A stretch of 64,000 nucleotides of DNA from Gymnopilus junonius. Taxonomy: Eukaryota > Basidiomycota > Agaricomycetes > Agaricales > Galerinaceae. A model generated the notes under the pieces. The model was not told the origin of the DNA. It ran no database searches and saw only the letters and a program-made list of their open reading frames with translations. Both the position numbers and the translations under genes were made by a program. Within the stretch, counting starts at the first letter, position 1. Each line of letters opens with the position of its first letter. Shown piece after piece: positions 1 to 64,000 of the stretch. The stretch spans positions 248,001 to 312,000 of the forward strand of contig JADNYJ010000017.1 in assembly GCA_015501075.1 (NCBI GenBank). Reading direction: 5' to 3'.

Positions 1-90
1 ACATGGTCTCACTCTAGCGGACGATAATGGGTAAAGGCTATCCACCAACTTACTCCAAGACTTCATGGAGACAACAACGCATCATTTTAG

Positions 91-2253
91 TCCTTCAGTT
101 GTCGAAAACTGAAGTCTGAATCACCAGAGGACACTGTCAATGACGGAACACTAGACATCAAACATCCGGAGGAAGAAAGACAGCTTGGTATATTCCATAA
201 AGTTACTCGTATTCTCTTGAAATGGGGGATAGAGACTCATGGGTCAGCCATTTTGATATCGTTGCTAATGATGTCGTATCTAAATGTGTCTGGGCCGTAG
301 AATCGCGCCCACTACTCTAGATGAGCGAACAGACAAGCGAATCTACCAAATGTTCTGGTTATGGTTTTCTGTCAACTTCAATATTCTTGCTTTTGGCACG
401 GGTAGTGCTGGCCCTGCATTTTTTGGACTCGGATTGAAGACTTCTCTTATTGTTCTTCTTCTCGTTGATCTCATGTGAGGAATAATCTCTGCTGGTAATC
501 CTTATAAATTTCTCACAGCATTCGTTTTATTCTTTTCGTCAACAGAACATGTGCTGTGCCAGCCTATTTGTGAGTCGCTAACTCTTTTTTGTTCCTGGTT
601 TTGGGTAAAATTTGATTATAAACTCAAGTGCAATATTCGGGCCCAAGCTTGGTACGCGTGGAATGGTACAATCCAGGTTCTCATGGGGGTGTGTAAAGCT
701 CGTCTTTATCCTTGAAAGGACGCTTTCGGACATGTCCTCCTTTTAGATTATATGGAGCTATGATTCCTAGTCTCCTCGATGTCTTCTCTATGCAGGGTTT
801 CTTGATCCTGAACTGCATCATCGGCGGACAAGCACTGGCAGCCGTATCTGATAGGCTGAATGATACTTTAGGTATTGTCATTATTGGGGTAATATCTCTG
901 GCGGTATGTGACGCACACTTTTCCCTGTTATTCCTCTAATGTACTATGAGGCTTCAAGGTTACATTCTGCGGATACAAATTTTTGCATTGGTATGCTGAC
1001 AATTACGTGCTTTGTGGAATTTTTGTCACTAATCTGGCCGTAATCTATATAGGTTTGAGAGTTTCGCCTGGGTACCAAGTGTTATTTCGTTCCCTATTCT
1101 CATCGGTCTCGCCGGGAAGCACCTCAACCCATCGACCTTGCCATCGCCTGGTCCAATTTCTCCAACCGATGTCCTGTCATTTGCGTCATTTGTGGCATCA
1201 AGCGTTATCAGTTGGTGTACCCTCACTCCGGACTACGGTGTTTACCATGACAGTAATGCTTCTGCGTATGTGCGCTGTTTTCTTTGAATTCATTCGTTCC
1301 AACCAAAAAAAATTCATTTAATAGCCTGAAGATTTTCTCATATGTATACTTTGGCTTTCTAATCCCAAGCGTATGGCGGTTCCTTATCAATCCCATATTG
1401 CCCTTAACGCGCTGACGTTGACAGATTGCATGGCATATGCTTGGAGCTGCTTTTGCGGCTGCCGCTCCGGGGATCCCATCCTGGAATGATGCATTTGACC
1501 AAGGAAACAATGTTGGCGGCCTCCTCGAAGCTGTCCTTTCTCCCGCCGGAGGCTTTGGAAAGTTTTTGTTAGTGCTCATAGCATTGAGCACCTCCTGTGC
1601 CTGTGCGCCCACAATGTATACGTTCAGTCAGTTTCTTATTATCCTCCCTAAGAGAACCTTCATAATCAACACACCCAAACTCAGGTACAAGTCTCATGGC
1701 CGTAGGACCTTTTTTCTCTCGTGTTCCTCGATACGTTCTCGTCGTCATTTCTGAGGCAATGTAAGTGTTGATCTTGCAAATGCCTCGGAGCTTAACACCG
1801 GATCATCGTCTCTATAGACTTTTACCATTAGCTATCGTTGGCGCCAAGAAATTCTATTCAACGCTGGTCGACATTCTTAGTGCGTCAATGCAACCTTGCC
1901 CCTTACAGTCTAAATAATAAACAAGCCGCTGATTCACAGGTGTTATTGGCTACTGGTCGACTGCATTTGCCGCCATTGTTTTGACGGAACATTTCCTATT
2001 CAGGAAATCTTTCCTTAATTATAACATCGCGAACTGGGATAAAGCAAGCTTGCTACCGCCCGGTATTGCAGCAGTCCTCGCTTTCTGCGGCTCATTTGGT
2101 ATTATTGTACCCAGTATGAAGCAGACGTGGTACACAGGCCCAATTGCGGAGGCAGGTACGGGAGACATTGGCGTCTTCACCGGCGGCGCTGTTGGCGTTA
2201 TTTTGTATGCTGGATTGAGGTCCGTCGAGAGACGGATATGGCCTCGCAGGTAA
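91..2253 (+). CDS. NCS1-family purine/cytosine permease, multi-exon
   Basis: Integral plasma-membrane proton symporter for cytosine/purines, by family. The opening is typical of fungal Fcy2-like proteins: a KWGIETHGIAPTT stretch runs into YQMFWLWFSVNFNILAFGTG, then the GPKLGTRGMVQSRFSWG loop. A series of hydrophobic spans follows, ending in RSVERRIWPRR and TAA at 2251-2253. About a dozen exons join in phase. Clear introns are 243-300, 475-545, 570-628 and 689-746. Later ones lie near 904-958, 991-1052, 1266-1323, 1372-1426, 1626-1684, 1760-1817 and 1880-1940. The start codon is not resolved: the first exon is open from 91 but has no ATG, and the ATG at 65 is in another frame, so a further small 5' exon or a start outside the window is likely. 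The reading appears intact from 91 onward. The family call is firm; the substrate is inferred only. Confidence 0.9.
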
Positions 2254-2474
2254 ACTTGCGCGGCACCTAGACCATAAGAGTACGTATATATGTATTCTTA
2301 ATCATATCTTCTATCTTGTTTATCGTTGCAATTTTCTTTTTTTGGCTGTAGTCATTTTTGAGTCCGCTTACCAGCAGAAACAAGGGGAAAAGGCCGTCAG
2401 ATATATAATCCTCTCCAAATTCCTGTTAATAAATGCCTGCCTCCGTAAGTAAAATACCTTACATATTTAGTATA

Positions 2475-4820
2475 TCACAGCTTGAACCCTAGCCCCACGA
2501 GAGATTTCCCGTCGCCTTGATATTCATTCTGTCTCCGAATCGAGAGTTGCGGCAGGACATGTTCATAGACGTGAGCGACCCACTGAAATTAATCACAAGA
2601 CAAAGTCATCAGAATAATAGCAATGAAGATTGTTAAGCTACTTACATCACAAACTAAAGGCCGCGTATCCCGAGGGTCAATTATTTCCTCAATTCCAAAT
2701 CTATGCGCAGTCTTCAACGGGCTCCTGACGTCTTCAAACTTGTCTAGTAACTCGGCCATGAGCTTCTCTCTCTGTTCAGGAGATCCAGCTGCCTCGAGTT
2801 GGCGTTTATAGGCAGCCTCTATGCCTCCTTCAAGAGGAAGACTGCCCCAATCGCCTGAAGGCCTGTAATTTCCCGAAAGGGAGCAGTCAAGCTCCAAATT
2901 AAATGAAAGGACGAGGAAATGAAATTAGCTCACCATGCGACACGGATACTCGATCCATCATCAGTGTCTCCGAATGCTCCGCCCGCCACGCCGAATGCTC
3001 GCCGGATGATGACGGTATAAATGGGTATCGATGCTTGGTACAGAGCAGCCATGGCCGATGCACCGTGGCGAATGGTGGCCGTTCGTTCAGCCAAGGAACC
3101 TAAGTGAAGTTCAAATGAGAGTTCCTAAAACGTCAATCTCAAGTACGAACCTATGGCAAAACCGGGTTGATCGACAAGGTTTAACACTGGAAGACTTGTC
3201 ATAGAAACACCTATCAGCATAGCGCGGAATAGTCAACTGGCTGGTCGATTACCCGAAGTGATTGCAGAGATTCAAAAACTTCGTTGTCTTTTGACTTCCA
3301 AGGGCATCAATTGCACCTATGAAGCGAATGTCATCAACAGCCGAAGTTCAAGTAAAGAACAAAGACCTACCACCATTGACCATACAGTCACTCGTCAGCA
3401 GACCAACTGGTCGCCCATTAAGACGGGCAAATCCAGTAACTATACATCTTCCCCACGTTTCCCCGATTTCGAAGAAAGAAGATGCATCATTATAAAGATT
3501 GCCATCCACATCGACAATGAGATGAATAAGCTTTCGGATATCATATGGTCTTGCACGGCGCCTAGGTATAATTCTGATCAAATCTTCCTCTTTACGTGTG
3601 GATGGGTCAGAGGAGGAAACGATAGGCGGTAGTTGGAATATGGAAGAGGGTAAATACGAGAGAAATGCCCGAATTTGTTGAAAAGCGTCGAGTTCCGTAG
3701 TGGCAACATTGTCAACTGTACCATTTGTAGCGTGGATTTCCCAACCACCCAAGGCTTCCTTGGTTAGGTCTTCAAAGGTCGCCTGTTTGACAACTGGAGG
3801 GCCTGCGGCAAAGAGTTGACTCAGACCTTTGACCATAACGCTATAGGTTAAGATTCGTCAGATCAGGGGATTGTATTGGAAGAAATGACACCTACTTAAA
3901 ATGACTGAGTGCCGCTTTTGCAGATGCCAACCCAACAACAGGACCAAGCAGAGCCGATGTAACGGGAACTGCTGCCATTGCGTCCATGCTCCTACCTAAT
4001 CCAGCAAGCCCCGGAATATATGTGGCTCCTATGTTTAAGTCTTAAGACACGTTCACAAATGAGATTTGAAACGGACCTCAGAGAAAAAGAGCACTTACAG
4101 GTCGCTACACTTCCTCCACCACTGGAGCCGTCCAGAAGGCGAATCTACAGTACGTTTTTAGGCGAGCGAAAGTAAGCAACGGCATTTCACTGACTAAGGG
4201 AACCTTCATTTTCAGAGCAAGGGTCTAGGACAAGGAAAAGTATAGGTATATTGAGTTGGATTAGATATTGAAAGAGCATACCTCTCCATATTGTGCTTTC
4301 CCCGCAATGCCACCATCTGCATGACCCCCGCGTACACTGAAGTCGTCCGCCGTAATAAAGACCTTGCGGCCTCGTATGCGACCCCAGCCAATAACAGCGT
4401 TGCTGGAGTGATTCGAAATTTAGTGAACGTCCATTCCAAGATGTCGGGTCCCATACTACTCACGCAGGAACAAAAGACACTAAATTACCCTTCTCGTCCA
4501 GGACAGGCTTGCCAGTAATTGAACCAACTTCATTGAATGACTCTGAATCAAGCAGCGCGGTGATACGTTCTCGAACCCAGAGCTTCTTGTTTTCTTTCTG
4601 ACGCGTGTATCCTGGGTCCTTGAGATTTGGGGTACGTATTAGACGTTGCTGGGCTTTCAGATCTTCCAAAGGATACTTTAGGCAATCAAGCTACTTTAGG
4701 TGATGCGTTAAGGTCAAAATACTATGCACATACCTCCCAGCTGGTGCCATCATCCTTCTGTTTCTGTTTCTTCGCGTCGTTGCCCTTCAGGTTATCTGGT
4801 GTCCGAGAGTCAGGGGGCAT
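2475..4820 (-). CDS. Acyl-CoA carboxylase, carboxyltransferase (beta) subunit
   Basis: Carboxyltransferase half of a biotin-dependent acyl-CoA carboxylase (propionyl-/methylcrotonyl-CoA carboxylase beta family). It moves the carboxyl group from carboxybiotin to an acyl-CoA. Start ATG at 4820 (MPPDSRTPDNLKG). The next exon carries YPLEDLKAQQRLI and KLWVRERITALLDS, as at the N-terminus of the family. Then come the oxyanion-type region NAVIGWGRIRGRKVF and ADDFSVRGGHADGG, the LLDGSSGGGSVATY loop, IGETWGRCIVTGFARLNGRPVGLLTSD, and the C-terminal half with VLNLVDQPGFAIGS, IRHGASAMAALYQA and RRAFGVAGGAFGDT. It ends LVGLGFKL with TGA (complement of 2475-2477). Length is about 530 residues, normal for the family. 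The ADDFSVRGG motif looks more like bacterial-type acyl-CoA carboxylases than mitochondrial MCC beta. It is divergent from the biotin carboxylase at 5413, its obvious partner. The acyl substrate is not determined. Confidence 0.88.
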
Positions 4821-5412
4821 TCTTTGGGAGACTAATGGGTATTGCTGACAACTGGGTAACCTAGCCTGTTGGATATCGACACAGACGGCAAGGTGGGTAG
4901 CAAGATTACCGAGTAGGTACCCATGATATTATTGATAGCTCGCAGGCCTTGTCCCATGATCAATGACTTCGGTTCTTGTCGATTAAGGTTCTGCTATTTA
5001 AACTCAGATACACTCCGCACAGTCACAGTTCTCTGAAGAAATTCAACCATGAACTATTCGTTCCTAAAGCCTGTTCAACCTCTGAGTATCTGTTCTGAAA
5101 TTTTGGGAATCCCCGTTCTCAAAGTCAATTCATTCTCTGAGGACCCTGTGTAGAGTCTCTCTTCTGAACTGGACCGCCTGATGGACTACTGATAAAACAA
5201 TCACCTGGCTGCCGGGATCAACAATTGCCGGTCAACTCATCTATCCACCCCTAATCCCCCCACGGGGTCTTATTTCGCGTTATGTTGAAGAACTTGCGTT
5301 GAACTTTCTTGCCGAATTCTACTATACTTTAGGTAGGAGGAAGTCTAAACCGTCGCCAAACCTGCAAATCTTTATTGCCACCTCAGGATAAAATCCACAC
5401 TGAACTTCGACG
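4821..5412. promoter_or_regulatory. Shared divergent promoter region of the carboxylase subunit pair
   Basis: This 592-bp gap separates the start codons of the carboxyltransferase (minus) and the biotin carboxylase (plus). No open reading frame of note lies in it. Because the two products form one enzyme, a shared regulatory region giving matched expression is the natural inference; no specific operator was recognised. Confidence 0.5.
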
Positions 5413-7885
5413 ATGTCGTTCAAAGTACTTGTCGCCAATCGCGGAGAAAGTAAGCACAACCTTTTCACTGAACAGAACTAACGCCACTAAACTACTCCTA
5501 AAGTTGCTATTCGCATATTACGTTCGGCTTCTGAGCTTGGGTGGAATACAGTGACAATCTACACCGAGGGCGATTCCAGTCATGCAACCTTCGCAGATGA
5601 AGCCGTCAAGTTGGAAAGTGCGGCCGACTTTCTCAATGTTAATATCATTGTCGATGTCGCTACAAGGTGAGAAATGGTCAACTACGATAAGACTTAGGTA
5701 TACCCTGACATCATGTTATAGCACACAATGTACCCATCTCCATCCCGGCTATGGTTTCCTATCGGAAAGTCCCTCTTTGCCTTTAGCCCTTGAACGAGCC
5801 GGTGGATCTATCGTGTTTATAGGCCCTTCTCAGTCGGCTTTAAGGATTGCATCCGACAAGATGTTGACTCGCGAATTAGGCGATTCTTTGGGCGTTCGTA
5901 TTGCGCAAGGTCGACGTGTCACGTCTGTGACCGACGTTCTTACTTTCGCTGCTGAACAAGGACCTGGTCGTGGATATCCAGTAATAATCAAAGCATTAGA
6001 TGGGGGAGGAGGACGAGGTATTCGTATCGTAGAGGATGAAAATGGTGTCGGAGAGGCATTCAAAAGGTATTTCATTCGTCACGAATCAGTTGTCTTATCA
6101 AATATCCTGCCTTAGATGCCTTGGAGAAAGTCCGTCGAAACAGGTCTTCGTCGAAAAAGCCTTAACTGGCCCTGGGTGGAAACATATAGAGGTCCAGGTG
6201 ATCGGTGATGGCAGGACAGTCAATCACCTCTGGGAAAGGGAGTGTAGTGTCCAGCGAAGGTATATCCTTTCTGTATCCTTTACGAAGGACCTTTGGAGTT
6301 TTCTGACGTCGTTACAATAGATTCCAGAAGATTGTGGAGGTTGGTAACTCTTGCTTATGTTTTCGAGAAGTACAGTATAAAGGTGTTAACCGTTACTAAT
6401 CAGATCGCACCTTCTCGGCTCCCTCGCTCATCGATTCAACCCTTATTGGATGCTTCTCTGAAGATGGCTCGCCATTTGCAATACAGAGGTCTCGGAACTT
6501 TCGAGTTCCTTTTCAATAGTCATTCCTTCGAGTGGGTGTTTTTGGAAATCAATCCAAGAGTTCAAGTAGAACACACCATTACAGGTACCGTTTTAATCTT
6601 CGCACAGGTTATCTCTCGACTCACATCTGATGCTGCAGAGGAAATCACCAACATTGATCTCGTTCGCTCTCAACTCCTCTTGTTCTCATCGACCAATGTC
6701 ACCCTTTCAAGTATCTCTTTAGACAGACCACTAGACATCCCTACTTCCTTCGCCATTCAACTCCGTCTAACGGCTGAAGATCCTCGGAAAGGATATCAAT
6801 TATCACCTGGGTTATTACGTGCCTCTGATATCTTTTGGCCCGGAGGAAGAGGTGTAAGGATCGATACGTGGCTTACGATTGGGCCTAATAATCCAGATGA
6901 CGGCGACGTGGAATGGACTGTTGGGACCGAGTTTGACTCCTTACTGGCCAAGGTCATAGTTACCGGAGCTTCCTTTGAGGAAGCGACACAGAAAGGCCTG
7001 GGTGCTTTGCGTCAACTCCGCGTTGGCTCCAGAGGGAAAGTGAAGACCAACGTCGCTGTACTCGCAGGAACACTCGCCCATCTTGATTGGGCGAATGGGG
7101 CCGTCGATACTCTCTGGCTGGAAAGGAAGGCCAAGGACGTTCTGGACCTCGGCGAGCAAGCATTACGGCCTAAACCAAATTTGGCTTTGAAGACGCGTAT
7201 GAGCTCATCGGATGCTAGTCCGTCGGGTGCTCACGCCCCAGCTGCGGGACGCAATAACGTAGTTCTGCAACCTGGATCCTTATTCCACCTAACCTTAACT
7301 CCGCCCGCCTCTTTGTCCGACCAAAGCAGTGTCAGAAGCGAATCTCAGAGCTTGAAACATACAATAACATTGAAATCTATTGCCCAAAACGCATTCCCAG
7401 ATGCGCTGTCAGGTACCTTTATATCGTCATTTCCATCGATATTTTCTGCCAATCCTGGATCGACGGAAGTTTCATTCACATTAACTCAGTCGACCTCTGT
7501 GTCCGTGTCGACAGGACACATGGAGCTTGCAAACCCAAATGATCCACAGCACGTAGCCGCACCCATGACAGGGAAAATCGTTGAAGTTCATCCTGCCTTG
7601 GCAGATATACTATCATCAAGGTTGAAACCAGCTCAGAAGTCGGACTCTCGTACCTTACAGGCCGCACTAAAGAGCAGTCGTGTCCGTAAAGGAGACCCTT
7701 TGCTTATTCTCAGCGTGATGAAGATGGAGAACGTCGTTGCTGCCCCATTTGATGGCGTTGTTGGGCGTGTTGGGAATGGGGTACAAGTGGGTGCTGTGAT
7801 GGGTGAGGGAATGCTTATATGTGTTCTTGAAAACGACCTCCTGGACGGTTCTGGTCAAGGAGTGGAAAGGCTCAGTCGTTTGTAG
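5413..7885 (+). CDS. Acyl-CoA carboxylase, biotin carboxylase/biotin carrier (alpha) subunit
   Basis: ATP-dependent carboxylation of a covalently bound biotin. The start ATG at 5413 gives MSFKVLVANRGE, joined over an intron to IAIRILRSASELG. Domains in order: biotin carboxylase N-terminal domain; ATP-grasp with the HPGYGFLSES loop, KALDGGGGRGIR glycine-rich loop, VFVEKAL, HIEVQVIGD, ECSVQRRFQKIVEIAPS and FLEINPRVQVEHTIT; biotin-carboxylase C-terminal domain (VGTEFDSLLAKVIVTG, TNVAVLAGTL); a less conserved middle region; and a C-terminal biotinyl domain with the MKM acceptor (LSVMKMENVVAAPFDGVVG), the lysine being the biotinylation site. A small intron interrupts the sequence just after HTIT (acceptor giving EEITNIDLVRSQ) although it is open in one frame. 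About 750 residues, normal for the family. The partner is the divergent carboxyltransferase. Confidence 0.92.
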
Positions 7886-8019
7886 ACCAGTCATCATATA
7901 TGATGCATCGTTTGACACGATAATGAAGCCTCTCGCTATCCGCAGCTGCTGAGTTCGAAGGTTGGTTTTCAGCAGCTTGAAGGTGCTAAAAATAGCAAAC
8001 GTAAGTTGGTACGCAGCAC

Positions 8020-8027
8020 TATAAAAG
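8020..8027 (+). promoter_or_regulatory. TATA box upstream of the F-box relic
   Basis: TATAAAAG lies 128 nt before the ATG at 8155, a normal spacing for a TATA box with a short leader. It suggests the decayed F-box gene still has its promoter. Confidence 0.4.
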
Positions 8028-8154
8028 CAGCACCACCTTGAACTTTATTCCTTCATCTTGAACTACTTACTCTTGACCCCGACCTCTCACACCTTAGTTG
8101 AGTTCGTCACCTTTTGAGCACACTCTCAATAAATGCCCATGCTTTCTGATTAGT

Positions 8155-9360
8155 ATGGGCTCCGATATCCTACCGCATGAACTAGAAGACCGGATCCTAA
8201 GCTTTTTGCACAACGACACATTATCCCTCCAAGCCTGCGCCCTGTCATGCCATCGGTTTTCAATCATTTCCCAGAGATGCCTCTTTCGAAAATTTCTCTG
8301 CGATATTCTATAAACAAGGCCAACCAGGCAGAGAAATTTCTCCGCTTACTCAATCTTCACCACACATCACAACTCATGCAAAGAATGGGTGATCGACGCT
8401 CCTCCATCTATCACCTTTAAATTAACCCCGAAACCTTCATATCAATCCTATCTCTCCTCAAAAATTTAATGGAAATCAGCTTGTCTGGTTACTTTACGCC
8501 CCGACAAAACTCTATGGGAGTCTATAAACAGCACACCTATTATTCAAAACATCGTAAACCTCAGGGTTTCCAGGGGTGTTCAGTTTCAGCTTTCTCGTAT
8601 CGCTGAACTTCTACGCTTGGAGGGCTTATTCCTCGACTATTACACCATTTCTAAATCGCTGGATGGCAAACAGGTTGCCCCACTTTCTCCCCGAGGGCGG
8701 CAGGCCATTTGTCTACGATCCCTTCGATTGTGTTCCACTGAAACTAATATTGAAGATGTTGTTATGTGGCTAAGCAATATCGGCAGCCGCTTGGACATAT
8801 CCCAACTTCAGCGTTTATCTGTTGTATCCACCCTTGGAGAAGGTCATGTTGATATGCTCAGCAATCTCATACAAATCTGCAGCAAGTCGCTGCAAGTTTG
8901 ATGCTATGCCCGGTCCTCAACCATCCGGTCAGTCGATGCGATTGACTTATCCTGCCTGTCCCAACTGCGTGTCCTTCGTGTTGCCTTGATCGTACGCGTC
9001 TCCGAATCAGTTAACAAAGAAACCGACCCCTGGCTTATGGCACTCCTTAAACAGCTCCCGAATTGTACGGCCATTGAAGAAATATACATTGAAGGGAGTA
9101 TCTCCGAATGGAGAGATAAGGGGTATCTCGAATTTGATAGTTCAACAAATCACATCTTACAAATAGAGGAAGCCTTGCTGAACATTCCCCTTGCGCGTCG
9201 CATCAGCTTCTTTGTGTTTCGAGACAACTTCACTGAAGTTCCAAAGAACCTCAATGAACAGTTTGATCTCAAATCCAGGAATTTGACTTCCAAAGGTGTT
9301 TTACATACAATCGTTGCAGATGGTGAGCTCTTTGTACTATCTAGCAAGTGTCCATCGTGA
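8155..9360 (+). pseudogene. F-box/LRR-type protein, degraded
   Basis: The ATG at 8155 starts MGSDILPHELEDRILSFL followed by QACALSCHRFSIISQR, a typical basidiomycete F-box (SKP1-binding; substrate receptor of SCF ubiquitin ligases). The frame then closes at TAA 8311-8313. The neighbouring frame continues the family-like sequence (ISLRYSINKANQAEKFLRLL), so a one-base frameshift lies near 8290. After further disruption, the LRR-like part is open from about 8617 to 9360 apart from an in-frame TGA at about 8899-8901. It includes WLSNIGSRLDISQLQRLSVV and EALLNIPLARRISFFVF. At least one frameshift and one nonsense codon with no plausible intron to remove them argue for a pseudogene. Confidence 0.7.
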
Positions 9361-9993
9361 TCATTTTTAGCCCCAATAAAGGACATATTTTTAATCGCCT
9401 AATTCTAATTGGGAAGAGCAACATGACGAGGCACAAAGCCATTAGGTGTTGCAGGGGTTTACTGCATCTATTTAAAATTATAGCTATCTAATACGCATTA
9501 ATGAATGCTCGTTGACGCAACCTATCGGCAAGTTCGCAATTTATTCGCCTGTTTTTGGTCACCTTCGTGAGTAGTAACTTGCGCTTTTTCGGCTACTTAA
9601 AGAATTGGGTAAGTCTCTCCGGTCAGCTAGGAGTGATGACATGAATGATTGGTGATCATGTTTCCAATCAGGTTCGCTCCTCAGCCTCGGCCGAGCAGGC
9701 CGATATACTTGTCGTCATCTGGATTAGGAAAATTATCCTAATTTTGGCAGTCACTGCAACTTACGCTTTGCATCAGTCATCGTCCGAGAATCCGGAGGAC
9801 CTACATATTGGGATAGTTGAAAAGCTACCTCATCAGGCTGACTAAGGGAACAATTTCTCGATGACCAATCCATGCCGTGCATGCACTTGAACGCCAACGG
9901 TCAACACACGGCCGGCGAAGGCTTTTCATTATATTATGTAGTGATCTCGGAATAGTCCTCAAACCTTTGATCTGCCTGTCGGACTCTTACGAC
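9361..9993. other. Intergenic, no gene seen
   Basis: 633 bp between the F-box relic and the P450. Short open frames here (for example 9645-9845) have no recognisable family and no supporting splice pattern. Confidence 0.4.
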
Positions 9994-12533
9994 ATGTTCT
10001 TCGCTTTGAAAGTCCATCCAATCCAATCACTTCCCAGGCCGAGCATCGCCCTACTCTTAGCCCTCGCCTTAAGCGCTTTCATAGCTAACAGGGTTCTAAC
10101 ACGGGTCGTTAAATCAGATATCTTGCTCTTACCTGTACCGGTAATAAACTCATCTTTTCATCGACCCTTTGATTAATATTAACTGATACATTCTCTGCCA
10201 TTTGGGTTATCTGCAGGAAGGAGCACATTTATTATGGGGTCATGAAAAACAGGTTTTTATGAAGCAGCCGGGAAGTGCCTATAGGCGTTGGATGCGTAAG
10301 CTGGGTCAGACATTCCGTATTAAAGCTGCTTTTGCTGTAAGCGAAGCCTCTTCAATGATAAATACTGTACTTATTTCTATTAGGGCCCGGACATCGTTTG
10401 TATTCACATCCTGACAGCAACGAATCGAACTAATTCGAAATTGTAATTGGTGCTTGCAGATCCCGTCAGCATTACGTATCTACTGCGGAAAAAAATTTAC
10501 GATTATCGTTGAGTGCTTATGGTTCTGTCCTGAATCCTCATGATGACACCCGCTTAAGATCACAGCGCTGTAGTCTGCACTCGTATTGGTCGGTTGATGG
10601 GAAAAGGTCTGGCGTGGATTGAAGGAGAAAAAAAGCATATACGAATGCGTCGGCTTACCATGCCGGCACTAACGTACGTTCTGCGAGATCTTACCTTAAA
10701 GTTTGCGCACGAGACATCATTTGCAGGGCTGATAACATTGTGGCATTCTCTCCCAAGTCAGGGAATCTGTTGGAATGCAAGTGTCTACGACTTGAATCTC
10801 GCAGATGAGACATCGTTAAGTCGTTCTTTTAGGTAGTGGATGATCTGGTCAAACTAGTTGAGGATAATGGAAACTGGGCGGAAGTCAACCTTCTCAACTG
10901 GACTGGAAAAATGACGTACGACTTTACTTTCCAAGTCCTAATGGTTGCAACCTTACACATGTTTGGTTATTAGATTAAACATCATCGGACGAGTGGTATT
11001 TTTTCCTTTCCCTTAGCAAATTAACCCTCATTTTTCACAGGCATTTCTTTATGACTTCGGCAGGGGAATAGTGAGAAGCCCGCAATATACTGAATGCAAG
11101 AAATATGTCCATATCTTCTATTGCACGTTATGCTGGATTCTTGGTATGACTTTGATGCTTGAACAAAAACTTGTGTTGTCATAATGATATCAGACTCTGA
11201 TGCTCCTTCGACGATTTACGTTTTTGAATTCTCTGCCGATCGGTGTAATCCAAGGGCAGGCTTTGGCTAAAGAAACTATACAGGTAAATCATGTTTCCTC
11301 AAGGATGAATTTTCATTTTGTAATCTATTCTATTTCATCAGAGTGGCGTAGCACGTCAGCTTGTTTCCAGGAGCGCTGACAGTCTAAATGAATCTCAGAC
11401 AAATGGCGCTAAGGATTTACTTACCTTGCTTTGTGAGTGTGCCTTTTGCTTGATCTACTGTGTAGTAATTTAACTCGTATCCTCATTAAATCTAGTAAAT
11501 GCGGCTGCAGAAGAAAGAATATCCATTGAGGAGGTTTACGAACAGGTTAGCTTGTCGTCATTTCTGGGATACCATCGCTAATCCCGGACAGATATCCACG
11601 TTTATGTGAGCCTGCAAAATCCTATTACTGGTCCACAATCTGATACCAGGATTATCAGGATTGCCGGGTTCGAGACCACGACAACAACTGCCGCATTTGC
11701 CGTATGGGAGCTCGCTCGACACCCAGACAAACAAGATCGCCTGCGCGAGGAACTTGCCACTATATCAGGCGAGCCTACAGCAAAGGACATGCAGGACAGA
11801 CTACCATATCTAAATGCCATAATGAAAGAAACGTGAGTCATTTCCCCTTTATATTTTCACTCAAGACTGGTGCTGAGAAGCTCATAGTTTGCGCTTATAT
11901 CCTGCTCTACCCTATATGGAACGTACAGCAACAAAGTTCGACATAATCCCTCTTCGTGATCCCGTCAGAATGTCGAACGGAACAATTGTTTCTGAAATCT
12001 CGGTCCAACCGGGTCAAGCAAGTTAAATTTCCAAGTAGATGTCTATTATTTCTTATCCTCTATTTTGCTAGACCGTGGTTATACCAATAATAGCTATTCA
12101 ATGCCAGGACGATGTCTGGAAGGACGCGGATGAATTCCGTCCTGAGCGCTGGTTAGAGGAATTGCCCCCAGCCGATAGGCTACCTTCTGGATGGGGAAAT
12201 ATGCTGGCCTTCAGTGACGGCCCAAGGAATTGTATTGGGACGCGTCTCGGTACGATATACATTCCTTTGATGCTCCGTCTTAAACTAACTGATTCCTTAG
12301 CGATTTTCAACTTTAAGGCAAGTTGCATTGGACAAAATCTCTTGATTCAACTTAGAGCTCACGCCTATCAATCGTAGATTATCTTGGCTGCAATGACGAC
12401 TCGTTTTCATTTTGAAAGTGGAAACGGGGACATGTCACTAAAGATATCTTCCAGCTTACAGCCCTGGATTTATCATGGTAAAGATGATCCAGGAAGTAAT
12501 GAATTGCCAGTTTTCCTTCACGTTGTAAGTTAG
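9994..12533 (+). CDS. Cytochrome P450 monooxygenase, multi-exon, probably damaged
   Basis: Heme-thiolate monooxygenase of the ER membrane. The ATG at 9994 gives a membrane anchor (LALALSAFIANRVLTRVV). Recognisable parts follow: WGHEKQVF; RWMRKLGQTFRIK; RLMGKGLAWIEG with a KKHIRMRRLTMPAL segment; I-helix IAGFETTTTTAAFAVWEL; K-helix ETLRLYPALPYMERTA; FRPERWLE; the heme loop FSDGPRNCIGTRL with the Cys ligand; and a C-terminal FNFKIILAAMTTRFHFE. About 15 small exons. Intron 12318-12377 begins GCAAGT, a GC-AG intron. Two places do not read through: near 10795-10835 no splice keeps the frame, and near 11055-11085, after DFGRG, the expected EARNILNARNMS is in another frame behind TAG and TGA. The gene may be a recent pseudogene or contain sequence errors. 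Substrate unknown. Confidence 0.8.
12318..12377 (+). other. GC-AG intron in the P450 gene
   Basis: 60-nt intron with donor GCAAGT and acceptor TAG. Removing it joins FNFK to IILAAMTTRFHFE, the normal C-terminal reading of P450s, so the non-GT donor is well supported. Confidence 0.7.
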
Positions 12534-14323
12534 AGCTATATGTTCGGCTTCACGTAAGGTAAAAGCTGCAGTGTAAGAGACACGCGTACATGGTCGTACC
12601 GAAGGGTACACGGAGTTCTAGAGAGATCATTACTCATCTTACTTAAAGAAGAAGAGGAGACAAATAGAAGAAGCGGCGTGCACAAGGCAGATTTTGGCAG
12701 AGAATGCACGAGAAAGAGTCAAGGGAGAAACTTAGGATTAGAGGCTGGAGCAAGGCAGTATAATAATTTTAAAAACATCTGTGCATAATTGCAAAATCCA
12801 CGCCCAACTTGAAGGAGTGTGCAATTCGACAGTGAGAGAGGGTGGCTCAAAACCGTTTCAAGACGTAGCAGTTCAAATGCGCACGTGATATTTAGGGTAC
12901 TCCCGGCTCCCCCAGGACCCTATGCCATGCTCATGTATGTCCGATCCTGATGCTGACGGAAACTGGTCCTAAAATGACCTGATGTCCGATCCTTATGTGT
13001 ACGGAAATCCGAAAAATTTGCGGTATGTCCGATCCCGACTGAGTCCAGAATCGGCCAGTCGCCAGTGATGTCCGATCCCATATGCGTACATTTGTTGACC
13101 TTTGGTAGCTTGATGTAGGCAAACATAAGCAACCAAGGTTTGTTGAAACACTTGATCGATTTCTCACCTGCGTTCCGGGCCATCCTTTCTCTGTCATTAC
13201 ACTTGATCAGCCATCCGCCTCGTTATTAGCTTCGCTCAAGGAGTCTTGCCAATCGCTCTATCTGGCGATTGATTGTCTGAGAGGGAAATCTCGAAGGGGT
13301 ATGTCGGAAATCACTGTTGGCATTATTGCACACGACGAATCCAGTGCCAGCGAGGAGGAGGAGCGCGGGGAAGGTGGAGAGGATGAGCGAGGGGTGTAGG
13401 ATGGTCGAAATCAGGTTTTATGCGTACATTTTTTAGGGAATTCTATCCTCGATCCCTTATGCGTACATTTGGTAGCCTTTTTAATGTTATATCCACTATG
13501 CTGACGGCAGTTGGCCGAAAAACATAGCCCCGATCCTTATGCGAACGGAAAAATCCGAAATTTTCGTGTACATAACTGGCCAAAAAAGGCGTTTTAGGAT
13601 CGGACATCTGACAGCATAGAGTAGTGTCCTGCTCCCCCACATCCATTCCGAGTTTAACGTTAAACTATCGAGATTCGACATTCTTGATCTGCACGTACCT
13701 GCTACCTACTTTCAAAAACTACTGTGCCATGTACAGAAAATGACTCTGCCATCACACCCTTCTTCATATGTTTTTTAAACTCGCCCCTCTCATAGGCAAT
13801 GTTCGACCTTTCAGCTTCAGTTTTAACCAATTCCCGGCGGCGACATAGCCCTTACAGCACACCTTCTCGGAAAAGGAACGAATTACACGTCTTGAAGAAC
13901 TTCAACGTGCTGGAAAATTTGAGATATATGTATTAAGGGCTCAGCGCTCAAGCGTTCATATTTCATTCGCGTCTCCCTGGTGGGAGCTCCAATGTCCATC
14001 CCGCCGCTCCTGATATCATATATGACCAAAACGCGTAGGAAACATGCATATCGATGGAGCCTGTCGAAGTACTATTACGTTTGGTCCCTGCTAGTGGGTG
14101 ACATCGTAATATCAGCATTGCCCAGCCGCCCACTTTTGCCCGCCACCCACCAATCGCTTCCTTTCCTCTCAACCTCGACTTCGCTGTTAGGAGCACCATC
14201 TGTCTCCGCCTGCGTTAATCCTGCACGCCATACGGACTGCTATCTCATCCAGAACTTTGGTCATCACACTCATTTCACCCGACTTCGGCATCTTCAAGAT
14301 TTGTCGCTCACCATCGCTCACCA
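12534..14323. other. Gene-poor interval with repeats
   Basis: About 1.8 kb with no coherent gene between the P450 and the membrane protein at 14324. Open frames are short and overlap each other on both strands. The clearest structure is the repeat family at 12938-13110 with scattered copies near 13447 and 13528. Confidence 0.45.
12938..13110. repeat. Degenerate 43-45 bp tandem repeat (TGTCCGATCC units)
   Basis: Four direct copies headed by TGTCCGATCC start at 12938, 12983, 13026 and 13069, so spacing is 45, 43 and 43 bp. Unit bodies share pieces such as TTATGTGTACGGAAATCCG and ATGCGTACATTTG. Related copies recur at about 13449 and 13530, and an inverted GGATCGGACAT lies near 13597. It is either an eroding minisatellite or the remains of a mobile element; no coding capacity was seen. 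Confidence 0.6.
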
Positions 14324-15470
14324 ATGCAGTCGCATAAAGACCACTCAGAAGACGAGGCACCGCCCCATCAAAATGCTCCAGATTCACTGGTCTCTGGCCA
14401 TACACATTCCTGTGCTATTCTTTCTAATGAAAGCACTGAGTTCTTGACTAGGCGACAGCCACCACTCCTCTGGAGAAAGTCGACCTATTATGGTGAGTCC
14501 CGCTCTACGTTGTCTCCATAGATTTCTTTTCTCAACTGAGTTGAATATCAGGGATCTCGTTGATTTCGCTTTTCTTGGCAACGGTACTTGCTATAGTGGC
14601 GTTTTCCATTCGGACCTCATATCGCGGTGGTGCTTTTCTGGACAAGGATCATCTTCGTAAGCTATCCGTTCCGATTTATGTTTGAAACTTGGTGGATGAG
14701 ATTTCTTTAATTAGCCGTTCTATTCTATGCAGCAGCCGTGTTCATAGGAGCACTCCCTCTTTCGGGCGTTTGTGCTCTGTGGGTGTTTCCTGAATGCATT
14801 TCGTGGTTTCCGCTGAAGTTGGCTTCCTGTCATCTAGGCTACGATATGAAAAGGACGTCGCCATTGGATGGGTGCTGTTTTTTACCCTCGTCTTTAGCCT
14901 CCTCTCCCTAGGTCAGTCCTTCCCATTTTCATGCCGGAGCCGGAACTAACTACGTACGCCTATCTAGGGCCTATTTTCATATTTTCTATCGATTCTGCGG
15001 AAAATACAGTCTTCATAGAAGATCACACCAGCGCGACTTTGGCCTACGTAATGGCTACATTTTGCGTCATCTCGTCAATAGCATGTAAGTGCGGTTGCCA
15101 TTCTTGAGCACAAACACTTGTTGAGTATTTCCGACATTTAGTATGCGTGGCGGCAGGCATCACGTACTTGACCATGATCAGAATACAATCTAATGACCGA
15201 TCCAGAATCAAGGACATCTTCGCATCTGTTACTCGTACGTCTGGTCATTACCTGTATACCTAGTCAGTACTAATGTCTGCCTTAGTGAGCATTGCTTCCC
15301 TTGGTGCTTTCAGCAGTGCCCAAAGCGAACTAAAACGCCGATCGAAATGGGTTGGGAATGCTCCCTCGTCCGCTATGGGCGCGCCGGGTTTGGATACGAC
15401 ATGCGATCTAGCATCGCTCTCTATGTCACGAAAATCTGAAGGCCTCGAGGAATTCCCTTCACCGGTTTAG
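14324..15470 (+). CDS. Multi-span membrane protein, family not recognised
   Basis: The ATG at 14324 starts a polar N-terminus (MQSHKDHSEDEAPPHQNAP). It is spliced at 14493-14551 to a first membrane span (ISLISLFLATVLAIVAFSI). Further spans are FYAAAVFIGALPLSGVCALL, IGWVLFFTLVFSLLSLGPIFIF and AYVMATFCVISSIALCVAAGITYL. A positively charged cytoplasmic-type tail ends SEGLEEFPSPV with TAG at 15468-15470. Seven exons join in phase with introns of about 50-60 nt, which supports a real gene. It has about 260 residues and four or five spans. No function can be named. Confidence 0.65.
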
Positions 15471-16006
15471 GTGACGGCTAGATCACGTAGGAACGCTTAG
15501 ACGTAGACTCAAGGCTGCAACTTTAAAATGATATTGGGATTTGTACGAAGTCAACTACCATTCTAGAACTTGAAATTTATGAAGACAAGTGTACGGGCCA
15601 TAATCAATCTTCTGAATTCTACACATTTCTGAACGTAAACTTTAAAGGGTAAGGTTGAACGAACCATTTCATTATTCACGGCAGCGCCGGCACCCATTCT
15701 TACGTATAGGCCACGAGTGACGACCCATGCGCCTCATGCGCTTCCCAACCCCAAGGTTAAGCTGAACTCAAAATCCAACACAGAACGTAATCTTCGCTGG
15801 CATACAAGTATTAGGTGAGCAATAGGTCATTTCAAGGCAGAATGGTTATGGGAATTTATAGATAAGGTTTAGAGAAGCAAGGTCCACCGGCTCGCCTCTC
15901 ATCGTCACCTGATTCAATCGACGATGTTGAAACTCAAAAATTGGTTGGAGCAAGTTGATTTCCCACCCTTCCTTTCGATAGGCGCTCATCTCTCCATTGT
16001 AAGAGG
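15471..16006. other. Intergenic, nothing recognised
   Basis: 536 bp containing the tail of the membrane-protein gene and the likely promoter of the DUF4470-MYND gene. No supported gene or repeat. Confidence 0.4.
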
Positions 16007-19000
16007 ATGGCAAATCTACTGGTGTGGCCAAGCAAATACTTTTTCTATGCCATAGGCAATACTAGTGCTGTAGCATTGACTACAGATCTCCCCCCGGAAG
16101 AGCCTGCTCGCATCTTGCTTTTAGGTTGCGGCGACCCCCGCAATGTTCTGCATACAATCTTCACTGAGGGCCCCAATTGTACGTCTTTACTTTCAATTTT
16201 AGGAGAATTTCAAACTGACGATAAATATGGGGATAGCTGGTCGTACTCTGGACTTTACTTGTTCTGATTTTGATCCCGCCGTGCTTGGTAGCTTCTTCGC
16301 CTTTTTGCCCTTGGCCTAATCCCTTTGCTTACAATTTTTGTTTAATCAATAGCACGAAATGTCCTGTTACTAACCATGATCATTGATAATAAACCACACT
16401 CAACGCTTTGGAATACGTTTTTCCATTTCCGCCTCGACAAAGACTCCCATATTGCCCTTATCGACCAATGCAAGAAGCTGATTGGGCACTCGGAGACTAC
16501 AGAGGAATGGAAGGCATCTCCATACGCACCTTTGATTAAATTTTGCACCGATTACACTCTCAAAGAGCTCAGGCGTCATTGGACACTTTATGTCGACATG
16601 GAAGACCTGCCAAGCCCACATCTCGCAGCCATCCACGAAGCATTCGACCGACAATCCAAAAAAAACGTGAACGCAAAAACCGTGACCAGCACTATCATTC
16701 GTTCCCTTGGACCTCTTGGTTTACGAATGTCTGCAGCCATTTTTGAAAGCTTCAAAAACTTTTGGAAGACGGGTGTCACTTACATTGATGGCAAGCGCAT
16801 CTCAGCTGCAACAATCCTTAACCCGACCTTCGTTTACTCCCTGGGTGGCGAAGGCTGCTGCCTTCACTATGGCACTGACCCTCTGATTCCCTTCCATTTT
16901 GCACCGTTATTTGGAAATTCAAAGGGAACAGTATCCATGCCCGAAATCTTGAAGGCCGCCAATCAAGAGTTCAAGGACTGGTGCTCCTCTTATTTTACGT
17001 CACTATCTTCCGGTTCTCCGCCTATCATCCGCTTTTTCGTCGGTGAAGCAACGGCTGTCTGCCGTGCACTGCGGATATTTGATGCCACGGGCATATCCAA
17101 CTCAGGGATTCCAGTCGCACAGTGGAAGACACAACTCATACAACTCAACAGAAACGAATACAATTCATCTAGCCCACGCAGTGCTCCTACAAGCTTCAAC
17201 ATCATACACACGTCTAACCTCGAGGACCACATTGGACTGTTAAATGTACTCATTGCCTCATCCCCTCTCCTTTCTGCTGACACTTCTAGTGTCCTTTATA
17301 CCGAATCACTTCTTTTCCTCGGCCAAAATGCAACGAAGGAATTTACGGAGCAGCTCCATGTCGACCTGTCCGTCTTTGGGCTTTTGTCCGGCTTATCTCC
17401 AATCGACTACCTTTGTGGATTCACCAGTCGATCAAATACACATGAATTGATGAGGTACCAGGCCATGAAGAAAGACCAAAAAAAGGCACCAACGGTAACA
17501 CAGTTCTACCAGGTTACAACTTGGAAAAGACCAGGTTCAGGAGACACCATCGCCTCTCAAAATACAGACAGCATCTTGCCTCCTGTATTCGATGGATATC
17601 AGTTGGGTACTCTATTATACGACATTTACCAATCGCTTTTCGAGCAGGAAACCTCGATGAATTTTTGGAAAGCGAACCAGAATCTGAAAAACCTGGCCAA
17701 AGCAATATCTGTCTCCAACTTGGCGCATTACGGCCGCGAATCCTTTGTTCTCTTATTGCAACTTATACGGCAGCGACTGCAACCATCTCAGGATACATGG
17801 TCGACCACCATGGAACGGTTCATGTCGCTACTGCTCGCTGATTGGTCAATTCAATCAATGGATACACTTCATTACCAAGACCTTTGTGGACAATTACTTC
17901 GACACAGCTTATACAGGGCCCCTTTTCTTCAAATGAAAGCTCCAAAAATCGGGCGCTTTGCACTCTGGGATACAGTCCCCGATCTTGTGCGGATTGTCCT
18001 CGTTATTCCACGGGAGAAACTTTCAGTACTCGAAGATTCCAAGGCAGATGAAATCGGGACCCCACCATTGCACTTTGACATCTTCGGCAAGACGACCCAT
18101 AACGTGTTCACCGCCGCACACGTTGCATTCGGACGTGCGATTTCCGTAGGACCTAAATCTCGTCCACAAGTTGTATTCGAAGAGGATACAAAGGGCAGGG
18201 CAGGAGACTCACCGCTTGTGGCGTCGTTTGTTCTGCCTGCTCTAGTCCTTACCAGTCTCGAACCTCAAGAACGTTTGAATGTCGGTTTCAGCGTTCGTAA
18301 CACGCCTGCCGCATGTGCAACTCTAATCAAGAAGCTCGGTATCTTGCTGCGTGTCTTCAGCGCTAATCTTATGGATGAATCCCTTGTCCACGTCCTTCCG
18401 GAACAACCCCTTCCATTGAGTTATTCCCCCGGCTCACCAATGGTTCGAATTCATTAGGGCGCGCGAAGCCGGGTATATCCTCTCAGATTGGCGATTCCTC
18501 TACCGCATCAGTGGAACTCGATGAACAATGCGAATTAATTGCGTCTTTGACAGTACGGGTATCCATTGCAGATGAGAGGTCTGCAGAAATATTTAGTGAA
18601 GCTGGCGGAAAGGCTGTTCCTGAAATCATCCAGCTCTCACCCTGCGTTGTCAGAATTACTCTTGGAGGCCGAAATCAGGACATTGTCTATCCATTCCTGT
18701 GATAGGCAGTTCTCATCGGTTGCGCCTGGCTCGGAAGTCGCGATATATAGAGGTATGGATATATTAGTTCTTAACTTCTCTAACTAACCACGGATTCTAC
18801 CTCTCAAAGCTCATTGTGCCGACATCTAGATCACTCCTTCCGGATGGAATGAAGCTCACCCCATTTCCTGTCATCAAAACAAACGGATTTTTCCACCCTT
18901 GGACCTTACATCGCGTCAATTTGTCGACGTTGCCTGTCCTTGACCTCAAGGCCAAAAAAGTTGATGAATGGTTCAACGTCCACGTTGGCTCTATGATGTC

Positions 19001-19733
19001 CGCTCGCGAATTGTCACTCAGAAAGAAGAACGAGGTTGACACTTTGATGTTCGTCAAAGACAGTCTCCATTCCATTTTTGTTCGTGCAGCAGGTACCCAA
19101 GGAGGTGCCGCGTATCGTCTCTTTGCACTGCGCGACAAAACGACCAAGAATTGCGATACATGCCTCTTCATCAGCGAGCTTCGTTTTGACCTAGCATCTC
19201 ACACAATAGTCTGTGATGGATATGTCCTTCCTTTGACGGTCGCGTTGTTAAAGAAGATCGAGAAGCCATTTGCCAAGTTGGTGCATCAAGGACGGATGGT
19301 CGACGTTCTCTTGCCTGATGGGGAAATCCAGGCCTGGAAGCAGCTTCTTCCCGCATTCGTGGAAAGATGCCGATCATGGACACATGGACCAAACTGTGAA
19401 TATATCGCCCAGGGACATATACCGCTCACGGAAGGGATGGAAGCAGATCCCTTATGCAGTTGTGGGAAGGGCAAGGATGTCGAGGGCATGAATAAAGTCG
19501 CATTATGGAAGGAAGTAGCGCCGTATGTCACCCGGGTTGCGCTCTCGCCATTATTCGCAGTGTCATATCTTGAGACTGTGGGTCGACATCCAGATGCTCA
19601 TAAGTGCTCGGTATGCAGACGCAAAGGGAATCCAAGGCTCAAAGAATGCACTGGGTGCAAAAAGGTGAGATATTGCTCTGCTGAGTGTCAGAAGAAGGAT
19701 TGGAAGACGCATAAACCCAAATGCAAGCCTTGA
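16007..19733 (+). CDS. DUF4470 N-terminal and MYND zinc-finger C-terminal protein
   Basis: The ATG at 16007 starts MANLLVWPSKYFFYAIGNTS and RILLLGCGDPRNVLHTIF, the DUF4470 signature. Introns at about 16179-16235 and 16292-16351 connect to TLDFTCSDFDPAVLARNVLLLT. A single large exon then runs to about 18450. The C-terminus has a MYND zinc finger with the expected Cys/His spacing (CSVCRRKGNPRLKECTGCKK, YCSAECQKKDWKTHKPKCKP), a protein-interaction module. About 1,150 residues. Two breaks occur. Near 18425 the frame of SYSPGSP switches to that of NGSNSLGRAKPG. Near 18697 YPF is followed by the expected PVIGSSHRLRLARKS in another frame. Adding one C at each C-run restores the reading. The first could instead be a 122-nt intron; the second has no intron solution. 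A real pseudogene is the alternative to sequence error. Confidence 0.82.
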
Positions 19734-20163
19734 ATAGTGTTTTGAACATGCTGAAAAATAGTTTTGCGAAGAAATACTTATTGTCTTGCGAATCTGAATC
19801 AGTATGTCCTTGTGTGGAGTACCAATTAATGCTACTTGAACTCAGAGAGAACGAACAGTGATAAATAATGGTCGATAGATATCGTGGCCTGAGGTCCAGT
19901 GTACTGAACAGAGTAATTATCATTGATCTTTAATTAATAAAACAGACATGAGTGTGGCCTTGTAACGCAGGTCGATTGACCCCATCGTCGAGTACAAAAC
20001 GGGATTTTGGTATTGCGGTACATAATTACTATCATACAAATTCACTATACAGCTTGTAATACACTTCCTAAAATAAAGACGAATTAATTTGAACGAAAGG
20101 TATCCTAAAAAGTGCCCAATTATTACGCTTCAAACGGCCCATATCGTTGCAAGCGCCCAACGC
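19734..20163. other. Intergenic between convergent genes
   Basis: 430 bp, A+T-rich, holding the 3' ends of the MYND gene (plus) and the membrane-protein gene (minus). No gene seen. Confidence 0.4.
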
Positions 20164-21944
20164 TCAACCGTCATGCTCATCCGCCGTCGCTAATCCCCAA
20201 AAAAGTGCTGTTTCAGGCGACACTGCAATAATATCAGTGCCCCGAACTCGAATTGCTTCACGACGGGTGATCCATGATGCCACTAATACTAATTTAAAGC
20301 AGATCAAACGGTGAGTAGATCCGCCTTACTATATCAAATATGAGATACATACATGCACCGCCGGAAATGGCACCCAAGGTGCCCAAGCCCAGAGACATGG
20401 CGACCGAAGTGATGTCGGCCGGCTGAGGGCATTCCAGAAAGAATCGAATTCCTTCAAAGAAAATGACGCCGCAAAAGCCAGCTTTGTATAAAAATTTGAC
20501 TCAGAGAAGAACAATTCGGCATTGAAAAACCACTTACTAGTCGCATATATGCATCCCGTCTGGTATTTAGCTACTTGGATCACTGCAAGAGTATTAGGAT
20601 TCCAGAAATAGTACCTGGGTGACAAAGAAAATCAGAATGAATATTGAATGGAATAACGACGCAATACCGCATGCCATTAAGTAGAAGACCTGCTGAAGAG
20701 GTGTAAACCACCAGCGCAAGTGGAAAAACTGATTCGGCATCAGATAGGTAATGGATTCGATCTACGAAATAACAAGTTTACCTAAATGGTCCTCGTATTT
20801 AACGAGCCCAACCAATCCCAGGATAAGTTGGATATACAGGCACGTATTCGACAGATCTGAAAATTCCAAACAAGACAGCCCAGTCAGTCTTTTTATATTT
20901 TTTTGAAAACATTAGACGCATACATCCCAACACCGTTCGATACAGTGACACCGATTTAGAGAACTGCACTGGTCTCGATAGTTTCCAGGCGGAATACCTT
21001 GTCCAAGTTGGGTCCGCAGTAGCATCTTGCTTAAACTCGGGCAACGTGGTCGGACAATCAGGAGTCGATATATCATTGAAGAACCCAAGTTCGGTGAAAA
21101 CAGCAACTATACATGCGGAAGGATAGACCGATTATTACCTGCCTTGAGAGAAAAAGAGCAGGCTTACCACCGACGACCAGAAGGAAGTGGACAATTGCAT
21201 TTCCAGCGAGTAATTTCGGTCTGCCCGGGGTCTGTTTTACAGAGAGCAAGCTCCAACTCTGGCCTGCACAAAATTGGTCAACAAAGCAGCATTGAAAGGA
21301 GAGATCGTGGAGCCTACAGAGTGAAAAATATATAGAGTTTCTGACAGCCCTATGGCGTCGAACATCGCGCAATAGTGGAGATTTGAGTTCACTATGGGTG
21401 GATGTCGCATGTAAGAAAGCAAACTTATATCAAAGAGAAGGGCGTACAATCTCAGAAGAAGCGTCATCATAACCAAACTTATGGTCGTACACCACACAAA
21501 GTTCGAGCCTTTATTCAGCATACGGTTTTTGAGTAAAGGAAGAATAAGCGCTAAAGTAAAATGGTTTACGCACGCCGTCCTACGTCGTTTTCCATGTCAT
21601 ATCTGGCAAGTTTTGATATGTACCAAAGCACCAGGCTGCACGCTGTTATTGTCTCTATGAACGGAATCTTCGCAGGCCGGTTGGACAAAGTGGACTGCAC
21701 ATTAAAAATAAGCCAGTTGAAGCGGGTATATGACTTTCGATCTTGGCGAGGTGACACCTGGAACATACCTGGGATATGGTACCCTGAACGGCTTCAAGTC
21801 CAGGACTCCCCAGGCCCTCTAGGTCAGGCGTTGCTTTATCAGGTGAGATCGCTTTGTAGTCGGAATAAATGTTCGAACTAGCAAGAGGGCTAAGTTCAGA
21901 AGCTTTAGAAGTCTGTTTCTCGACGTTCGCCATGAAGCTTTGAA
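20164..21944 (-). CDS. Multi-exon integral membrane protein, family not recognised
   Basis: Start ATG at 21944 (MANVEKQTSKASELSPLASS), a polar tail of about 55 residues. An in-phase 80-nt intron leads to IPFIETITACSLVLWYISKLARYD. Other exons show membrane or loop character: LLAGNAIVHFLLVVG; a Cys-containing loop NDISTPDCPTTLPEFKQ; YIQLILGLVGLVKYEDHL; YLMPNQFFHLRWWF with QQVFYLMACGIASLFHSIFI; AGFCGVIFFEGIRFFLE with SVAMSLGLGTLGAISGGACM. The last exon reads VASWITRREAIRVRGTDIIA to LATADEHDG, stop at 20164-20166. The middle (20750-21540) could not be spliced cleanly. Seven or so spans are likely. No pheromone-receptor or transporter motif was recognised. Confidence 0.6.
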
Positions 21945-22597
21945 GCGTTGTCCGTGTGCGGCGTTTCAAAAGTGGGAATCTTGAGTCCTCAGCCTTTCTC
22001 CAGTCGGACTTTCAAAGGCTTTCGACTCGCGCTTCGATTATAAACCACGTGACCGCGTCTTCATCAGTTCAACCTTGCAGTTCCCGAAGTTCCCTCAGTC
22101 ACATAAAAATCCGTCTTATGAATCAGGCCCCACTTACGACCTGACGAGCAACAAGGAGGATTGAAGGAGGATAATCATAATTATGTATTTCGAATGTTAA
22201 CGGGACTTACGCCATGGGTAAGTTGATGGGTAAGTTTTGCTTCACGTTGTCTTCACTGTGTTAATGTATCTGTGGCACCTGAACAGCTGGAAGGGACCTC
22301 CAAATAAAAACTCATACCTTGACGAACTTGGAGAATGAGTGAATAACAAATTTGTTGTGAGCGTGATTCGGACCTTTTCCTAATAATTTAATTAACTGAT
22401 CATACTGAATGGTGGCAAGTATGCATGCTAGGCTGTATAAGGTTGTATAGAGGGGTACTTATGCTACGGAGATGTATTGCTCAATAAATAGGTAAACAAA
22501 GCAAGGCCTACCCTCAGCCTGAGGCATCTCAAGATTCTCAACTGGAGGGCTGAAAAGTCCAAAGTCCGCAAATAAGAAACCACGCTGCAGTTCCGAA
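21945..22597. other. Intergenic between divergent genes
   Basis: 653 bp between the membrane protein (minus) and the Nudix gene (plus). No gene recognised; presumed promoters of both. Confidence 0.4.
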
Positions 22598-23206
22598 GTG
22601 CACACACCCATGACTCTCTTGTTTATTGCCGATTCTGCTCAACGATTCAACGTGCCTCTTGATGAACTACATGCCCAGCACCCTGGAAAACGTCTGGTAG
22701 TCGGCGTAGCTATCACAGCACCCATGGTCGCCATCACACAGGATTTCTCTGACCCCAATAAATCCCAAGCAAAAAAGCTCCTTCTCTTGCAACGAGCAGA
22801 GACTGAGAACGTATATCCATTGATGTATGAATTACCCGGAGGCGGAGCTGAACCGCAAGACACGAGCCTTCTAGCCACAGTGGTTAGGGAGACAGCAGAG
22901 GAAACGGGATTATCAGTGACCAGAATCTTGGGTATCTTTCCAGGCTTTGAATACGAGACGTCCAAGAGTAAGGCGATCCAATTCAAATTCTTGGTCGAAG
23001 TCGATCGAGCACCTGATACAACGATAAATGTCCACCTTAACCCACAAGAACATTGTACCTTTGCGTGGGTCGATGAAGCTGATGATCTATCTCTTTACCC
23101 AATGACGGAGGCGATGCACCAAGTTGTTTTGGATGCTCTGTCTTCCATGGCAGAACAAACAGCTTGTAAGTTGAATGCGCTTCAATGCCCTGTGCACAAG
23201 ATCTGA
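22598..23206 (+). CDS. Nudix hydrolase
   Basis: Single-exon gene of 202 residues starting MHTPMTLLFIADSAQRFN. The Nudix box lies at residues 86-108, with GGGAEPQDTSLLATVVRETA leading into EETGL. The metal-binding REXXEE core (RETAEE) is intact; the first, non-catalytic Glu of the consensus is Thr. The flanking LLLLQRAE and PLMYELPGGG, and the later FKFLVEVD and EHCTFAWVDEADDL, match the fold. Family members cleave nucleoside diphosphates linked to another moiety; the substrate here cannot be told. An uninterrupted gene is unusual beside the intron-rich neighbours. Confidence 0.88.
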   Translation: MHTPMTLLFIADSAQRFNVPLDELHAQHPGKRLVVGVAITAPMVAITQDFSDPNKSQAKKLLLLQRAETENVYPLMYELPGGGAEPQDTSLLATVVRETAEETGLSVTRILGIFPGFEYETSKSKAIQFKFLVEVDRAPDTTINVHLNPQEHCTFAWVDEADDLSLYPMTEAMHQVVLDALSSMAEQTACKLNALQCPVHKI

Positions 23207-23605
23207 AGCCTGAGTGAAATTAGCCGTCCACTATTCAGATTGAAGACATCAAGTAAATGGGCGTGGATGACGTATCGTGCTTGCCCACCAGTATTGGGGA
23301 TTCTTCCTCTGGTACTTGAAAAATTGACGCGACGCGACGAGTCACGACATGCCCAGACTTGCGTTGGGAGGTGAGAAGCAGCCCTTTTTTTCGAAAGCTC
23401 TATGTAATTCAGTACGTCCAAATGATAAGTATCTACGTATAAAAGAAAAAAAGAAATGCGCGCGTATAAATTACAGATTACACAGCAAGTAAGCATATAT
23501 TGTAAATAAGCCAGTAAGCAGTCGAGTCGAGTGATTGAATGGGGATTCTCATGTATCATATATCATCATATCTCCTCCTCATGAATTAATCAGCCACCCT
23601 CGCCT
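23207..23605. other. Intergenic between convergent genes
   Basis: 399 bp of 3' flank for the Nudix gene (plus) and the DEAD-box gene (minus). No gene seen. Confidence 0.4.
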
Positions 23606-26126
23606 CTAATCAATATCATTCCTCCACCCATCCCCACCCGACCTACTCCCGCTGCCACCCCCGCTCCTCGACCCGCGCCCCAACCAAGGCGCCCTGCTCA
23701 CTCCCCGATCCCCACCCCGATCGCCCCTCGGCCCAACACCGCCCATCTCCCATCCACTCTCGTGCGTCCTGGGCCACTGCTTGGCTTTTGTGAACCCCTG
23801 TCTACTCCCCTTGGTATATCCGTACCCATCATTCCCGCCTGGTGATCCCCGCGAGGAGAATGAGCCCGTGTACGGTCGTGAACTGGAGCCTGAGCTGCGG
23901 TCGCCGCGGTCGAACGAGTGGTAGCTCGAGCCGGAAGATCTATCGTTGGACCTGTACCCTCCTCCTCCTCCTCCTCCATAGCCGCCTGACCTATCACTGC
24001 TCCATCCACCCCGCGAACCACCACCGCTGCTGCCCCGGTCCCGATCCCTATTCCCCCATCCACCACGTCCACTACCGAACCCACCACCCCCGCTCATCAT
24101 TTCCATCAACTTCCGGCTCACCGTCGGCTCGCGGTCTAGAGCCCACATCTCCTGCCACGTCTTCTGCAGCCCCTTGGTCATCTCATGCATATCCAACCCC
24201 AACTCCCTCGCACGGCCAATAAAGAACCCAAGCTGCGAGCTAAACGCCCCAGAAATATCATCCGGCGCGAACGTGCTCAGATTCGACGTGAGCTCCTGGG
24301 AGAGTTTCGGGATCTCCCCGATCTTCAGCTCGTCGTACTTGTGCTGCGGGTGCGCAGCGGCCAGCTCGGCGAGCTCTGTGGTGAGATCGGTGGAGGTGAC
24401 GGGTTTCAGAGCGACGTCGCGCAGGTGTCGGTGCACGAAGATCATCTCCCAGGGCATGAGGACTAAATCGCCGCGACCTTGTTTGTTACTTCCTCTCCCT
24501 GTCCTGCCCACGCGATGGATGTAGATATCCTTTCCGCTCGGGAGACCGACCTGGATGACACGCGTGACGCCGGGATAGTCCACCCCGCGGGCGGATACAT
24601 CGGAGGTGACCATGATAGAAGGATACGTGTCGTTACGGAAAGCATTGGACACCCTCGTGCGGGTCTTCATCTCGCGCTTCGCGTGCATCTCGTACAGGTT
24701 CGTCTTGCGGCCCAAGGGAAGGTGCGCAATGGCCTTGCGGAGGAGCTGCGAGAAGAGCATGACGCTGTTGGTGGTACTGAGGAAGATGACGACTTTGCTC
24801 CGCTTAGAGCTGGATTGGTGCTGCAGCTGATCGAGCGCGATGAGCTTGATGAGATGTGGGAGGAGTTCCTCGCCTGAGCGCAGGACGGTGTGGTATTGCG
24901 GGATGTGTGCGTGGACAGGGGAGTCGTCGGCCGAGACACAGTTCACGAAGCGGTGGTTCGCGTCCAGGGTCGATTGGGCGATTTGTTGGATTTGGCGCGA
25001 GACGGTGGCGGAGAACAGGAAGGTCTGGCGTTCGGGGGATGGGGCAAGGTAGGAGGATATCCGGGTGATGTCCTCCCGGAAACCCATGTCTAAGAGGGTA
25101 TCGGCCTCATCTAAGATGAGCTGGAGGGATGGGAATAAGTATTGTATTATGTGCAGTTGACAAACGAATTATACCATTTTGCAACTTTTCATCAGGTCAT
25201 GAACCTCTGGCTCTGTGTTGATCAAATCCAAAAGTCTTCCGGGGGTAGCAACGACAATATCCTTCCTGCCCTTACTCCATTCCCTCATCTGCCTGAACTT
25301 GCTCTCGCCCCCAAGTAAAATCTGCACCTGGAAGCCCCGATGATGCGCCGTCAAATTACTCGCCTCCACCGCAATCTGCGTGGCCAGCTCCCTCGTAGGA
25401 GAGATGATCAGCGTCCCCACCGACTTCCTAGCAAAGTTCGTCTGCGCGCGGGACACGTCCATCTGGGAGAGGGGTACAGAAGAGGTGGATTGCACGGACT
25501 CCGCGTGCGCCTCGAGCGCGTTCAGGCGCGACTCGATCGCAGGCACGAGGAACGCCATGGTCTTTCCCGTCCCGGTTTTGGCCTTGACGAGTAAATCCCG
25601 CGGATGCTCGCTGTCAGTACGTGCGGAGGCGTCGTACGGGTCTGCGAGCTGCGGGAGGAGGGGCAGGATCTGGGCTTGGACAGCAGACATGTGGGTGTAC
25701 TTGAACGGGGCGACGGTGATGGCGCGCAGAGTGTTGGGGTGGATCTTGTCAGCTAAGGATTGGAAGGAGAGCGAAGCGTCTGGAGTTGTTTTTTCAGGGT
25801 CGACGGGGGTGTCGGGGACCGGAGAGGTCGTGACTGTGGCGGTGGAGGCGAATCTGTTTTGGGTCAGTGCAGTCAGAGCGCTCTTTTGTTGCTGGCGACC
25901 AGGAGTTCCGAGGCGAAGAGCCCACGACGACGGAGGGCTGTGGTAGGGTTTTTAGTGAGAGAAAAGAAGAGGTAAAGAGGGACATACGACTCCGTGTGAT
26001 AGCAGCTGTGACGAACGACCGACGCAGGACAGCTCTCGCTGCACTTGCCGCTTTGAAAGTCGCCTGGGATGTCGATGAGGAAGCGACAGCAGCGGTGGAT
26101 AACGCCCATGGATATGAAGGAGGCAT
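23606..26126 (-). CDS. DEAD-box ATP-dependent RNA helicase, Mss116-like, mitochondrial
   Basis: RNA helicase of the group that includes yeast Mss116 (mitochondrial intron splicing). Motifs: Q-motif region MSAVQAQILPLL; motif I AKTGTGKT; Ia PTRELA; Ib TPGRLLDL; motif II DEAD (LILDEADTLLDMGF, completed across the intron at about 25133-25191); motif III SAT; motif V SARGVDYP; motif VI HRVGRTGRG. The C-terminus is a 150-residue arginine/glycine/serine-rich tail (RGGW, GGYGGGGGGGY), as in RNA-annealing helicases. A likely first exon at 26126 starts MPPSYPWALSTAAVASSS and runs into an Arg-rich, acid-free stretch (ARAVLRRSFVTAAITRS) fitting a mitochondrial presequence. The join from that exon to FASTATVTTSPVPD is not in phase in this frame, so the exact start is uncertain. 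Stop at 23606-23608. Confidence 0.9.
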
Positions 26127-26549
26127 GATAGAGACGGTGCCTTGATGTCGGAACTAACAAGCTCGACTTTTTTTAAGGAAGAAAAAGGGAGAGGACTACT
26201 GGAGGATGTCTCTTTTCCAGAGTCTGGGTGTGTGAGGAGGAGAAAGAAAAAATAATTTCGCGCGATCACTAGAAAAAATAAGCGGGCGAACGAATAAGGT
26301 ATGTCGCTCCCACGGGTCACTCAAAACGAATTTTTTTCGTGTTTTGTGGTTCCTTCCCTCTGGGCATGACGCTTGCTTGCGGTCTAACTGCGAAGTTTGT
26401 ACGATAAAGCGCGTCATTATATTCTTTTCTTCTCTTGCTTGCTCCTTTTCATTCTTGTACGACCCATCCTTTCCACATTTAATCGGCTTGCATTTCCCAT
26501 CGACAACGACAGAAAAATTTTTGACGACCATTAGAGCAATCTTAAAAAA
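26127..26549. promoter_or_regulatory. Divergent promoter region, helicase / CTP synthase
   Basis: About 420 bp between the two start codons, rich in pyrimidine tracts on the plus strand just before the CTP synthase ATG, as common for highly expressed fungal genes. No open frame of note. Confidence 0.45.
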
Positions 26550-29500
26550 ATGACAAAGTATATCCTCGTTTCTGGGGGTGTGGTCAGTGGCATCGGCAAG
26601 GGTGTTATCGGTCGTTTTTTCCTCTTTTTTTCTTTCTAAAAAGTTTCAGTGAGTTGAAGGACCTATTCGCCGCCAACAGCTTCATCCACGGGTCTCTTAC
26701 TCAAAACTACCGGCCTCAAAGTGACCGCTATCAAGATCGACCCGTACATGAACATCGATGCGGGCACCATGCGGCCTACAGAACACGGTGCGTCTCCTTC
26801 CCCGTCTCCTTCCTTGAAATTTTGCTTGTTGTTGTTGTTCGGTCCGATCCTAATCAAATTTAATTTCGAAATGGTCCAGGTGAAGTCTACGTCCTAAACG
26901 ACGGCGGAGAAGTCGATCTCGACCTGGGCAACTACGAGCGGTACTTGAATGTCACCCTCAGCAGGGACAATAATATCACGACGGGCAAGATCTATAGGGA
27001 GGTCATCGAGAAAGAGGTGTGTTTCATCCCCTCTCTGCCTATCTCTGAGATATGGTCGGTTAATCCTACTTCTTTTCTTGGTATTTTAGAGAAAAGGAGA
27101 GTATCTAGGCAAGACTGTCCAGGTGCGTTTCGTGTTTCGCGTCTGGGTGAGATAGGATTTCAACTAACAGGGCGTGGATATGTCCAGATCGTTCCCACAC
27201 ATCACCAACGCCATCCAGGACTGGATCGAACGCGTGTCCAAAATCCCCGTCGACGAGTCGGGCGAAGAACCAGACGTGTGCATCGTTGAGGTACGTCACG
27301 TCTTTCATTCCCCTCCCAACTTCCTATACTAACGTTCTCCTCCTCTTTCCCTTTACCCCACCTCTGACCTCAACAGCTCGGAGGCACAGTCGGCGACATC
27401 GAATCGGCGCCCTTTGTCGAAGCCATGCGTCAATTCCAGTTCCGCGTCGGCCACGACAACTTTGCTTTAATCCACGTCTCCCTGGTCCCGGATATGCATG
27501 GCGAACAGAAGACCAAGCCGACGCAGACGACGGTGCATGTCCTGAGAGGGTTGGGGCTTTTGCCTGATTTGGTGAGTTTGTTTCCCTATTTTGTTTCCCT
27601 ATTTTTCTGTTTTCTGTTTCCTGTTCTCCTGTTTTTTTTTTCCTTCTTTATTTCCCTTGGATTGCCGTCGAAATATATATCCTTACGCCCCCTCAGACCT
27701 TCGTTCTCTTGCTATGGCACCAGCTCCTTTCTGCTTCCTTGGCGTGCTTTTATTTTTCATCTTTCATTTCATGACCAAACACGATCTGATGGGGATTTGG
27801 AGTTGGGCGGGGGGCTGGAGTCGTCATTTAACCGCATTTTATGCTGACACTTTCGGAGAAGGACGATGGCATTAAAAATGCTAGGTATAAAACAAAATTT
27901 CGGCCCCCCCTCACAAGCAAACAAATTTCTTTCTTTCTTTCCTTGTCGCTAATACTTTTCGTTGTCTATATTTTTGATTACTCTCGAATATTGATCCTTT
28001 CCTGCCTTCTCTTCTCTTTCGCCTCTTTTTCCTCTTCCTCACTCTCATCCTCCTCCTGCAATTCACGCTAACCCCCTGCTCCCCCTTCTTCAGATCGCAT
28101 GCCGCCTCCTCGGTCCCGAATCCCTCAATCCAGCTACCAAAGACAAAATATCCATGTTCTGCCACGTCTCCTCCGAACAAGTCGTAGGCGTGCACGACGT
28201 CTCATCCGTCTATCACGTCCCCCTCCTCCTCCAATCGCAGAGAATCGTGGAGTATCTCACCAAGAGGCTCAAGCTGGACGAGGTGTATCGGATGCCTGTG
28301 TCCCTGGTTTCGAAGAGAGTGAAGGAGGTGAATGGAAATGGGATTGCCAGACCGGCATCCGCGGGTTCGGCTTCGTCGGCTGGAGAGTCAGATACGGAGT
28401 CGGAGAAGGCTGCGAAGGTTCAGCTGCAGGAGGAGATTAGGAAGGTGTGGGAGGAGAGGAAAGCGAAAGGCGCTGAGCTCGGGAAGAGGTGGAAGGAATT
28501 GACTGCTGGGTTTGTGACCCTTCCTTTCTTTATTCTCGTTTTTCAGGCATCTGACTGTTTTTTTTTCTCTCTTTTTCTCCAGCCAAGAACGTCTGTTCGA
28601 CACTGTCACTATAGCCCTTGTTGGGAAATACACCGACCTCAAAGATTCGTATATGTCTGTTACCAAGGCACTTGAACACTCTGCGTTTAGGGTGCACAGG
28701 AAGATGACCGTTCATTGGGTTGAATCTTCCGATTTGGAGCCTGAGACGCAGGAGACGAATCCGAAGAGATATCATGATGCCTGGAGGGCTGTCGTCGGCG
28801 CTGGGTAAATTCCCTCTTTTTATTCTGCGTGGACAAAGAACTGACAAGTCTTGCAGAGGCATCCTCGTCCCAGGCGGTTTCGGCCACCGCGGCACAGAAG
28901 GGATGATGCTCGCCATCAAATACGCGCGCGAACAAAAAGTGCCCTTCCTGGGCATCTGCCTCGGCTTCCAACTCGCCGTGGTCGAATGGGCGCGGAACGT
29001 GCTCGACATCCCTTCTGCCACGTCGGCGGAATTCCACACCGCCACCCCTGAGCATCCGCTGATCATCTTCATGCCGGAGATCTCGCGGACGCATATGGGC
29101 GGCACGATGCGCCTGGGCTTGAGGCCAACAGTGTTTGAGCAGGGCACGGAGGGGTGGAGTAAGGTTAGGAAATTGTATGGTGGGAAGGGCAAGATTTGGG
29201 AGAGGCATAGGCATAGGTATGAGGTCAATCCGGTGTATGTGGAGAGGTTGGTGAAGAGTGGGATGAACTTTGTGGGAAAAGATGAGAAGGGCGAGAGGAT
29301 GCAGGTGTGTGAATTGAAAAGTGGGTTTTCTTTTTTTGCCTCTTTCTTTCTTGGAAGCCTGGGGTTAAAATGATCTTTTCTAGACCATCCATTCTTTATA
29401 GGCCTTCAAGCCCACCCTGAATTCTGCACGCGCCCTCTGAACCCCTCACCTGCATTCCTTGGGTTCGTAGCGGCCGCTTGTGGTGGCGACGTGTTATCAG

Positions 29501-29715
29501 AGCAAATTGAACTGCAGTTGAAGACGTTTAAGCCACCCCATCCCGAGGGTGCGATGATCAGCGAGGCGCAGCTGAGGAATGCGTCAGACGCGAATGTGAG
29601 GAGCGCCACGGGCGGTGTGGAGGAAGGGAAGAAGGATGACGAGGCGGGGAAGGGAGCGAAGGATCCGGCTAGTGTGCATATGGAGGTTGTGCAGGCTATT
29701 AATGATGATATATGA
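26550..29715 (+). CDS. URA7: CTP synthase
   Basis: Converts UTP, ATP and glutamine to CTP. The ATG at 26550 gives [20 protein letters not shown], continuing over introns as [40 protein letters not shown] and [15 protein letters not shown] (synthase domain). Later exons hold [49 protein letters not shown] and [16 protein letters not shown]. The class-I glutamine amidotransferase domain has [17 protein letters not shown], the nucleophile Cys in [17 protein letters not shown], and the His/Glu pair in [17 protein letters not shown]. It ends with a Lys/Asp-rich tail ([15 protein letters not shown]), stop at 29713-29715. One intron (27572-28093) is 522 nt, about ten times the local norm. The amidotransferase catalytic residues are all present. 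Confidence 0.95.
27572..28093 (+). other. Unusually long intron of CTP synthase
   Basis: Donor GTGAGT after GLLPDL and acceptor CAG before [10 protein letters not shown]. It is 522 nt and strongly T/C-rich, against 50-60 nt for most introns in the window. No open frame or convincing snoRNA boxes were recognised. Confidence 0.75.
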
Positions 29716-30318
29716 GCTGAAGTTGGTGCGGGGTACACAAAACGGTCGATGCTATTGATGCTATGATTTCCGATTGGGATCTTGGTTTTTTCTCGCTTTC
29801 TGTTTTGCTTAGAGAGTCTATATACTTTGAAGATCTGTTACTTATAATAGCATATACACTCAACGTACATTTCGTTCTCGTCATGACATTACCTACTTAC
29901 CTGTGCATCTCTTCGTATACTTTGTAGAGTACAGAAGGTACCACTTACGACTAGTCGAATCTCCCGCTTGCAGGATTCCCGGAACAGGAAGTACGTAAAT
30001 TCTTTCTTTGACTGTTTTCGCGGCTTTTTTTTCTAATCGAGTGGTTGAAAGCTAAACCGGTGACCAATCCTCGTATGAATTACTGTAACAGTAAATTCAT
30101 GATGATCGGTTAGAACAAGAACGTCCGCATTGAGTGACTTCCTTTTAAGGTAGGCTTCGTACGCTGATGTTGAATTGGGTTTTCCATATTCACACAGCAG
30201 AAGTAGTAAGACTGAGCTTTCATGTTACGTATGAATCCGTGGAGCCTCGCAGAAGACTCCATTTTTAAACAATATTACTTAATTCGGACGTGGTGTGACG
30301 TTTGGCCCGTGCGTCGCC
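29716..30318. other. Intergenic, no gene seen
   Basis: 603 bp holding the 3' flank of CTP synthase and the promoter of the kinase gene. No supported feature. Confidence 0.4.
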
Positions 30319-31780
30319 ATGCGCTTAACCTCTCGTCTTTGTCTTGTCTTAACACCCTTAGCTCAGGACCAAACAAACGCCATGAACGACGCTATCTCAG
30401 AAGAAGACGATATATACGAGCCCTCCATGCTGGATGACATAGAAGATATCGAACTCTATCGGCCTGGCGGCTTTCATCCTGTGCACATTGGCGATACATT
30501 TGATAATAATAGATATCTTGTTATTCATAAACTCGGATATGGAGGATTTAGCACGGTGTGGCTCTGTCGCGATTGTCATTCGAATCAGTACGTTGCCATC
30601 AAAATACTCACCGCCGATGAGTCGAGTCGATCGTCGAACCTTGAGCTTGACACCCTTCTCCATCTTGAACACGCACCAAAGGCCCTTTCTACTCATTCGG
30701 GCAAGCAATACGTCTCATCCCTCCTTCGGAATTTTACACACGCTAGTATGAATGGTTCTCACACATGCTTGGTTTTCCAAGCAGCTGGTCCATCCATATC
30801 AATGCTAGTTAGAGGGCGATCATCCAGGCACGGTTGGATTCGAGGGGATATTGCAAGGGCCCTCGCTTATCAAGTCACGGAAGGCCTGGCGTATATACAT
30901 TTATCTGGCGTTGGACATGGAGGTTAGTGAAGCATGTCCGCGTTCTACTACATAGTGTCTCGACAACTGAAAAATCTCACTAGACCTTACGACTTCGAAT
31001 ATTCTAGTGAATATCAAGCGCTTCCACTCATTGACACAAGACGAACTCTACACCGTCTTCGGCAAGCCTCTCAAGAGCAAGGTCGAATTTATTTCCAATC
31101 ACACACAATCTCTATATTCGACATCTGCGCCTTTGTATTTGGTCGAACCTATCGACTTTTCGAGAGTCGATCCGAAACACTTCAGCACAGAAATCCAGAT
31201 AGTCGATTTTGGTCAATCTTTCTACCTCAACAAGCCACCTCTAGATGGCCTTGGAACTCCTATGGCATATTGCGCACCTGAGCTAATATTTGATCACACC
31301 GCAAGCGTTTATTCCGACGTTTGGGCTCTCGGTTGCTCGGTCTTTGAAATTCGAACAGGCGCGCCTTTGTTTGATGCCTTTTTTGGCAGTAAAAAAGAGA
31401 TCGTTTCGCAGATGCTGAATGTCATTGGAAAATTACCCGAGCCCTGGTGGTCTGCTTGGAAGGGGGATAATGAAAATGCCTCCGAAGGGGGCATCTATAC
31501 TTTACGCGACGTGATCACAAGAGCCGTTGGGGGAAGCACAGACGCTGGCGGGGGACACCCTCATACCGATAATAGCAACACGATATGGAGCGAAAACCCA
31601 GCAATATCTTCAGATGAAGTGGACATTATGAAGCGCTTTATAGAAAAGCTACTGATTTACAAGCCAGAGGCAAGGATGTCTGCAGAGGAAGCAAGCAAGC
31701 AACCTTGGATTTCGCGGACAGTACTCAATTATAACGTTCTTCAACTATTGAAGGTACTTGATAACGACACCAGAGACTAG
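30319..31780 (+). CDS. SRPK-like serine/threonine protein kinase
   Basis: Kinase related to SR-protein kinases. ATG at 30319 (MRLTSRLCLV); an internal ATG at 30382 (MNDAISEEDD) is an alternative start closer to the usual N-terminus. The YRPGGFHPVHIGDTF signature precedes the kinase fold. Then: glycine loop LGYGGFSTVWL, VAIK lysine, GHGDLTTSNILVN catalytic loop (completed across one intron near 30923-30984), IVDFGQS in place of DFG-containing SRPK text, and CAPELIF (APE). The C-terminal lobe has SDVWALGCSVFEI and SAEEASKQPWI. The catalytic-loop Lys of HRDLKxxN is Thr here (HGDLTTSN), as in some fungal SRPK-like families, so catalytic strength is open. About 465 residues, stop at 31778-31780. 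Confidence 0.87.
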
Positions 31781-31935
31781 ATGTAACCTAGGACTGTAAT
31801 TATAATTTTAGCCCAGCCCCAAATTTCACATTATTCATGACCGACCACAACTGCAACATACATAGGTGATGTCATATAATCAACCATCCATATCAACATC
31901 TTTGCTCTCTGACTGAGAAGAATCCTCTACCTGCT

Positions 31936-33623
31936 CTACACCCACGCTCCCGGCGGTCTCCATACATTACCGGAAGTAGCTTTCCATAGGCGAATACGGC
32001 CATCGTTGCCAGAAGACGAGAGAATTGACCTATCGAATAATTAGAAACAAGAAAGAAAACCCTGTCGTTTAAAGGAGAGAATGGAAACATACCCCGTTAT
32101 ATTCCATTCTACCCTTCCTACTGCAGACCTAGAATCAAGTTTTAGCAAATAAATCCAAAACAACCAAGATGAACAAAACCTACTTGTGTTGATCAAAATC
32201 AGCCACAGAAACTGCAGTCCATTTGAGATCCTCACTCTCTCCCTCCGCCATATTGTCGAAGTCGAATTCGTCCGAGCCAGGCTTAATTTTCCATATGCGC
32301 ACATGGCCATCTCTACCGCCAGTAGCGATGAGATGGTACGACCGGCCACATGAAGGTGCCCATGCTACTGAGGTGATGGCATAATTGGCAGGGCCAGCAG
32401 GTGCAGCTGAGCGTGAGTCTGATGCATCGGTGGGCGCCGTTGTTGGTGCGGATGGTTGAGTGGCAGTCCCTCCGGAAGTGGGTGAGCCAGAAGAAGAGGT
32501 TGAAGAAAGGGTTAGGAGGGTGGTTGACTTTCTAGCGTTAATTTGAACGATCTGATAGGCCGAGTGAGTCACATGCATTAAACACGGAAGGCAATACGCA
32601 ATACCTTGATAGTGCCAGTCGTCCCACATCCAACTGCAATAATCTCTCCCCAATATTTATCCTTACACCACGAAAGACACCAACCACCATCAGCCTCTTT
32701 ATTTCCTGGTCCAAGTCTCCCTCCACTCGTCGACGACACGTTCTGCTGTTGTAAACCCTGCTGCAGAGCCTGGCTTACAAGAGAGGCTGAAGCGCCTTCA
32801 AGTGTTGCATGTGTTTGGGTCGGTGTAGATAGTGCAACGGTGTGTACGCGAGAGAGGTACCCAGGCGAAGGCCCTGGAGCGAGAATTTGCACGTCGAGTT
32901 CTTCGGTGAGTTGCCAGGATACTAAGGAGGGCTGTTCAATGCACTCGTATATCCGGAGCATGTTGTCCGTGGCTATCGTGGCCTATATCGGCGAGTTCAT
33001 ATGGTCATTCGACCTAGAAGATGAAAGTAACAACCATCACTCACCAGCTTCAAACCAAAATGGTGGGGTGCAAACTCTACACCTCTAATAGTCCCCTTCG
33101 CGTCTGCAAGCACCGCTCGTTCTATCCACCGTGAAGAGACTGGGCCTGAGCCTGAGTGGTTTTGCGATGAACCGTTGAACCCCGCAGGTGGCTGAGATGA
33201 TGCATCCGAACCAGCTTGTTCCCAGATCTTCACCGTACGGTCAAAAGAAGATGACGCAAGTATTGAGCCAAACTCTGGGTGAGCCCAGCTAAGTTTTGAT
33301 ATGGGAGCGTCGTGAGCCTACAGAAATTTTTGTTAAGCTTGCGAAGCCCTTCAAATCGAACATCCGTTGGCGCACTTTCCAATCATCCTCGACAGTCCAT
33401 TGGCTGTTTTCGTTACTTCCATCGAGTTGCCATATCTTTATCCTATATTTAAAACCAACTTTCGATGAGAAACCTACAATCAACACGTCGACGCGTTATT
33501 CAACTCAAATTCAACTTACCGTTGGTCTAAACCACATGTCGCCAAACGGAATCCGTAAAAATCATAGGCCGCGTCTGTTATTAAGTCCCCATGCGCATTT
33601 TGAATGATGCCACTTTGAATCAT
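31936..33623 (-). CDS. SEH1: Nucleoporin Seh1, WD40 beta-propeller
   Basis: WD40 protein of the Nup84/107 nuclear-pore subcomplex and the SEA/GATOR2 complex. Start ATG at 33623: MIQSGIIQNAHGDLITDAAY then DFYGFRLATCGLDQR, the Seh1 opening blade. Successive blades: IKIWQLDGSN; APISKLSWAHPEFGSILASS with SFDRTVKIWEQ; IRGVEFAPHHFGLKLATI with MLRIYECIE; WCLSWCKDKYWGEIIAVG; and ATGGRDGHVRIWKIKPG. The last is RIRLWKATSGNVWRPPGAWV, stop at 31936-31938. Two Ser/Thr/Gln-rich insertions lie between blades (LVSQALQQGLQQQNVSS; STSSSGSPTSGG). Six or seven exons on the minus strand, with the 3' end 155 bp from the convergent kinase gene. Confidence 0.9.
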
Positions 33624-33815
33624 GTTTCAAGCCGTATTCGAGGGTAATTTTGGAAGGAGGTTATGAACAAGTTATAACAAAATGGGAGTGAGTTGCAAGA
33701 GTGTCGCGAAACTTACGTAAGCAGACGATGTTCAACTCGAGCTTAGATGAACACTTTTCTTCCTGATTGAACACGGACAACTAACGTGGACCTACCTCTC
33801 ACTAGCGGTAGCTCC

Positions 33816-34650
33816 ATGCCAGGACCCATTAAATCCTCTAATTGGTCAAGAAGCCTGACCTGGATTCCCCTGTCATCGTGGCGTGCACTCGGACCCACAG
33901 ACCTCAGATGGTGGAGAGGATTGATCGGCAGCAGGACCACGTATTACTGTAAGCTCTGCGTTTTTATTGATTCACGTATATTCACATCAGGTACTCTTGT
34001 ATTTTGGTAACAGGGATCGCCTTTTTGTCATTTTTTTTCAAGTTATCTTTGGAACTAACAGCCTATCCAATTATACAAAGTAAAGGATATCACAAAACTG
34101 AGGTTCAAGTTGTCCTCGGTAAGCTCCAAATATATGAACACGGAAAGTCTTAACTTACATGCGTAAATTCAGGTTATCTATTTATCTTTTTATGCCTTTG
34201 GAACCAATCATGTTTCTGGATGTTTTATAACTTGTAAGGGCTACCCGTTCTTTCTCAGCCGGATTAATGAAGCATAGATATTTTGTTTCATTTCAGTTTT
34301 TACTCTAAGTATAAAGGCTTGTCTGTCTTTGCTTTCAATGACGTCAAACTTGGAATGTCAGTTAGCGTCGCTTTGCAAGGTAGCTTCATTTTTCTTTTCA
34401 AGTAGCTTAAGTGGTGCTTTTTTTGATTCGATCCAGTGTTTCTGCATGGAGGTTTGCATATGGAAACGAGGTCGAACAAATCTAGGTACAGTGACACTGC
34501 CGGAATTCACTTCAAGATGCCCAAATGCTGCGGTGTTCTCCTCTGGATCTCTTTGCCTCTTTTCTTTTCCGGTCTACGCTGGGTTTTTCTGTCGTAGAAG
34601 CCTATCCCAAATCATGTAGCTCGTTCGCTGCCGCTGCAGCTCGGACGTAG
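33816..34650 (+). CDS. Tandem membrane-protein paralog A (one unit)
   Basis: ATG at 33816: MPGPIKSSNWSRSLTWIPLS ending exon 1 in RTTYY. The intron at 33949 splits the Trp codon and joins to YYWIAFLSFFFKLSLELTAY and EVQVVL. Later exons read YLFIFLCLWNQSCFWMF and FFTLSIKACLSLLSM ending in LASLCK. The last exon could end at 34619 or, spliced, at 34650. The exon-1 boundary (YY, then a split W), the membrane spans and the Cys-Lys end of the fourth exon match the units downstream at 35004. Expected topology is four or five spans. No family recognised. Confidence 0.55.
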
Positions 34651-35003
34651 CATTCTACAATGTATAAATGTTCTTCAAATTTATGCGGATATAATTATTG
34701 AACATAGAAATGGGAACTATTCCTGTTTCTGGTATTATACCTTGCGTTTAATTGTAAAAGATTTCGCCATCGGTTGATCTATAAACTCTTGTTGTCTTTG
34801 ACTGCGAGTTTAAAATTGAAACTTAAAACTATGCCAGGTACTCAAACGATGTAGGAGGCCAAGAAGTGCTTCTAAGTGTACGAGAGCATTCAGTCCTTTT
34901 CTATAAATAGACGCACTCTGACCGGCTAACTCCGACTGTATACAGGTTGAATGTGACGACAGAGCGATCGACTATCCCTGCCACATAAGCCATAAAGTGC
35001 CCA
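34651..35003. other. Intergenic between membrane-protein paralogs
   Basis: 353 bp with a TATA element near its end (34902) and no open frame of interest. Confidence 0.4.
34902..34909 (+). promoter_or_regulatory. TATA box
   Basis: TATAAATA, 95 nt before the ATG at 35004, a fitting distance for the promoter of the second membrane-protein gene. Confidence 0.5.
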
Positions 35004-36891
35004 ATGGCAGGGCCCATTTCGCGTTTTGGTTTCAGCAGAAGGTATTCTTTCTCATCTTTTACACGCTATAGACAGACACGAAGCGCGTGGAAAGCGTTGA
35101 TTTGTCAAACAGCGACATATTATTGTGAGCCGCTGCCTTTGGTCTCAATGTCAGCAGGTCCTTACTGTGTATCTTGGGATCAGGGCTTTCTTTTGCAACG
35201 CATTCTCTCTCGCTTTTCCTTGATGTAGCAGCTTACGGGGTGCTACAAAATAGTGGATTCGACGAAGATGAAGTGCAGCGAACGATTGGTAGGTTTCGTG
35301 ACTTGCGTTTCGTGTCAGCGTAACGGCAGTGCTTAACTTACCTTATGGTCAGCCCTTTTATTTCTCTTACATCTTCTTTGGTCGTTATTTTTTATTCTGA
35401 TGTATTTTATCAAGTAAGCACACTGCTATTTTATCGTTCTTCCTCTCAAAGAAGGTTGGTACTCATATTCTGCGCCTTTTGGCGTGTAGATTCACCTTCC
35501 AAGAGCCGATATTCGCTATCGACCATATAAAGCTCAGTCTATTGGCCTGCCTATCCTGCCAATGCAAGTGTACTTTTTTTCTCTTTGATCATCAAGATTT
35601 CATACGACATTGCACAGCTCCAATTATTATCTTGCTGTTACTCGGTCCCGCCACGCTTCTGAAAGGTTTCACAGCCAGTCAGACCACTTTAAAGTCCTTC
35701 CTCGTCATAGAAGGTTTATCCATTATTTCCTCGCTCTCGTGTAAGCATTTTGATATCATTTCTTCCGTCAATAATAATAACGATACAATTCTGCATCATG
35801 CTCACCAAAATTCAGTATGTATCGCTTCATGGATCACCTACACTGCCGCAGTCAGAGCTCGGGGAGAATGGTATTTACCTGTCGACCATGAACCCGTCGT
35901 TTCGAAGTGGACCATGGCTCCCCCGTCTGACTCGTCAAAGTGCTCAAACCTCCACATCCAGCTCTTTCTATCCGTTTTAGGACCAAATCCCTTACCAGAA
36001 GCTGCTCCAACTCTCGTCTTACGCCGCCTCATATTGTACTACCTTGAAAAAACACAAGGTCACAGCTTGTGGCAACCTTTCTATCATCGCTTGACGTATT
36101 ATTGTAAGTTTTTTTCAGATCTTATTGTCAAGGTCAAGTGGTCGATTTGTATGCACACAGGGATAACTTTGATTTGTATATCAGTCTCCTTGATTTCAGC
36201 AATTCCAGTCCTCTCCATTCAAGAATGGGATAAAAATGGCGGACGTACGTTTTGATCCACATTTCTGAGAACCTCAAAAATTGATAAAGACTAGTCCGGT
36301 CCCTTCGTACATTTGCGATCGTCAATACTCTCTCTCTTCTACTTATATTCATTCGGTAAGTTTTTCGAGACCGCTCTTCAACTTTATTTCTCTCTTCCTC
36401 ATTTCACTTCATTCTTAGCTTCTGGTCACACTATCAAAAGACAACATTACGAAAGGGTTTCTGCAATGCTTACGCGCAAGTCCGCATTGGAATTTTAAAT
36501 ACTTTTCTACTACGTAAGCCTAGTTCTTCAATTCCCTGAAATATTTTAAAGCTTGATGATTCTTTAGTCATTGCAGTTCTGGTCTTATGCCATAATTGCA
36601 AGGTAGCCAATGATTTGCGAGGTGTTTTCCTGTTGTTTATCATCTTCCCGTCCTCAATTTCCCCCTGTGCATGTAAGTACTTGCACCTCAACCTTTCAGG
36701 TGTTCTACCCACTTTCATGAAAAATTCATTACCACAATCTATCCTATGGGCTTTTGATAGCTTTAGGAGCTGCTTACATCACAGCGGTGGCCGCTATGGA
36801 AGCTCACGGATTTGAGCATTCGCCTGAGATCCCACGACCTACAGTCGCTGTGTGGAGGCTTGCACGTGGCTATGAACTCGAAGGCATTTAG
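35004..36891 (+). CDS. Tandem membrane-protein paralog B, two fused units
   Basis: ATG at 35004: MAGPISRFGFSRRYSFSSFT. First unit: TATYY, then a split Trp, gives YYWLSFATHSLSLFLDVAAY; FDEDEVQRTI; ALLFLLHLLWSLFFILMYFI; and LSLLACLSCQCK. It is followed in the same frame, without a stop, by ASWITYTAAVRARGEW, then MAPPSDSSKCSNLHIQL. The second unit then starts: YHRLTYY, split Trp, ITLICISVSLISAIPVL; LRSLRTFAIVNTLSLLLIFI; LIAVLVLCHNCK; AAYITAVAAMEAHGFEH. TAG at 36889-36891. Each unit repeats the same exon pattern and motifs. If a splice or start at 35913 separates them, this is two genes; as read there is no stop between the units, so a fused internal duplication is favoured. Family not recognised. 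Confidence 0.55.
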
Positions 36892-37857
36892 AAGTGAAAA
36901 TCCTGAGGGAAGAGAAGTTATGCATCGACGATCCAGCGCTTCCTTCAAAGTATTAGGTACTATACTTAATTATCTTACCTTTTGTCGGGGAGAGTACTGA
37001 TTATTTGTTTGATTTTAGGTTTCTGTTGGTACCAGTTTTCGCGATTGGCCACAGGAAGATGGACTAAACGGGAGGCTGACCGAGCACATAAACTTCCTTC
37101 CGAACCATGATTGCGTTAAGTGTTGCCGACATTCATACTGACTTGACTTCCGTACTTTTGTTGACCGGCATGTCGGATTCTTAATCCCCACGTCTTCTTC
37201 TTCTATCATTCATTGACCCGCCTATTTTTTTAAGTGTGGGAAGGGATGGTACTGCGTAATAAACTTTACACTTTCAGAATTGCAGAAGTGACCAGAAAAA
37301 AATGCGGTAGCTGCAAGGTACACTTGAGTTCTAGGACCAGGCCGGCAACCAAGGCGAGGCGCCTAACACGCCGTTCCGAGGCAGTGCACGTCAAATCTGG
37401 AAGCTCACGCCCAATTTGCTTGATGCCCTTGACCTCAGAGACTTTCAGACGACTTTCTTTGATCTTCCACTGTTTTAACGGTCTTTCTTCTAAAAGGAGC
37501 CGAAAATAGTAAACTTGTCTCCCTCGGGAGCCGAGTCCAGGAACAAATTGACCCGAGTGCAAATTAGCTTATGTAATAGCTCACGTGCTCGTCCACAAAA
37601 AAAAATGTTGACGTTCCTTGGGTTGGATTCAGGGCTTTCCTCATTTCTCTGTCTCGTCCTCGCTTCACCGCCAATTACCCCTATCCCTCCCTTCCTTTTT
37701 ACAGCCTACTTTCTTGTACAGCGGAGGGGATCTTATATCTTGGGTGCGTCCTCATTGTCTTGCGCGTTCTGCACCGAGTTCATTCAGCTTATCCCCGGCT
37801 GCAGATAAATTTCGTCGCCCTTGACATCCAGACTACAATTGTCAGGTTGAATTCTCA
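36892..37857. other. Intergenic, no gene seen
   Basis: 966 bp upstream of the C2H2 factor. Short overlapping open frames on both strands have no family-like content. Confidence 0.4.
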
Positions 37858-39200
37858 ATGGACGCCATAGCAGAAACACAGGAGCTCGTAGCAGCTGCCG
37901 AGCCTAGTCTCAATACCGAGGAGACCGCTAACTCAGGTCCCGTCGCCGACGTGGTCGAGGTACGTGTACCCTGGAACGCCGTCTCGGCAGGCCTTTCTCT
38001 CATAACTCACGTTGTGCAGGCGAACACCACTTCTGTCCCCAGCGAGGAAAAAAACGGGTCCACGTCCCCTCTAAGGGTTCTGCCTCTCCACCTCGGCGTC
38101 CACTCACGCGCTCACAGACCGGGACCGTCACTAAGCGCCGAATCCGAGATGATTCCGACCACATTAGCGAAACCAAAAAGCGGACACCAGCTCCGCGCAA
38201 AAAGCAAAAGACCTCTTCGACGCCCTCAACTGACAGCTTCCCCCCGCTGGCCCAGGACCCGTATTCCACCACAAGTCCGAGTGACGGCCGCAGTCCCACT
38301 CGTGAAGTTTCACTCGCCTCATCAACGTCCTCAACGAGCGGCGTGGGACACAGCGCATTCTTGGCTGGCCAGCAACTCACGTTCTACCACGCGCATAACT
38401 CGGAGGACCAGCAGCAGCTTGAAAGTCGCCTTCCTCGTTCTAGGGCGACGCTTCCCACTCCTATTCCTAACTTGACGAAAAAGAGCCGTGGCAGACGCGT
38501 GCCCACCCAGGACACTGCGCTCAATGATCCGGACAGGAAGGATCACAGGCTGTATGTATGTACGGTCGATGGGTGTGGGAAGTGCTTTCATCGTGGTGAG
38601 CACCTAAAACGGCACATTCGTTCCATCCATACGCATGAGAAACGTAAGTGGTCTCTCTTGACTTTTTGATTACGACCTCGAGGCCGTTCTAATCCCTCTT
38701 CTGCAGCGTTTAAATGCACTTTTCCTTTGTGCCAAAAGTATTTCAATCGACATGACAATCTGCTCCAACACCTCAAGGTTCACAGGGAAACCGCACCCCA
38801 GGAGGCCGGCGCTCAGGAAGACGTCAAACAGACTATCTCTGCCCCACCTCCTCAGAGGTATTCGGCTCCATCACAGTCGTCATCCTCAATTTCACCGCCG
38901 GTGTATCGTCATCGTCGGCGCTCGTACTCCCCCGCCCGCATGCCAGAACCGGAATCGCCTGTAGGCCCTGCCATACCCCGCACAATTTATAATGCGTTCC
39001 CGAGGGCCACGATGACGATGGGGCCTATGATGGCCACATCGACCTATACTTCCTACCCTTCCTCAATGGCTTTCAGTGCCGCTACAAATTCTATCAGTCT
39101 TCTGGCTGACATGGCGGTCTCTTCATTGCGGACGGAGCTGCCTCAGTCACCCGTCGATTCTCTGAATCGTACCAGCGCTTTTCGCTCTAATCCTTATTGA
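37858..39200 (+). CDS. C2H2 zinc-finger transcription factor
   Basis: Nuclear DNA-binding protein. ATG at 37858: MDAIAETQELVAAAEPSLNT. A basic, Ser/Pro-rich region follows (PPRRPLTRSQTGTVTKRRIR, KKRTPAPRKKQKTSS), fitting a nuclear localisation signal. Two tandem C2H2 fingers come next: CTVDGCGKCFHRGEHLKRHI with a histidine-ended IRSIH, then, after an intron at about 38644-38705, CTFPLCQKYFNRHDNLLQHL ending KVH. The arrangement is like Msn2/Com2-type factors that bind short G/C-rich stress elements. The tail is Ser/Pro-rich, ending TSAFRSNPY (stop 39198-39200). The first intron is either 37960-38020, which then needs one extra C near 38066, or extends to about 38075, which keeps the frame. Confidence 0.85.
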
Positions 39201-40175
39201 TCGGGATTTCCGCGTGCCATGCATGGTTCTGCCACATCCCATCCAGCGACCAGCTCGCCTCACGGGCCCTCGACATACTGGCTGCCACTCTTTATCTGTG
39301 GCCTGACTCCAGGCCCGGGTAAAATCAAAAGTTCACCTGTACCACATTAACATAGGACAGTACATAAAGCGAACGCTTTTTCTTTTTAATTTCTCGCTTT
39401 CTTCCCTTTCGGGCCATATTTTCCATTTTTTTTTGCTGTCCTTTTCCTCGTCAACGCTTTATATATCTATTTATCGTATACGTAATTAGACAGACCTGTA
39501 TGTTCAGCGCTTTTTCAGCTAGCTGACTTCGATGTTGTACTCCTCCCCATCTCCGTCTTCCTCCGTTATTATCACCATCATCGCTTGTTTATACATCACG
39601 ACTTCCCTCCTCTCTTCCTATGCCCGTTCCCCAATTTCCTTTTTCCCGCTCCTCTTCCCGTCCCGACTCTAGTCTCCTTGTCTGTCCAACCTCGCATTTT
39701 GTGGCCTTATTTAGTTACAGTATTTATCAACCTCTGTTATGCTTGACGTTTACTACTCAACTTGATTCTCTACATAGATAGATGCTTTCTAAATGCCCAA
39801 GCAGCCTTACTCGAATTGTGCTAAAACTTTTTAAAAATCGGGTCGACACCATTCAGGGGTCCCAATCCCGAAATAGCGCTGCGCGGAAACAAACTCTTGC
39901 TTCGCCGCTCATAATCAATAAATCTATCACTATCATATCAGTCACTGCTAACGCTGTGAGGCTATGTTGCTGCCTACTGTTGCTGCCTACAGCCCTTTTT
40001 CTGTGTTTCTCTGTAAGTGACACTCGCCTTCCTGTGGCATCTCCTCCTGTTCACCGACAAGTAACACCCCATTGTTCTCAAGAGTATTCCTCGATTGCCA
40101 GGCCTTCCACACCGCACTTATATTTCTCAAAACCAAGGACATCATTGAACAGTGCCGGCGCATTCAAAATTCGCC
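39201..40175. other. Intergenic, pyrimidine-rich
   Basis: 975 bp, strongly T/C-rich over 39360-39660, likely a long 3' untranslated region of the zinc-finger gene. No gene recognised. Confidence 0.4.
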
Positions 40176-41266
40176 ATGGCTTCCCAAGACGATTCTTCGC
40201 TTGCACCTCCAGCACCTCCCGTAGCTTTCCTGTTCAATCACCTGTGCCTTACAAGTCTTACTCTCGACATCCTTTCCTCACTGAAACAGGGATTAAAGGG
40301 CAACGTGTCCTTTGGTTAGATGGGAACGGAGGTTGGGGAATATATGATACAAGGGAGCTTCATACCCTTCCAGGCATTACATGGGAGAAGACAATGGAGG
40401 ACTGGGCAAAGAAGGTCAGGCAATCGTCCAGACAAACATCAAAAAGCCTCCCGATGAGCGCATCGATTCTGTCATGTGGTCGGTCGATTTTGACTCGCAA
40501 CCAACAGCAGAGATGTGGCAGATCTTGGACGGGCTCTCGCCTAAGCATTTGCACATGTCCTCAGGGTTCGGAGAGCGGTCCGCCCATCGCACCTCTGGGC
40601 TTCCTCAAACACCAGTGGACCAGCTAGAGACCCTCACCGTGAGCGGTGACACCAATTCTAAATTCTTCAAGGGTGCTCCGAAAGTGGTGGTCCAGAATCA
40701 TGTCCCTTTCGTTGGAATTATGCTACATGCATAATCTTGTCCTACCACACGCCACGCGACTGAAGGACCTGCACATTATAGAGAACAACGCTTGCGATAT
40801 ATTCTGCCATGCTGTGGATAGCAAGCGGAACTCGGGCTTGGCTAAGCAGCTGGAGGTGCTCGAGATTAGGACCAAGAACGGGCACGATTTGGAAAGCATA
40901 TATACCCCCAGAGGGTTCAGGCGGCGTCTCAAGAAGTGTACGAACCTGCGAGAGTTTACTTTTGCTGCAGGTATGAAAAACGGTTTGGACGTCCGGCTCA
41001 CGGAGTATATTTCAAACTCTGTTGAGGAATTGACGTTGGAATTCTCCCGTTCACTTCCATTCCTTCGCGAATCTTATGAATGGGTTGAGTCTGCTGCTGA
41101 CTCAACTTGGCTGCCTCGGTTGAAGAGTTTCAAGATGACGGTTGATCCAAAAAGTTATTTCGGGGACATGATGATTATGCGCGTAAGGAATTCTCCTCAA
41201 GAAAGAGTGGAAGTGGATCTGCCTATGGACTTCACTCCTAAGAGGTTCAACCAGGAGTTCGATTAG
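40176..41266 (+). CDS. LRR-like protein of unknown function, frame uncertain
   Basis: ATG at 40176: MASQDDSSLAPPAPPVAFLF. The body resembles leucine-rich-repeat parts of F-box-type proteins: WSVDFDSQPTAEMWQILDG, LSPKHLHMSSG, VDQLETLTVSG; then LVLPHATRLKDLHIIEN, LAKQLEVLEIRTKN, CTNLREFTFAAG, VEELTLEFSRS and LPRLKSFKMTVD. It ends DFTPKRFNQEFD with TAG at 41264-41266. Two joins are unclear: between the first exon and the 40381 frame, and near 40690-40720, where the frame moves by one base without a good intron. No F-box is visible. It may be a pseudogene. Confidence 0.5.
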
Positions 41267-42103
41267 ATGAGGCGACAAGTGTACGATCTCCTAAGATCCA
41301 GACAGCCATCAGTGGAGTGCCTGCTTTGATTATTTTCTGGAAACAGTTGACTCCATTTGTATAAAGAAACAACAGGCCTGATAGTCATGATCATGACTCT
41401 TGTAAGTAGTGTAGTATGATACGTTGTATATACCATTTCATCACGTACCTCTGAATCATTCTGACCCCATATTTATGTCGTGACTTGTACGATACCTGTT
41501 TATCAATTTTATTTTTACTTTTACCACGATTCTGGCAGGACTATTACTTACTCTTCTGAGTTCTCTCTTGTTTCTTTCCTTCTGTTTTCTTCGGGTCCAG
41601 GATAGGACCTCAAATTTCTAAGCATTGGATGACGCGGTGCTTGCGCAAACGAGAATATATCACGTAATTTTTTTCCAGCCAGTACGTCGTCTCGACTAAA
41701 ACTGAGGGCGACTGGCAGGCGCCTCAGGTATGAGTTTCCTCTTCCCGCCCTCTTTCCGTGTCTTTCCTTGGCATGTGCCCATTTTCCTCTGTACTTGCAA
41801 AGCTGTGTACTTTGGACCGTTGATATGGGTTTGCTTGCCGTAAATCTATAATGGATTGGTAATGGAACCTTCCTGAATCTTCGAACTGCACTGCCAATAT
41901 ATATATGTGGATGACGTCTTGGCTAAATCGCAGCATACTTGCCTCACGGTGGGCATGCCCTAACCCAAGTATCGGAATTACTGTGATATAAAAGAGCAAA
42001 GAGCGCTTCAAGTTGATCCCAACACCGATCTTGAGACTCCTCTCATCAGTGCACTACGCTCGGAACTTTCTCTTTGGACTGCGACTACACATCTGTAGTG
42101 ATA
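41267..42103. other. Intergenic with promoter of the metacaspase-fusion gene
   Basis: 837 bp. Only the TATA element at 41987 stands out; no gene seen. Confidence 0.4.
41987..41994 (+). promoter_or_regulatory. TATA box
   Basis: TATAAAAG, 117 nt upstream of the ATG at 42104, supporting a gene start in that area. Confidence 0.45.
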
Positions 42104-45100
42104 TGGTACAGCGGATTGCAGGTAAACCCCCTGACGTGAGTTGACTTCGTAAGCTCAGAAACCCACATGCTATATGCTAATGGTACCACCAGGCTCTCCG
42201 AGGTGGTAAAATACCGCGTCTCTCCACATGTCGAGGAAGAGGCGAGTCAAGCAGAAGGGCAGTATCTAGCAGTGGACAGCCACCACAACCAGATGAAGCA
42301 GAGGAGCAACGACCGACGAGATCGACTGCACCCCGGAGAGAGGCGGAGACTTCAAGGTCCGTTCTCCACTAGCACCCAGTCTTTACTTTTACCTACCTTT
42401 TGTTGACTATCCCACTCATAGATCAAATTCAAATGTGTCGTTTCTCCAAGGAACCCAAGGAGTTGGAGTCACAGATACTACCTTCCTGAACGCTAATGGG
42501 GACTATACCCGCCATTCCAGTGATATAAACATTACTCTACACAATCATTGTAAGTCCAAAACTCAGATGAAAACTCTGCTTCAACTTTGTTTCTGCAGCA
42601 GGAAGAGGGGCGGATGATGGAGGTCCCGGAAATGTTGCAACCTTGGTAAGGTGTTCGTGCGAACTGGTTTCCCCGCTCGGCATTTATCGAACATTTTTAG
42701 CAGAGAGTATCGGCCTCGCCTGTGGATAATAGAAGGGCATCGCCCACCAACGACCTGCAGCCTCTAGGCCATCATGGCTTCGCTTCTTCAGCGCATGGTT
42801 ATCCCACGTACGAATCTTTCCCAGTTGACGAATGGGTATGTAAATTTATTCTTGCATCTCATATGAGCATTTTTAAAAAGGATGTAGATTCCGTCATCAA
42901 CTCCCGCCCCAGTACGGAAGAGCTGCGAGATATACCAGAGCCAACTAGCAACCAAGGGCCGTGGTTATCCCTTGTGGAAACCAGGACCAAATAACAATCT
43001 TCCGTCAGCCTATCAGAGAGCAGGCATGTCAATTGGTGATGTGGGTACTTTTACAGATTCAGGAGGCTTTGACTTCTTGTTCAATATCTGCCTCCCGGCT
43101 GACCATCCTATCAACCGGGAAGGCGGTGTGCCCGAAGGCTTCTACCCGGTGCAAAATTTAAGGCGATGTGACATTCAAAGACATGCGGAATTCCATCCGG
43201 GCAGCTATTTGTGCAGTCAAGATATCAAGACATCTCAGTATAATGGTGATTTGTGAGTAAAATCGTGAAGTGTAATCTCTCTGAACCTGAATTTTATCAA
43301 GGTCTCGGGGCCTGGCATTTGAGTCGTCTGCGAGCGAAGGAGCAATCCTCACCATGCCCAGTGGAGCAACATCAACGGAGCTCACCAGTGTTCTGGATTT
43401 CGAAGATTATATGGCTCTCCACATTGAAAATTGGTATAAATTCATCATTGGTGTTCGTTCACGCAAGGTTGAGAATGGCGGTGTGCGCCTTGTTATCGGT
43501 TGCGACAAATCATCGACGTGGGGTATGGCAACGCTCGCGAATACATCTCAAAGAGAACCCTCTCATCTGACGTTCAAAGCCGCGGTCCCCAGCGCTTCAG
43601 GGCCTCCTCATACCTGGGATTGTTCAGGCATGGTTGAGGCCAAGATAGGACCGACCGCAGACGAGATCGACATGCTGAATGAAGACCCGGGCCCCAGCTC
43701 AACAAGTTCATATGAGAATCAGTGCCTGTTTGTGAAAACGCTGAACGCGACCTTTGACGACGAAACATGGTGTAATTTAAATGCTCGCATCAAGGCTTCC
43801 AGACTCAAGGCAAGGGGAAGTCAGAGATTTTCTCCTTCCTTTTGTTCTAGTCAGGCCCCTTCACCCTCTAGCGGGAATGACTGTTCCGATGCAGGCGCTG
43901 CCACTGGGGATTCGACCAATAACTATGCACTTTCTCTGGCCTTACCAGTCGTTCAAATAGTGCATAGTGAACCAACGACGATGGTGACAATGTTCTTCTT
44001 ATTTTTGCTTTACTGCTGCTGATTATCTGTGTCCGTGTTGTAGTTGGCGCACCCTTCAAATGTCATCAATAAGTTGCTGTTGGACCATGTATGCCATATC
44101 TTTACTGTCGGAAGACCATTTCTAATTTCTTGTTTGTTAGTTTAAGAAAAGCTCCGATTGCGTGAAAACGATTATCACAAGTGACACTCACTGGTCATCT
44201 GTTCTCTCAAAGGTCTTTAAGAATATTGTTTTTTCATCGTACTAAACTCAATTATCATAAAGGATGATGTAACTCTTCCGTCTGAAGAGGAACTATTTTC
44301 CAGGATTATTAAGACGTACACGCCACGATTTGATGCAGACTCTGGTTAGTAATTGAAAGTGGCTTTAACGAAATTCATTTTGTTGATTGGTACCATTTCT
44401 GCAGGCATTGTTCGTTTAGAAGCTATATCGTCGGAGGCCAGTGCAGAAGAAGTATTTTCACCTGCTTGGTCATCAGCAGACCTTTTTTCACCTTCTGGGT
44501 TGGGTGATAAGGTTGATACTGTTTTTCATGCCCGAATTCAAAATGAGGAACAAGAAAAAGGCCCAAGCACTGCAACGGCAAAGGAGAGAATACCTAAGAA
44601 GAAAGCTCTCTTGATTGGAATCAACTATGCTCCGGGAGGAACGCAGAGCGACGAGACACCCAAGACAATAGAGCCGAACCTCCCCAGCCTCTAAGAAAGA
44701 AAAGGCGTTTGAACAAGGAGCCGGATAGAAGGCCACTACTTACTGGCTCACATAAGGATGTCGCGGCACTGAAGAGTTTGCTTGAAGGTAAGAACTTGTT
44801 CGTCAACGTTTAATCGTTACATTCTGACCTTTTTCTTTTCCTCAGAGAACTATGGATATGCTCCTCAAGACATTGTCTTACTCGTCGATGATGATGACCC
44901 GAGCAATATGAAGCCTACTAAGGCGAACATTGTCGGTGCAATATCCTTGATAAAAACCATCCGCATCTGATAGTCATTTACTTTCCAGATAGCCCAACTC
45001 GAGAAGTTGGTTGACGATGCCGAGAGCCGAGACCGGTTCATCTTCCTTTGTTAGTAAAATGCTGTTGCGCTGCGACGTCTTGCTGAAGTTTCTTTCTTCT

Positions 45101-46617
45101 CAGTTTCTGGGCACTCCAATCAACAGCCTGAGGCTCACGACGAAATGAGGGAGGAAGACGGCCAGGAGGAATGTGAGTTATTGAACAATCAACAACTCCG
45201 CCGTGACCGGCTCCCGATTAACCTTTTGTTCAGTCATCATCGCATGCGATGGACAAAGTATCTCAAATCACGTCAGTTGTTTGGACGCAATGCTGGCATA
45301 AAGATTCTCATCCGCATTTAGGAATTACGGACTAGGCTCATCGAGCCTCTGCCCCCTGGATGTAGTTTGACTGTGTGCAACGTTCCTTTAAAACTTCTTA
45401 ATTTGTACTCCAACCGTGTTTTTGTAGGCTATCTTTGACTGCTGCCATTCGGGCTCCTCGCGTGGGGTATTTTCCTTTGTCCGCCGTTTCAGTTGTTCTC
45501 AGATCTATATTTTTTTTCTTAGGTCTTCATGATCAACGCAACCAACATCATGATCCTGGGCCTTGGGTCAATGATGAACAAGAGGGCACGAACAGTGAGT
45601 TTAATCTTTGACTTGACGACTTATGAACTTACTGATGATGTTCAATATACAGGACGAAAACAAAGGGTCGAGGAGGGTTATCATTCCTCAATCCCCAACT
45701 CCTTTAAAGTTCGATATCAACCTAGCGGTGTATCCTTAACTACCAGCACTCGATATAGCATTCAACCGATGGACACTTCCTGGGACCTGGGGACAGGCTC
45801 AAACCATGGAATGACAAGCCCGGAGCGACCGCAGGATGACCAAAATTCCCAGGATTCACGAGCGCAGGCTCATCTCCCTGAGGATCTGGCAGACTCGCAG
45901 AGAATGTCTAGCATTCCAACACCCATAGGCCTCTGGCCTCAGCTAGTTGGCAAGATTTGTCTCATGAAAGTCAGACTGCTTGCGATGGAAGATACGAAGA
46001 GAGTTCGAGTCCGGGTCATGATTCGGATTCTATGCCAAGGCCAGAGCTTGTAAGCCGCAATCCTTGTTGTGCTGTGAACAGTTGACTGCGTTACTGAATT
46101 TATACATTCACTTCCATAGCTGTGCTTTTCATTTGCGAAAGATTCTTTAGAGGAGCGTGAGGGTGCATCCGCAACTCAGGTTTGTTACTTCATTTTATTC
46201 CTTCGCTTTTGAGTTTCAAAGTCTGATCGATGGAATACAGTACCTCATAAAGATTTTGCGTATGTTACATTCCTGATGAACACCACTGCCATTATGTTGA
46301 CACATGAATTTTAGGAGAGAATCCTCAGCGGATGCTCAATGAGGTACTGACGCTTATCAGGTGGGCTTTTTTTCCTTCCTCTAATTTCCAAAGCGATGTG
46401 GATGTGTGGCTGATTATTGAATTGGTCTAGCCATCATATTGGCAAATACTATGTGGGATTGTACGAAAGAAGTTGCACAACCAGTCCAAGAGAAATAGCT
46501 CCTTTGAGCACAAGTTTTGCGAGATTTAGCCTCTTGCGCCCAAGTGGGCCTGTGGCACTGCAATTGTTGGGTGAGCTGCTCTATATGATAATTGTCCAAT
46601 GTGAATTGATTTTCTGA
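42104..46617 (+). CDS. Metacaspase-like (C14) peptidase fused to a basidiomycete-specific region
   Basis: One long multi-exon gene. The 5' end is unresolved (ATG 42104 is the best candidate). After a low-complexity lead come VSFLQGTQGVGVTDTTFLNA followed by NGDY, a motif seen at N-termini of fungal NACHT-type proteins; YPLWKPGPNN; IGDVGTFTDSGGFDFLFNIC; WYKFIIGVRSRKVENGGVRL with IGCDKSSTWGMA; and HPSNVINKLLLDH. These continue over introns into TLPSEEELFSRI and then the caspase domain: KKKALLIGINYAPGG, LTGSHKDVAALKSLLE, YGYAPQDIVLLVDDDD. The catalytic His is in FIFLFSGHSNQQ, the Cys in LTAIFDCCHSGSS. Next are SWQDLSHESQTACDG, ENPQRMLNEVLTLI. Near 44685 the frame breaks at a CCCC run; one extra C restores it. 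The 3' end is uncertain. Likely role, by inference: regulated cell death or incompatibility. Confidence 0.75.
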
Positions 46618-48006
46618 CGTTACTGTCGCATTTTTTTCTAGGATATCAAAGAGTTTGTCTATTTTGAATTGTATGGTACAATTCAAAATAGATAATATTT
46701 TCTGATATCCAGACGACCAGTGACGATTCCAACAGTGGGAAGTAGACTGAAAACTCTGAACTTGCATGCCTTTTTCAGGGTGCAATAGTGTCAGGAAACA
46801 CGCTTCGGCTTCCTGACTTGGCATTTCTCCTATCTTATCTTATTTCATCTACTTTTTCCGTCTTTGTGTCTTATTATCTGTAAGCGTGGCCATACGGTAC
46901 TTTTCTTCTAATTAGCCTTTTGCTGGTCTACTATCACAATACACACATCTTTCCCTTTCCATCTCGCGGCGCTGACAAATAACTTGTTCTTTCCATAAGA
47001 CTATTAGTTGAACAATGGCTTGGATTCTATTTCTTCTTTCCTTCAATTCTTACGAGAGGAGATTTCACAGGTGTCGTATATTGGTCGTATAGGTGAATTA
47101 TTACTGTTTTGGAAAGTTTTCGGCACTTGGGGCATGTTCGTCAAAAGTAAAATAAAAAAAATTACATTGAATCTGGACCTTTCCACTGCAGACACGATTT
47201 TTCGCCCATTTCCCCTTCAGTCTCTATGGTTCTTATTTGCATGTCAGTCCTGTAGCTTATGCACTATTTGAACCTTATAGACTCTTATAGACGAGTCCAG
47301 GGTGTTAAGTGGCCTTACTACCTTGCTGTATCGAGGTTTACTGCCCCAATACTCTTACACCCAATCTTAATGGGTTTTGACAAAATACTTTGGCAATGTT
47401 GAGTTTGTCATCACCTCTAATTGTAACACAAAGTGGGAAGGAACCGATTGACAAATAATCATAGTACACCATGTGTATTGCGGCCGATTCACTTTCTATT
47501 GTACCAATGGCCCAAGGTCAGTCATTATACGTATATAAAGACCAGCATCCTCGCAGCAGATCGCCTCAGTCCATCTCTCGCCCCTAGGGTAGCTAACAGA
47601 AGTGAGTTACTCATCTCATTGATGTGATTGCTCACTTTCATTGTTATGCCAGACACAACTATCCTTCGGCTCGACTACCAATTGCCTGTGGCGCGACTTG
47701 CCCCAAAAAGGCATTGTTGACGCGACGCGCGTTGTTTGCGGGCCACGTGCTGCACGTGCAGAGCAATTATCTGTTGCGGGGATTTGTCTTCTGTCACCGT
47801 CAGTCTGAACTTGAATGCTCTCTTGTCCCTCCGTCATCCTAGACAAGCCCCTCGCGAATTCTGCTCATCGTCGACATTTCCTTGTCCTCTGAGGGCTGCA
47901 GCCAACTGCCTGCGATCATCTTGGATCCCTGCTGCACTGCTGCATTTCCACCTTTGCCACAGCCTTCGGCACTGGCTTCAATTTCATCTAGGATTTCAAC
48001 AGGACA
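46618..48006. other. Intergenic with hairpin
   Basis: 1.4 kb between the metacaspase fusion and the serine-rich gene. Apart from the palindrome at 46641-46710 and a TATATAAAG at 47532, nothing was recognised. Open frames here lack family-like content. Confidence 0.4.
46641..46710. repeat. Long nested inverted repeat (hairpin)
   Basis: A perfect 16-bp inverted repeat at 46658-46673 and 46677-46692 (TCTATTTTGAATTGTA and its complement) has a 3-nt loop, TGG. It is enclosed by a second pair, GGATATCA at 46641-46648 and TGATATCC at 46703-46710. The whole could fold as one long interrupted hairpin. It may be a small transposable-element footprint or a processing/termination structure just downstream of the metacaspase gene. 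Confidence 0.8.
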
Positions 48007-51000
48007 ATGCCAATGTCTAACCCACCTTCGAACCATCAGAAAAATCGTAATAACCCTGGGCGAATGCAGATATCCGTGACCGATGTTGGCAAGGTCAGTG
48101 TACTCGTTTGTGGACTTCTCACTACCTCCGACGACTAACTGGACATTTTTCTCTACCCTTTTTATCCTCAAGACAATCGACGACAGCACCCCACCCATAT
48201 CCCCACCTCTTCCAGGACTCGCCCAATCCTCCTCAAATTCCTCAAGTTCCCCACCAGAACCTTCCACCCCTCCCCCTCCCCACACTCGGATCATCAGTCG
48301 CTCACGGACTCGAAATCGTTACCCCAATGATCTTGGCAGGGTACCTCTGCACCGTAGAGGCACCTCCAAGACCTACGAGGCCCTCGAAGATCTCCTCAGA
48401 GAAGCGGGATACAAGGAAACGAGAATTTTCACTCCCGAGACCGACCGCTCTGAAGGGAGAGATGATGCCTCAGGCACGAAAGGAGGGGATGACAGTCGAA
48501 TGAGCGTGGTCAAAGACGGGATGGAAGCTGTTGTTGGCTTTTTTGCGGGTCTTTTGCCCAGTGCTGCTGCGAGCAAGACGAGTCTGGTGTCGTCTGCGAA
48601 TACTTTGGAACCTTCCAATTCCACAGGGAATGGAAGCACAAGCGAATCTGCTACTGCTCATCCAGAACCGTTGACTGCCTCTCCACAGGAATATTCCCCG
48701 CCAGCTTCGCCGTCGCCTCTCCCTGGCGCTGGGGCTCAGCGGTACGCGAACCAGCAGCATGCAAACTCTAGCTCTAGCTTAAGGCAACAAGCGGGACGGA
48801 GAAGCTTCGATATGACGGAGCCGCCTACGCCTACGACTGCTAGTTCGTCAAATTTGACGTCTTCGGTTGATAGTCTCAATAGAGCGGGAGATCCAACGCC
48901 TAAAGCCGCTAGGTCGACGACTAGACCTGGTCATTCCGCTGCCAGTGGATACCAATATCACATGGCGCCGTTGCAGACGGCTGGTAGACCGTCTGTTCAG
49001 AGGACACCGAGTCACCTTTCGGCAGATCATCACTCGCTGCAGAGGCCATCTTCGAGGAGCTCGATGAGTCGGCCGGGGTCCTCTCAAGGTCGATACCCAT
49101 ACCAGGCGCAGGGACCGAGCGGGAGTGTGAATGGGATGCCGCCGTCGTCATCTCAGTCTCGTTCGCAATCGCGCCCGCATGCCCACCGTCAACCGACGCC
49201 TCTCACTCAGTCTAATCTTAGCCAACTGCATCAGCACCAACAACAACAACGTCATCATCCGCATCATCACGACTCGTCTTACTCCCCCATCGAATCCCCG
49301 CGCCCCTCCCGCGCCTCCGCCTACCTCCGGCACGTGGCCTCCATCCCTACCCTCCCCGCCCCGCCCACCTCCCGGCCCAGCTCCGCCCCCGTCGGCTTCT
49401 TCTCGTCGAAGTTCTCCTCCCTCACCAGACGGAGCGGCCGTCAGCTGAACGTGAGTCTGAATGACAAAGACTCTGAAGGTGAATATGGGGATGGACCGCC
49501 GTCGGTGTATTATCGCTCTGGGACAGGAGAGGAGGATGAGGATGAACGTGCGGTGAGGAGGTTGCAGCCCCCGATGCCGCCTTCGTGGCTGGAGACAGTG
49601 GCGAGGGCGGTTTTGTTTGGTGGTGGGAGTGTGGGTGGCCCGGCCCATCGGTCATCGTCGCCTTCCTCTGTTGCCGTTACTAGTGCTAGTGCTGGCGCTG
49701 CTACCAGAGGGACTCCAAACCGGTCTTCCTCGCATGCGTTCCTCCACCAACCGCATGCGCACCATCTGCGTCAGCAGGTGCTGAGGCCCATGCGGAGCTC
49801 GCTCTCTCAAGTCTCACATGCCTCTCACACCTCTCAAACATCCAAGAAGAGCGCCCGGAGCCAGTTATCCGACCAAACCAATCTGACCAACCCGAATGGT
49901 ACTGCTTCCAGCAGCAACGCTTTCCTCTCGCCTCCTCCGCTCCCGCACACCCCTCTCCCCTTGAATCCTCCGGCCTTGTTCGCCAAATTGGAGCGAGGCC
50001 GCGCGGGGAGGAGCGAGAGTCAAGTCTACACTACGCGGGTGATTTGTAGGAGTGCACCTGGGAGTCGAAGCGGGAGCGTCGCGCGGAGCGGTGGTGGTGG
50101 GAGTACAGGTGGGAGAAGGGACGCAAGTGGAGGGGGGAGAGTGGTGGACCTACCGTTGAACTTGAATTTAGGCCTGGGCTTGACTTCTGGGAATAACAAT
50201 AAGAATAAGAGGAAGAAGAAAGGAGGAGGCGAAGAGGTTCCGATGTTGGCGCGGACGAGGGCGGAGGGTGATATCCTCTGGTCTTCCTCCGAGTCTAAAA
50301 GTAGGCGTAAAATGAGGAAGACGAGGTCGAGGTCTAGGGATCGGCGGACGCGGTCTGAGCACCATAGGCGTAGTCATAAGCACCCCGCGCACCGCCCTCA
50401 GATTGGGGAAGATGCACAGAGTCGGTTCACGAGCACGAGCGAGTGGAACGCCGAGTCGGACTTGGATTCGGATCTGGAAGGAGGGGATTATAGCTCTGAA
50501 TGCTCGTCTTACTCTGAAGACTACGACGAGGAGGAGGAGGATGAAGGCGAACTTGACCTAGCTAGGATCCTCGTCCCTCCGAAGAGACAGAACTCGATTA
50601 GGAGTCTGCGTAAACACCTCGTAGGGTCTGCTGGTCTTCCAGCTCGGCCTGCGTCCAGGGGCTCTGGGTCTAGTCCGACTTCGAGAGGGCCAGATGGGTC
50701 GCCGATACCTCCTGTTCCTCCATTGCCACTACCATCGCCGTTATCCGGCTCGAGCTCACCTTTGATCTCAGCCTCGACCACGGGGAAAGGCGCTGCTGAA
50801 AACCATGGCAATGGCAATGCAATTGCGAGTGCGAGCGCGAGTGGAAGGTCGACGCCGAACTTGCCTTTCAGGAAACCGTTCAGGACGACGTCGTTGCAGT
50901 CATCTGAATGGGATGAACAGGACCATCATTCGCGTGAACGTGGTGGTGACTATTTTGAGAGGTGGAGTCCGAGTCTTGGTAAGGGTACGGAGGACGATGA

Positions 51001-51070
51001 TGAGCATGACAGGATGAGGATGCGGGGGTCGTTTGTGGGTTTTGAGGCTCAGGCGCAGAGGGGGTCGTGA
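48007..51070 (+). CDS. Very long serine-rich, disordered protein
   Basis: ATG at 48007 (MPMSNPPSNHQKNRN), one intron at about 48092-48174, then a single exon to TGA 51068-51070; close to 1,000 residues. After a Pro/Ser stretch comes the one clearly structured-looking part: TSKTYEALEDLLREAGYKET with RIFTPE, and MEAVVGFFAGLLPSAAASKT. The rest is low-complexity: Ser/Pro/Gln-rich runs, a QHQQQQRHHPHHH tract, PPTSRPSSAPVGFFSSKFSS, an SR-like basic segment (KMRKTRSRSRDRRTRSEHHR), an acidic run (EDYDEEEEDEGELD), and PPVPPLPLPSPLSGSSS. Such proteins often act as scaffolds in signalling or polarity. The family was not recognised. Confidence 0.82.
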
Positions 51071-52167
51071 TGCTTGGACCTTTTAGCTTGGACCTTCAGA
51101 ATCAGCTTCATTAGGCGCCTTGTGGCTGTTGGTGCGGTGAATGCCTTGGTCATAGTCATGGTCATCACTCTCGCCCTCGTCGACGCTCCGCTCTTGACAA
51201 TTATCATGGTCCAACATAGTTTCGGGTCTTCGTCATCAAAAGTATATCGGAAGAAACGGAAGGAAGCATATAACAAATCGAATCAAATCAAACCATATAA
51301 ACAAGACTTGTACATTTTAATTCAATCACATTCTCTCTCTTTCGGATTCTTTTTTCCTTTCCCTTTACTCTTCTTTTGGCCTTTACAGATTTTTTTTTCG
51401 GCATCTCGTTCCGTTTCTACTATAACTTTCATCCAGGCAATCAAACATCCATCTCGGTTCACGTTCACGCGCACGACTCACGCTCATTTAATATCTTTGA
51501 CGGCATCTTACATCCTTACATCTTATCTCCCTTTTCCACTTCACTTTACTTCACGACTCACTCATCCATCCCATTCATCCATTCACCCATTGATATAGCA
51601 CATGACAACTACTATAATCCACCCTCATCCTCATGTCGTGCGGCGTTGCGACTCGGCATTTTTCATTGTTCGATATTTTCATTATTCACTATATATCTTA
51701 TGCACCTTTTAGACTTGATTACTCTATTCCCATAATACTTTTTTTTTGTCTTTCTTAGGTTATCTTTCTGGTATTTTTTTGTGTGCGGAATTACTCTATA
51801 CTAGCGGGGGGTTTTTTTTTCTTGGTTATTACTCCACTGGTTAGGATAGAGGTATTTGGATTTAAAGGAAAGGCAAAGATGGGATGGGACGTAATCTTTC
51901 CTATGTAGAGTAGAATTGTTGGTCGCCCTCGTCCGTGCAAGTTATTCATTTACTTAGTCAACGATTCATCCGATATTCATTATCTACGACTACAATTCAC
52001 TCTAGTCACAATTCACAAATCATGCACGCCACTACCCCTCGATCCGAGACGAAAACCTGAGACAAGGGAAAACGCGAAACAGCAAATAAATTTGGAGACG
52101 ATACAGGACACAATCTTCATCAATGCACAACGGGAAACAAAGGGCGACTACTTTAAAAACACCAAGG
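51071..52167. other. Intergenic, no gene seen
   Basis: 1.1 kb, rich in T/C runs, between the convergent serine-rich and NYN genes. No supported gene. Confidence 0.4.
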
Positions 52168-54304
52168 CTACATGTACTGCGGTCGAAGCGCAACGCACTG
52201 CTCTCCTCTAATCCGCACATCATCAACAATCCCTGCTTCAACAGCGAGGCTGATGTATGTCTTGAATTTCGAACACTGGGCTTGCTTGTACACGGACGGA
52301 AACTTTTGCACGAGCACCGAACCCAACTGGGTCCTGCCCACACCCTGGGCACGTTCATCGCGCTGTTCTTGCCGGAGAACTGACACTAGAGGGCGGAACT
52401 TGATTGGAACGGAAGAGAGCGGGATGCTAGTCCTGGTAAGAGGCGCTGGTGGTGGTGTGGCTGGGGCGGGCGTTTTTGATGGTACATTCTTGGTGGTAGG
52501 CTTGAACGGCTGTGATGGTCCGGCTTTGGACGCGGGCGCCTCAGGAGTCCAAGGGCGCATTGGAGTCGACGCTCTCGAAGCTGGCGAGCTCTTGAGTAAA
52601 CTTGGAGCTGCGGAAGTTTGGGGTGGCGTTATCGCCACATAGTTCGCAACGGGCGTGGAGTTACTGGAAGCAGGGGCAGAGCGAGGTGGAGGAAGAGGCG
52701 ACGCGGTGCGCGCAGGAGATGGCGCTGATGCGATCGCCCTTTCGGGTTCTTTCTCAGATAGCTCTCTGACTGACTCGGATACAGAGGACGGCAGAGGTTC
52801 AGTTTGAGACGCGGTGCTCCTGAACAAATCATTGAAATACTCTTCGCCTTTTTCGGGAACATTGGTCTTGGTCTCATTCTCCTCATAAGGTTTGGCCGTG
52901 ATATCACTCTTTGTATCCGCAGTTTGGGCTGATGTCGGCGCGGTGGATGGCTCGACATGATTGATCAGGCTAAAATCCGAATGGTTGGAGGAAGGCGAAG
53001 ACGAGGATGAGGCGCTAGACGAAAGAGACTTTTTGGCCGAAAAAGGTGGCGATGCGGGCGCTTCAGGTTTTACCGACTCAGTGTCGCTCCCAAAAATCGG
53101 CCTAGAGGCCGGAATGGCGGTTGGCGATTCCAACGTTTCTTCTGGCAAAACATCATTTGGGACGAAGTGCCCGAATGGTTGTAAATCCTTCTGCTTTCCT
53201 TTCCACGTTGAAGACGAGATACCACCAGTCCCAGAAAAGGGTTCGGCAGATGGCTCGAATGAAGGGATGGGTGGCGTGGCCAAATTATCATAGCGAATAT
53301 TTGGGGGAGCTGAATCAGCCCTAAATTGCTCGCCAGCGCGGGATCGAGGGCGCGAAAAAAGGGGCCCTTCACCCAGTGGACCTAAATGACCTCTGTTGGG
53401 CTTTGGCATTGTGAATCCATTGCCAAGTTCGCTAAATACATTGAACATTTGAGGTTCGAAAGACCCTGAGAAAACAGAGTTCCTGCGAACCCGAGAAGGT
53501 CGAGTGGGGTATGTGGGTGGAGGAGGTTCACTTGAACGATTGTCCTGAGAATAATCCGGGTCGCTCAGCTCTGGCTTTCGAAAGCTCGGCGCGTGCTGGG
53601 TCCCATGACCGTTATTGAAAGCTGGTTCTCTAGGCAGACCCGAGGAAGGAAACGGCTCCTTAGGTCCTGAAGGGCGATCGAGGAAACCGTCGTCGTCAAC
53701 TATCCCTCCGCGAATACCCAAAACAACCCTAGTCCAATCCAACTCGGCTGACGCCTGAGCGACAAGGCTGGTGTGTACGGTTGAAGGGCAGATCAGAACA
53801 ACTTTATAGTTCCGAGTTCGTAGGAGAGAAATAGGGTAAGCTAGGTCCCTGTCTGCCGTGATTACGACAAATGTATGAGGTGGTGCATGGTCCCATGCGT
53901 GAATAAGGATGTCGGCTTGCAATTTAAATGCGTTAGTATTGCGTTCGAATGGCTGGAAATTTATGAAAGCTTACGAGCATGATTTTCGCATGGACATCCT
54001 TCCTTCCCTCAGATGGACAGTCTACCAATGTTATACCTGATGCCGATAACTCGGCGCGTACATTAGTCTCACGAGGCGAGAGCTGGGCGAAATCCGTGTA
54101 AGCTCTGAACGCCTTAATAGAACCAAAAGGAGTAATCGCCGTTCTCATATTCTTCACCAGTTCATACGTAGAAACGGATGAACTGGCACTTGTCAAACCA
54201 GTAGTTTCTGGAGCAGATATTAGTGAATAGGATGGTATATTCTAGTGGCATGTGTGCTTACCATAATCCCAAAATACGATTATATCTTCCTTTTCAACGG
54301 TCAT
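52168..54304 (-). CDS. NYN-domain protein with C-terminal LOTUS/OST-HTH domain (MARF1-like)
   Basis: Predicted RNA-binding ribonuclease-type regulator. The ATG at 54304 gives MTVEKEDIIVFWDYE, then SVSTYELVKNMRTAITPFGS, VDCPSEGRKDVHAKIML, and WDHAPPHTFVVITADRDLAY followed by RNYKVVLICPS. These are the NYN (PIN-like) landmarks, with Asp at FWDYE, GRKDV and ADRDLAY. A 400-residue disordered Ser/Pro linker leads to a C-terminal LOTUS-type domain (IKFRPLVSVLRQEQRDE, VGRTQLGSVLVQKFPSVYKQ, CSKFKTYISLAVEAGIV), stop at 52168-52170. The intron at 53917-53975 has typical size and CTAAC branch point, but gives a one-base mismatch at KIML/ADI. A GG in place of G would fix it; the alternative is a 22-nt intron adding 14 residues. 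Confidence 0.85.
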
Positions 54305-55697
54305 GAGCAGTTAGAAGGATTCTGGAAGAAAGGGCCACCAAGCACGATCCTCTTCTTTATAAACACGGCCTGAGCGTATGTTAGTGTCTCTTGCAGAACG
54401 TCCTGCAACCATGAGGCCGGTTCAACGAACTTTTCCCATGCTGGGACACGTGTGTGCGTTACAGTAGTTAAGTACTTATGTCAGGGCCAGGCAGAAGTAA
54501 GTGGTTTGTGGAAGGGACCCATGGGGACAATCGAAGGGGTAGGCGATCAGTTGGACATCAGGAGAGCTGAGGACATGCATAAATTTTGATGGATGAATTT
54601 TACACAAGTGAAAACCTCACGCACGCACCTGAGAAAGGCATCTCCGCAACATATTGGTTAGGAAAAGGCGTGCTTCGTTGATCGATAGCCGGTTCGAAAG
54701 GAAAACACCTGTTGAGGACCCACGAAGTGGCTTTGAAGTTTGACGCACTTCTGCCAGTCCGACTCTTTACAGACGAAATTCCTCACCAACGTTAAAACTG
54801 GGATGCTGATTAGTTACACCAGACTACAGCTCTGTGCCGAAAGGACCTGGCCATGTAGGTAATGAGAAAAATACAAGCATGTATATGTATGGGGCCCGGT
54901 GTGGCACTCATGATCAGGCTCCAAAATAACTGGCAGAACTGAAACAGATTTTGCCAATGTTGCAGGGTTGTGTTGGCTACGGAGAGTGAGCATAAAATCC
55001 ATGTTCAATTAGCTGGCATGAAATACCGTTTCATCAAGGAACAAGCAGCTGAAGTAGTAAAAACCAAACCATAGGGAAAAAAACGAGCCACATAACGGTT
55101 GCCAGAGTGTCCAACGAAAATTAGACGAAGTCATGTAAGGCCATGGCTTATGCTAGAGTGCTCTAACATGTCTGAAATCTGCCAAGTGTGGGGGCGAAGC
55201 AAAAGAAAATGGCGGTCGACGTCGAAGGAGGAATTTGAATCAACAGGAAACGCGTTTGCCGAACAAAAGGCGTTCATCACGTGATTCTAAGTAGTGTGCG
55301 TCGCGTAAACGCGTTCCTGTAAAGGACCAAAGGAGTACCTAATTGAGAATGAAGCAATTTTATTTGTGTTCATACACTTATGGGAAAGGTTGTCGAAATT
55401 TATAATTTAAATTGAGTGGTCATGAACGAACAGTAAATTTTCTCGTTATCGCATAAAAAAAATTCAATCTCTCCGAAAGAAGGTCGAAAGTAATAATAAT
55501 AATATCAGAATGCATGTAGCCAGATCCATCACGTTATACTCATCGCAAGCATTGTCTTGAAGAGGTAGCAATGGTGAGATGATGGTAACTGTAGCAAGAT
55601 ATGTCCATCAGCAAGGCGTCAAATGCTGGAACGTGGACAGAAAATTATACGCACCAATGAACAGATAATCAAGCTGGACATGAAGTCGAAAGGGCAC
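54305..55697. other. Intergenic, no gene seen
   Basis: 1.4 kb between the NYN gene and the pheromone precursor. Checked on both strands for further CaaX-ending short ORFs; none found. Small open frames are not family-like. Confidence 0.35.
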
Positions 55698-55865
55698 TCA
55701 GGCGACGACGCAATAAGCATTTCCGCCACTTCCACCAGTTTCTTCATTGGTTGGAACGGACTCTGTACGGGAAACGACACAGTAGGCATTGCCACCGCTA
55801 CCGCCAGTGTCCTGGGTAGTGGGGAGGTCAGTGGTTGGAACAGAGACGGTGGTGAAGGAATCCAT
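55698..55865 (-). CDS. Lipopeptide mating-pheromone precursor with two pheromone copies
   Basis: 55-residue ORF, start ATG at 55865 (MDSFTTVSVPTTDLPTTQDT), good context (gcaaATGG). It contains two copies of TGGSGGNAYCVV: the first followed by SRTESVPTNEE, the second ending in A and the stop, so the C-terminus is CVVA, a CaaX box for farnesylation. The opening MDSFTT, the acidic QDT/NEET just before each copy (likely cleavage region), the Gly-rich linker and the CaaX end are hallmarks of basidiomycete B-type pheromone precursors. The internal copy ends CVVS. A longer upstream open frame (to 55991) exists, but the M at 55865 is the normal start. No STE3-type receptor gene is visible in the window. 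Confidence 0.82.
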   Translation of the reverse strand: MDSFTTVSVPTTDLPTTQDTGGSGGNAYCVVSRTESVPTNEETGGSGGNAYCVVA

Positions 55866-57404
55866 TTGCTCGATGTTCGTTAGTTGCGCTTGGTGGGATT
55901 TTTCAAACGCGACTGAAGGATAATTAACGTCGGGAATTCGCCTCACTTTATACTTTTTTCTCCTCCATACCAGACTGCTGCTTTCACGCAAGCGAGTCGA
56001 CTATGGAATCGACTTTTCGAATTTGTCTCCGTGCTCCGCGCTCCGAGGACATTGTACCATTGTCCAGCCGAATTGATTGGTAATTCTTTTTGGCGATCGA
56101 AATTGAAAAGGTCATACATAGCCTGATTTGGGACCTTGCCGGTTACCTTCCCCCCCTGTGGCGCTTGATTAGGTGGGCCGCCCGAGTCGATTGGCTCCTG
56201 CCCACAATAGAAGGGGGAACAATAAGCACAATAGGTTTCAACAACAATTATGTGATTAAACAAAAAAAAAATCGGGGCAGACTGGAATGAGCAAGGGCCT
56301 GGCACGATCATTGTTCAAAGCGTATGTAAGTCACGGAACGTGTACAGACGGCTGACGCCCAAAAAATGACCTCTGGAAAAATTTGTCTTCCTAAAAGGCA
56401 CAGAGGCGCCTTTATCTGTTGATCATGAGCTCTAGGTGCCTGTCGACCAAGGGACTCGGAGAAGAAGTTGAATTCAACGGTACTAATCTTAGTCAAGACC
56501 TCAGTAAAAACCCCCCTGTTAGTGGGATAGTAACAAGTGTAAGCATAGAGAAGACGAATAAGCATGGGCGAATCGTGGAGTTGTGCAGTGTGGAAGACAC
56601 TTGAAAAAAATTTGATGCAATGGAGAGTGAGTGATGGTTCCAAAAGGGGCCATGAGCTGCGAGAACAAATAAAGGCAGACAAGGCGGAACAGGCCGGCCG
56701 CGATCGCTGCTATGCTTGCGCTTGACTTGCTCATCCACAGTTCAACTCCAAAACGCGTTTGAAGCTATTGACTCAGATTGAAATGCCCTGCCAGGATGTC
56801 GATGCTATAATTCCATTCCATTCTGAGACCAAAGACTAGATTCCCAGGTACGCTCACTGCTCAGACGCCTTACACGCTTACAACCTGCAATATGCTGACG
56901 TGATTCGACGCTTCATCGAACTTGCCATTGGATAGTCTTCTCTGAGCCACCACGGGGAAATTTGTAGTGTCCAGGTGCTCTCAATTCGACGTGTCTGCTG
57001 CTCTTGTGCTTGGCTGGTCAAATCCGGAAACACATGGCCCGGGCGGTCCTACAACGCCCTACCAGTCTCAAATACTGTGAAAGCATTATCCAACCATGCG
57101 TTTCGTGGGCGTAGAGAGCTGCGGAAGGTACGTACGTAAATGCATTATATTTTTATTTCCTTTCAAATGCATTCAAAAGGGGACGGTGGTGGTCTCTTTC
57201 CACTCATGATCCATTTCTTGGCACATGAACATCGAAATGGGGATAGTCGAGAGGCAATTCGTCACTGGCGTCAGTAATTCAATGTGAAGAAGAGATGGCG
57301 TACTTCCCAGTTGGACGTCGCCTGCGGGTCATGTGGCGCATACTCGAACTTCTCTCGCTAAAGAACATTATAAAATACTGTATGCGTATTCACTCGACAA
57401 CAAG
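55866..57404. other. Intergenic, no further gene supported
   Basis: 1.5 kb between the pheromone precursor and the epimerase. Several open frames on the minus strand (55943-56311, 56308-56682) have no recognisable content. A G-run and A-run near 56150-56270 are the only compositional features. Confidence 0.35.
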
Positions 57405-59505
57405 ATGCCGTTCTTGTACTTGCTTTATGGCTTGCTTGCGTTTGTGGCGGCATTACCAGGAAAGGCGGAAATCAATGTGAGCGCTCTTCACTGGGACGTT
57501 TTGAAGAATCATGGCTGACGAAATGTCTTCACATATAGCCACTTACTCCAGTACACCTAGTAGCCCCCGATGCGTCTATGAAAGCTGCCTTCATACCTTT
57601 TGGAGCTATAACGACAAATATCTGGGTCGAAGACAAGGTCCGTCGCAAGCAATCTATATAATACTAGCAGGAATTGTATGAAGGTTTTATTGAATAGAAT
57701 GGCGTGTTTCGAGATATAATACTTGGATTTGATAACCATGTAAGTACTCTTTGCTTTAGAATATATTTAACATAATTAAAGACAGCGTCGTTCAGACATT
57801 ATACCAAAGCGATGCAGATGGGCATCCTTACTTCGGCCCCATCGTTGGCAGGTCAGCTTTAATTGTAAAACACCAACGTTCGGCCTTGTCACTCAATGTC
57901 TTTTTAGATACGCCAACAGAATAAGAAATGGAGCGTTCACTATTCCAATTAGCAAAGATGCGTCGGGTCCAGGGAAAAAATTCTTCGTTCCGCACAACGA
58001 AGGTATTGGTTACAATTTTGGACCCTATGAATGACTTCTTGATGCGGATCGTAATAGGCAACAATACATTGCATGGTGGTCCCGACGGTTTTGACCGCCG
58101 CCAATGGACTGCGGTTAAACGGTCATCTAATTCTGTAACATTCTCTCTCAAAGATCCCAACGGAACGGAAGGTTTTCCAGGCACTGTTAAAACACTGGTA
58201 AAACTCACTGCATTTCGAATGCATTTATAACTAATGCCATGTTTATACAGGTGACATACACGCTAGAACCAAAGTCTACATGGAAAATCAGCATCCACGC
58301 AACCGCTTCTGCCTCGACGCCCATCATGCTCAGCGGACATCATTATTGGAATTTGGAGGCATATCAAGAGTCAGAGGATTTGAACGCCCACTTTGCCCAG
58401 TTTGAAGCTTCCAGATTTGTCGAGACAGATGGAGCGTTGATCCCTACTGGAAAATTGACTTCCGTACAGGGTTTGCCATTGGACTTTAGGAGAGCAAAGT
58501 CTATCGGTGAAAGCATTCCTGCAACCGCGGCGGCGCAGTTTTGCGGAACTGGTTTGTCGCCTTTTGCATTAGATGAGGATATATTCTGACAGTATAATTA
58601 GGCTGCGTAGGCTTTGATAATTGCTGGCTTCTCGACAGTGTCAATGAGAAGAAACCTGCCTTTTCTATCTGGAGCAATAATTCAGGGATCAAGTACATCT
58701 TTCCTTATTATGGCGTGGTTTCTATCATTGACTTGGATCTATAGGTTGGACATATTCACAAATCAGATCGCCTTCCAGGTAATGCTCTGCACCGTGACTT
58801 AGAGTCTGTTCGGTAACCATAATCATAATCGATTATGATTATTGATGGCAGCCGGCACTTTCCGCCGCTCGCCAAATTGAGTCATCCCGTCACGCACGCC
58901 TTATCAAGCGATCTCCTGCGCATCTTATCGTCCCCCGCACTTCTTTTCATGCCGCCGCCGTGTTTCTAGCTGCTGCGTATCTTGTCAATGTTATTGGTAT
59001 TGCTACAACCATTTATGCATCCCCGTTGTACTGGAGACAAGAGTATCATAATTCAAAGTTGAGTGGGGATGCCTGGGTTGATGAGTTGATACATGGCCAT
59101 CCAGATCGGGTTCGCACAGAGCTTTGGACCATGTATTCCTGGCTATCTTATCGGTCGTGACGATTTGTGACAGATTCCCAATTTGGCTTGCGGATAAGTC
59201 CGGCTGCCATCAATAATCATAATCGATTATGATTATGGTTACCGAACAGACTCTTAGTGGCAAACGCTAACACTTTAGGTTAGGTATATACTTGTAACGG
59301 TATCTTCAATATGTCCTTGCCTATTTCTCGCAAGGCATCACAAGGAGGTCCTGATGCTGTCTATGCCGACCACTCCTGCGTTGTCATTGAACCCGAAAGT
59401 ATTGTCGACGCTATCAATAATCCAGAATTTGGCGTCAATCAAATCTTTGGACCTGACAGAGCTTATGATTGGGAGTCTACTTACGTGTTTTCGACTATTC
59501 ATTAG
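57405..59505 (+). CDS. Secreted aldose 1-epimerase (galactose mutarotase-like)
   Basis: Interconverts the anomers of aldoses. ATG at 57405: MPFLYLLYGLLAFVAALPGK, a signal peptide, so extracellular or secretory. About nine exons, with motifs in order: MKAAFIPFGAITTNIWVEDK, FRDIILGFDNH, GPIVGRYANRI, TLHGGPDGFDRR (catalytic His), VTYTLEPKSTWKI, IMLSGHHYWNL (second His), FDNCWLLDSVNEKKPAFSIW, LDIFTNQIAFQ, then after the intron 58779-59283 VYTCNG, HSCVVIEPESIVDAINNPEF (catalytic Glu in VIEPES), and a stop at 59503-59505. The intron before VYTCNG contains a 452-bp transposon-like insert. The coding sequence reads through all splice joints; the catalytic residues are intact. Confidence 0.9.
58802..58855 (+). 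repeat. Left terminal inverted repeat
   Basis: 54 bp, exact complement of the right end, including the palindrome at 58819-58842. Confidence 0.9.
59200..59253 (-). repeat. Right terminal inverted repeat
   Basis: 54 bp matching the left end in inverted orientation, followed by the second TTA of the target-site duplication. Confidence 0.9.
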
Positions 59506-60020
59506 TGCCTTGTCGTTCCGAGATTTTCCTTTGTCCGAACTTCGAAGGCTGATTCAATGCCAAACAATTATCTCAAGACCCATGCGTACCGTTACACATT
59601 CGAATGATCAAAAACTAGCTTGGAAAAGTCGCCTACCTGGACGTCTGTCAGGTAGCGGGTCATTTTTAGACACATTTATAAGGAGATATAACCTTTTTTG
59701 GCGATAAGGTAATACCAATTGCGTGGTCTGTTTCATGATTCGCAGTGGCTTTGGTGCAGGCAATCTTCATCATTTACTTGGTGCTTTATAAACAACTTAC
59801 AGAACAACTATCCGGTTATCCAACTCGCGTGTATGAAGGTGCGACCTCACTTTTACTTTGAATATTTTGAATGATGCCAATTGCGTAGGCTGGTACGAGA
59901 AGAGAACGTGCAGTGATGTCAGTCCGAGATCAAATTTTCAGAGACGCCTAGTATTTATACTCTGTCTTGCGTCAGTCCCCACCATACAATAGTCCCTCAT
60001 AAATCTATCAGCTCTTCACA
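59506..60020. other. Intergenic, no gene seen
   Basis: 515 bp between the epimerase and the SDR gene. Open frames here are short and not family-like; presumed 3' flank and SDR promoter. Confidence 0.4.
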
Positions 60021-60797
60021 ATGTCGTCAGCCGCCCCGCTCCAAGGCAAAACTGCCATTATCACCGGCGGCAGCAAAGGCATAGGTGCCGCCACCACGAA
60101 GCACCTTGCCGCCCTTGGCGCCAACGTTGTTTTCACGTACTCCAGCGATTCAGCTACCGCCGAAGCTCTCGCGAAGAAATTAAACTCTGAGTTCCCTTCC
60201 CTTCCTGATGAACAACCCCGCGCGCTTGGCGTTAAAAGCGATTCGACTTCGATGATCGACCTCAAATCTCTGGTAGCTAAAACGCTGGAGACGTATTCCC
60301 ACATTGACATCCTCATCCTCAATGCCGCCATCTTGCCCATGCAAGACCTCGCCAACGCCACAGAAGCTACCTTCGAGGCCGCTATGAATACCAACGTCAA
60401 AGGACCCCTATTCCTGACCCAACTTGTCGCTCCTCATCTCGCTCCAGGATCACACGTTGTCTTCATTTCCACGTCTCTTACCATCGCGAGCACTGTCACG
60501 CCCAACTATCTCATATATGCCGCTACGAAAGGCGCTGTTGAGCAGATGATCAGGGTCCTCAGCAAGGATTTGGCAAAGAGGGGGATTTGTGTAAACGGAG
60601 TCGGGCCTGGACCTACGGGTACTGAGATGTTTTACAAGGACAAGAGCGACGCAGTTCTGAACGCTATCAAGCAATTGATTCCAATGGGGCGGGTCGGTAC
60701 GCCGGAGGAAGTAGCGGAGGTCATTGGCTGGTTATCTGGGGATGGTAGTCGCTGGGTTTCGGGCCAGGTAATAAGGGCGAATGGCGCAATGGCGTAA
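60021..60797 (+). CDS. Short-chain dehydrogenase/reductase (classical SDR)
   Basis: Single-exon gene of 258 residues starting MSSAAPLQGKTAIITGGSKG. NAD(P)-binding glycine motif TGGSKGIG; NAA (LILNAA); catalytic Ser in VVFISTSLTIAS; the YxxxK pair in YAATK; and the conserved PGPTGTEMF after the active site. Ends VSGQVIRANGAMA, the usual 3-ketoacyl-reductase-like C-terminus. After the glycine motif YSSDSATAEAL suggests NADP preference. Oxidises or reduces an alcohol/ketone; the substrate is unknown. Like the Nudix gene it lacks introns. Confidence 0.92.
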   Translation: MSSAAPLQGKTAIITGGSKGIGAATTKHLAALGANVVFTYSSDSATAEALAKKLNSEFPSLPDEQPRALGVKSDSTSMIDLKSLVAKTLETYSHIDILILNAAILPMQDLANATEATFEAAMNTNVKGPLFLTQLVAPHLAPGSHVVFISTSLTIASTVTPNYLIYAATKGAVEQMIRVLSKDLAKRGICVNGVGPGPTGTEMFYKDKSDAVLNAIKQLIPMGRVGTPEEVAEVIGWLSGDGSRWVSGQVIRANGAMA

Positions 60798-61102
60798 CGG
60801 AATGAGCGAGTGGGATAGTTTTCGGAAGCGGTCTAGAAGGGGACGTATCCATTTCTGGGAAATATTACCATTTTTATTCTACTCTTTTTCATACTTGATA
60901 AATTAGATATTATCGACAGAAATCCTTCATATTTCTATCGCTTTTGAAGTTGCCAGGATCTCGTCACCGACCGTGAGCCAGAAGCTACACGAGGTTCATT
61001 TGTCTCCCTTTGCATAACAGCTCCCTATCAGTAAAGAACGCGTGACGAGAGAGATGTCGATCAAGCCCGGCTCGCACAAGTTCAACAAAGTTCGACGCAC
61101 CT
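60798..61102. other. Intergenic, no gene seen
   Basis: 305 bp of shared 3' flank of the convergent SDR and methyltransferase genes. Confidence 0.4.
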
Positions 61103-61806
61103 TCATCCTTCAAAAATTCCATCTTGATAAAATCTGCTTTTCCAGGATCTGGATGAACGGACGCAGAAGAACCTAGAGGAATGCATTGTCACCTAGTTTT
61201 CATTTTGCATTTATTTTTCAACTTACGTGTGGTCAAAGATTAGGTCAAAAAGTTCGTTTTCAGGCAAGTGCAAGGCAAAAAAAAACCCCCCTTTAGAGAC
61301 GCTCGCCCGCAGATCGGGATTTGGTTCTTTGGTTTTATCTAGTCGCCTGCAATATTTGACCAACAGACTCCTCCGGTACAAAAAATATCGGCACATACTC
61401 ATTCGCTCTTTTGATCGCCGTATCCACGATGTCAAGTCCCAGACATACAATTCCTACGGTCTGACTAATGTATTCGACATCATATCCCTGATAAGCAAAA
61501 CCAGAAGTGGTTTTGAATGTAAAGCACCAAGGATAATCAGGGCCTACAGCTCCGCAACCGGGCACCAATGCTCGCCCATTTTGTGGGAGGTTTAATCCGC
61601 TGAACGCAAGCGCTTCTTGCAGAGAGAGCTGAGGATACTTTCCCCTTTCCCAAGGAGTGATCTCCAGGGACCTGTCCGACAGTGACACGGGTATTGGCTC
61701 TCTCCTTAAGAGATGGAGTAGCCTGAATGTTCACTTAGCAGGTCAATTCCCATGTGGAAGGATCGTCTGATTTGACGATGTCGGGGTGGGTCCGGTCGCT
61801 ACCCAT
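61103..61806 (-). pseudogene. TPMT/thiol methyltransferase-like, truncated
   Basis: SAM-dependent methyltransferase relic. ATG at 61806: MGSDRTHPDIVKSDDPSTWE then LT. The next exon reads SLEITPWERGKYPQLSLQEA and GRALVPGCGA. Over an intron it gives GYDVEYISQTVGIVCLGLD and DTAIKRANEY (motif I GCGxGYDV and its acidic partner). A later exon has LHLPENELFDLIFDHT, then FFC, which normally continues for some 80 residues. Here it stops after VRSSRSWKSRFYQDGIFEG (TGA 61103-61105), so the C-terminal part of the fold is missing. The first splice, which must leave TG before G-TCC, has no GT donor. Truncation and the defective splice suggest a decaying gene. Confidence 0.6.
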
Positions 61807-62239
61807 CACAAATTTTGGATGGAACTCAGATACAGCTCAGGTGCCTACAGTTAAGAACTGACCAGCTGTTGCTGGAGGGTTGATGAGAAGTTGACAAGTG
61901 AGGGCGCAGTCCAAGGACCTTCGATTACTGCCGGCCCGAGAAGCGGAGATCCATTTTATTACCAATTACTACCTATCCAGCCGATTTTCATTCTCAATTC
62001 TCAATCCAGTCTATCTGCGATTGAACCAGCACCGTCAAGTGGGCATTGCACCTAAAGGCCTAAATGTGAATTCTATATGCTCTAACTCCATTTCCTCTAT
62101 TGCTGACTGACATTTGTCCTCAGAAAGACTCATTTACAGGGCTCATCATCCTGCGATTCAGAGTCCTCCTCTCAACGAGCCATCGGACGTAGAACTCGCT
62201 GTGCAATCCCTCCGACTGATCTGTCGCGTCTTTTTGGGT
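61807..62239. other. Intergenic between divergent genes
   Basis: 433 bp before the F-box gene. An open frame in phase with the F-box ATG reaches back to about 62114 but has no ATG, so the start at 62240 is preferred. Confidence 0.4.
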
Positions 62240-63620
62240 ATGCCAACTCTACCACCAGAGCTATACGAAGCTATCCTCGATCACCTAGGCGGCGACAGCA
62301 CCGCTCTCAGAACATGTGCCCTCGTTTCCCGTCTTTTCGCCCGCAAATGTCAACAATTGCTCTTTAGGAGCATCACTCTTGGCCGTCCATTCAAGCAATT
62401 TGAGGGAAGCATCGTTTCCAAAAATTGGCCTTCCAAAAACCTTTACCAGACTTTCTCCAGCTCTCCCCATCTCGGTCGACTCATCGAGGAGTTCGAAATC
62501 AGCGACGCCACACTCATGAACTTTTATCGAGAAGAATTGTCGTGGATTAGAAAGGACCTAGATGTGGCCCGCATTTTACCTCTGCTTGGCAACCTCCAAG
62601 CACTTGTCATAACAGGTAATTATATGGGAAGTAGGCTAAATTTCCGTGCCTGGAAGCCAGAGCTTAAGTTCGCCATCTTGCGCAAAACACCTTCGATCTC
62701 GACAATCTATCTGGCATATATTCGGAATGTACCTTGGATGATCCTCAAATCCATACCCTCATTGAAGTCTCTTTATCTTTACCAAGTGTCATTCGTTGCA
62801 AATGATGCTACAGTCCTACCTGTCAGTGCTGAATTGGATGCGGACTCGAAACAGGCGGAACTAGAGACCCTGCACATCAAGACAACTTCAAGAGAAGAAT
62901 GGCGGTCCTTATACCTGTGGTTGCAGATCGATAACGGGAGCTTTGATTTAGACCATTTAACCGATTTGACGCTGGATGTCGACTTCGTGATTGAAGAACC
63001 ACAAACCAGCGGACCGGAGGAGATTCACGGCATAGCATGGCTGCTTCAGCGCTGTTCAGGCAGCTTGAGAAGCTTAAATTTAATTTTTCCCCAGGAAGGT
63101 GCGTTCGCATTCTTTCTCGTTTTAGACTTGAAATGACTACTCCCGAGGTAGTTGCTTCTCCGCATTTTTCCAGTCAAAAATATCTCGATTTAAGTTCCAT
63201 GCCAAGTTTACAGGAACTTTGCCTGCACGGTTGTGTGTGGAGTGATAGAACTGGGTCCCAAAACATTATTCCCTGGCTAGTCAGAAACATATCTGAAGTC
63301 CCAGAGTCATGTCAATTACAGCGCCTGACTCTTCTTTTCACAATCGAAGACTTCGAGTTCTTGCCCGAGACTGGTTTCGACGAAGCCGTTGGGAAGATCT
63401 GGCAGATATCATAGAGAAGGTGGATAAACGGTCGGAAGTCCATATTCATATCTCGATTTTAGGTGGCATTGGAACATACGTGCAGGACGTGTTGACGACG
63501 TACCTCGCTCGACTTCTATCCCTCAAGTTGCTTACTATTAATCGAATAGATCTGAGGACGAACTTAGTTAGTTTCATTAACATGAGGAGGCGTTTTTATG
63601 TCATTAAAATATCGTTCTGA
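62240..63620 (+). CDS. F-box protein with LRR-like region
   Basis: ATG at 62240: MPTLPPELYEAILDHLGGDS then TALRTCALVSRLFARKCQQL, a clear F-box (SKP1 binding, SCF ubiquitin ligase). A long region of LRR-like beta/alpha text follows: HLGRLIEEFEISDATL, VARILPLLGNLQALVITG, MILKSIPSLKSLYLYQV, LDHLTDLTLDVDF. After a small intron near 63098-63170 it continues KYLDLSSMPSLQELCLHGCV and LQRLTLLFTIEDFEF. At about 63395 the frame breaks: AVG is followed by EDLADIIEKVDKRSEVHIHI in another frame, restored by one more G in the GGG run. It ends near 63620. Intact apart from that single base, so probably a real gene. Confidence 0.75.
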
Positions 63621-64000
63621 ATGTAAATACAGGAAATTGAATTGTGAGGACTGCATAGTCAAGCAACTTCCATCCCATTGCCAGATGCAAAGGTGCAGAG
63701 CTGGAAGTCGCTCCGGCTTAATTGAGTCTTACTGGTGTTTGCTCTATCCCTAGAGACAATACCCTATTCCAAGAAAAGGATAAGAGTTACCATCGCATGT
63801 TCACAATGGCTGCTGTGAGGGAAAGGTGAAAGAAGAAAAATTTTGCGCCAAGACTTATAAAGATTGTGGACATCACGTGATGAGAAATCGGAGTTTGGAC
63901 TAAATTTAAAACCACATTCGTTTGGCCATCCCTTTCTCATTCATCTAATTCTCATAGTCCAGGTATCCGTTCTGAACATTCCCTGCATCATAAGCACATG
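63621..64000. other. Window end, no gene seen
   Basis: 380 bp of 3' flank. No start of a new gene can be supported before the window ends. Confidence 0.4.

What the first reader, a model, noticed from the sequence alone, without database searches (positions are those of the whole stretch)
55698..55865. Two-copy basidiomycete pheromone precursor with CaaX end, not next to a visible receptor
The 55-residue minus-strand ORF carries TGGSGGNAYCVV twice, the second ending CVVA before the stop. The first copy ends CVVS, itself CaaX-like. Each copy follows an acidic spacer (QDT, NEET). Family know-how: farnesylated basidiomycete pheromones have this opening (MDSFTT), Gly-rich linker and CaaX box. A duplicated pheromone in one precursor could release two peptides, or one peptide plus an internal relic. 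No STE3-type 7TM receptor gene was recognised within 64 kb, so this may be a pheromone gene outside the classical B mating-type locus.
Basis: partly seen in the sequence, partly recalled or inferred. Interest (0 to 1): 0.88.

Follow-up and report, generated by a model that had tools for sequence, protein, structure and literature searches.

The report
Two-copy non-mating pheromone precursor gene
A mushroom (apparently Gymnopilus junonius) carries, away from its mating-type genes, a tiny gene whose product holds the same lipid-modifiable signal peptide twice; similar two-copy genes occur in other mushrooms, which suggests that one precursor makes two molecules of a fungal signal whose receptor is unknown.

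Summary
In detail: the minus-strand ORF 55865-55698 carries TGGSGGNAYCVV twice, ending CVVS-R and CVVA-stop. The two copies differ at 9 of 36 bases, all silent, so selection has long kept both peptides the same. The genome is most likely Gymnopilus junonius (contig-length match). No STE3 receptor match lies on this contig. Six single-copy pheromone-like loci were found outside the B loci, three with the identical TGGSGGNAYCVVA end. [quoted passage not shown] Its two-copy layout is widespread: 95 of 135 proteins examined (a retrieval biased towards it), 12 other named species among them. In 41 of 42 non-redundant ones the internal copy keeps C-V-[V/I]-[A/F/S/T], and basic residues just behind it are eight- to tenfold enriched; Kex2-type dibasic sites are rare. 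Best reading: a rhodotorucine-like precursor, cut behind the internal CaaX-like box so that both copies become the same farnesylated peptide. Expression, processing and receptor are untested. Ten literature searches (open-licence papers only) showed no description of this class. New variant of a known kind.

The parts
55698..55865 (-). CDS, 55 aa, two-cargo pheromone-like precursor (stop TGA 55698-55700)
   Evidence: relatives; silent-only divergence of the copies
55773..55808 (-). copy 1, TGGSGGNAYCVV (residues 20-31)
55770..55781 (-). internal CaaX-like box CVVS (residues 29-32), followed by Arg33 (55767-55769)
   Evidence: conserved as C-V-[V/I]-[A/F/S/T] in 41 of 42 non-redundant relatives; basic residues enriched behind it
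55704..55739 (-). copy 2, TGGSGGNAYCVV (residues 43-54)
55701..55712 (-). terminal CaaX box CVVA (residues 52-55)
55809..55814 (-). QD before copy 1: presumed N-terminal cut site
   Evidence: an acidic residue in this place in 41 of 42 relatives; use as a cut site is inferred
55740..55745 (-). EE before copy 2: presumed N-terminal cut site
   Evidence: an acidic residue in this place in 42 of 42 relatives; EE is among the charged pairs named in PMC8305134
55947..55952 (-). TATAAA, 87 bases upstream of the ATG
   Evidence: TATAWR at -180 to -50 in 6 of 7 family genes, 12% of random windows
55589..55654 (-). predicted 66-base intron in the 3' UTR (GTGCGT...CTGAT...CTACAG)
   Evidence: similar pattern in 5 of 7 family genes, 2.3% of random positions; no transcript evidence

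Best explanation
It is a gene for a non-mating-type, farnesyl-type pheromone-like precursor with two cargo units. Shown by sequence: two complete units (acidic stretch, Gly-rich peptide, Tyr-Cys, CaaX-like box), the second ending at the stop, both kept at the same peptide by selection. Inferred: the precursor is cut behind the internal CVVS, at or near the following Arg, which exposes a second CaaX end; both Cys are farnesylated, -VVS and -VVA removed and the Cys methylated; each unit is cut at its acidic site (QD|T, EE|T). This gives two molecules of one lipopeptide, about TGGSGGNAYC farnesyl methyl ester, exported and sensed by a STE3-like receptor that does not differ between mating types. 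Doubling would raise the dose; three other loci in this genome encode the same end once each.
For: Silent-only divergence of the copies (9 of 9 differences). Two-copy relatives in 12 other named species among 95 two-copy proteins of 135, 13 with the fused Lyophyllum atratum model. In 42 non-redundant relatives the internal box is V at a1 in 42, V/I at a2 in 41, A/F/S/T at X in 42, and acidic residues precede the two units in 41 and 42. K/R/H fill 34 of 126 positions X+1 to X+3 against 11 of 410 in the rest of the spacer and 31 of 943 in the leader. The cores of the two copies agree within a precursor more than between lineages. P0057 and P0062, single-copy, end in CVVS at the C-terminus. Precedent: the rhodotorucine A precursor, tandem pheromones with CAAX-like spacers, yields several peptides (PMC3068285, passage). 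Haplotype-conserved receptor pairs exist; Prenyltrans- and ICMT-family genes are present.
Against: No transcript, peptide or receptor data. Pfam score below cut-off. The internal pair QD is not among the charged pairs named in PMC8305134. 9 of 42 relatives have no basic residue at X+1 to X+3 (8 of these have Gln at X+1). The Phe class (CVVF-A-K/R) has a less typical box. A few relatives have a broken copy (P0036, P0043, P0070, P0077). At the coarsest clustering (4 clusters) the copy-agreement test is weak (median p 0.044, largest 0.14). All six other loci found in this genome are single-copy.
Confidence: 0.6

Rival explanations
1. Only the terminal copy matures. The internal copy is a duplicated leader or spacer that is discarded, a relic of a unit duplication.
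For: A CaaX box in mid-protein cannot be farnesylated as it stands (established knowledge), no cutting enzyme is known, and some relatives carry a broken internal copy, e.g. P0077 with Cys to Ser.
Against: Nine silent and no replacement differences between the copies; the internal box and the basic residue behind it are conserved; the internal copy follows the lineage-specific core.
Confidence: 0.24
2. The two copies stay on one chain and act as one two-headed ligand, farnesylated only at the C-terminus, for example for a receptor dimer.
For: Spacing between the two Cys is narrow, 23-27 residues in 39 of 42, and no relative with three or more copies in one precursor was seen.
Against: It does not explain the conserved V-[V/I]-[A/F/S/T] behind the internal Cys nor the acidic site before the terminal copy.
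Confidence: 0.07
3. It is a mating pheromone gene of the B system that has moved away from its receptor and still acts in mating-type recognition.
For: Same general precursor type (MD-F start, acidic site, CaaX).
Against: B-haplotype precursors have WFC, GFC or GYC cores; the peptide is the same at unlinked loci, and allelic contigs carry the same core in 4 of 4 pairs, unlike mating-type alleles; no receptor match on C79.
Confidence: 0.06
4. Chance or dead ORF.
For: No transcript data; none of the three protein searches listed an entry identical to it.
Against: Silent-only divergence, two-copy orthologue in G. dilepis, TATA box and 3'-UTR intron pattern shared with paralogues.
Confidence: 0.03

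Closest known systems
[quoted passage not shown] cinerea consensus GGGSGNGAYC, L. bicolor GGGSGNNAYC, four A. bisporus genes; PMC8305134, passages; also P. cinnabarinus, PMC4101180, passages)
   Same: MDS/AF start, charged site, Gly-rich peptide ending in Tyr-Cys, CaaX end, not tied to a receptor gene; intron in the 3' UTR (seen in A. bisporus transcripts, predicted here)
   Different: Those passages mention no second unit; here two complete units stand in one precursor with an internal CaaX-like box
Rhodotorucine A (RHA) precursors of red yeasts (PMC3068285 and PMC3236058, passages; the original paper not held)
   Same: Tandem farnesyl-peptide units separated by CAAX-like spacers, giving several peptides; only silent changes between species' RHA2.A1 genes reported
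   Different: Those are mating-type-specific factors of another class of fungi; here non-mating, exactly two units, other peptide; homology not tested
MFA1 of cereal rusts, and Microbotryum precursors (PMC10977897, passages)
   Same: Repeated predicted peptides in one CaaX precursor
   Different: On the chromosome of, and assigned to, the mating receptor STE3.2-3; repeats differ in sequence
HPP1 hybrid precursor of Trichoderma reesei (PMC3068285, passages)
   Same: Repeated Cys motif that makes a CAAX end at the C-terminus
   Different: Three copies with Kex2 sites; male-fertility factor of an ascomycete
Kex2-processed repeat proteins (PMC7329392, passages)
   Same: Several peptide cores in one precursor
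   Different: No dibasic site in the window gene; 2 of 95 two-copy relatives have one between the copies

Membership tests
[quoted passage not shown]
   MDSF, 55 aa
[quoted passage not shown]
   CVVA then stop
[quoted passage not shown]
   EE before copy 2; copy 1 has QD, which is not on the published list
[quoted passage not shown]
   TGGSGGNAYC
[quoted passage not shown]
   No STE3 match on C79
[quoted passage not shown]
   Intron predicted only; no RNA data
Pfam PF08015 (fungal mating-type pheromone) | Score at or above the curated cut-off of 22 bits | tested here: not met
   19.7 bits, E 0.0018; several two-copy relatives do carry PF08015
B mating-type pheromone genes | Next to a polymorphic STE3 receptor | tested here: not met
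Rhodotorucine-type tandem precursors | Tandem identical peptides separated by CAAX-like spacers | tested here: met
   Two copies, CVVS between
Rhodotorucine-type tandem precursors | Mating-type-specific locus | tested here: not met
   Not linked to a receptor match
Rhodotorucine-type tandem precursors | Several mature farnesyl peptides released | not testable with these tools
   Needs peptide chemistry
Kex2-processed repeat proteins | Dibasic Kex2 sites between cores | tested here: not met
   None in the gene; 2 of 95 relatives

The most novel reading that the evidence does not exclude
Mushrooms have a widespread, so far undescribed class of two-cargo, non-mating farnesyl-peptide precursors. 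Their internal CaaX box is made usable by a dedicated cut that is not Kex2's, beside a basic residue or Gln, before farnesylation, and the released peptide is the missing ligand of the conserved non-mating STE3 receptors.
Probability: 0.33. Interest if true: 0.75.

Novelty: new variant of a known kind. Interest (0 to 1): 0.56.

Why it matters
[quoted passage not shown] see also PMC8161036, passages). A peptide that is the same at unlinked genes and on both haplotypes, and that is encoded twice per precursor here, is a concrete candidate ligand that can be synthesised and tested. The internal CaaX box also poses a direct question: which protease exposes a CaaX motif in the middle of a protein before farnesylation? 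The enzymes that mature rhodotorucine A were reported as unknown (PMC3068285, 2010, passage).

Tried and rejected
Larger gene model in the upstream frame: no in-frame ATG there, and homology starts at MDSF. The longer models P0002, P0081 and P0125 have N-terminal parts that look unrelated to each other (by eye). Pfam GTP1_OBG match (E 0.014): below its cut-off; taken as a glycine-rich chance match. Antisense ORF 55623-55883 (+, 86 aa): not pursued.

Precursors with three or more copies: a search of longer proteins (candidates scaled to a 162-aa query; 23 hits) gave none. P0074, with four units, looks like two two-copy genes fused in one model (it holds a second MDSF start); the third pattern match in P0026 lies in its N-terminal extension. 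Trp directly after the last CaaX in P0079, P0093, P0102, P0108 and P0136-P0140 is probably a TGA stop read as Trp by the source's gene caller (inference; DNA not seen).

Recent gene conversion as the reason for identical copies: disfavoured in this gene (9 of 12 third positions differ); not testable for the other proteins, whose DNA I did not have. Splicing inside the CDS that would remove one copy: looked at by eye only, no in-frame pair seen.

Literature: ten searches. Neither the listings nor the passages I read (ten papers) describe a two-copy Agaricomycete precursor. The library holds open-licence papers only, no supplementary file was read, and several listed papers were not opened, so it may be in print.

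Full report
What is there. The two 12-residue copies start 23 codons apart. Their codons differ at 9 of 36 bases, all third positions. If nine random changes were made in copy 1, the chance that all would be silent is 3.2e-7 (exact count; a simulation had 1 in 200,000). So the region has been translated and selection has kept both copies the same. Recent copying of one onto the other is unlikely, because 9 of 12 third positions differ.

Where it is. The window is G000:C79:248001-312000 of a 58-Mb genome in 898 contigs. A Gymnopilus junonius protein (P0125, from a contig of 147,228 bases) ends in the same 37 residues as the open frame on contig C897, whose length is also 147,228; the genome is therefore taken as G. 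junonius (Agaricales). Several loci come in near-identical pairs of contigs, so both haplotypes seem partly present. None of the three protein searches listed an entry identical to the window protein, so the public gene set may lack it.

Receptors and mating loci. STE3 gives 35 exon matches, on C314, C712, C590 and C850, none on C79. C314 and C712 look like the two B haplotypes. Between them receptor pair A is 94% and pair D 94% identical in protein, pairs B and C 76% and 73%; a fifth receptor, E, was matched on C712 only; the unlinked C590/C850 pair is 95% identical (crude, from joined exon matches, the C850 copy partial). Pairs A, D and C590/C850 are candidates for receptors without mating-type role, though D may be a mating receptor for which both haplotypes carry the same allele. 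The short CaaX ORFs in the B regions read (C314 4,820-20,569 and C712 68,835-86,368, gaps of 25 and 238 bases; ORFs starting MD only) end in WFC, GFC or GYC. A whole-genome pattern for GGNAYCV found seven places, none on C314 or C712; the reversed control pattern found none.

The family in this genome. Searching with the window protein gave 11 places. Reading their frames gives, besides the window gene, C6/C282 (two genes each, about 2 kb apart), C897, C57/C614, C36/C423 and C734: six loci when allelic contigs are counted once, all single-copy, three of them ending in TGGSGGNAYCVVA. Between allelic contigs the cores are identical in 4 of 4 pairs. Five of seven family genes have an intron-like pattern starting 36-76 bases after the stop (2.3% of random positions in the window); with a stricter pattern it is 3 of 7 (0.8%). 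Six of seven have TATAWR 180 to 50 bases upstream of the ATG (12% of random windows). The patterns were written after looking at the sequences. C897 and C36 miss the intron pattern, C734 misses the TATA pattern.

Relatives elsewhere. Searches listed 134 proteins (P0002-P0135; one search had 139 hits, 120 shown). With the window protein that is 135; 95 have exactly two Tyr-Cys-aliphatic units by a simple pattern, 38 one, and two (P0026, P0074) more than two for the reasons given under Tried and rejected. The share is biased, since the query and the profile were two-copy. Of the 38, four look like two-copy genes with a damaged copy (P0036, P0043, P0070, P0077) and three like truncated models (P0123, P0124, P0127). 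Named species among the 95, besides the window's: Hebeloma cylindrosporum, Gymnopilus dilepis, Pholiota molesta, Lyophyllum shimeji, Tricholomella constricta, Tricholoma matsutake, Collybia nuda, Coprinopsis marcescibilis, Coprinellus micaceus, Candolleomyces efflorescens, C. aberdarensis and Punctularia strigosozonata (12); Lyophyllum atratum (P0074) makes 13. Punctularia is in Corticiales; the others I recall as Agaricales. The names given are 'hypothetical protein', with 'Pheromone' from UniRef for some.

What the comparison says about the internal copy. Of 93 complete two-copy proteins, 42 remain after removing near-duplicates. Behind the internal Cys: Val in 42, then Val/Ile in 41, then Ala (21), Phe (13), Ser (7) or Thr (1). 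Tyr-Cys and a loose pair of small or aliphatic residues are part of the search pattern, so these are built in; the narrowness to V, V/I and A/F/S/T is not. K, R or H fill 34 of 126 positions X+1 to X+3, against 11 of 410 in the rest of the spacer and 31 of 943 in the leader. At least one is there in 33 of 42; of the other nine, eight have Gln at X+1 and one has Ala. Dibasic pairs between the copies occur in 2 of 95. An acidic residue precedes the internal and terminal peptides in 41 and 42 of 42.

The two copies in a precursor resemble each other more than copies from other lineages do. With one representative per cluster, the seven residues before Tyr are 0.71 identical against 0.28 after shuffling partners (9 clusters, largest p 0.002) and 0.78 against 0.30 (25 clusters); at 4 clusters the test has little power (0.53 against 0.25, median p 0.044, largest 0.14). 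An earlier variant with 8 clusters had 55 of 72 matches against 30.2 expected, reached in 1 of 20,000 shuffles. The copies are identical at these positions in 52 of 93. Relatedness of clusters and gene conversion could add to this signal; only in the window gene does DNA argue against conversion.

How it most likely works. The simplest account of an internal unit that keeps its acidic site, its peptide, its CaaX-like box and, mostly, a basic residue behind it is that it is released. Farnesyltransferase acts on a C-terminal CaaX (established knowledge), so a cut behind the box must come first. Both ends would then be farnesylated, trimmed and methylated, and the N-terminal sides cut at the acidic sites, as described for this class (PMC8305134, passages). 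ICMT- and Prenyltrans-family genes are present (these families also hold other enzymes). The cut, its protease, export and receptor are all inferred.

Known and new. [quoted passage not shown] PMC4101180, passages). Tandem farnesyl pheromones with CAAX-like spacers are known as mating factors of red yeasts, and repeats in rusts and Microbotryum (PMC3068285, PMC3236058, PMC10977897; passages). The combination, a non-mating mushroom precursor with two units, was in no listing or passage I saw. I file it as a new variant of a known kind: membership in the non-mating class is well met, while the two-unit layout works like rhodotorucine's without being shown to be related to it.

Noticed in passing
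G000, PF04140 (ICMT) matches on 13 contigs, e.g. C419:6707-10252, C244:26216-27458, C12:84902-88168: 20 ICMT-family matches, some clustered and some probably allelic, suggest an expanded isoprenylcysteine methyltransferase-like family in this mushroom.
   Followed up: no
G000 C6:122734-124877 and C282:17250-19392: Two different pheromone-like genes lie about 2 kb apart on both contigs, one ending GGSGGNAYCVVA, the other GGSGGNCYCIIA.
   Followed up: partly
G000 C36/C423 (L041, L042): A more distant pheromone-like precursor ends GGYAGNCYCVVT; the leaders differ between the two contigs, the core does not.
   Followed up: partly
two-copy proteins of the Phe class, e.g. P0031, P0099, P0120: In 30 of 95 two-copy proteins the internal box is CVVF followed by A/S and then K, R or H; it may be a separate processing class, seen in Psathyrellaceae- and Lyophyllaceae-type names (family names recalled).
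   Followed up: partly
P0057 and P0062: Single-copy relatives that end in CVVS at the stop, the same box that is internal in the window gene; possibly two-copy genes that lost the second half.
   Followed up: no
G000 C590:119935-121044 and C850:59-660: An unlinked STE3-like receptor gene, 95% identical between the two contigs over 168 residues, about 64-67% identical to receptor D of the B region.
   Followed up: partly
window 60021-60797 (+) and 52168-53922 (-): Neighbours: a short-chain dehydrogenase (PF13561, E 1e-49) and an ORF with a sub-threshold NYN-domain match; nothing pheromone-related among the eight ORFs scanned.
   Followed up: partly
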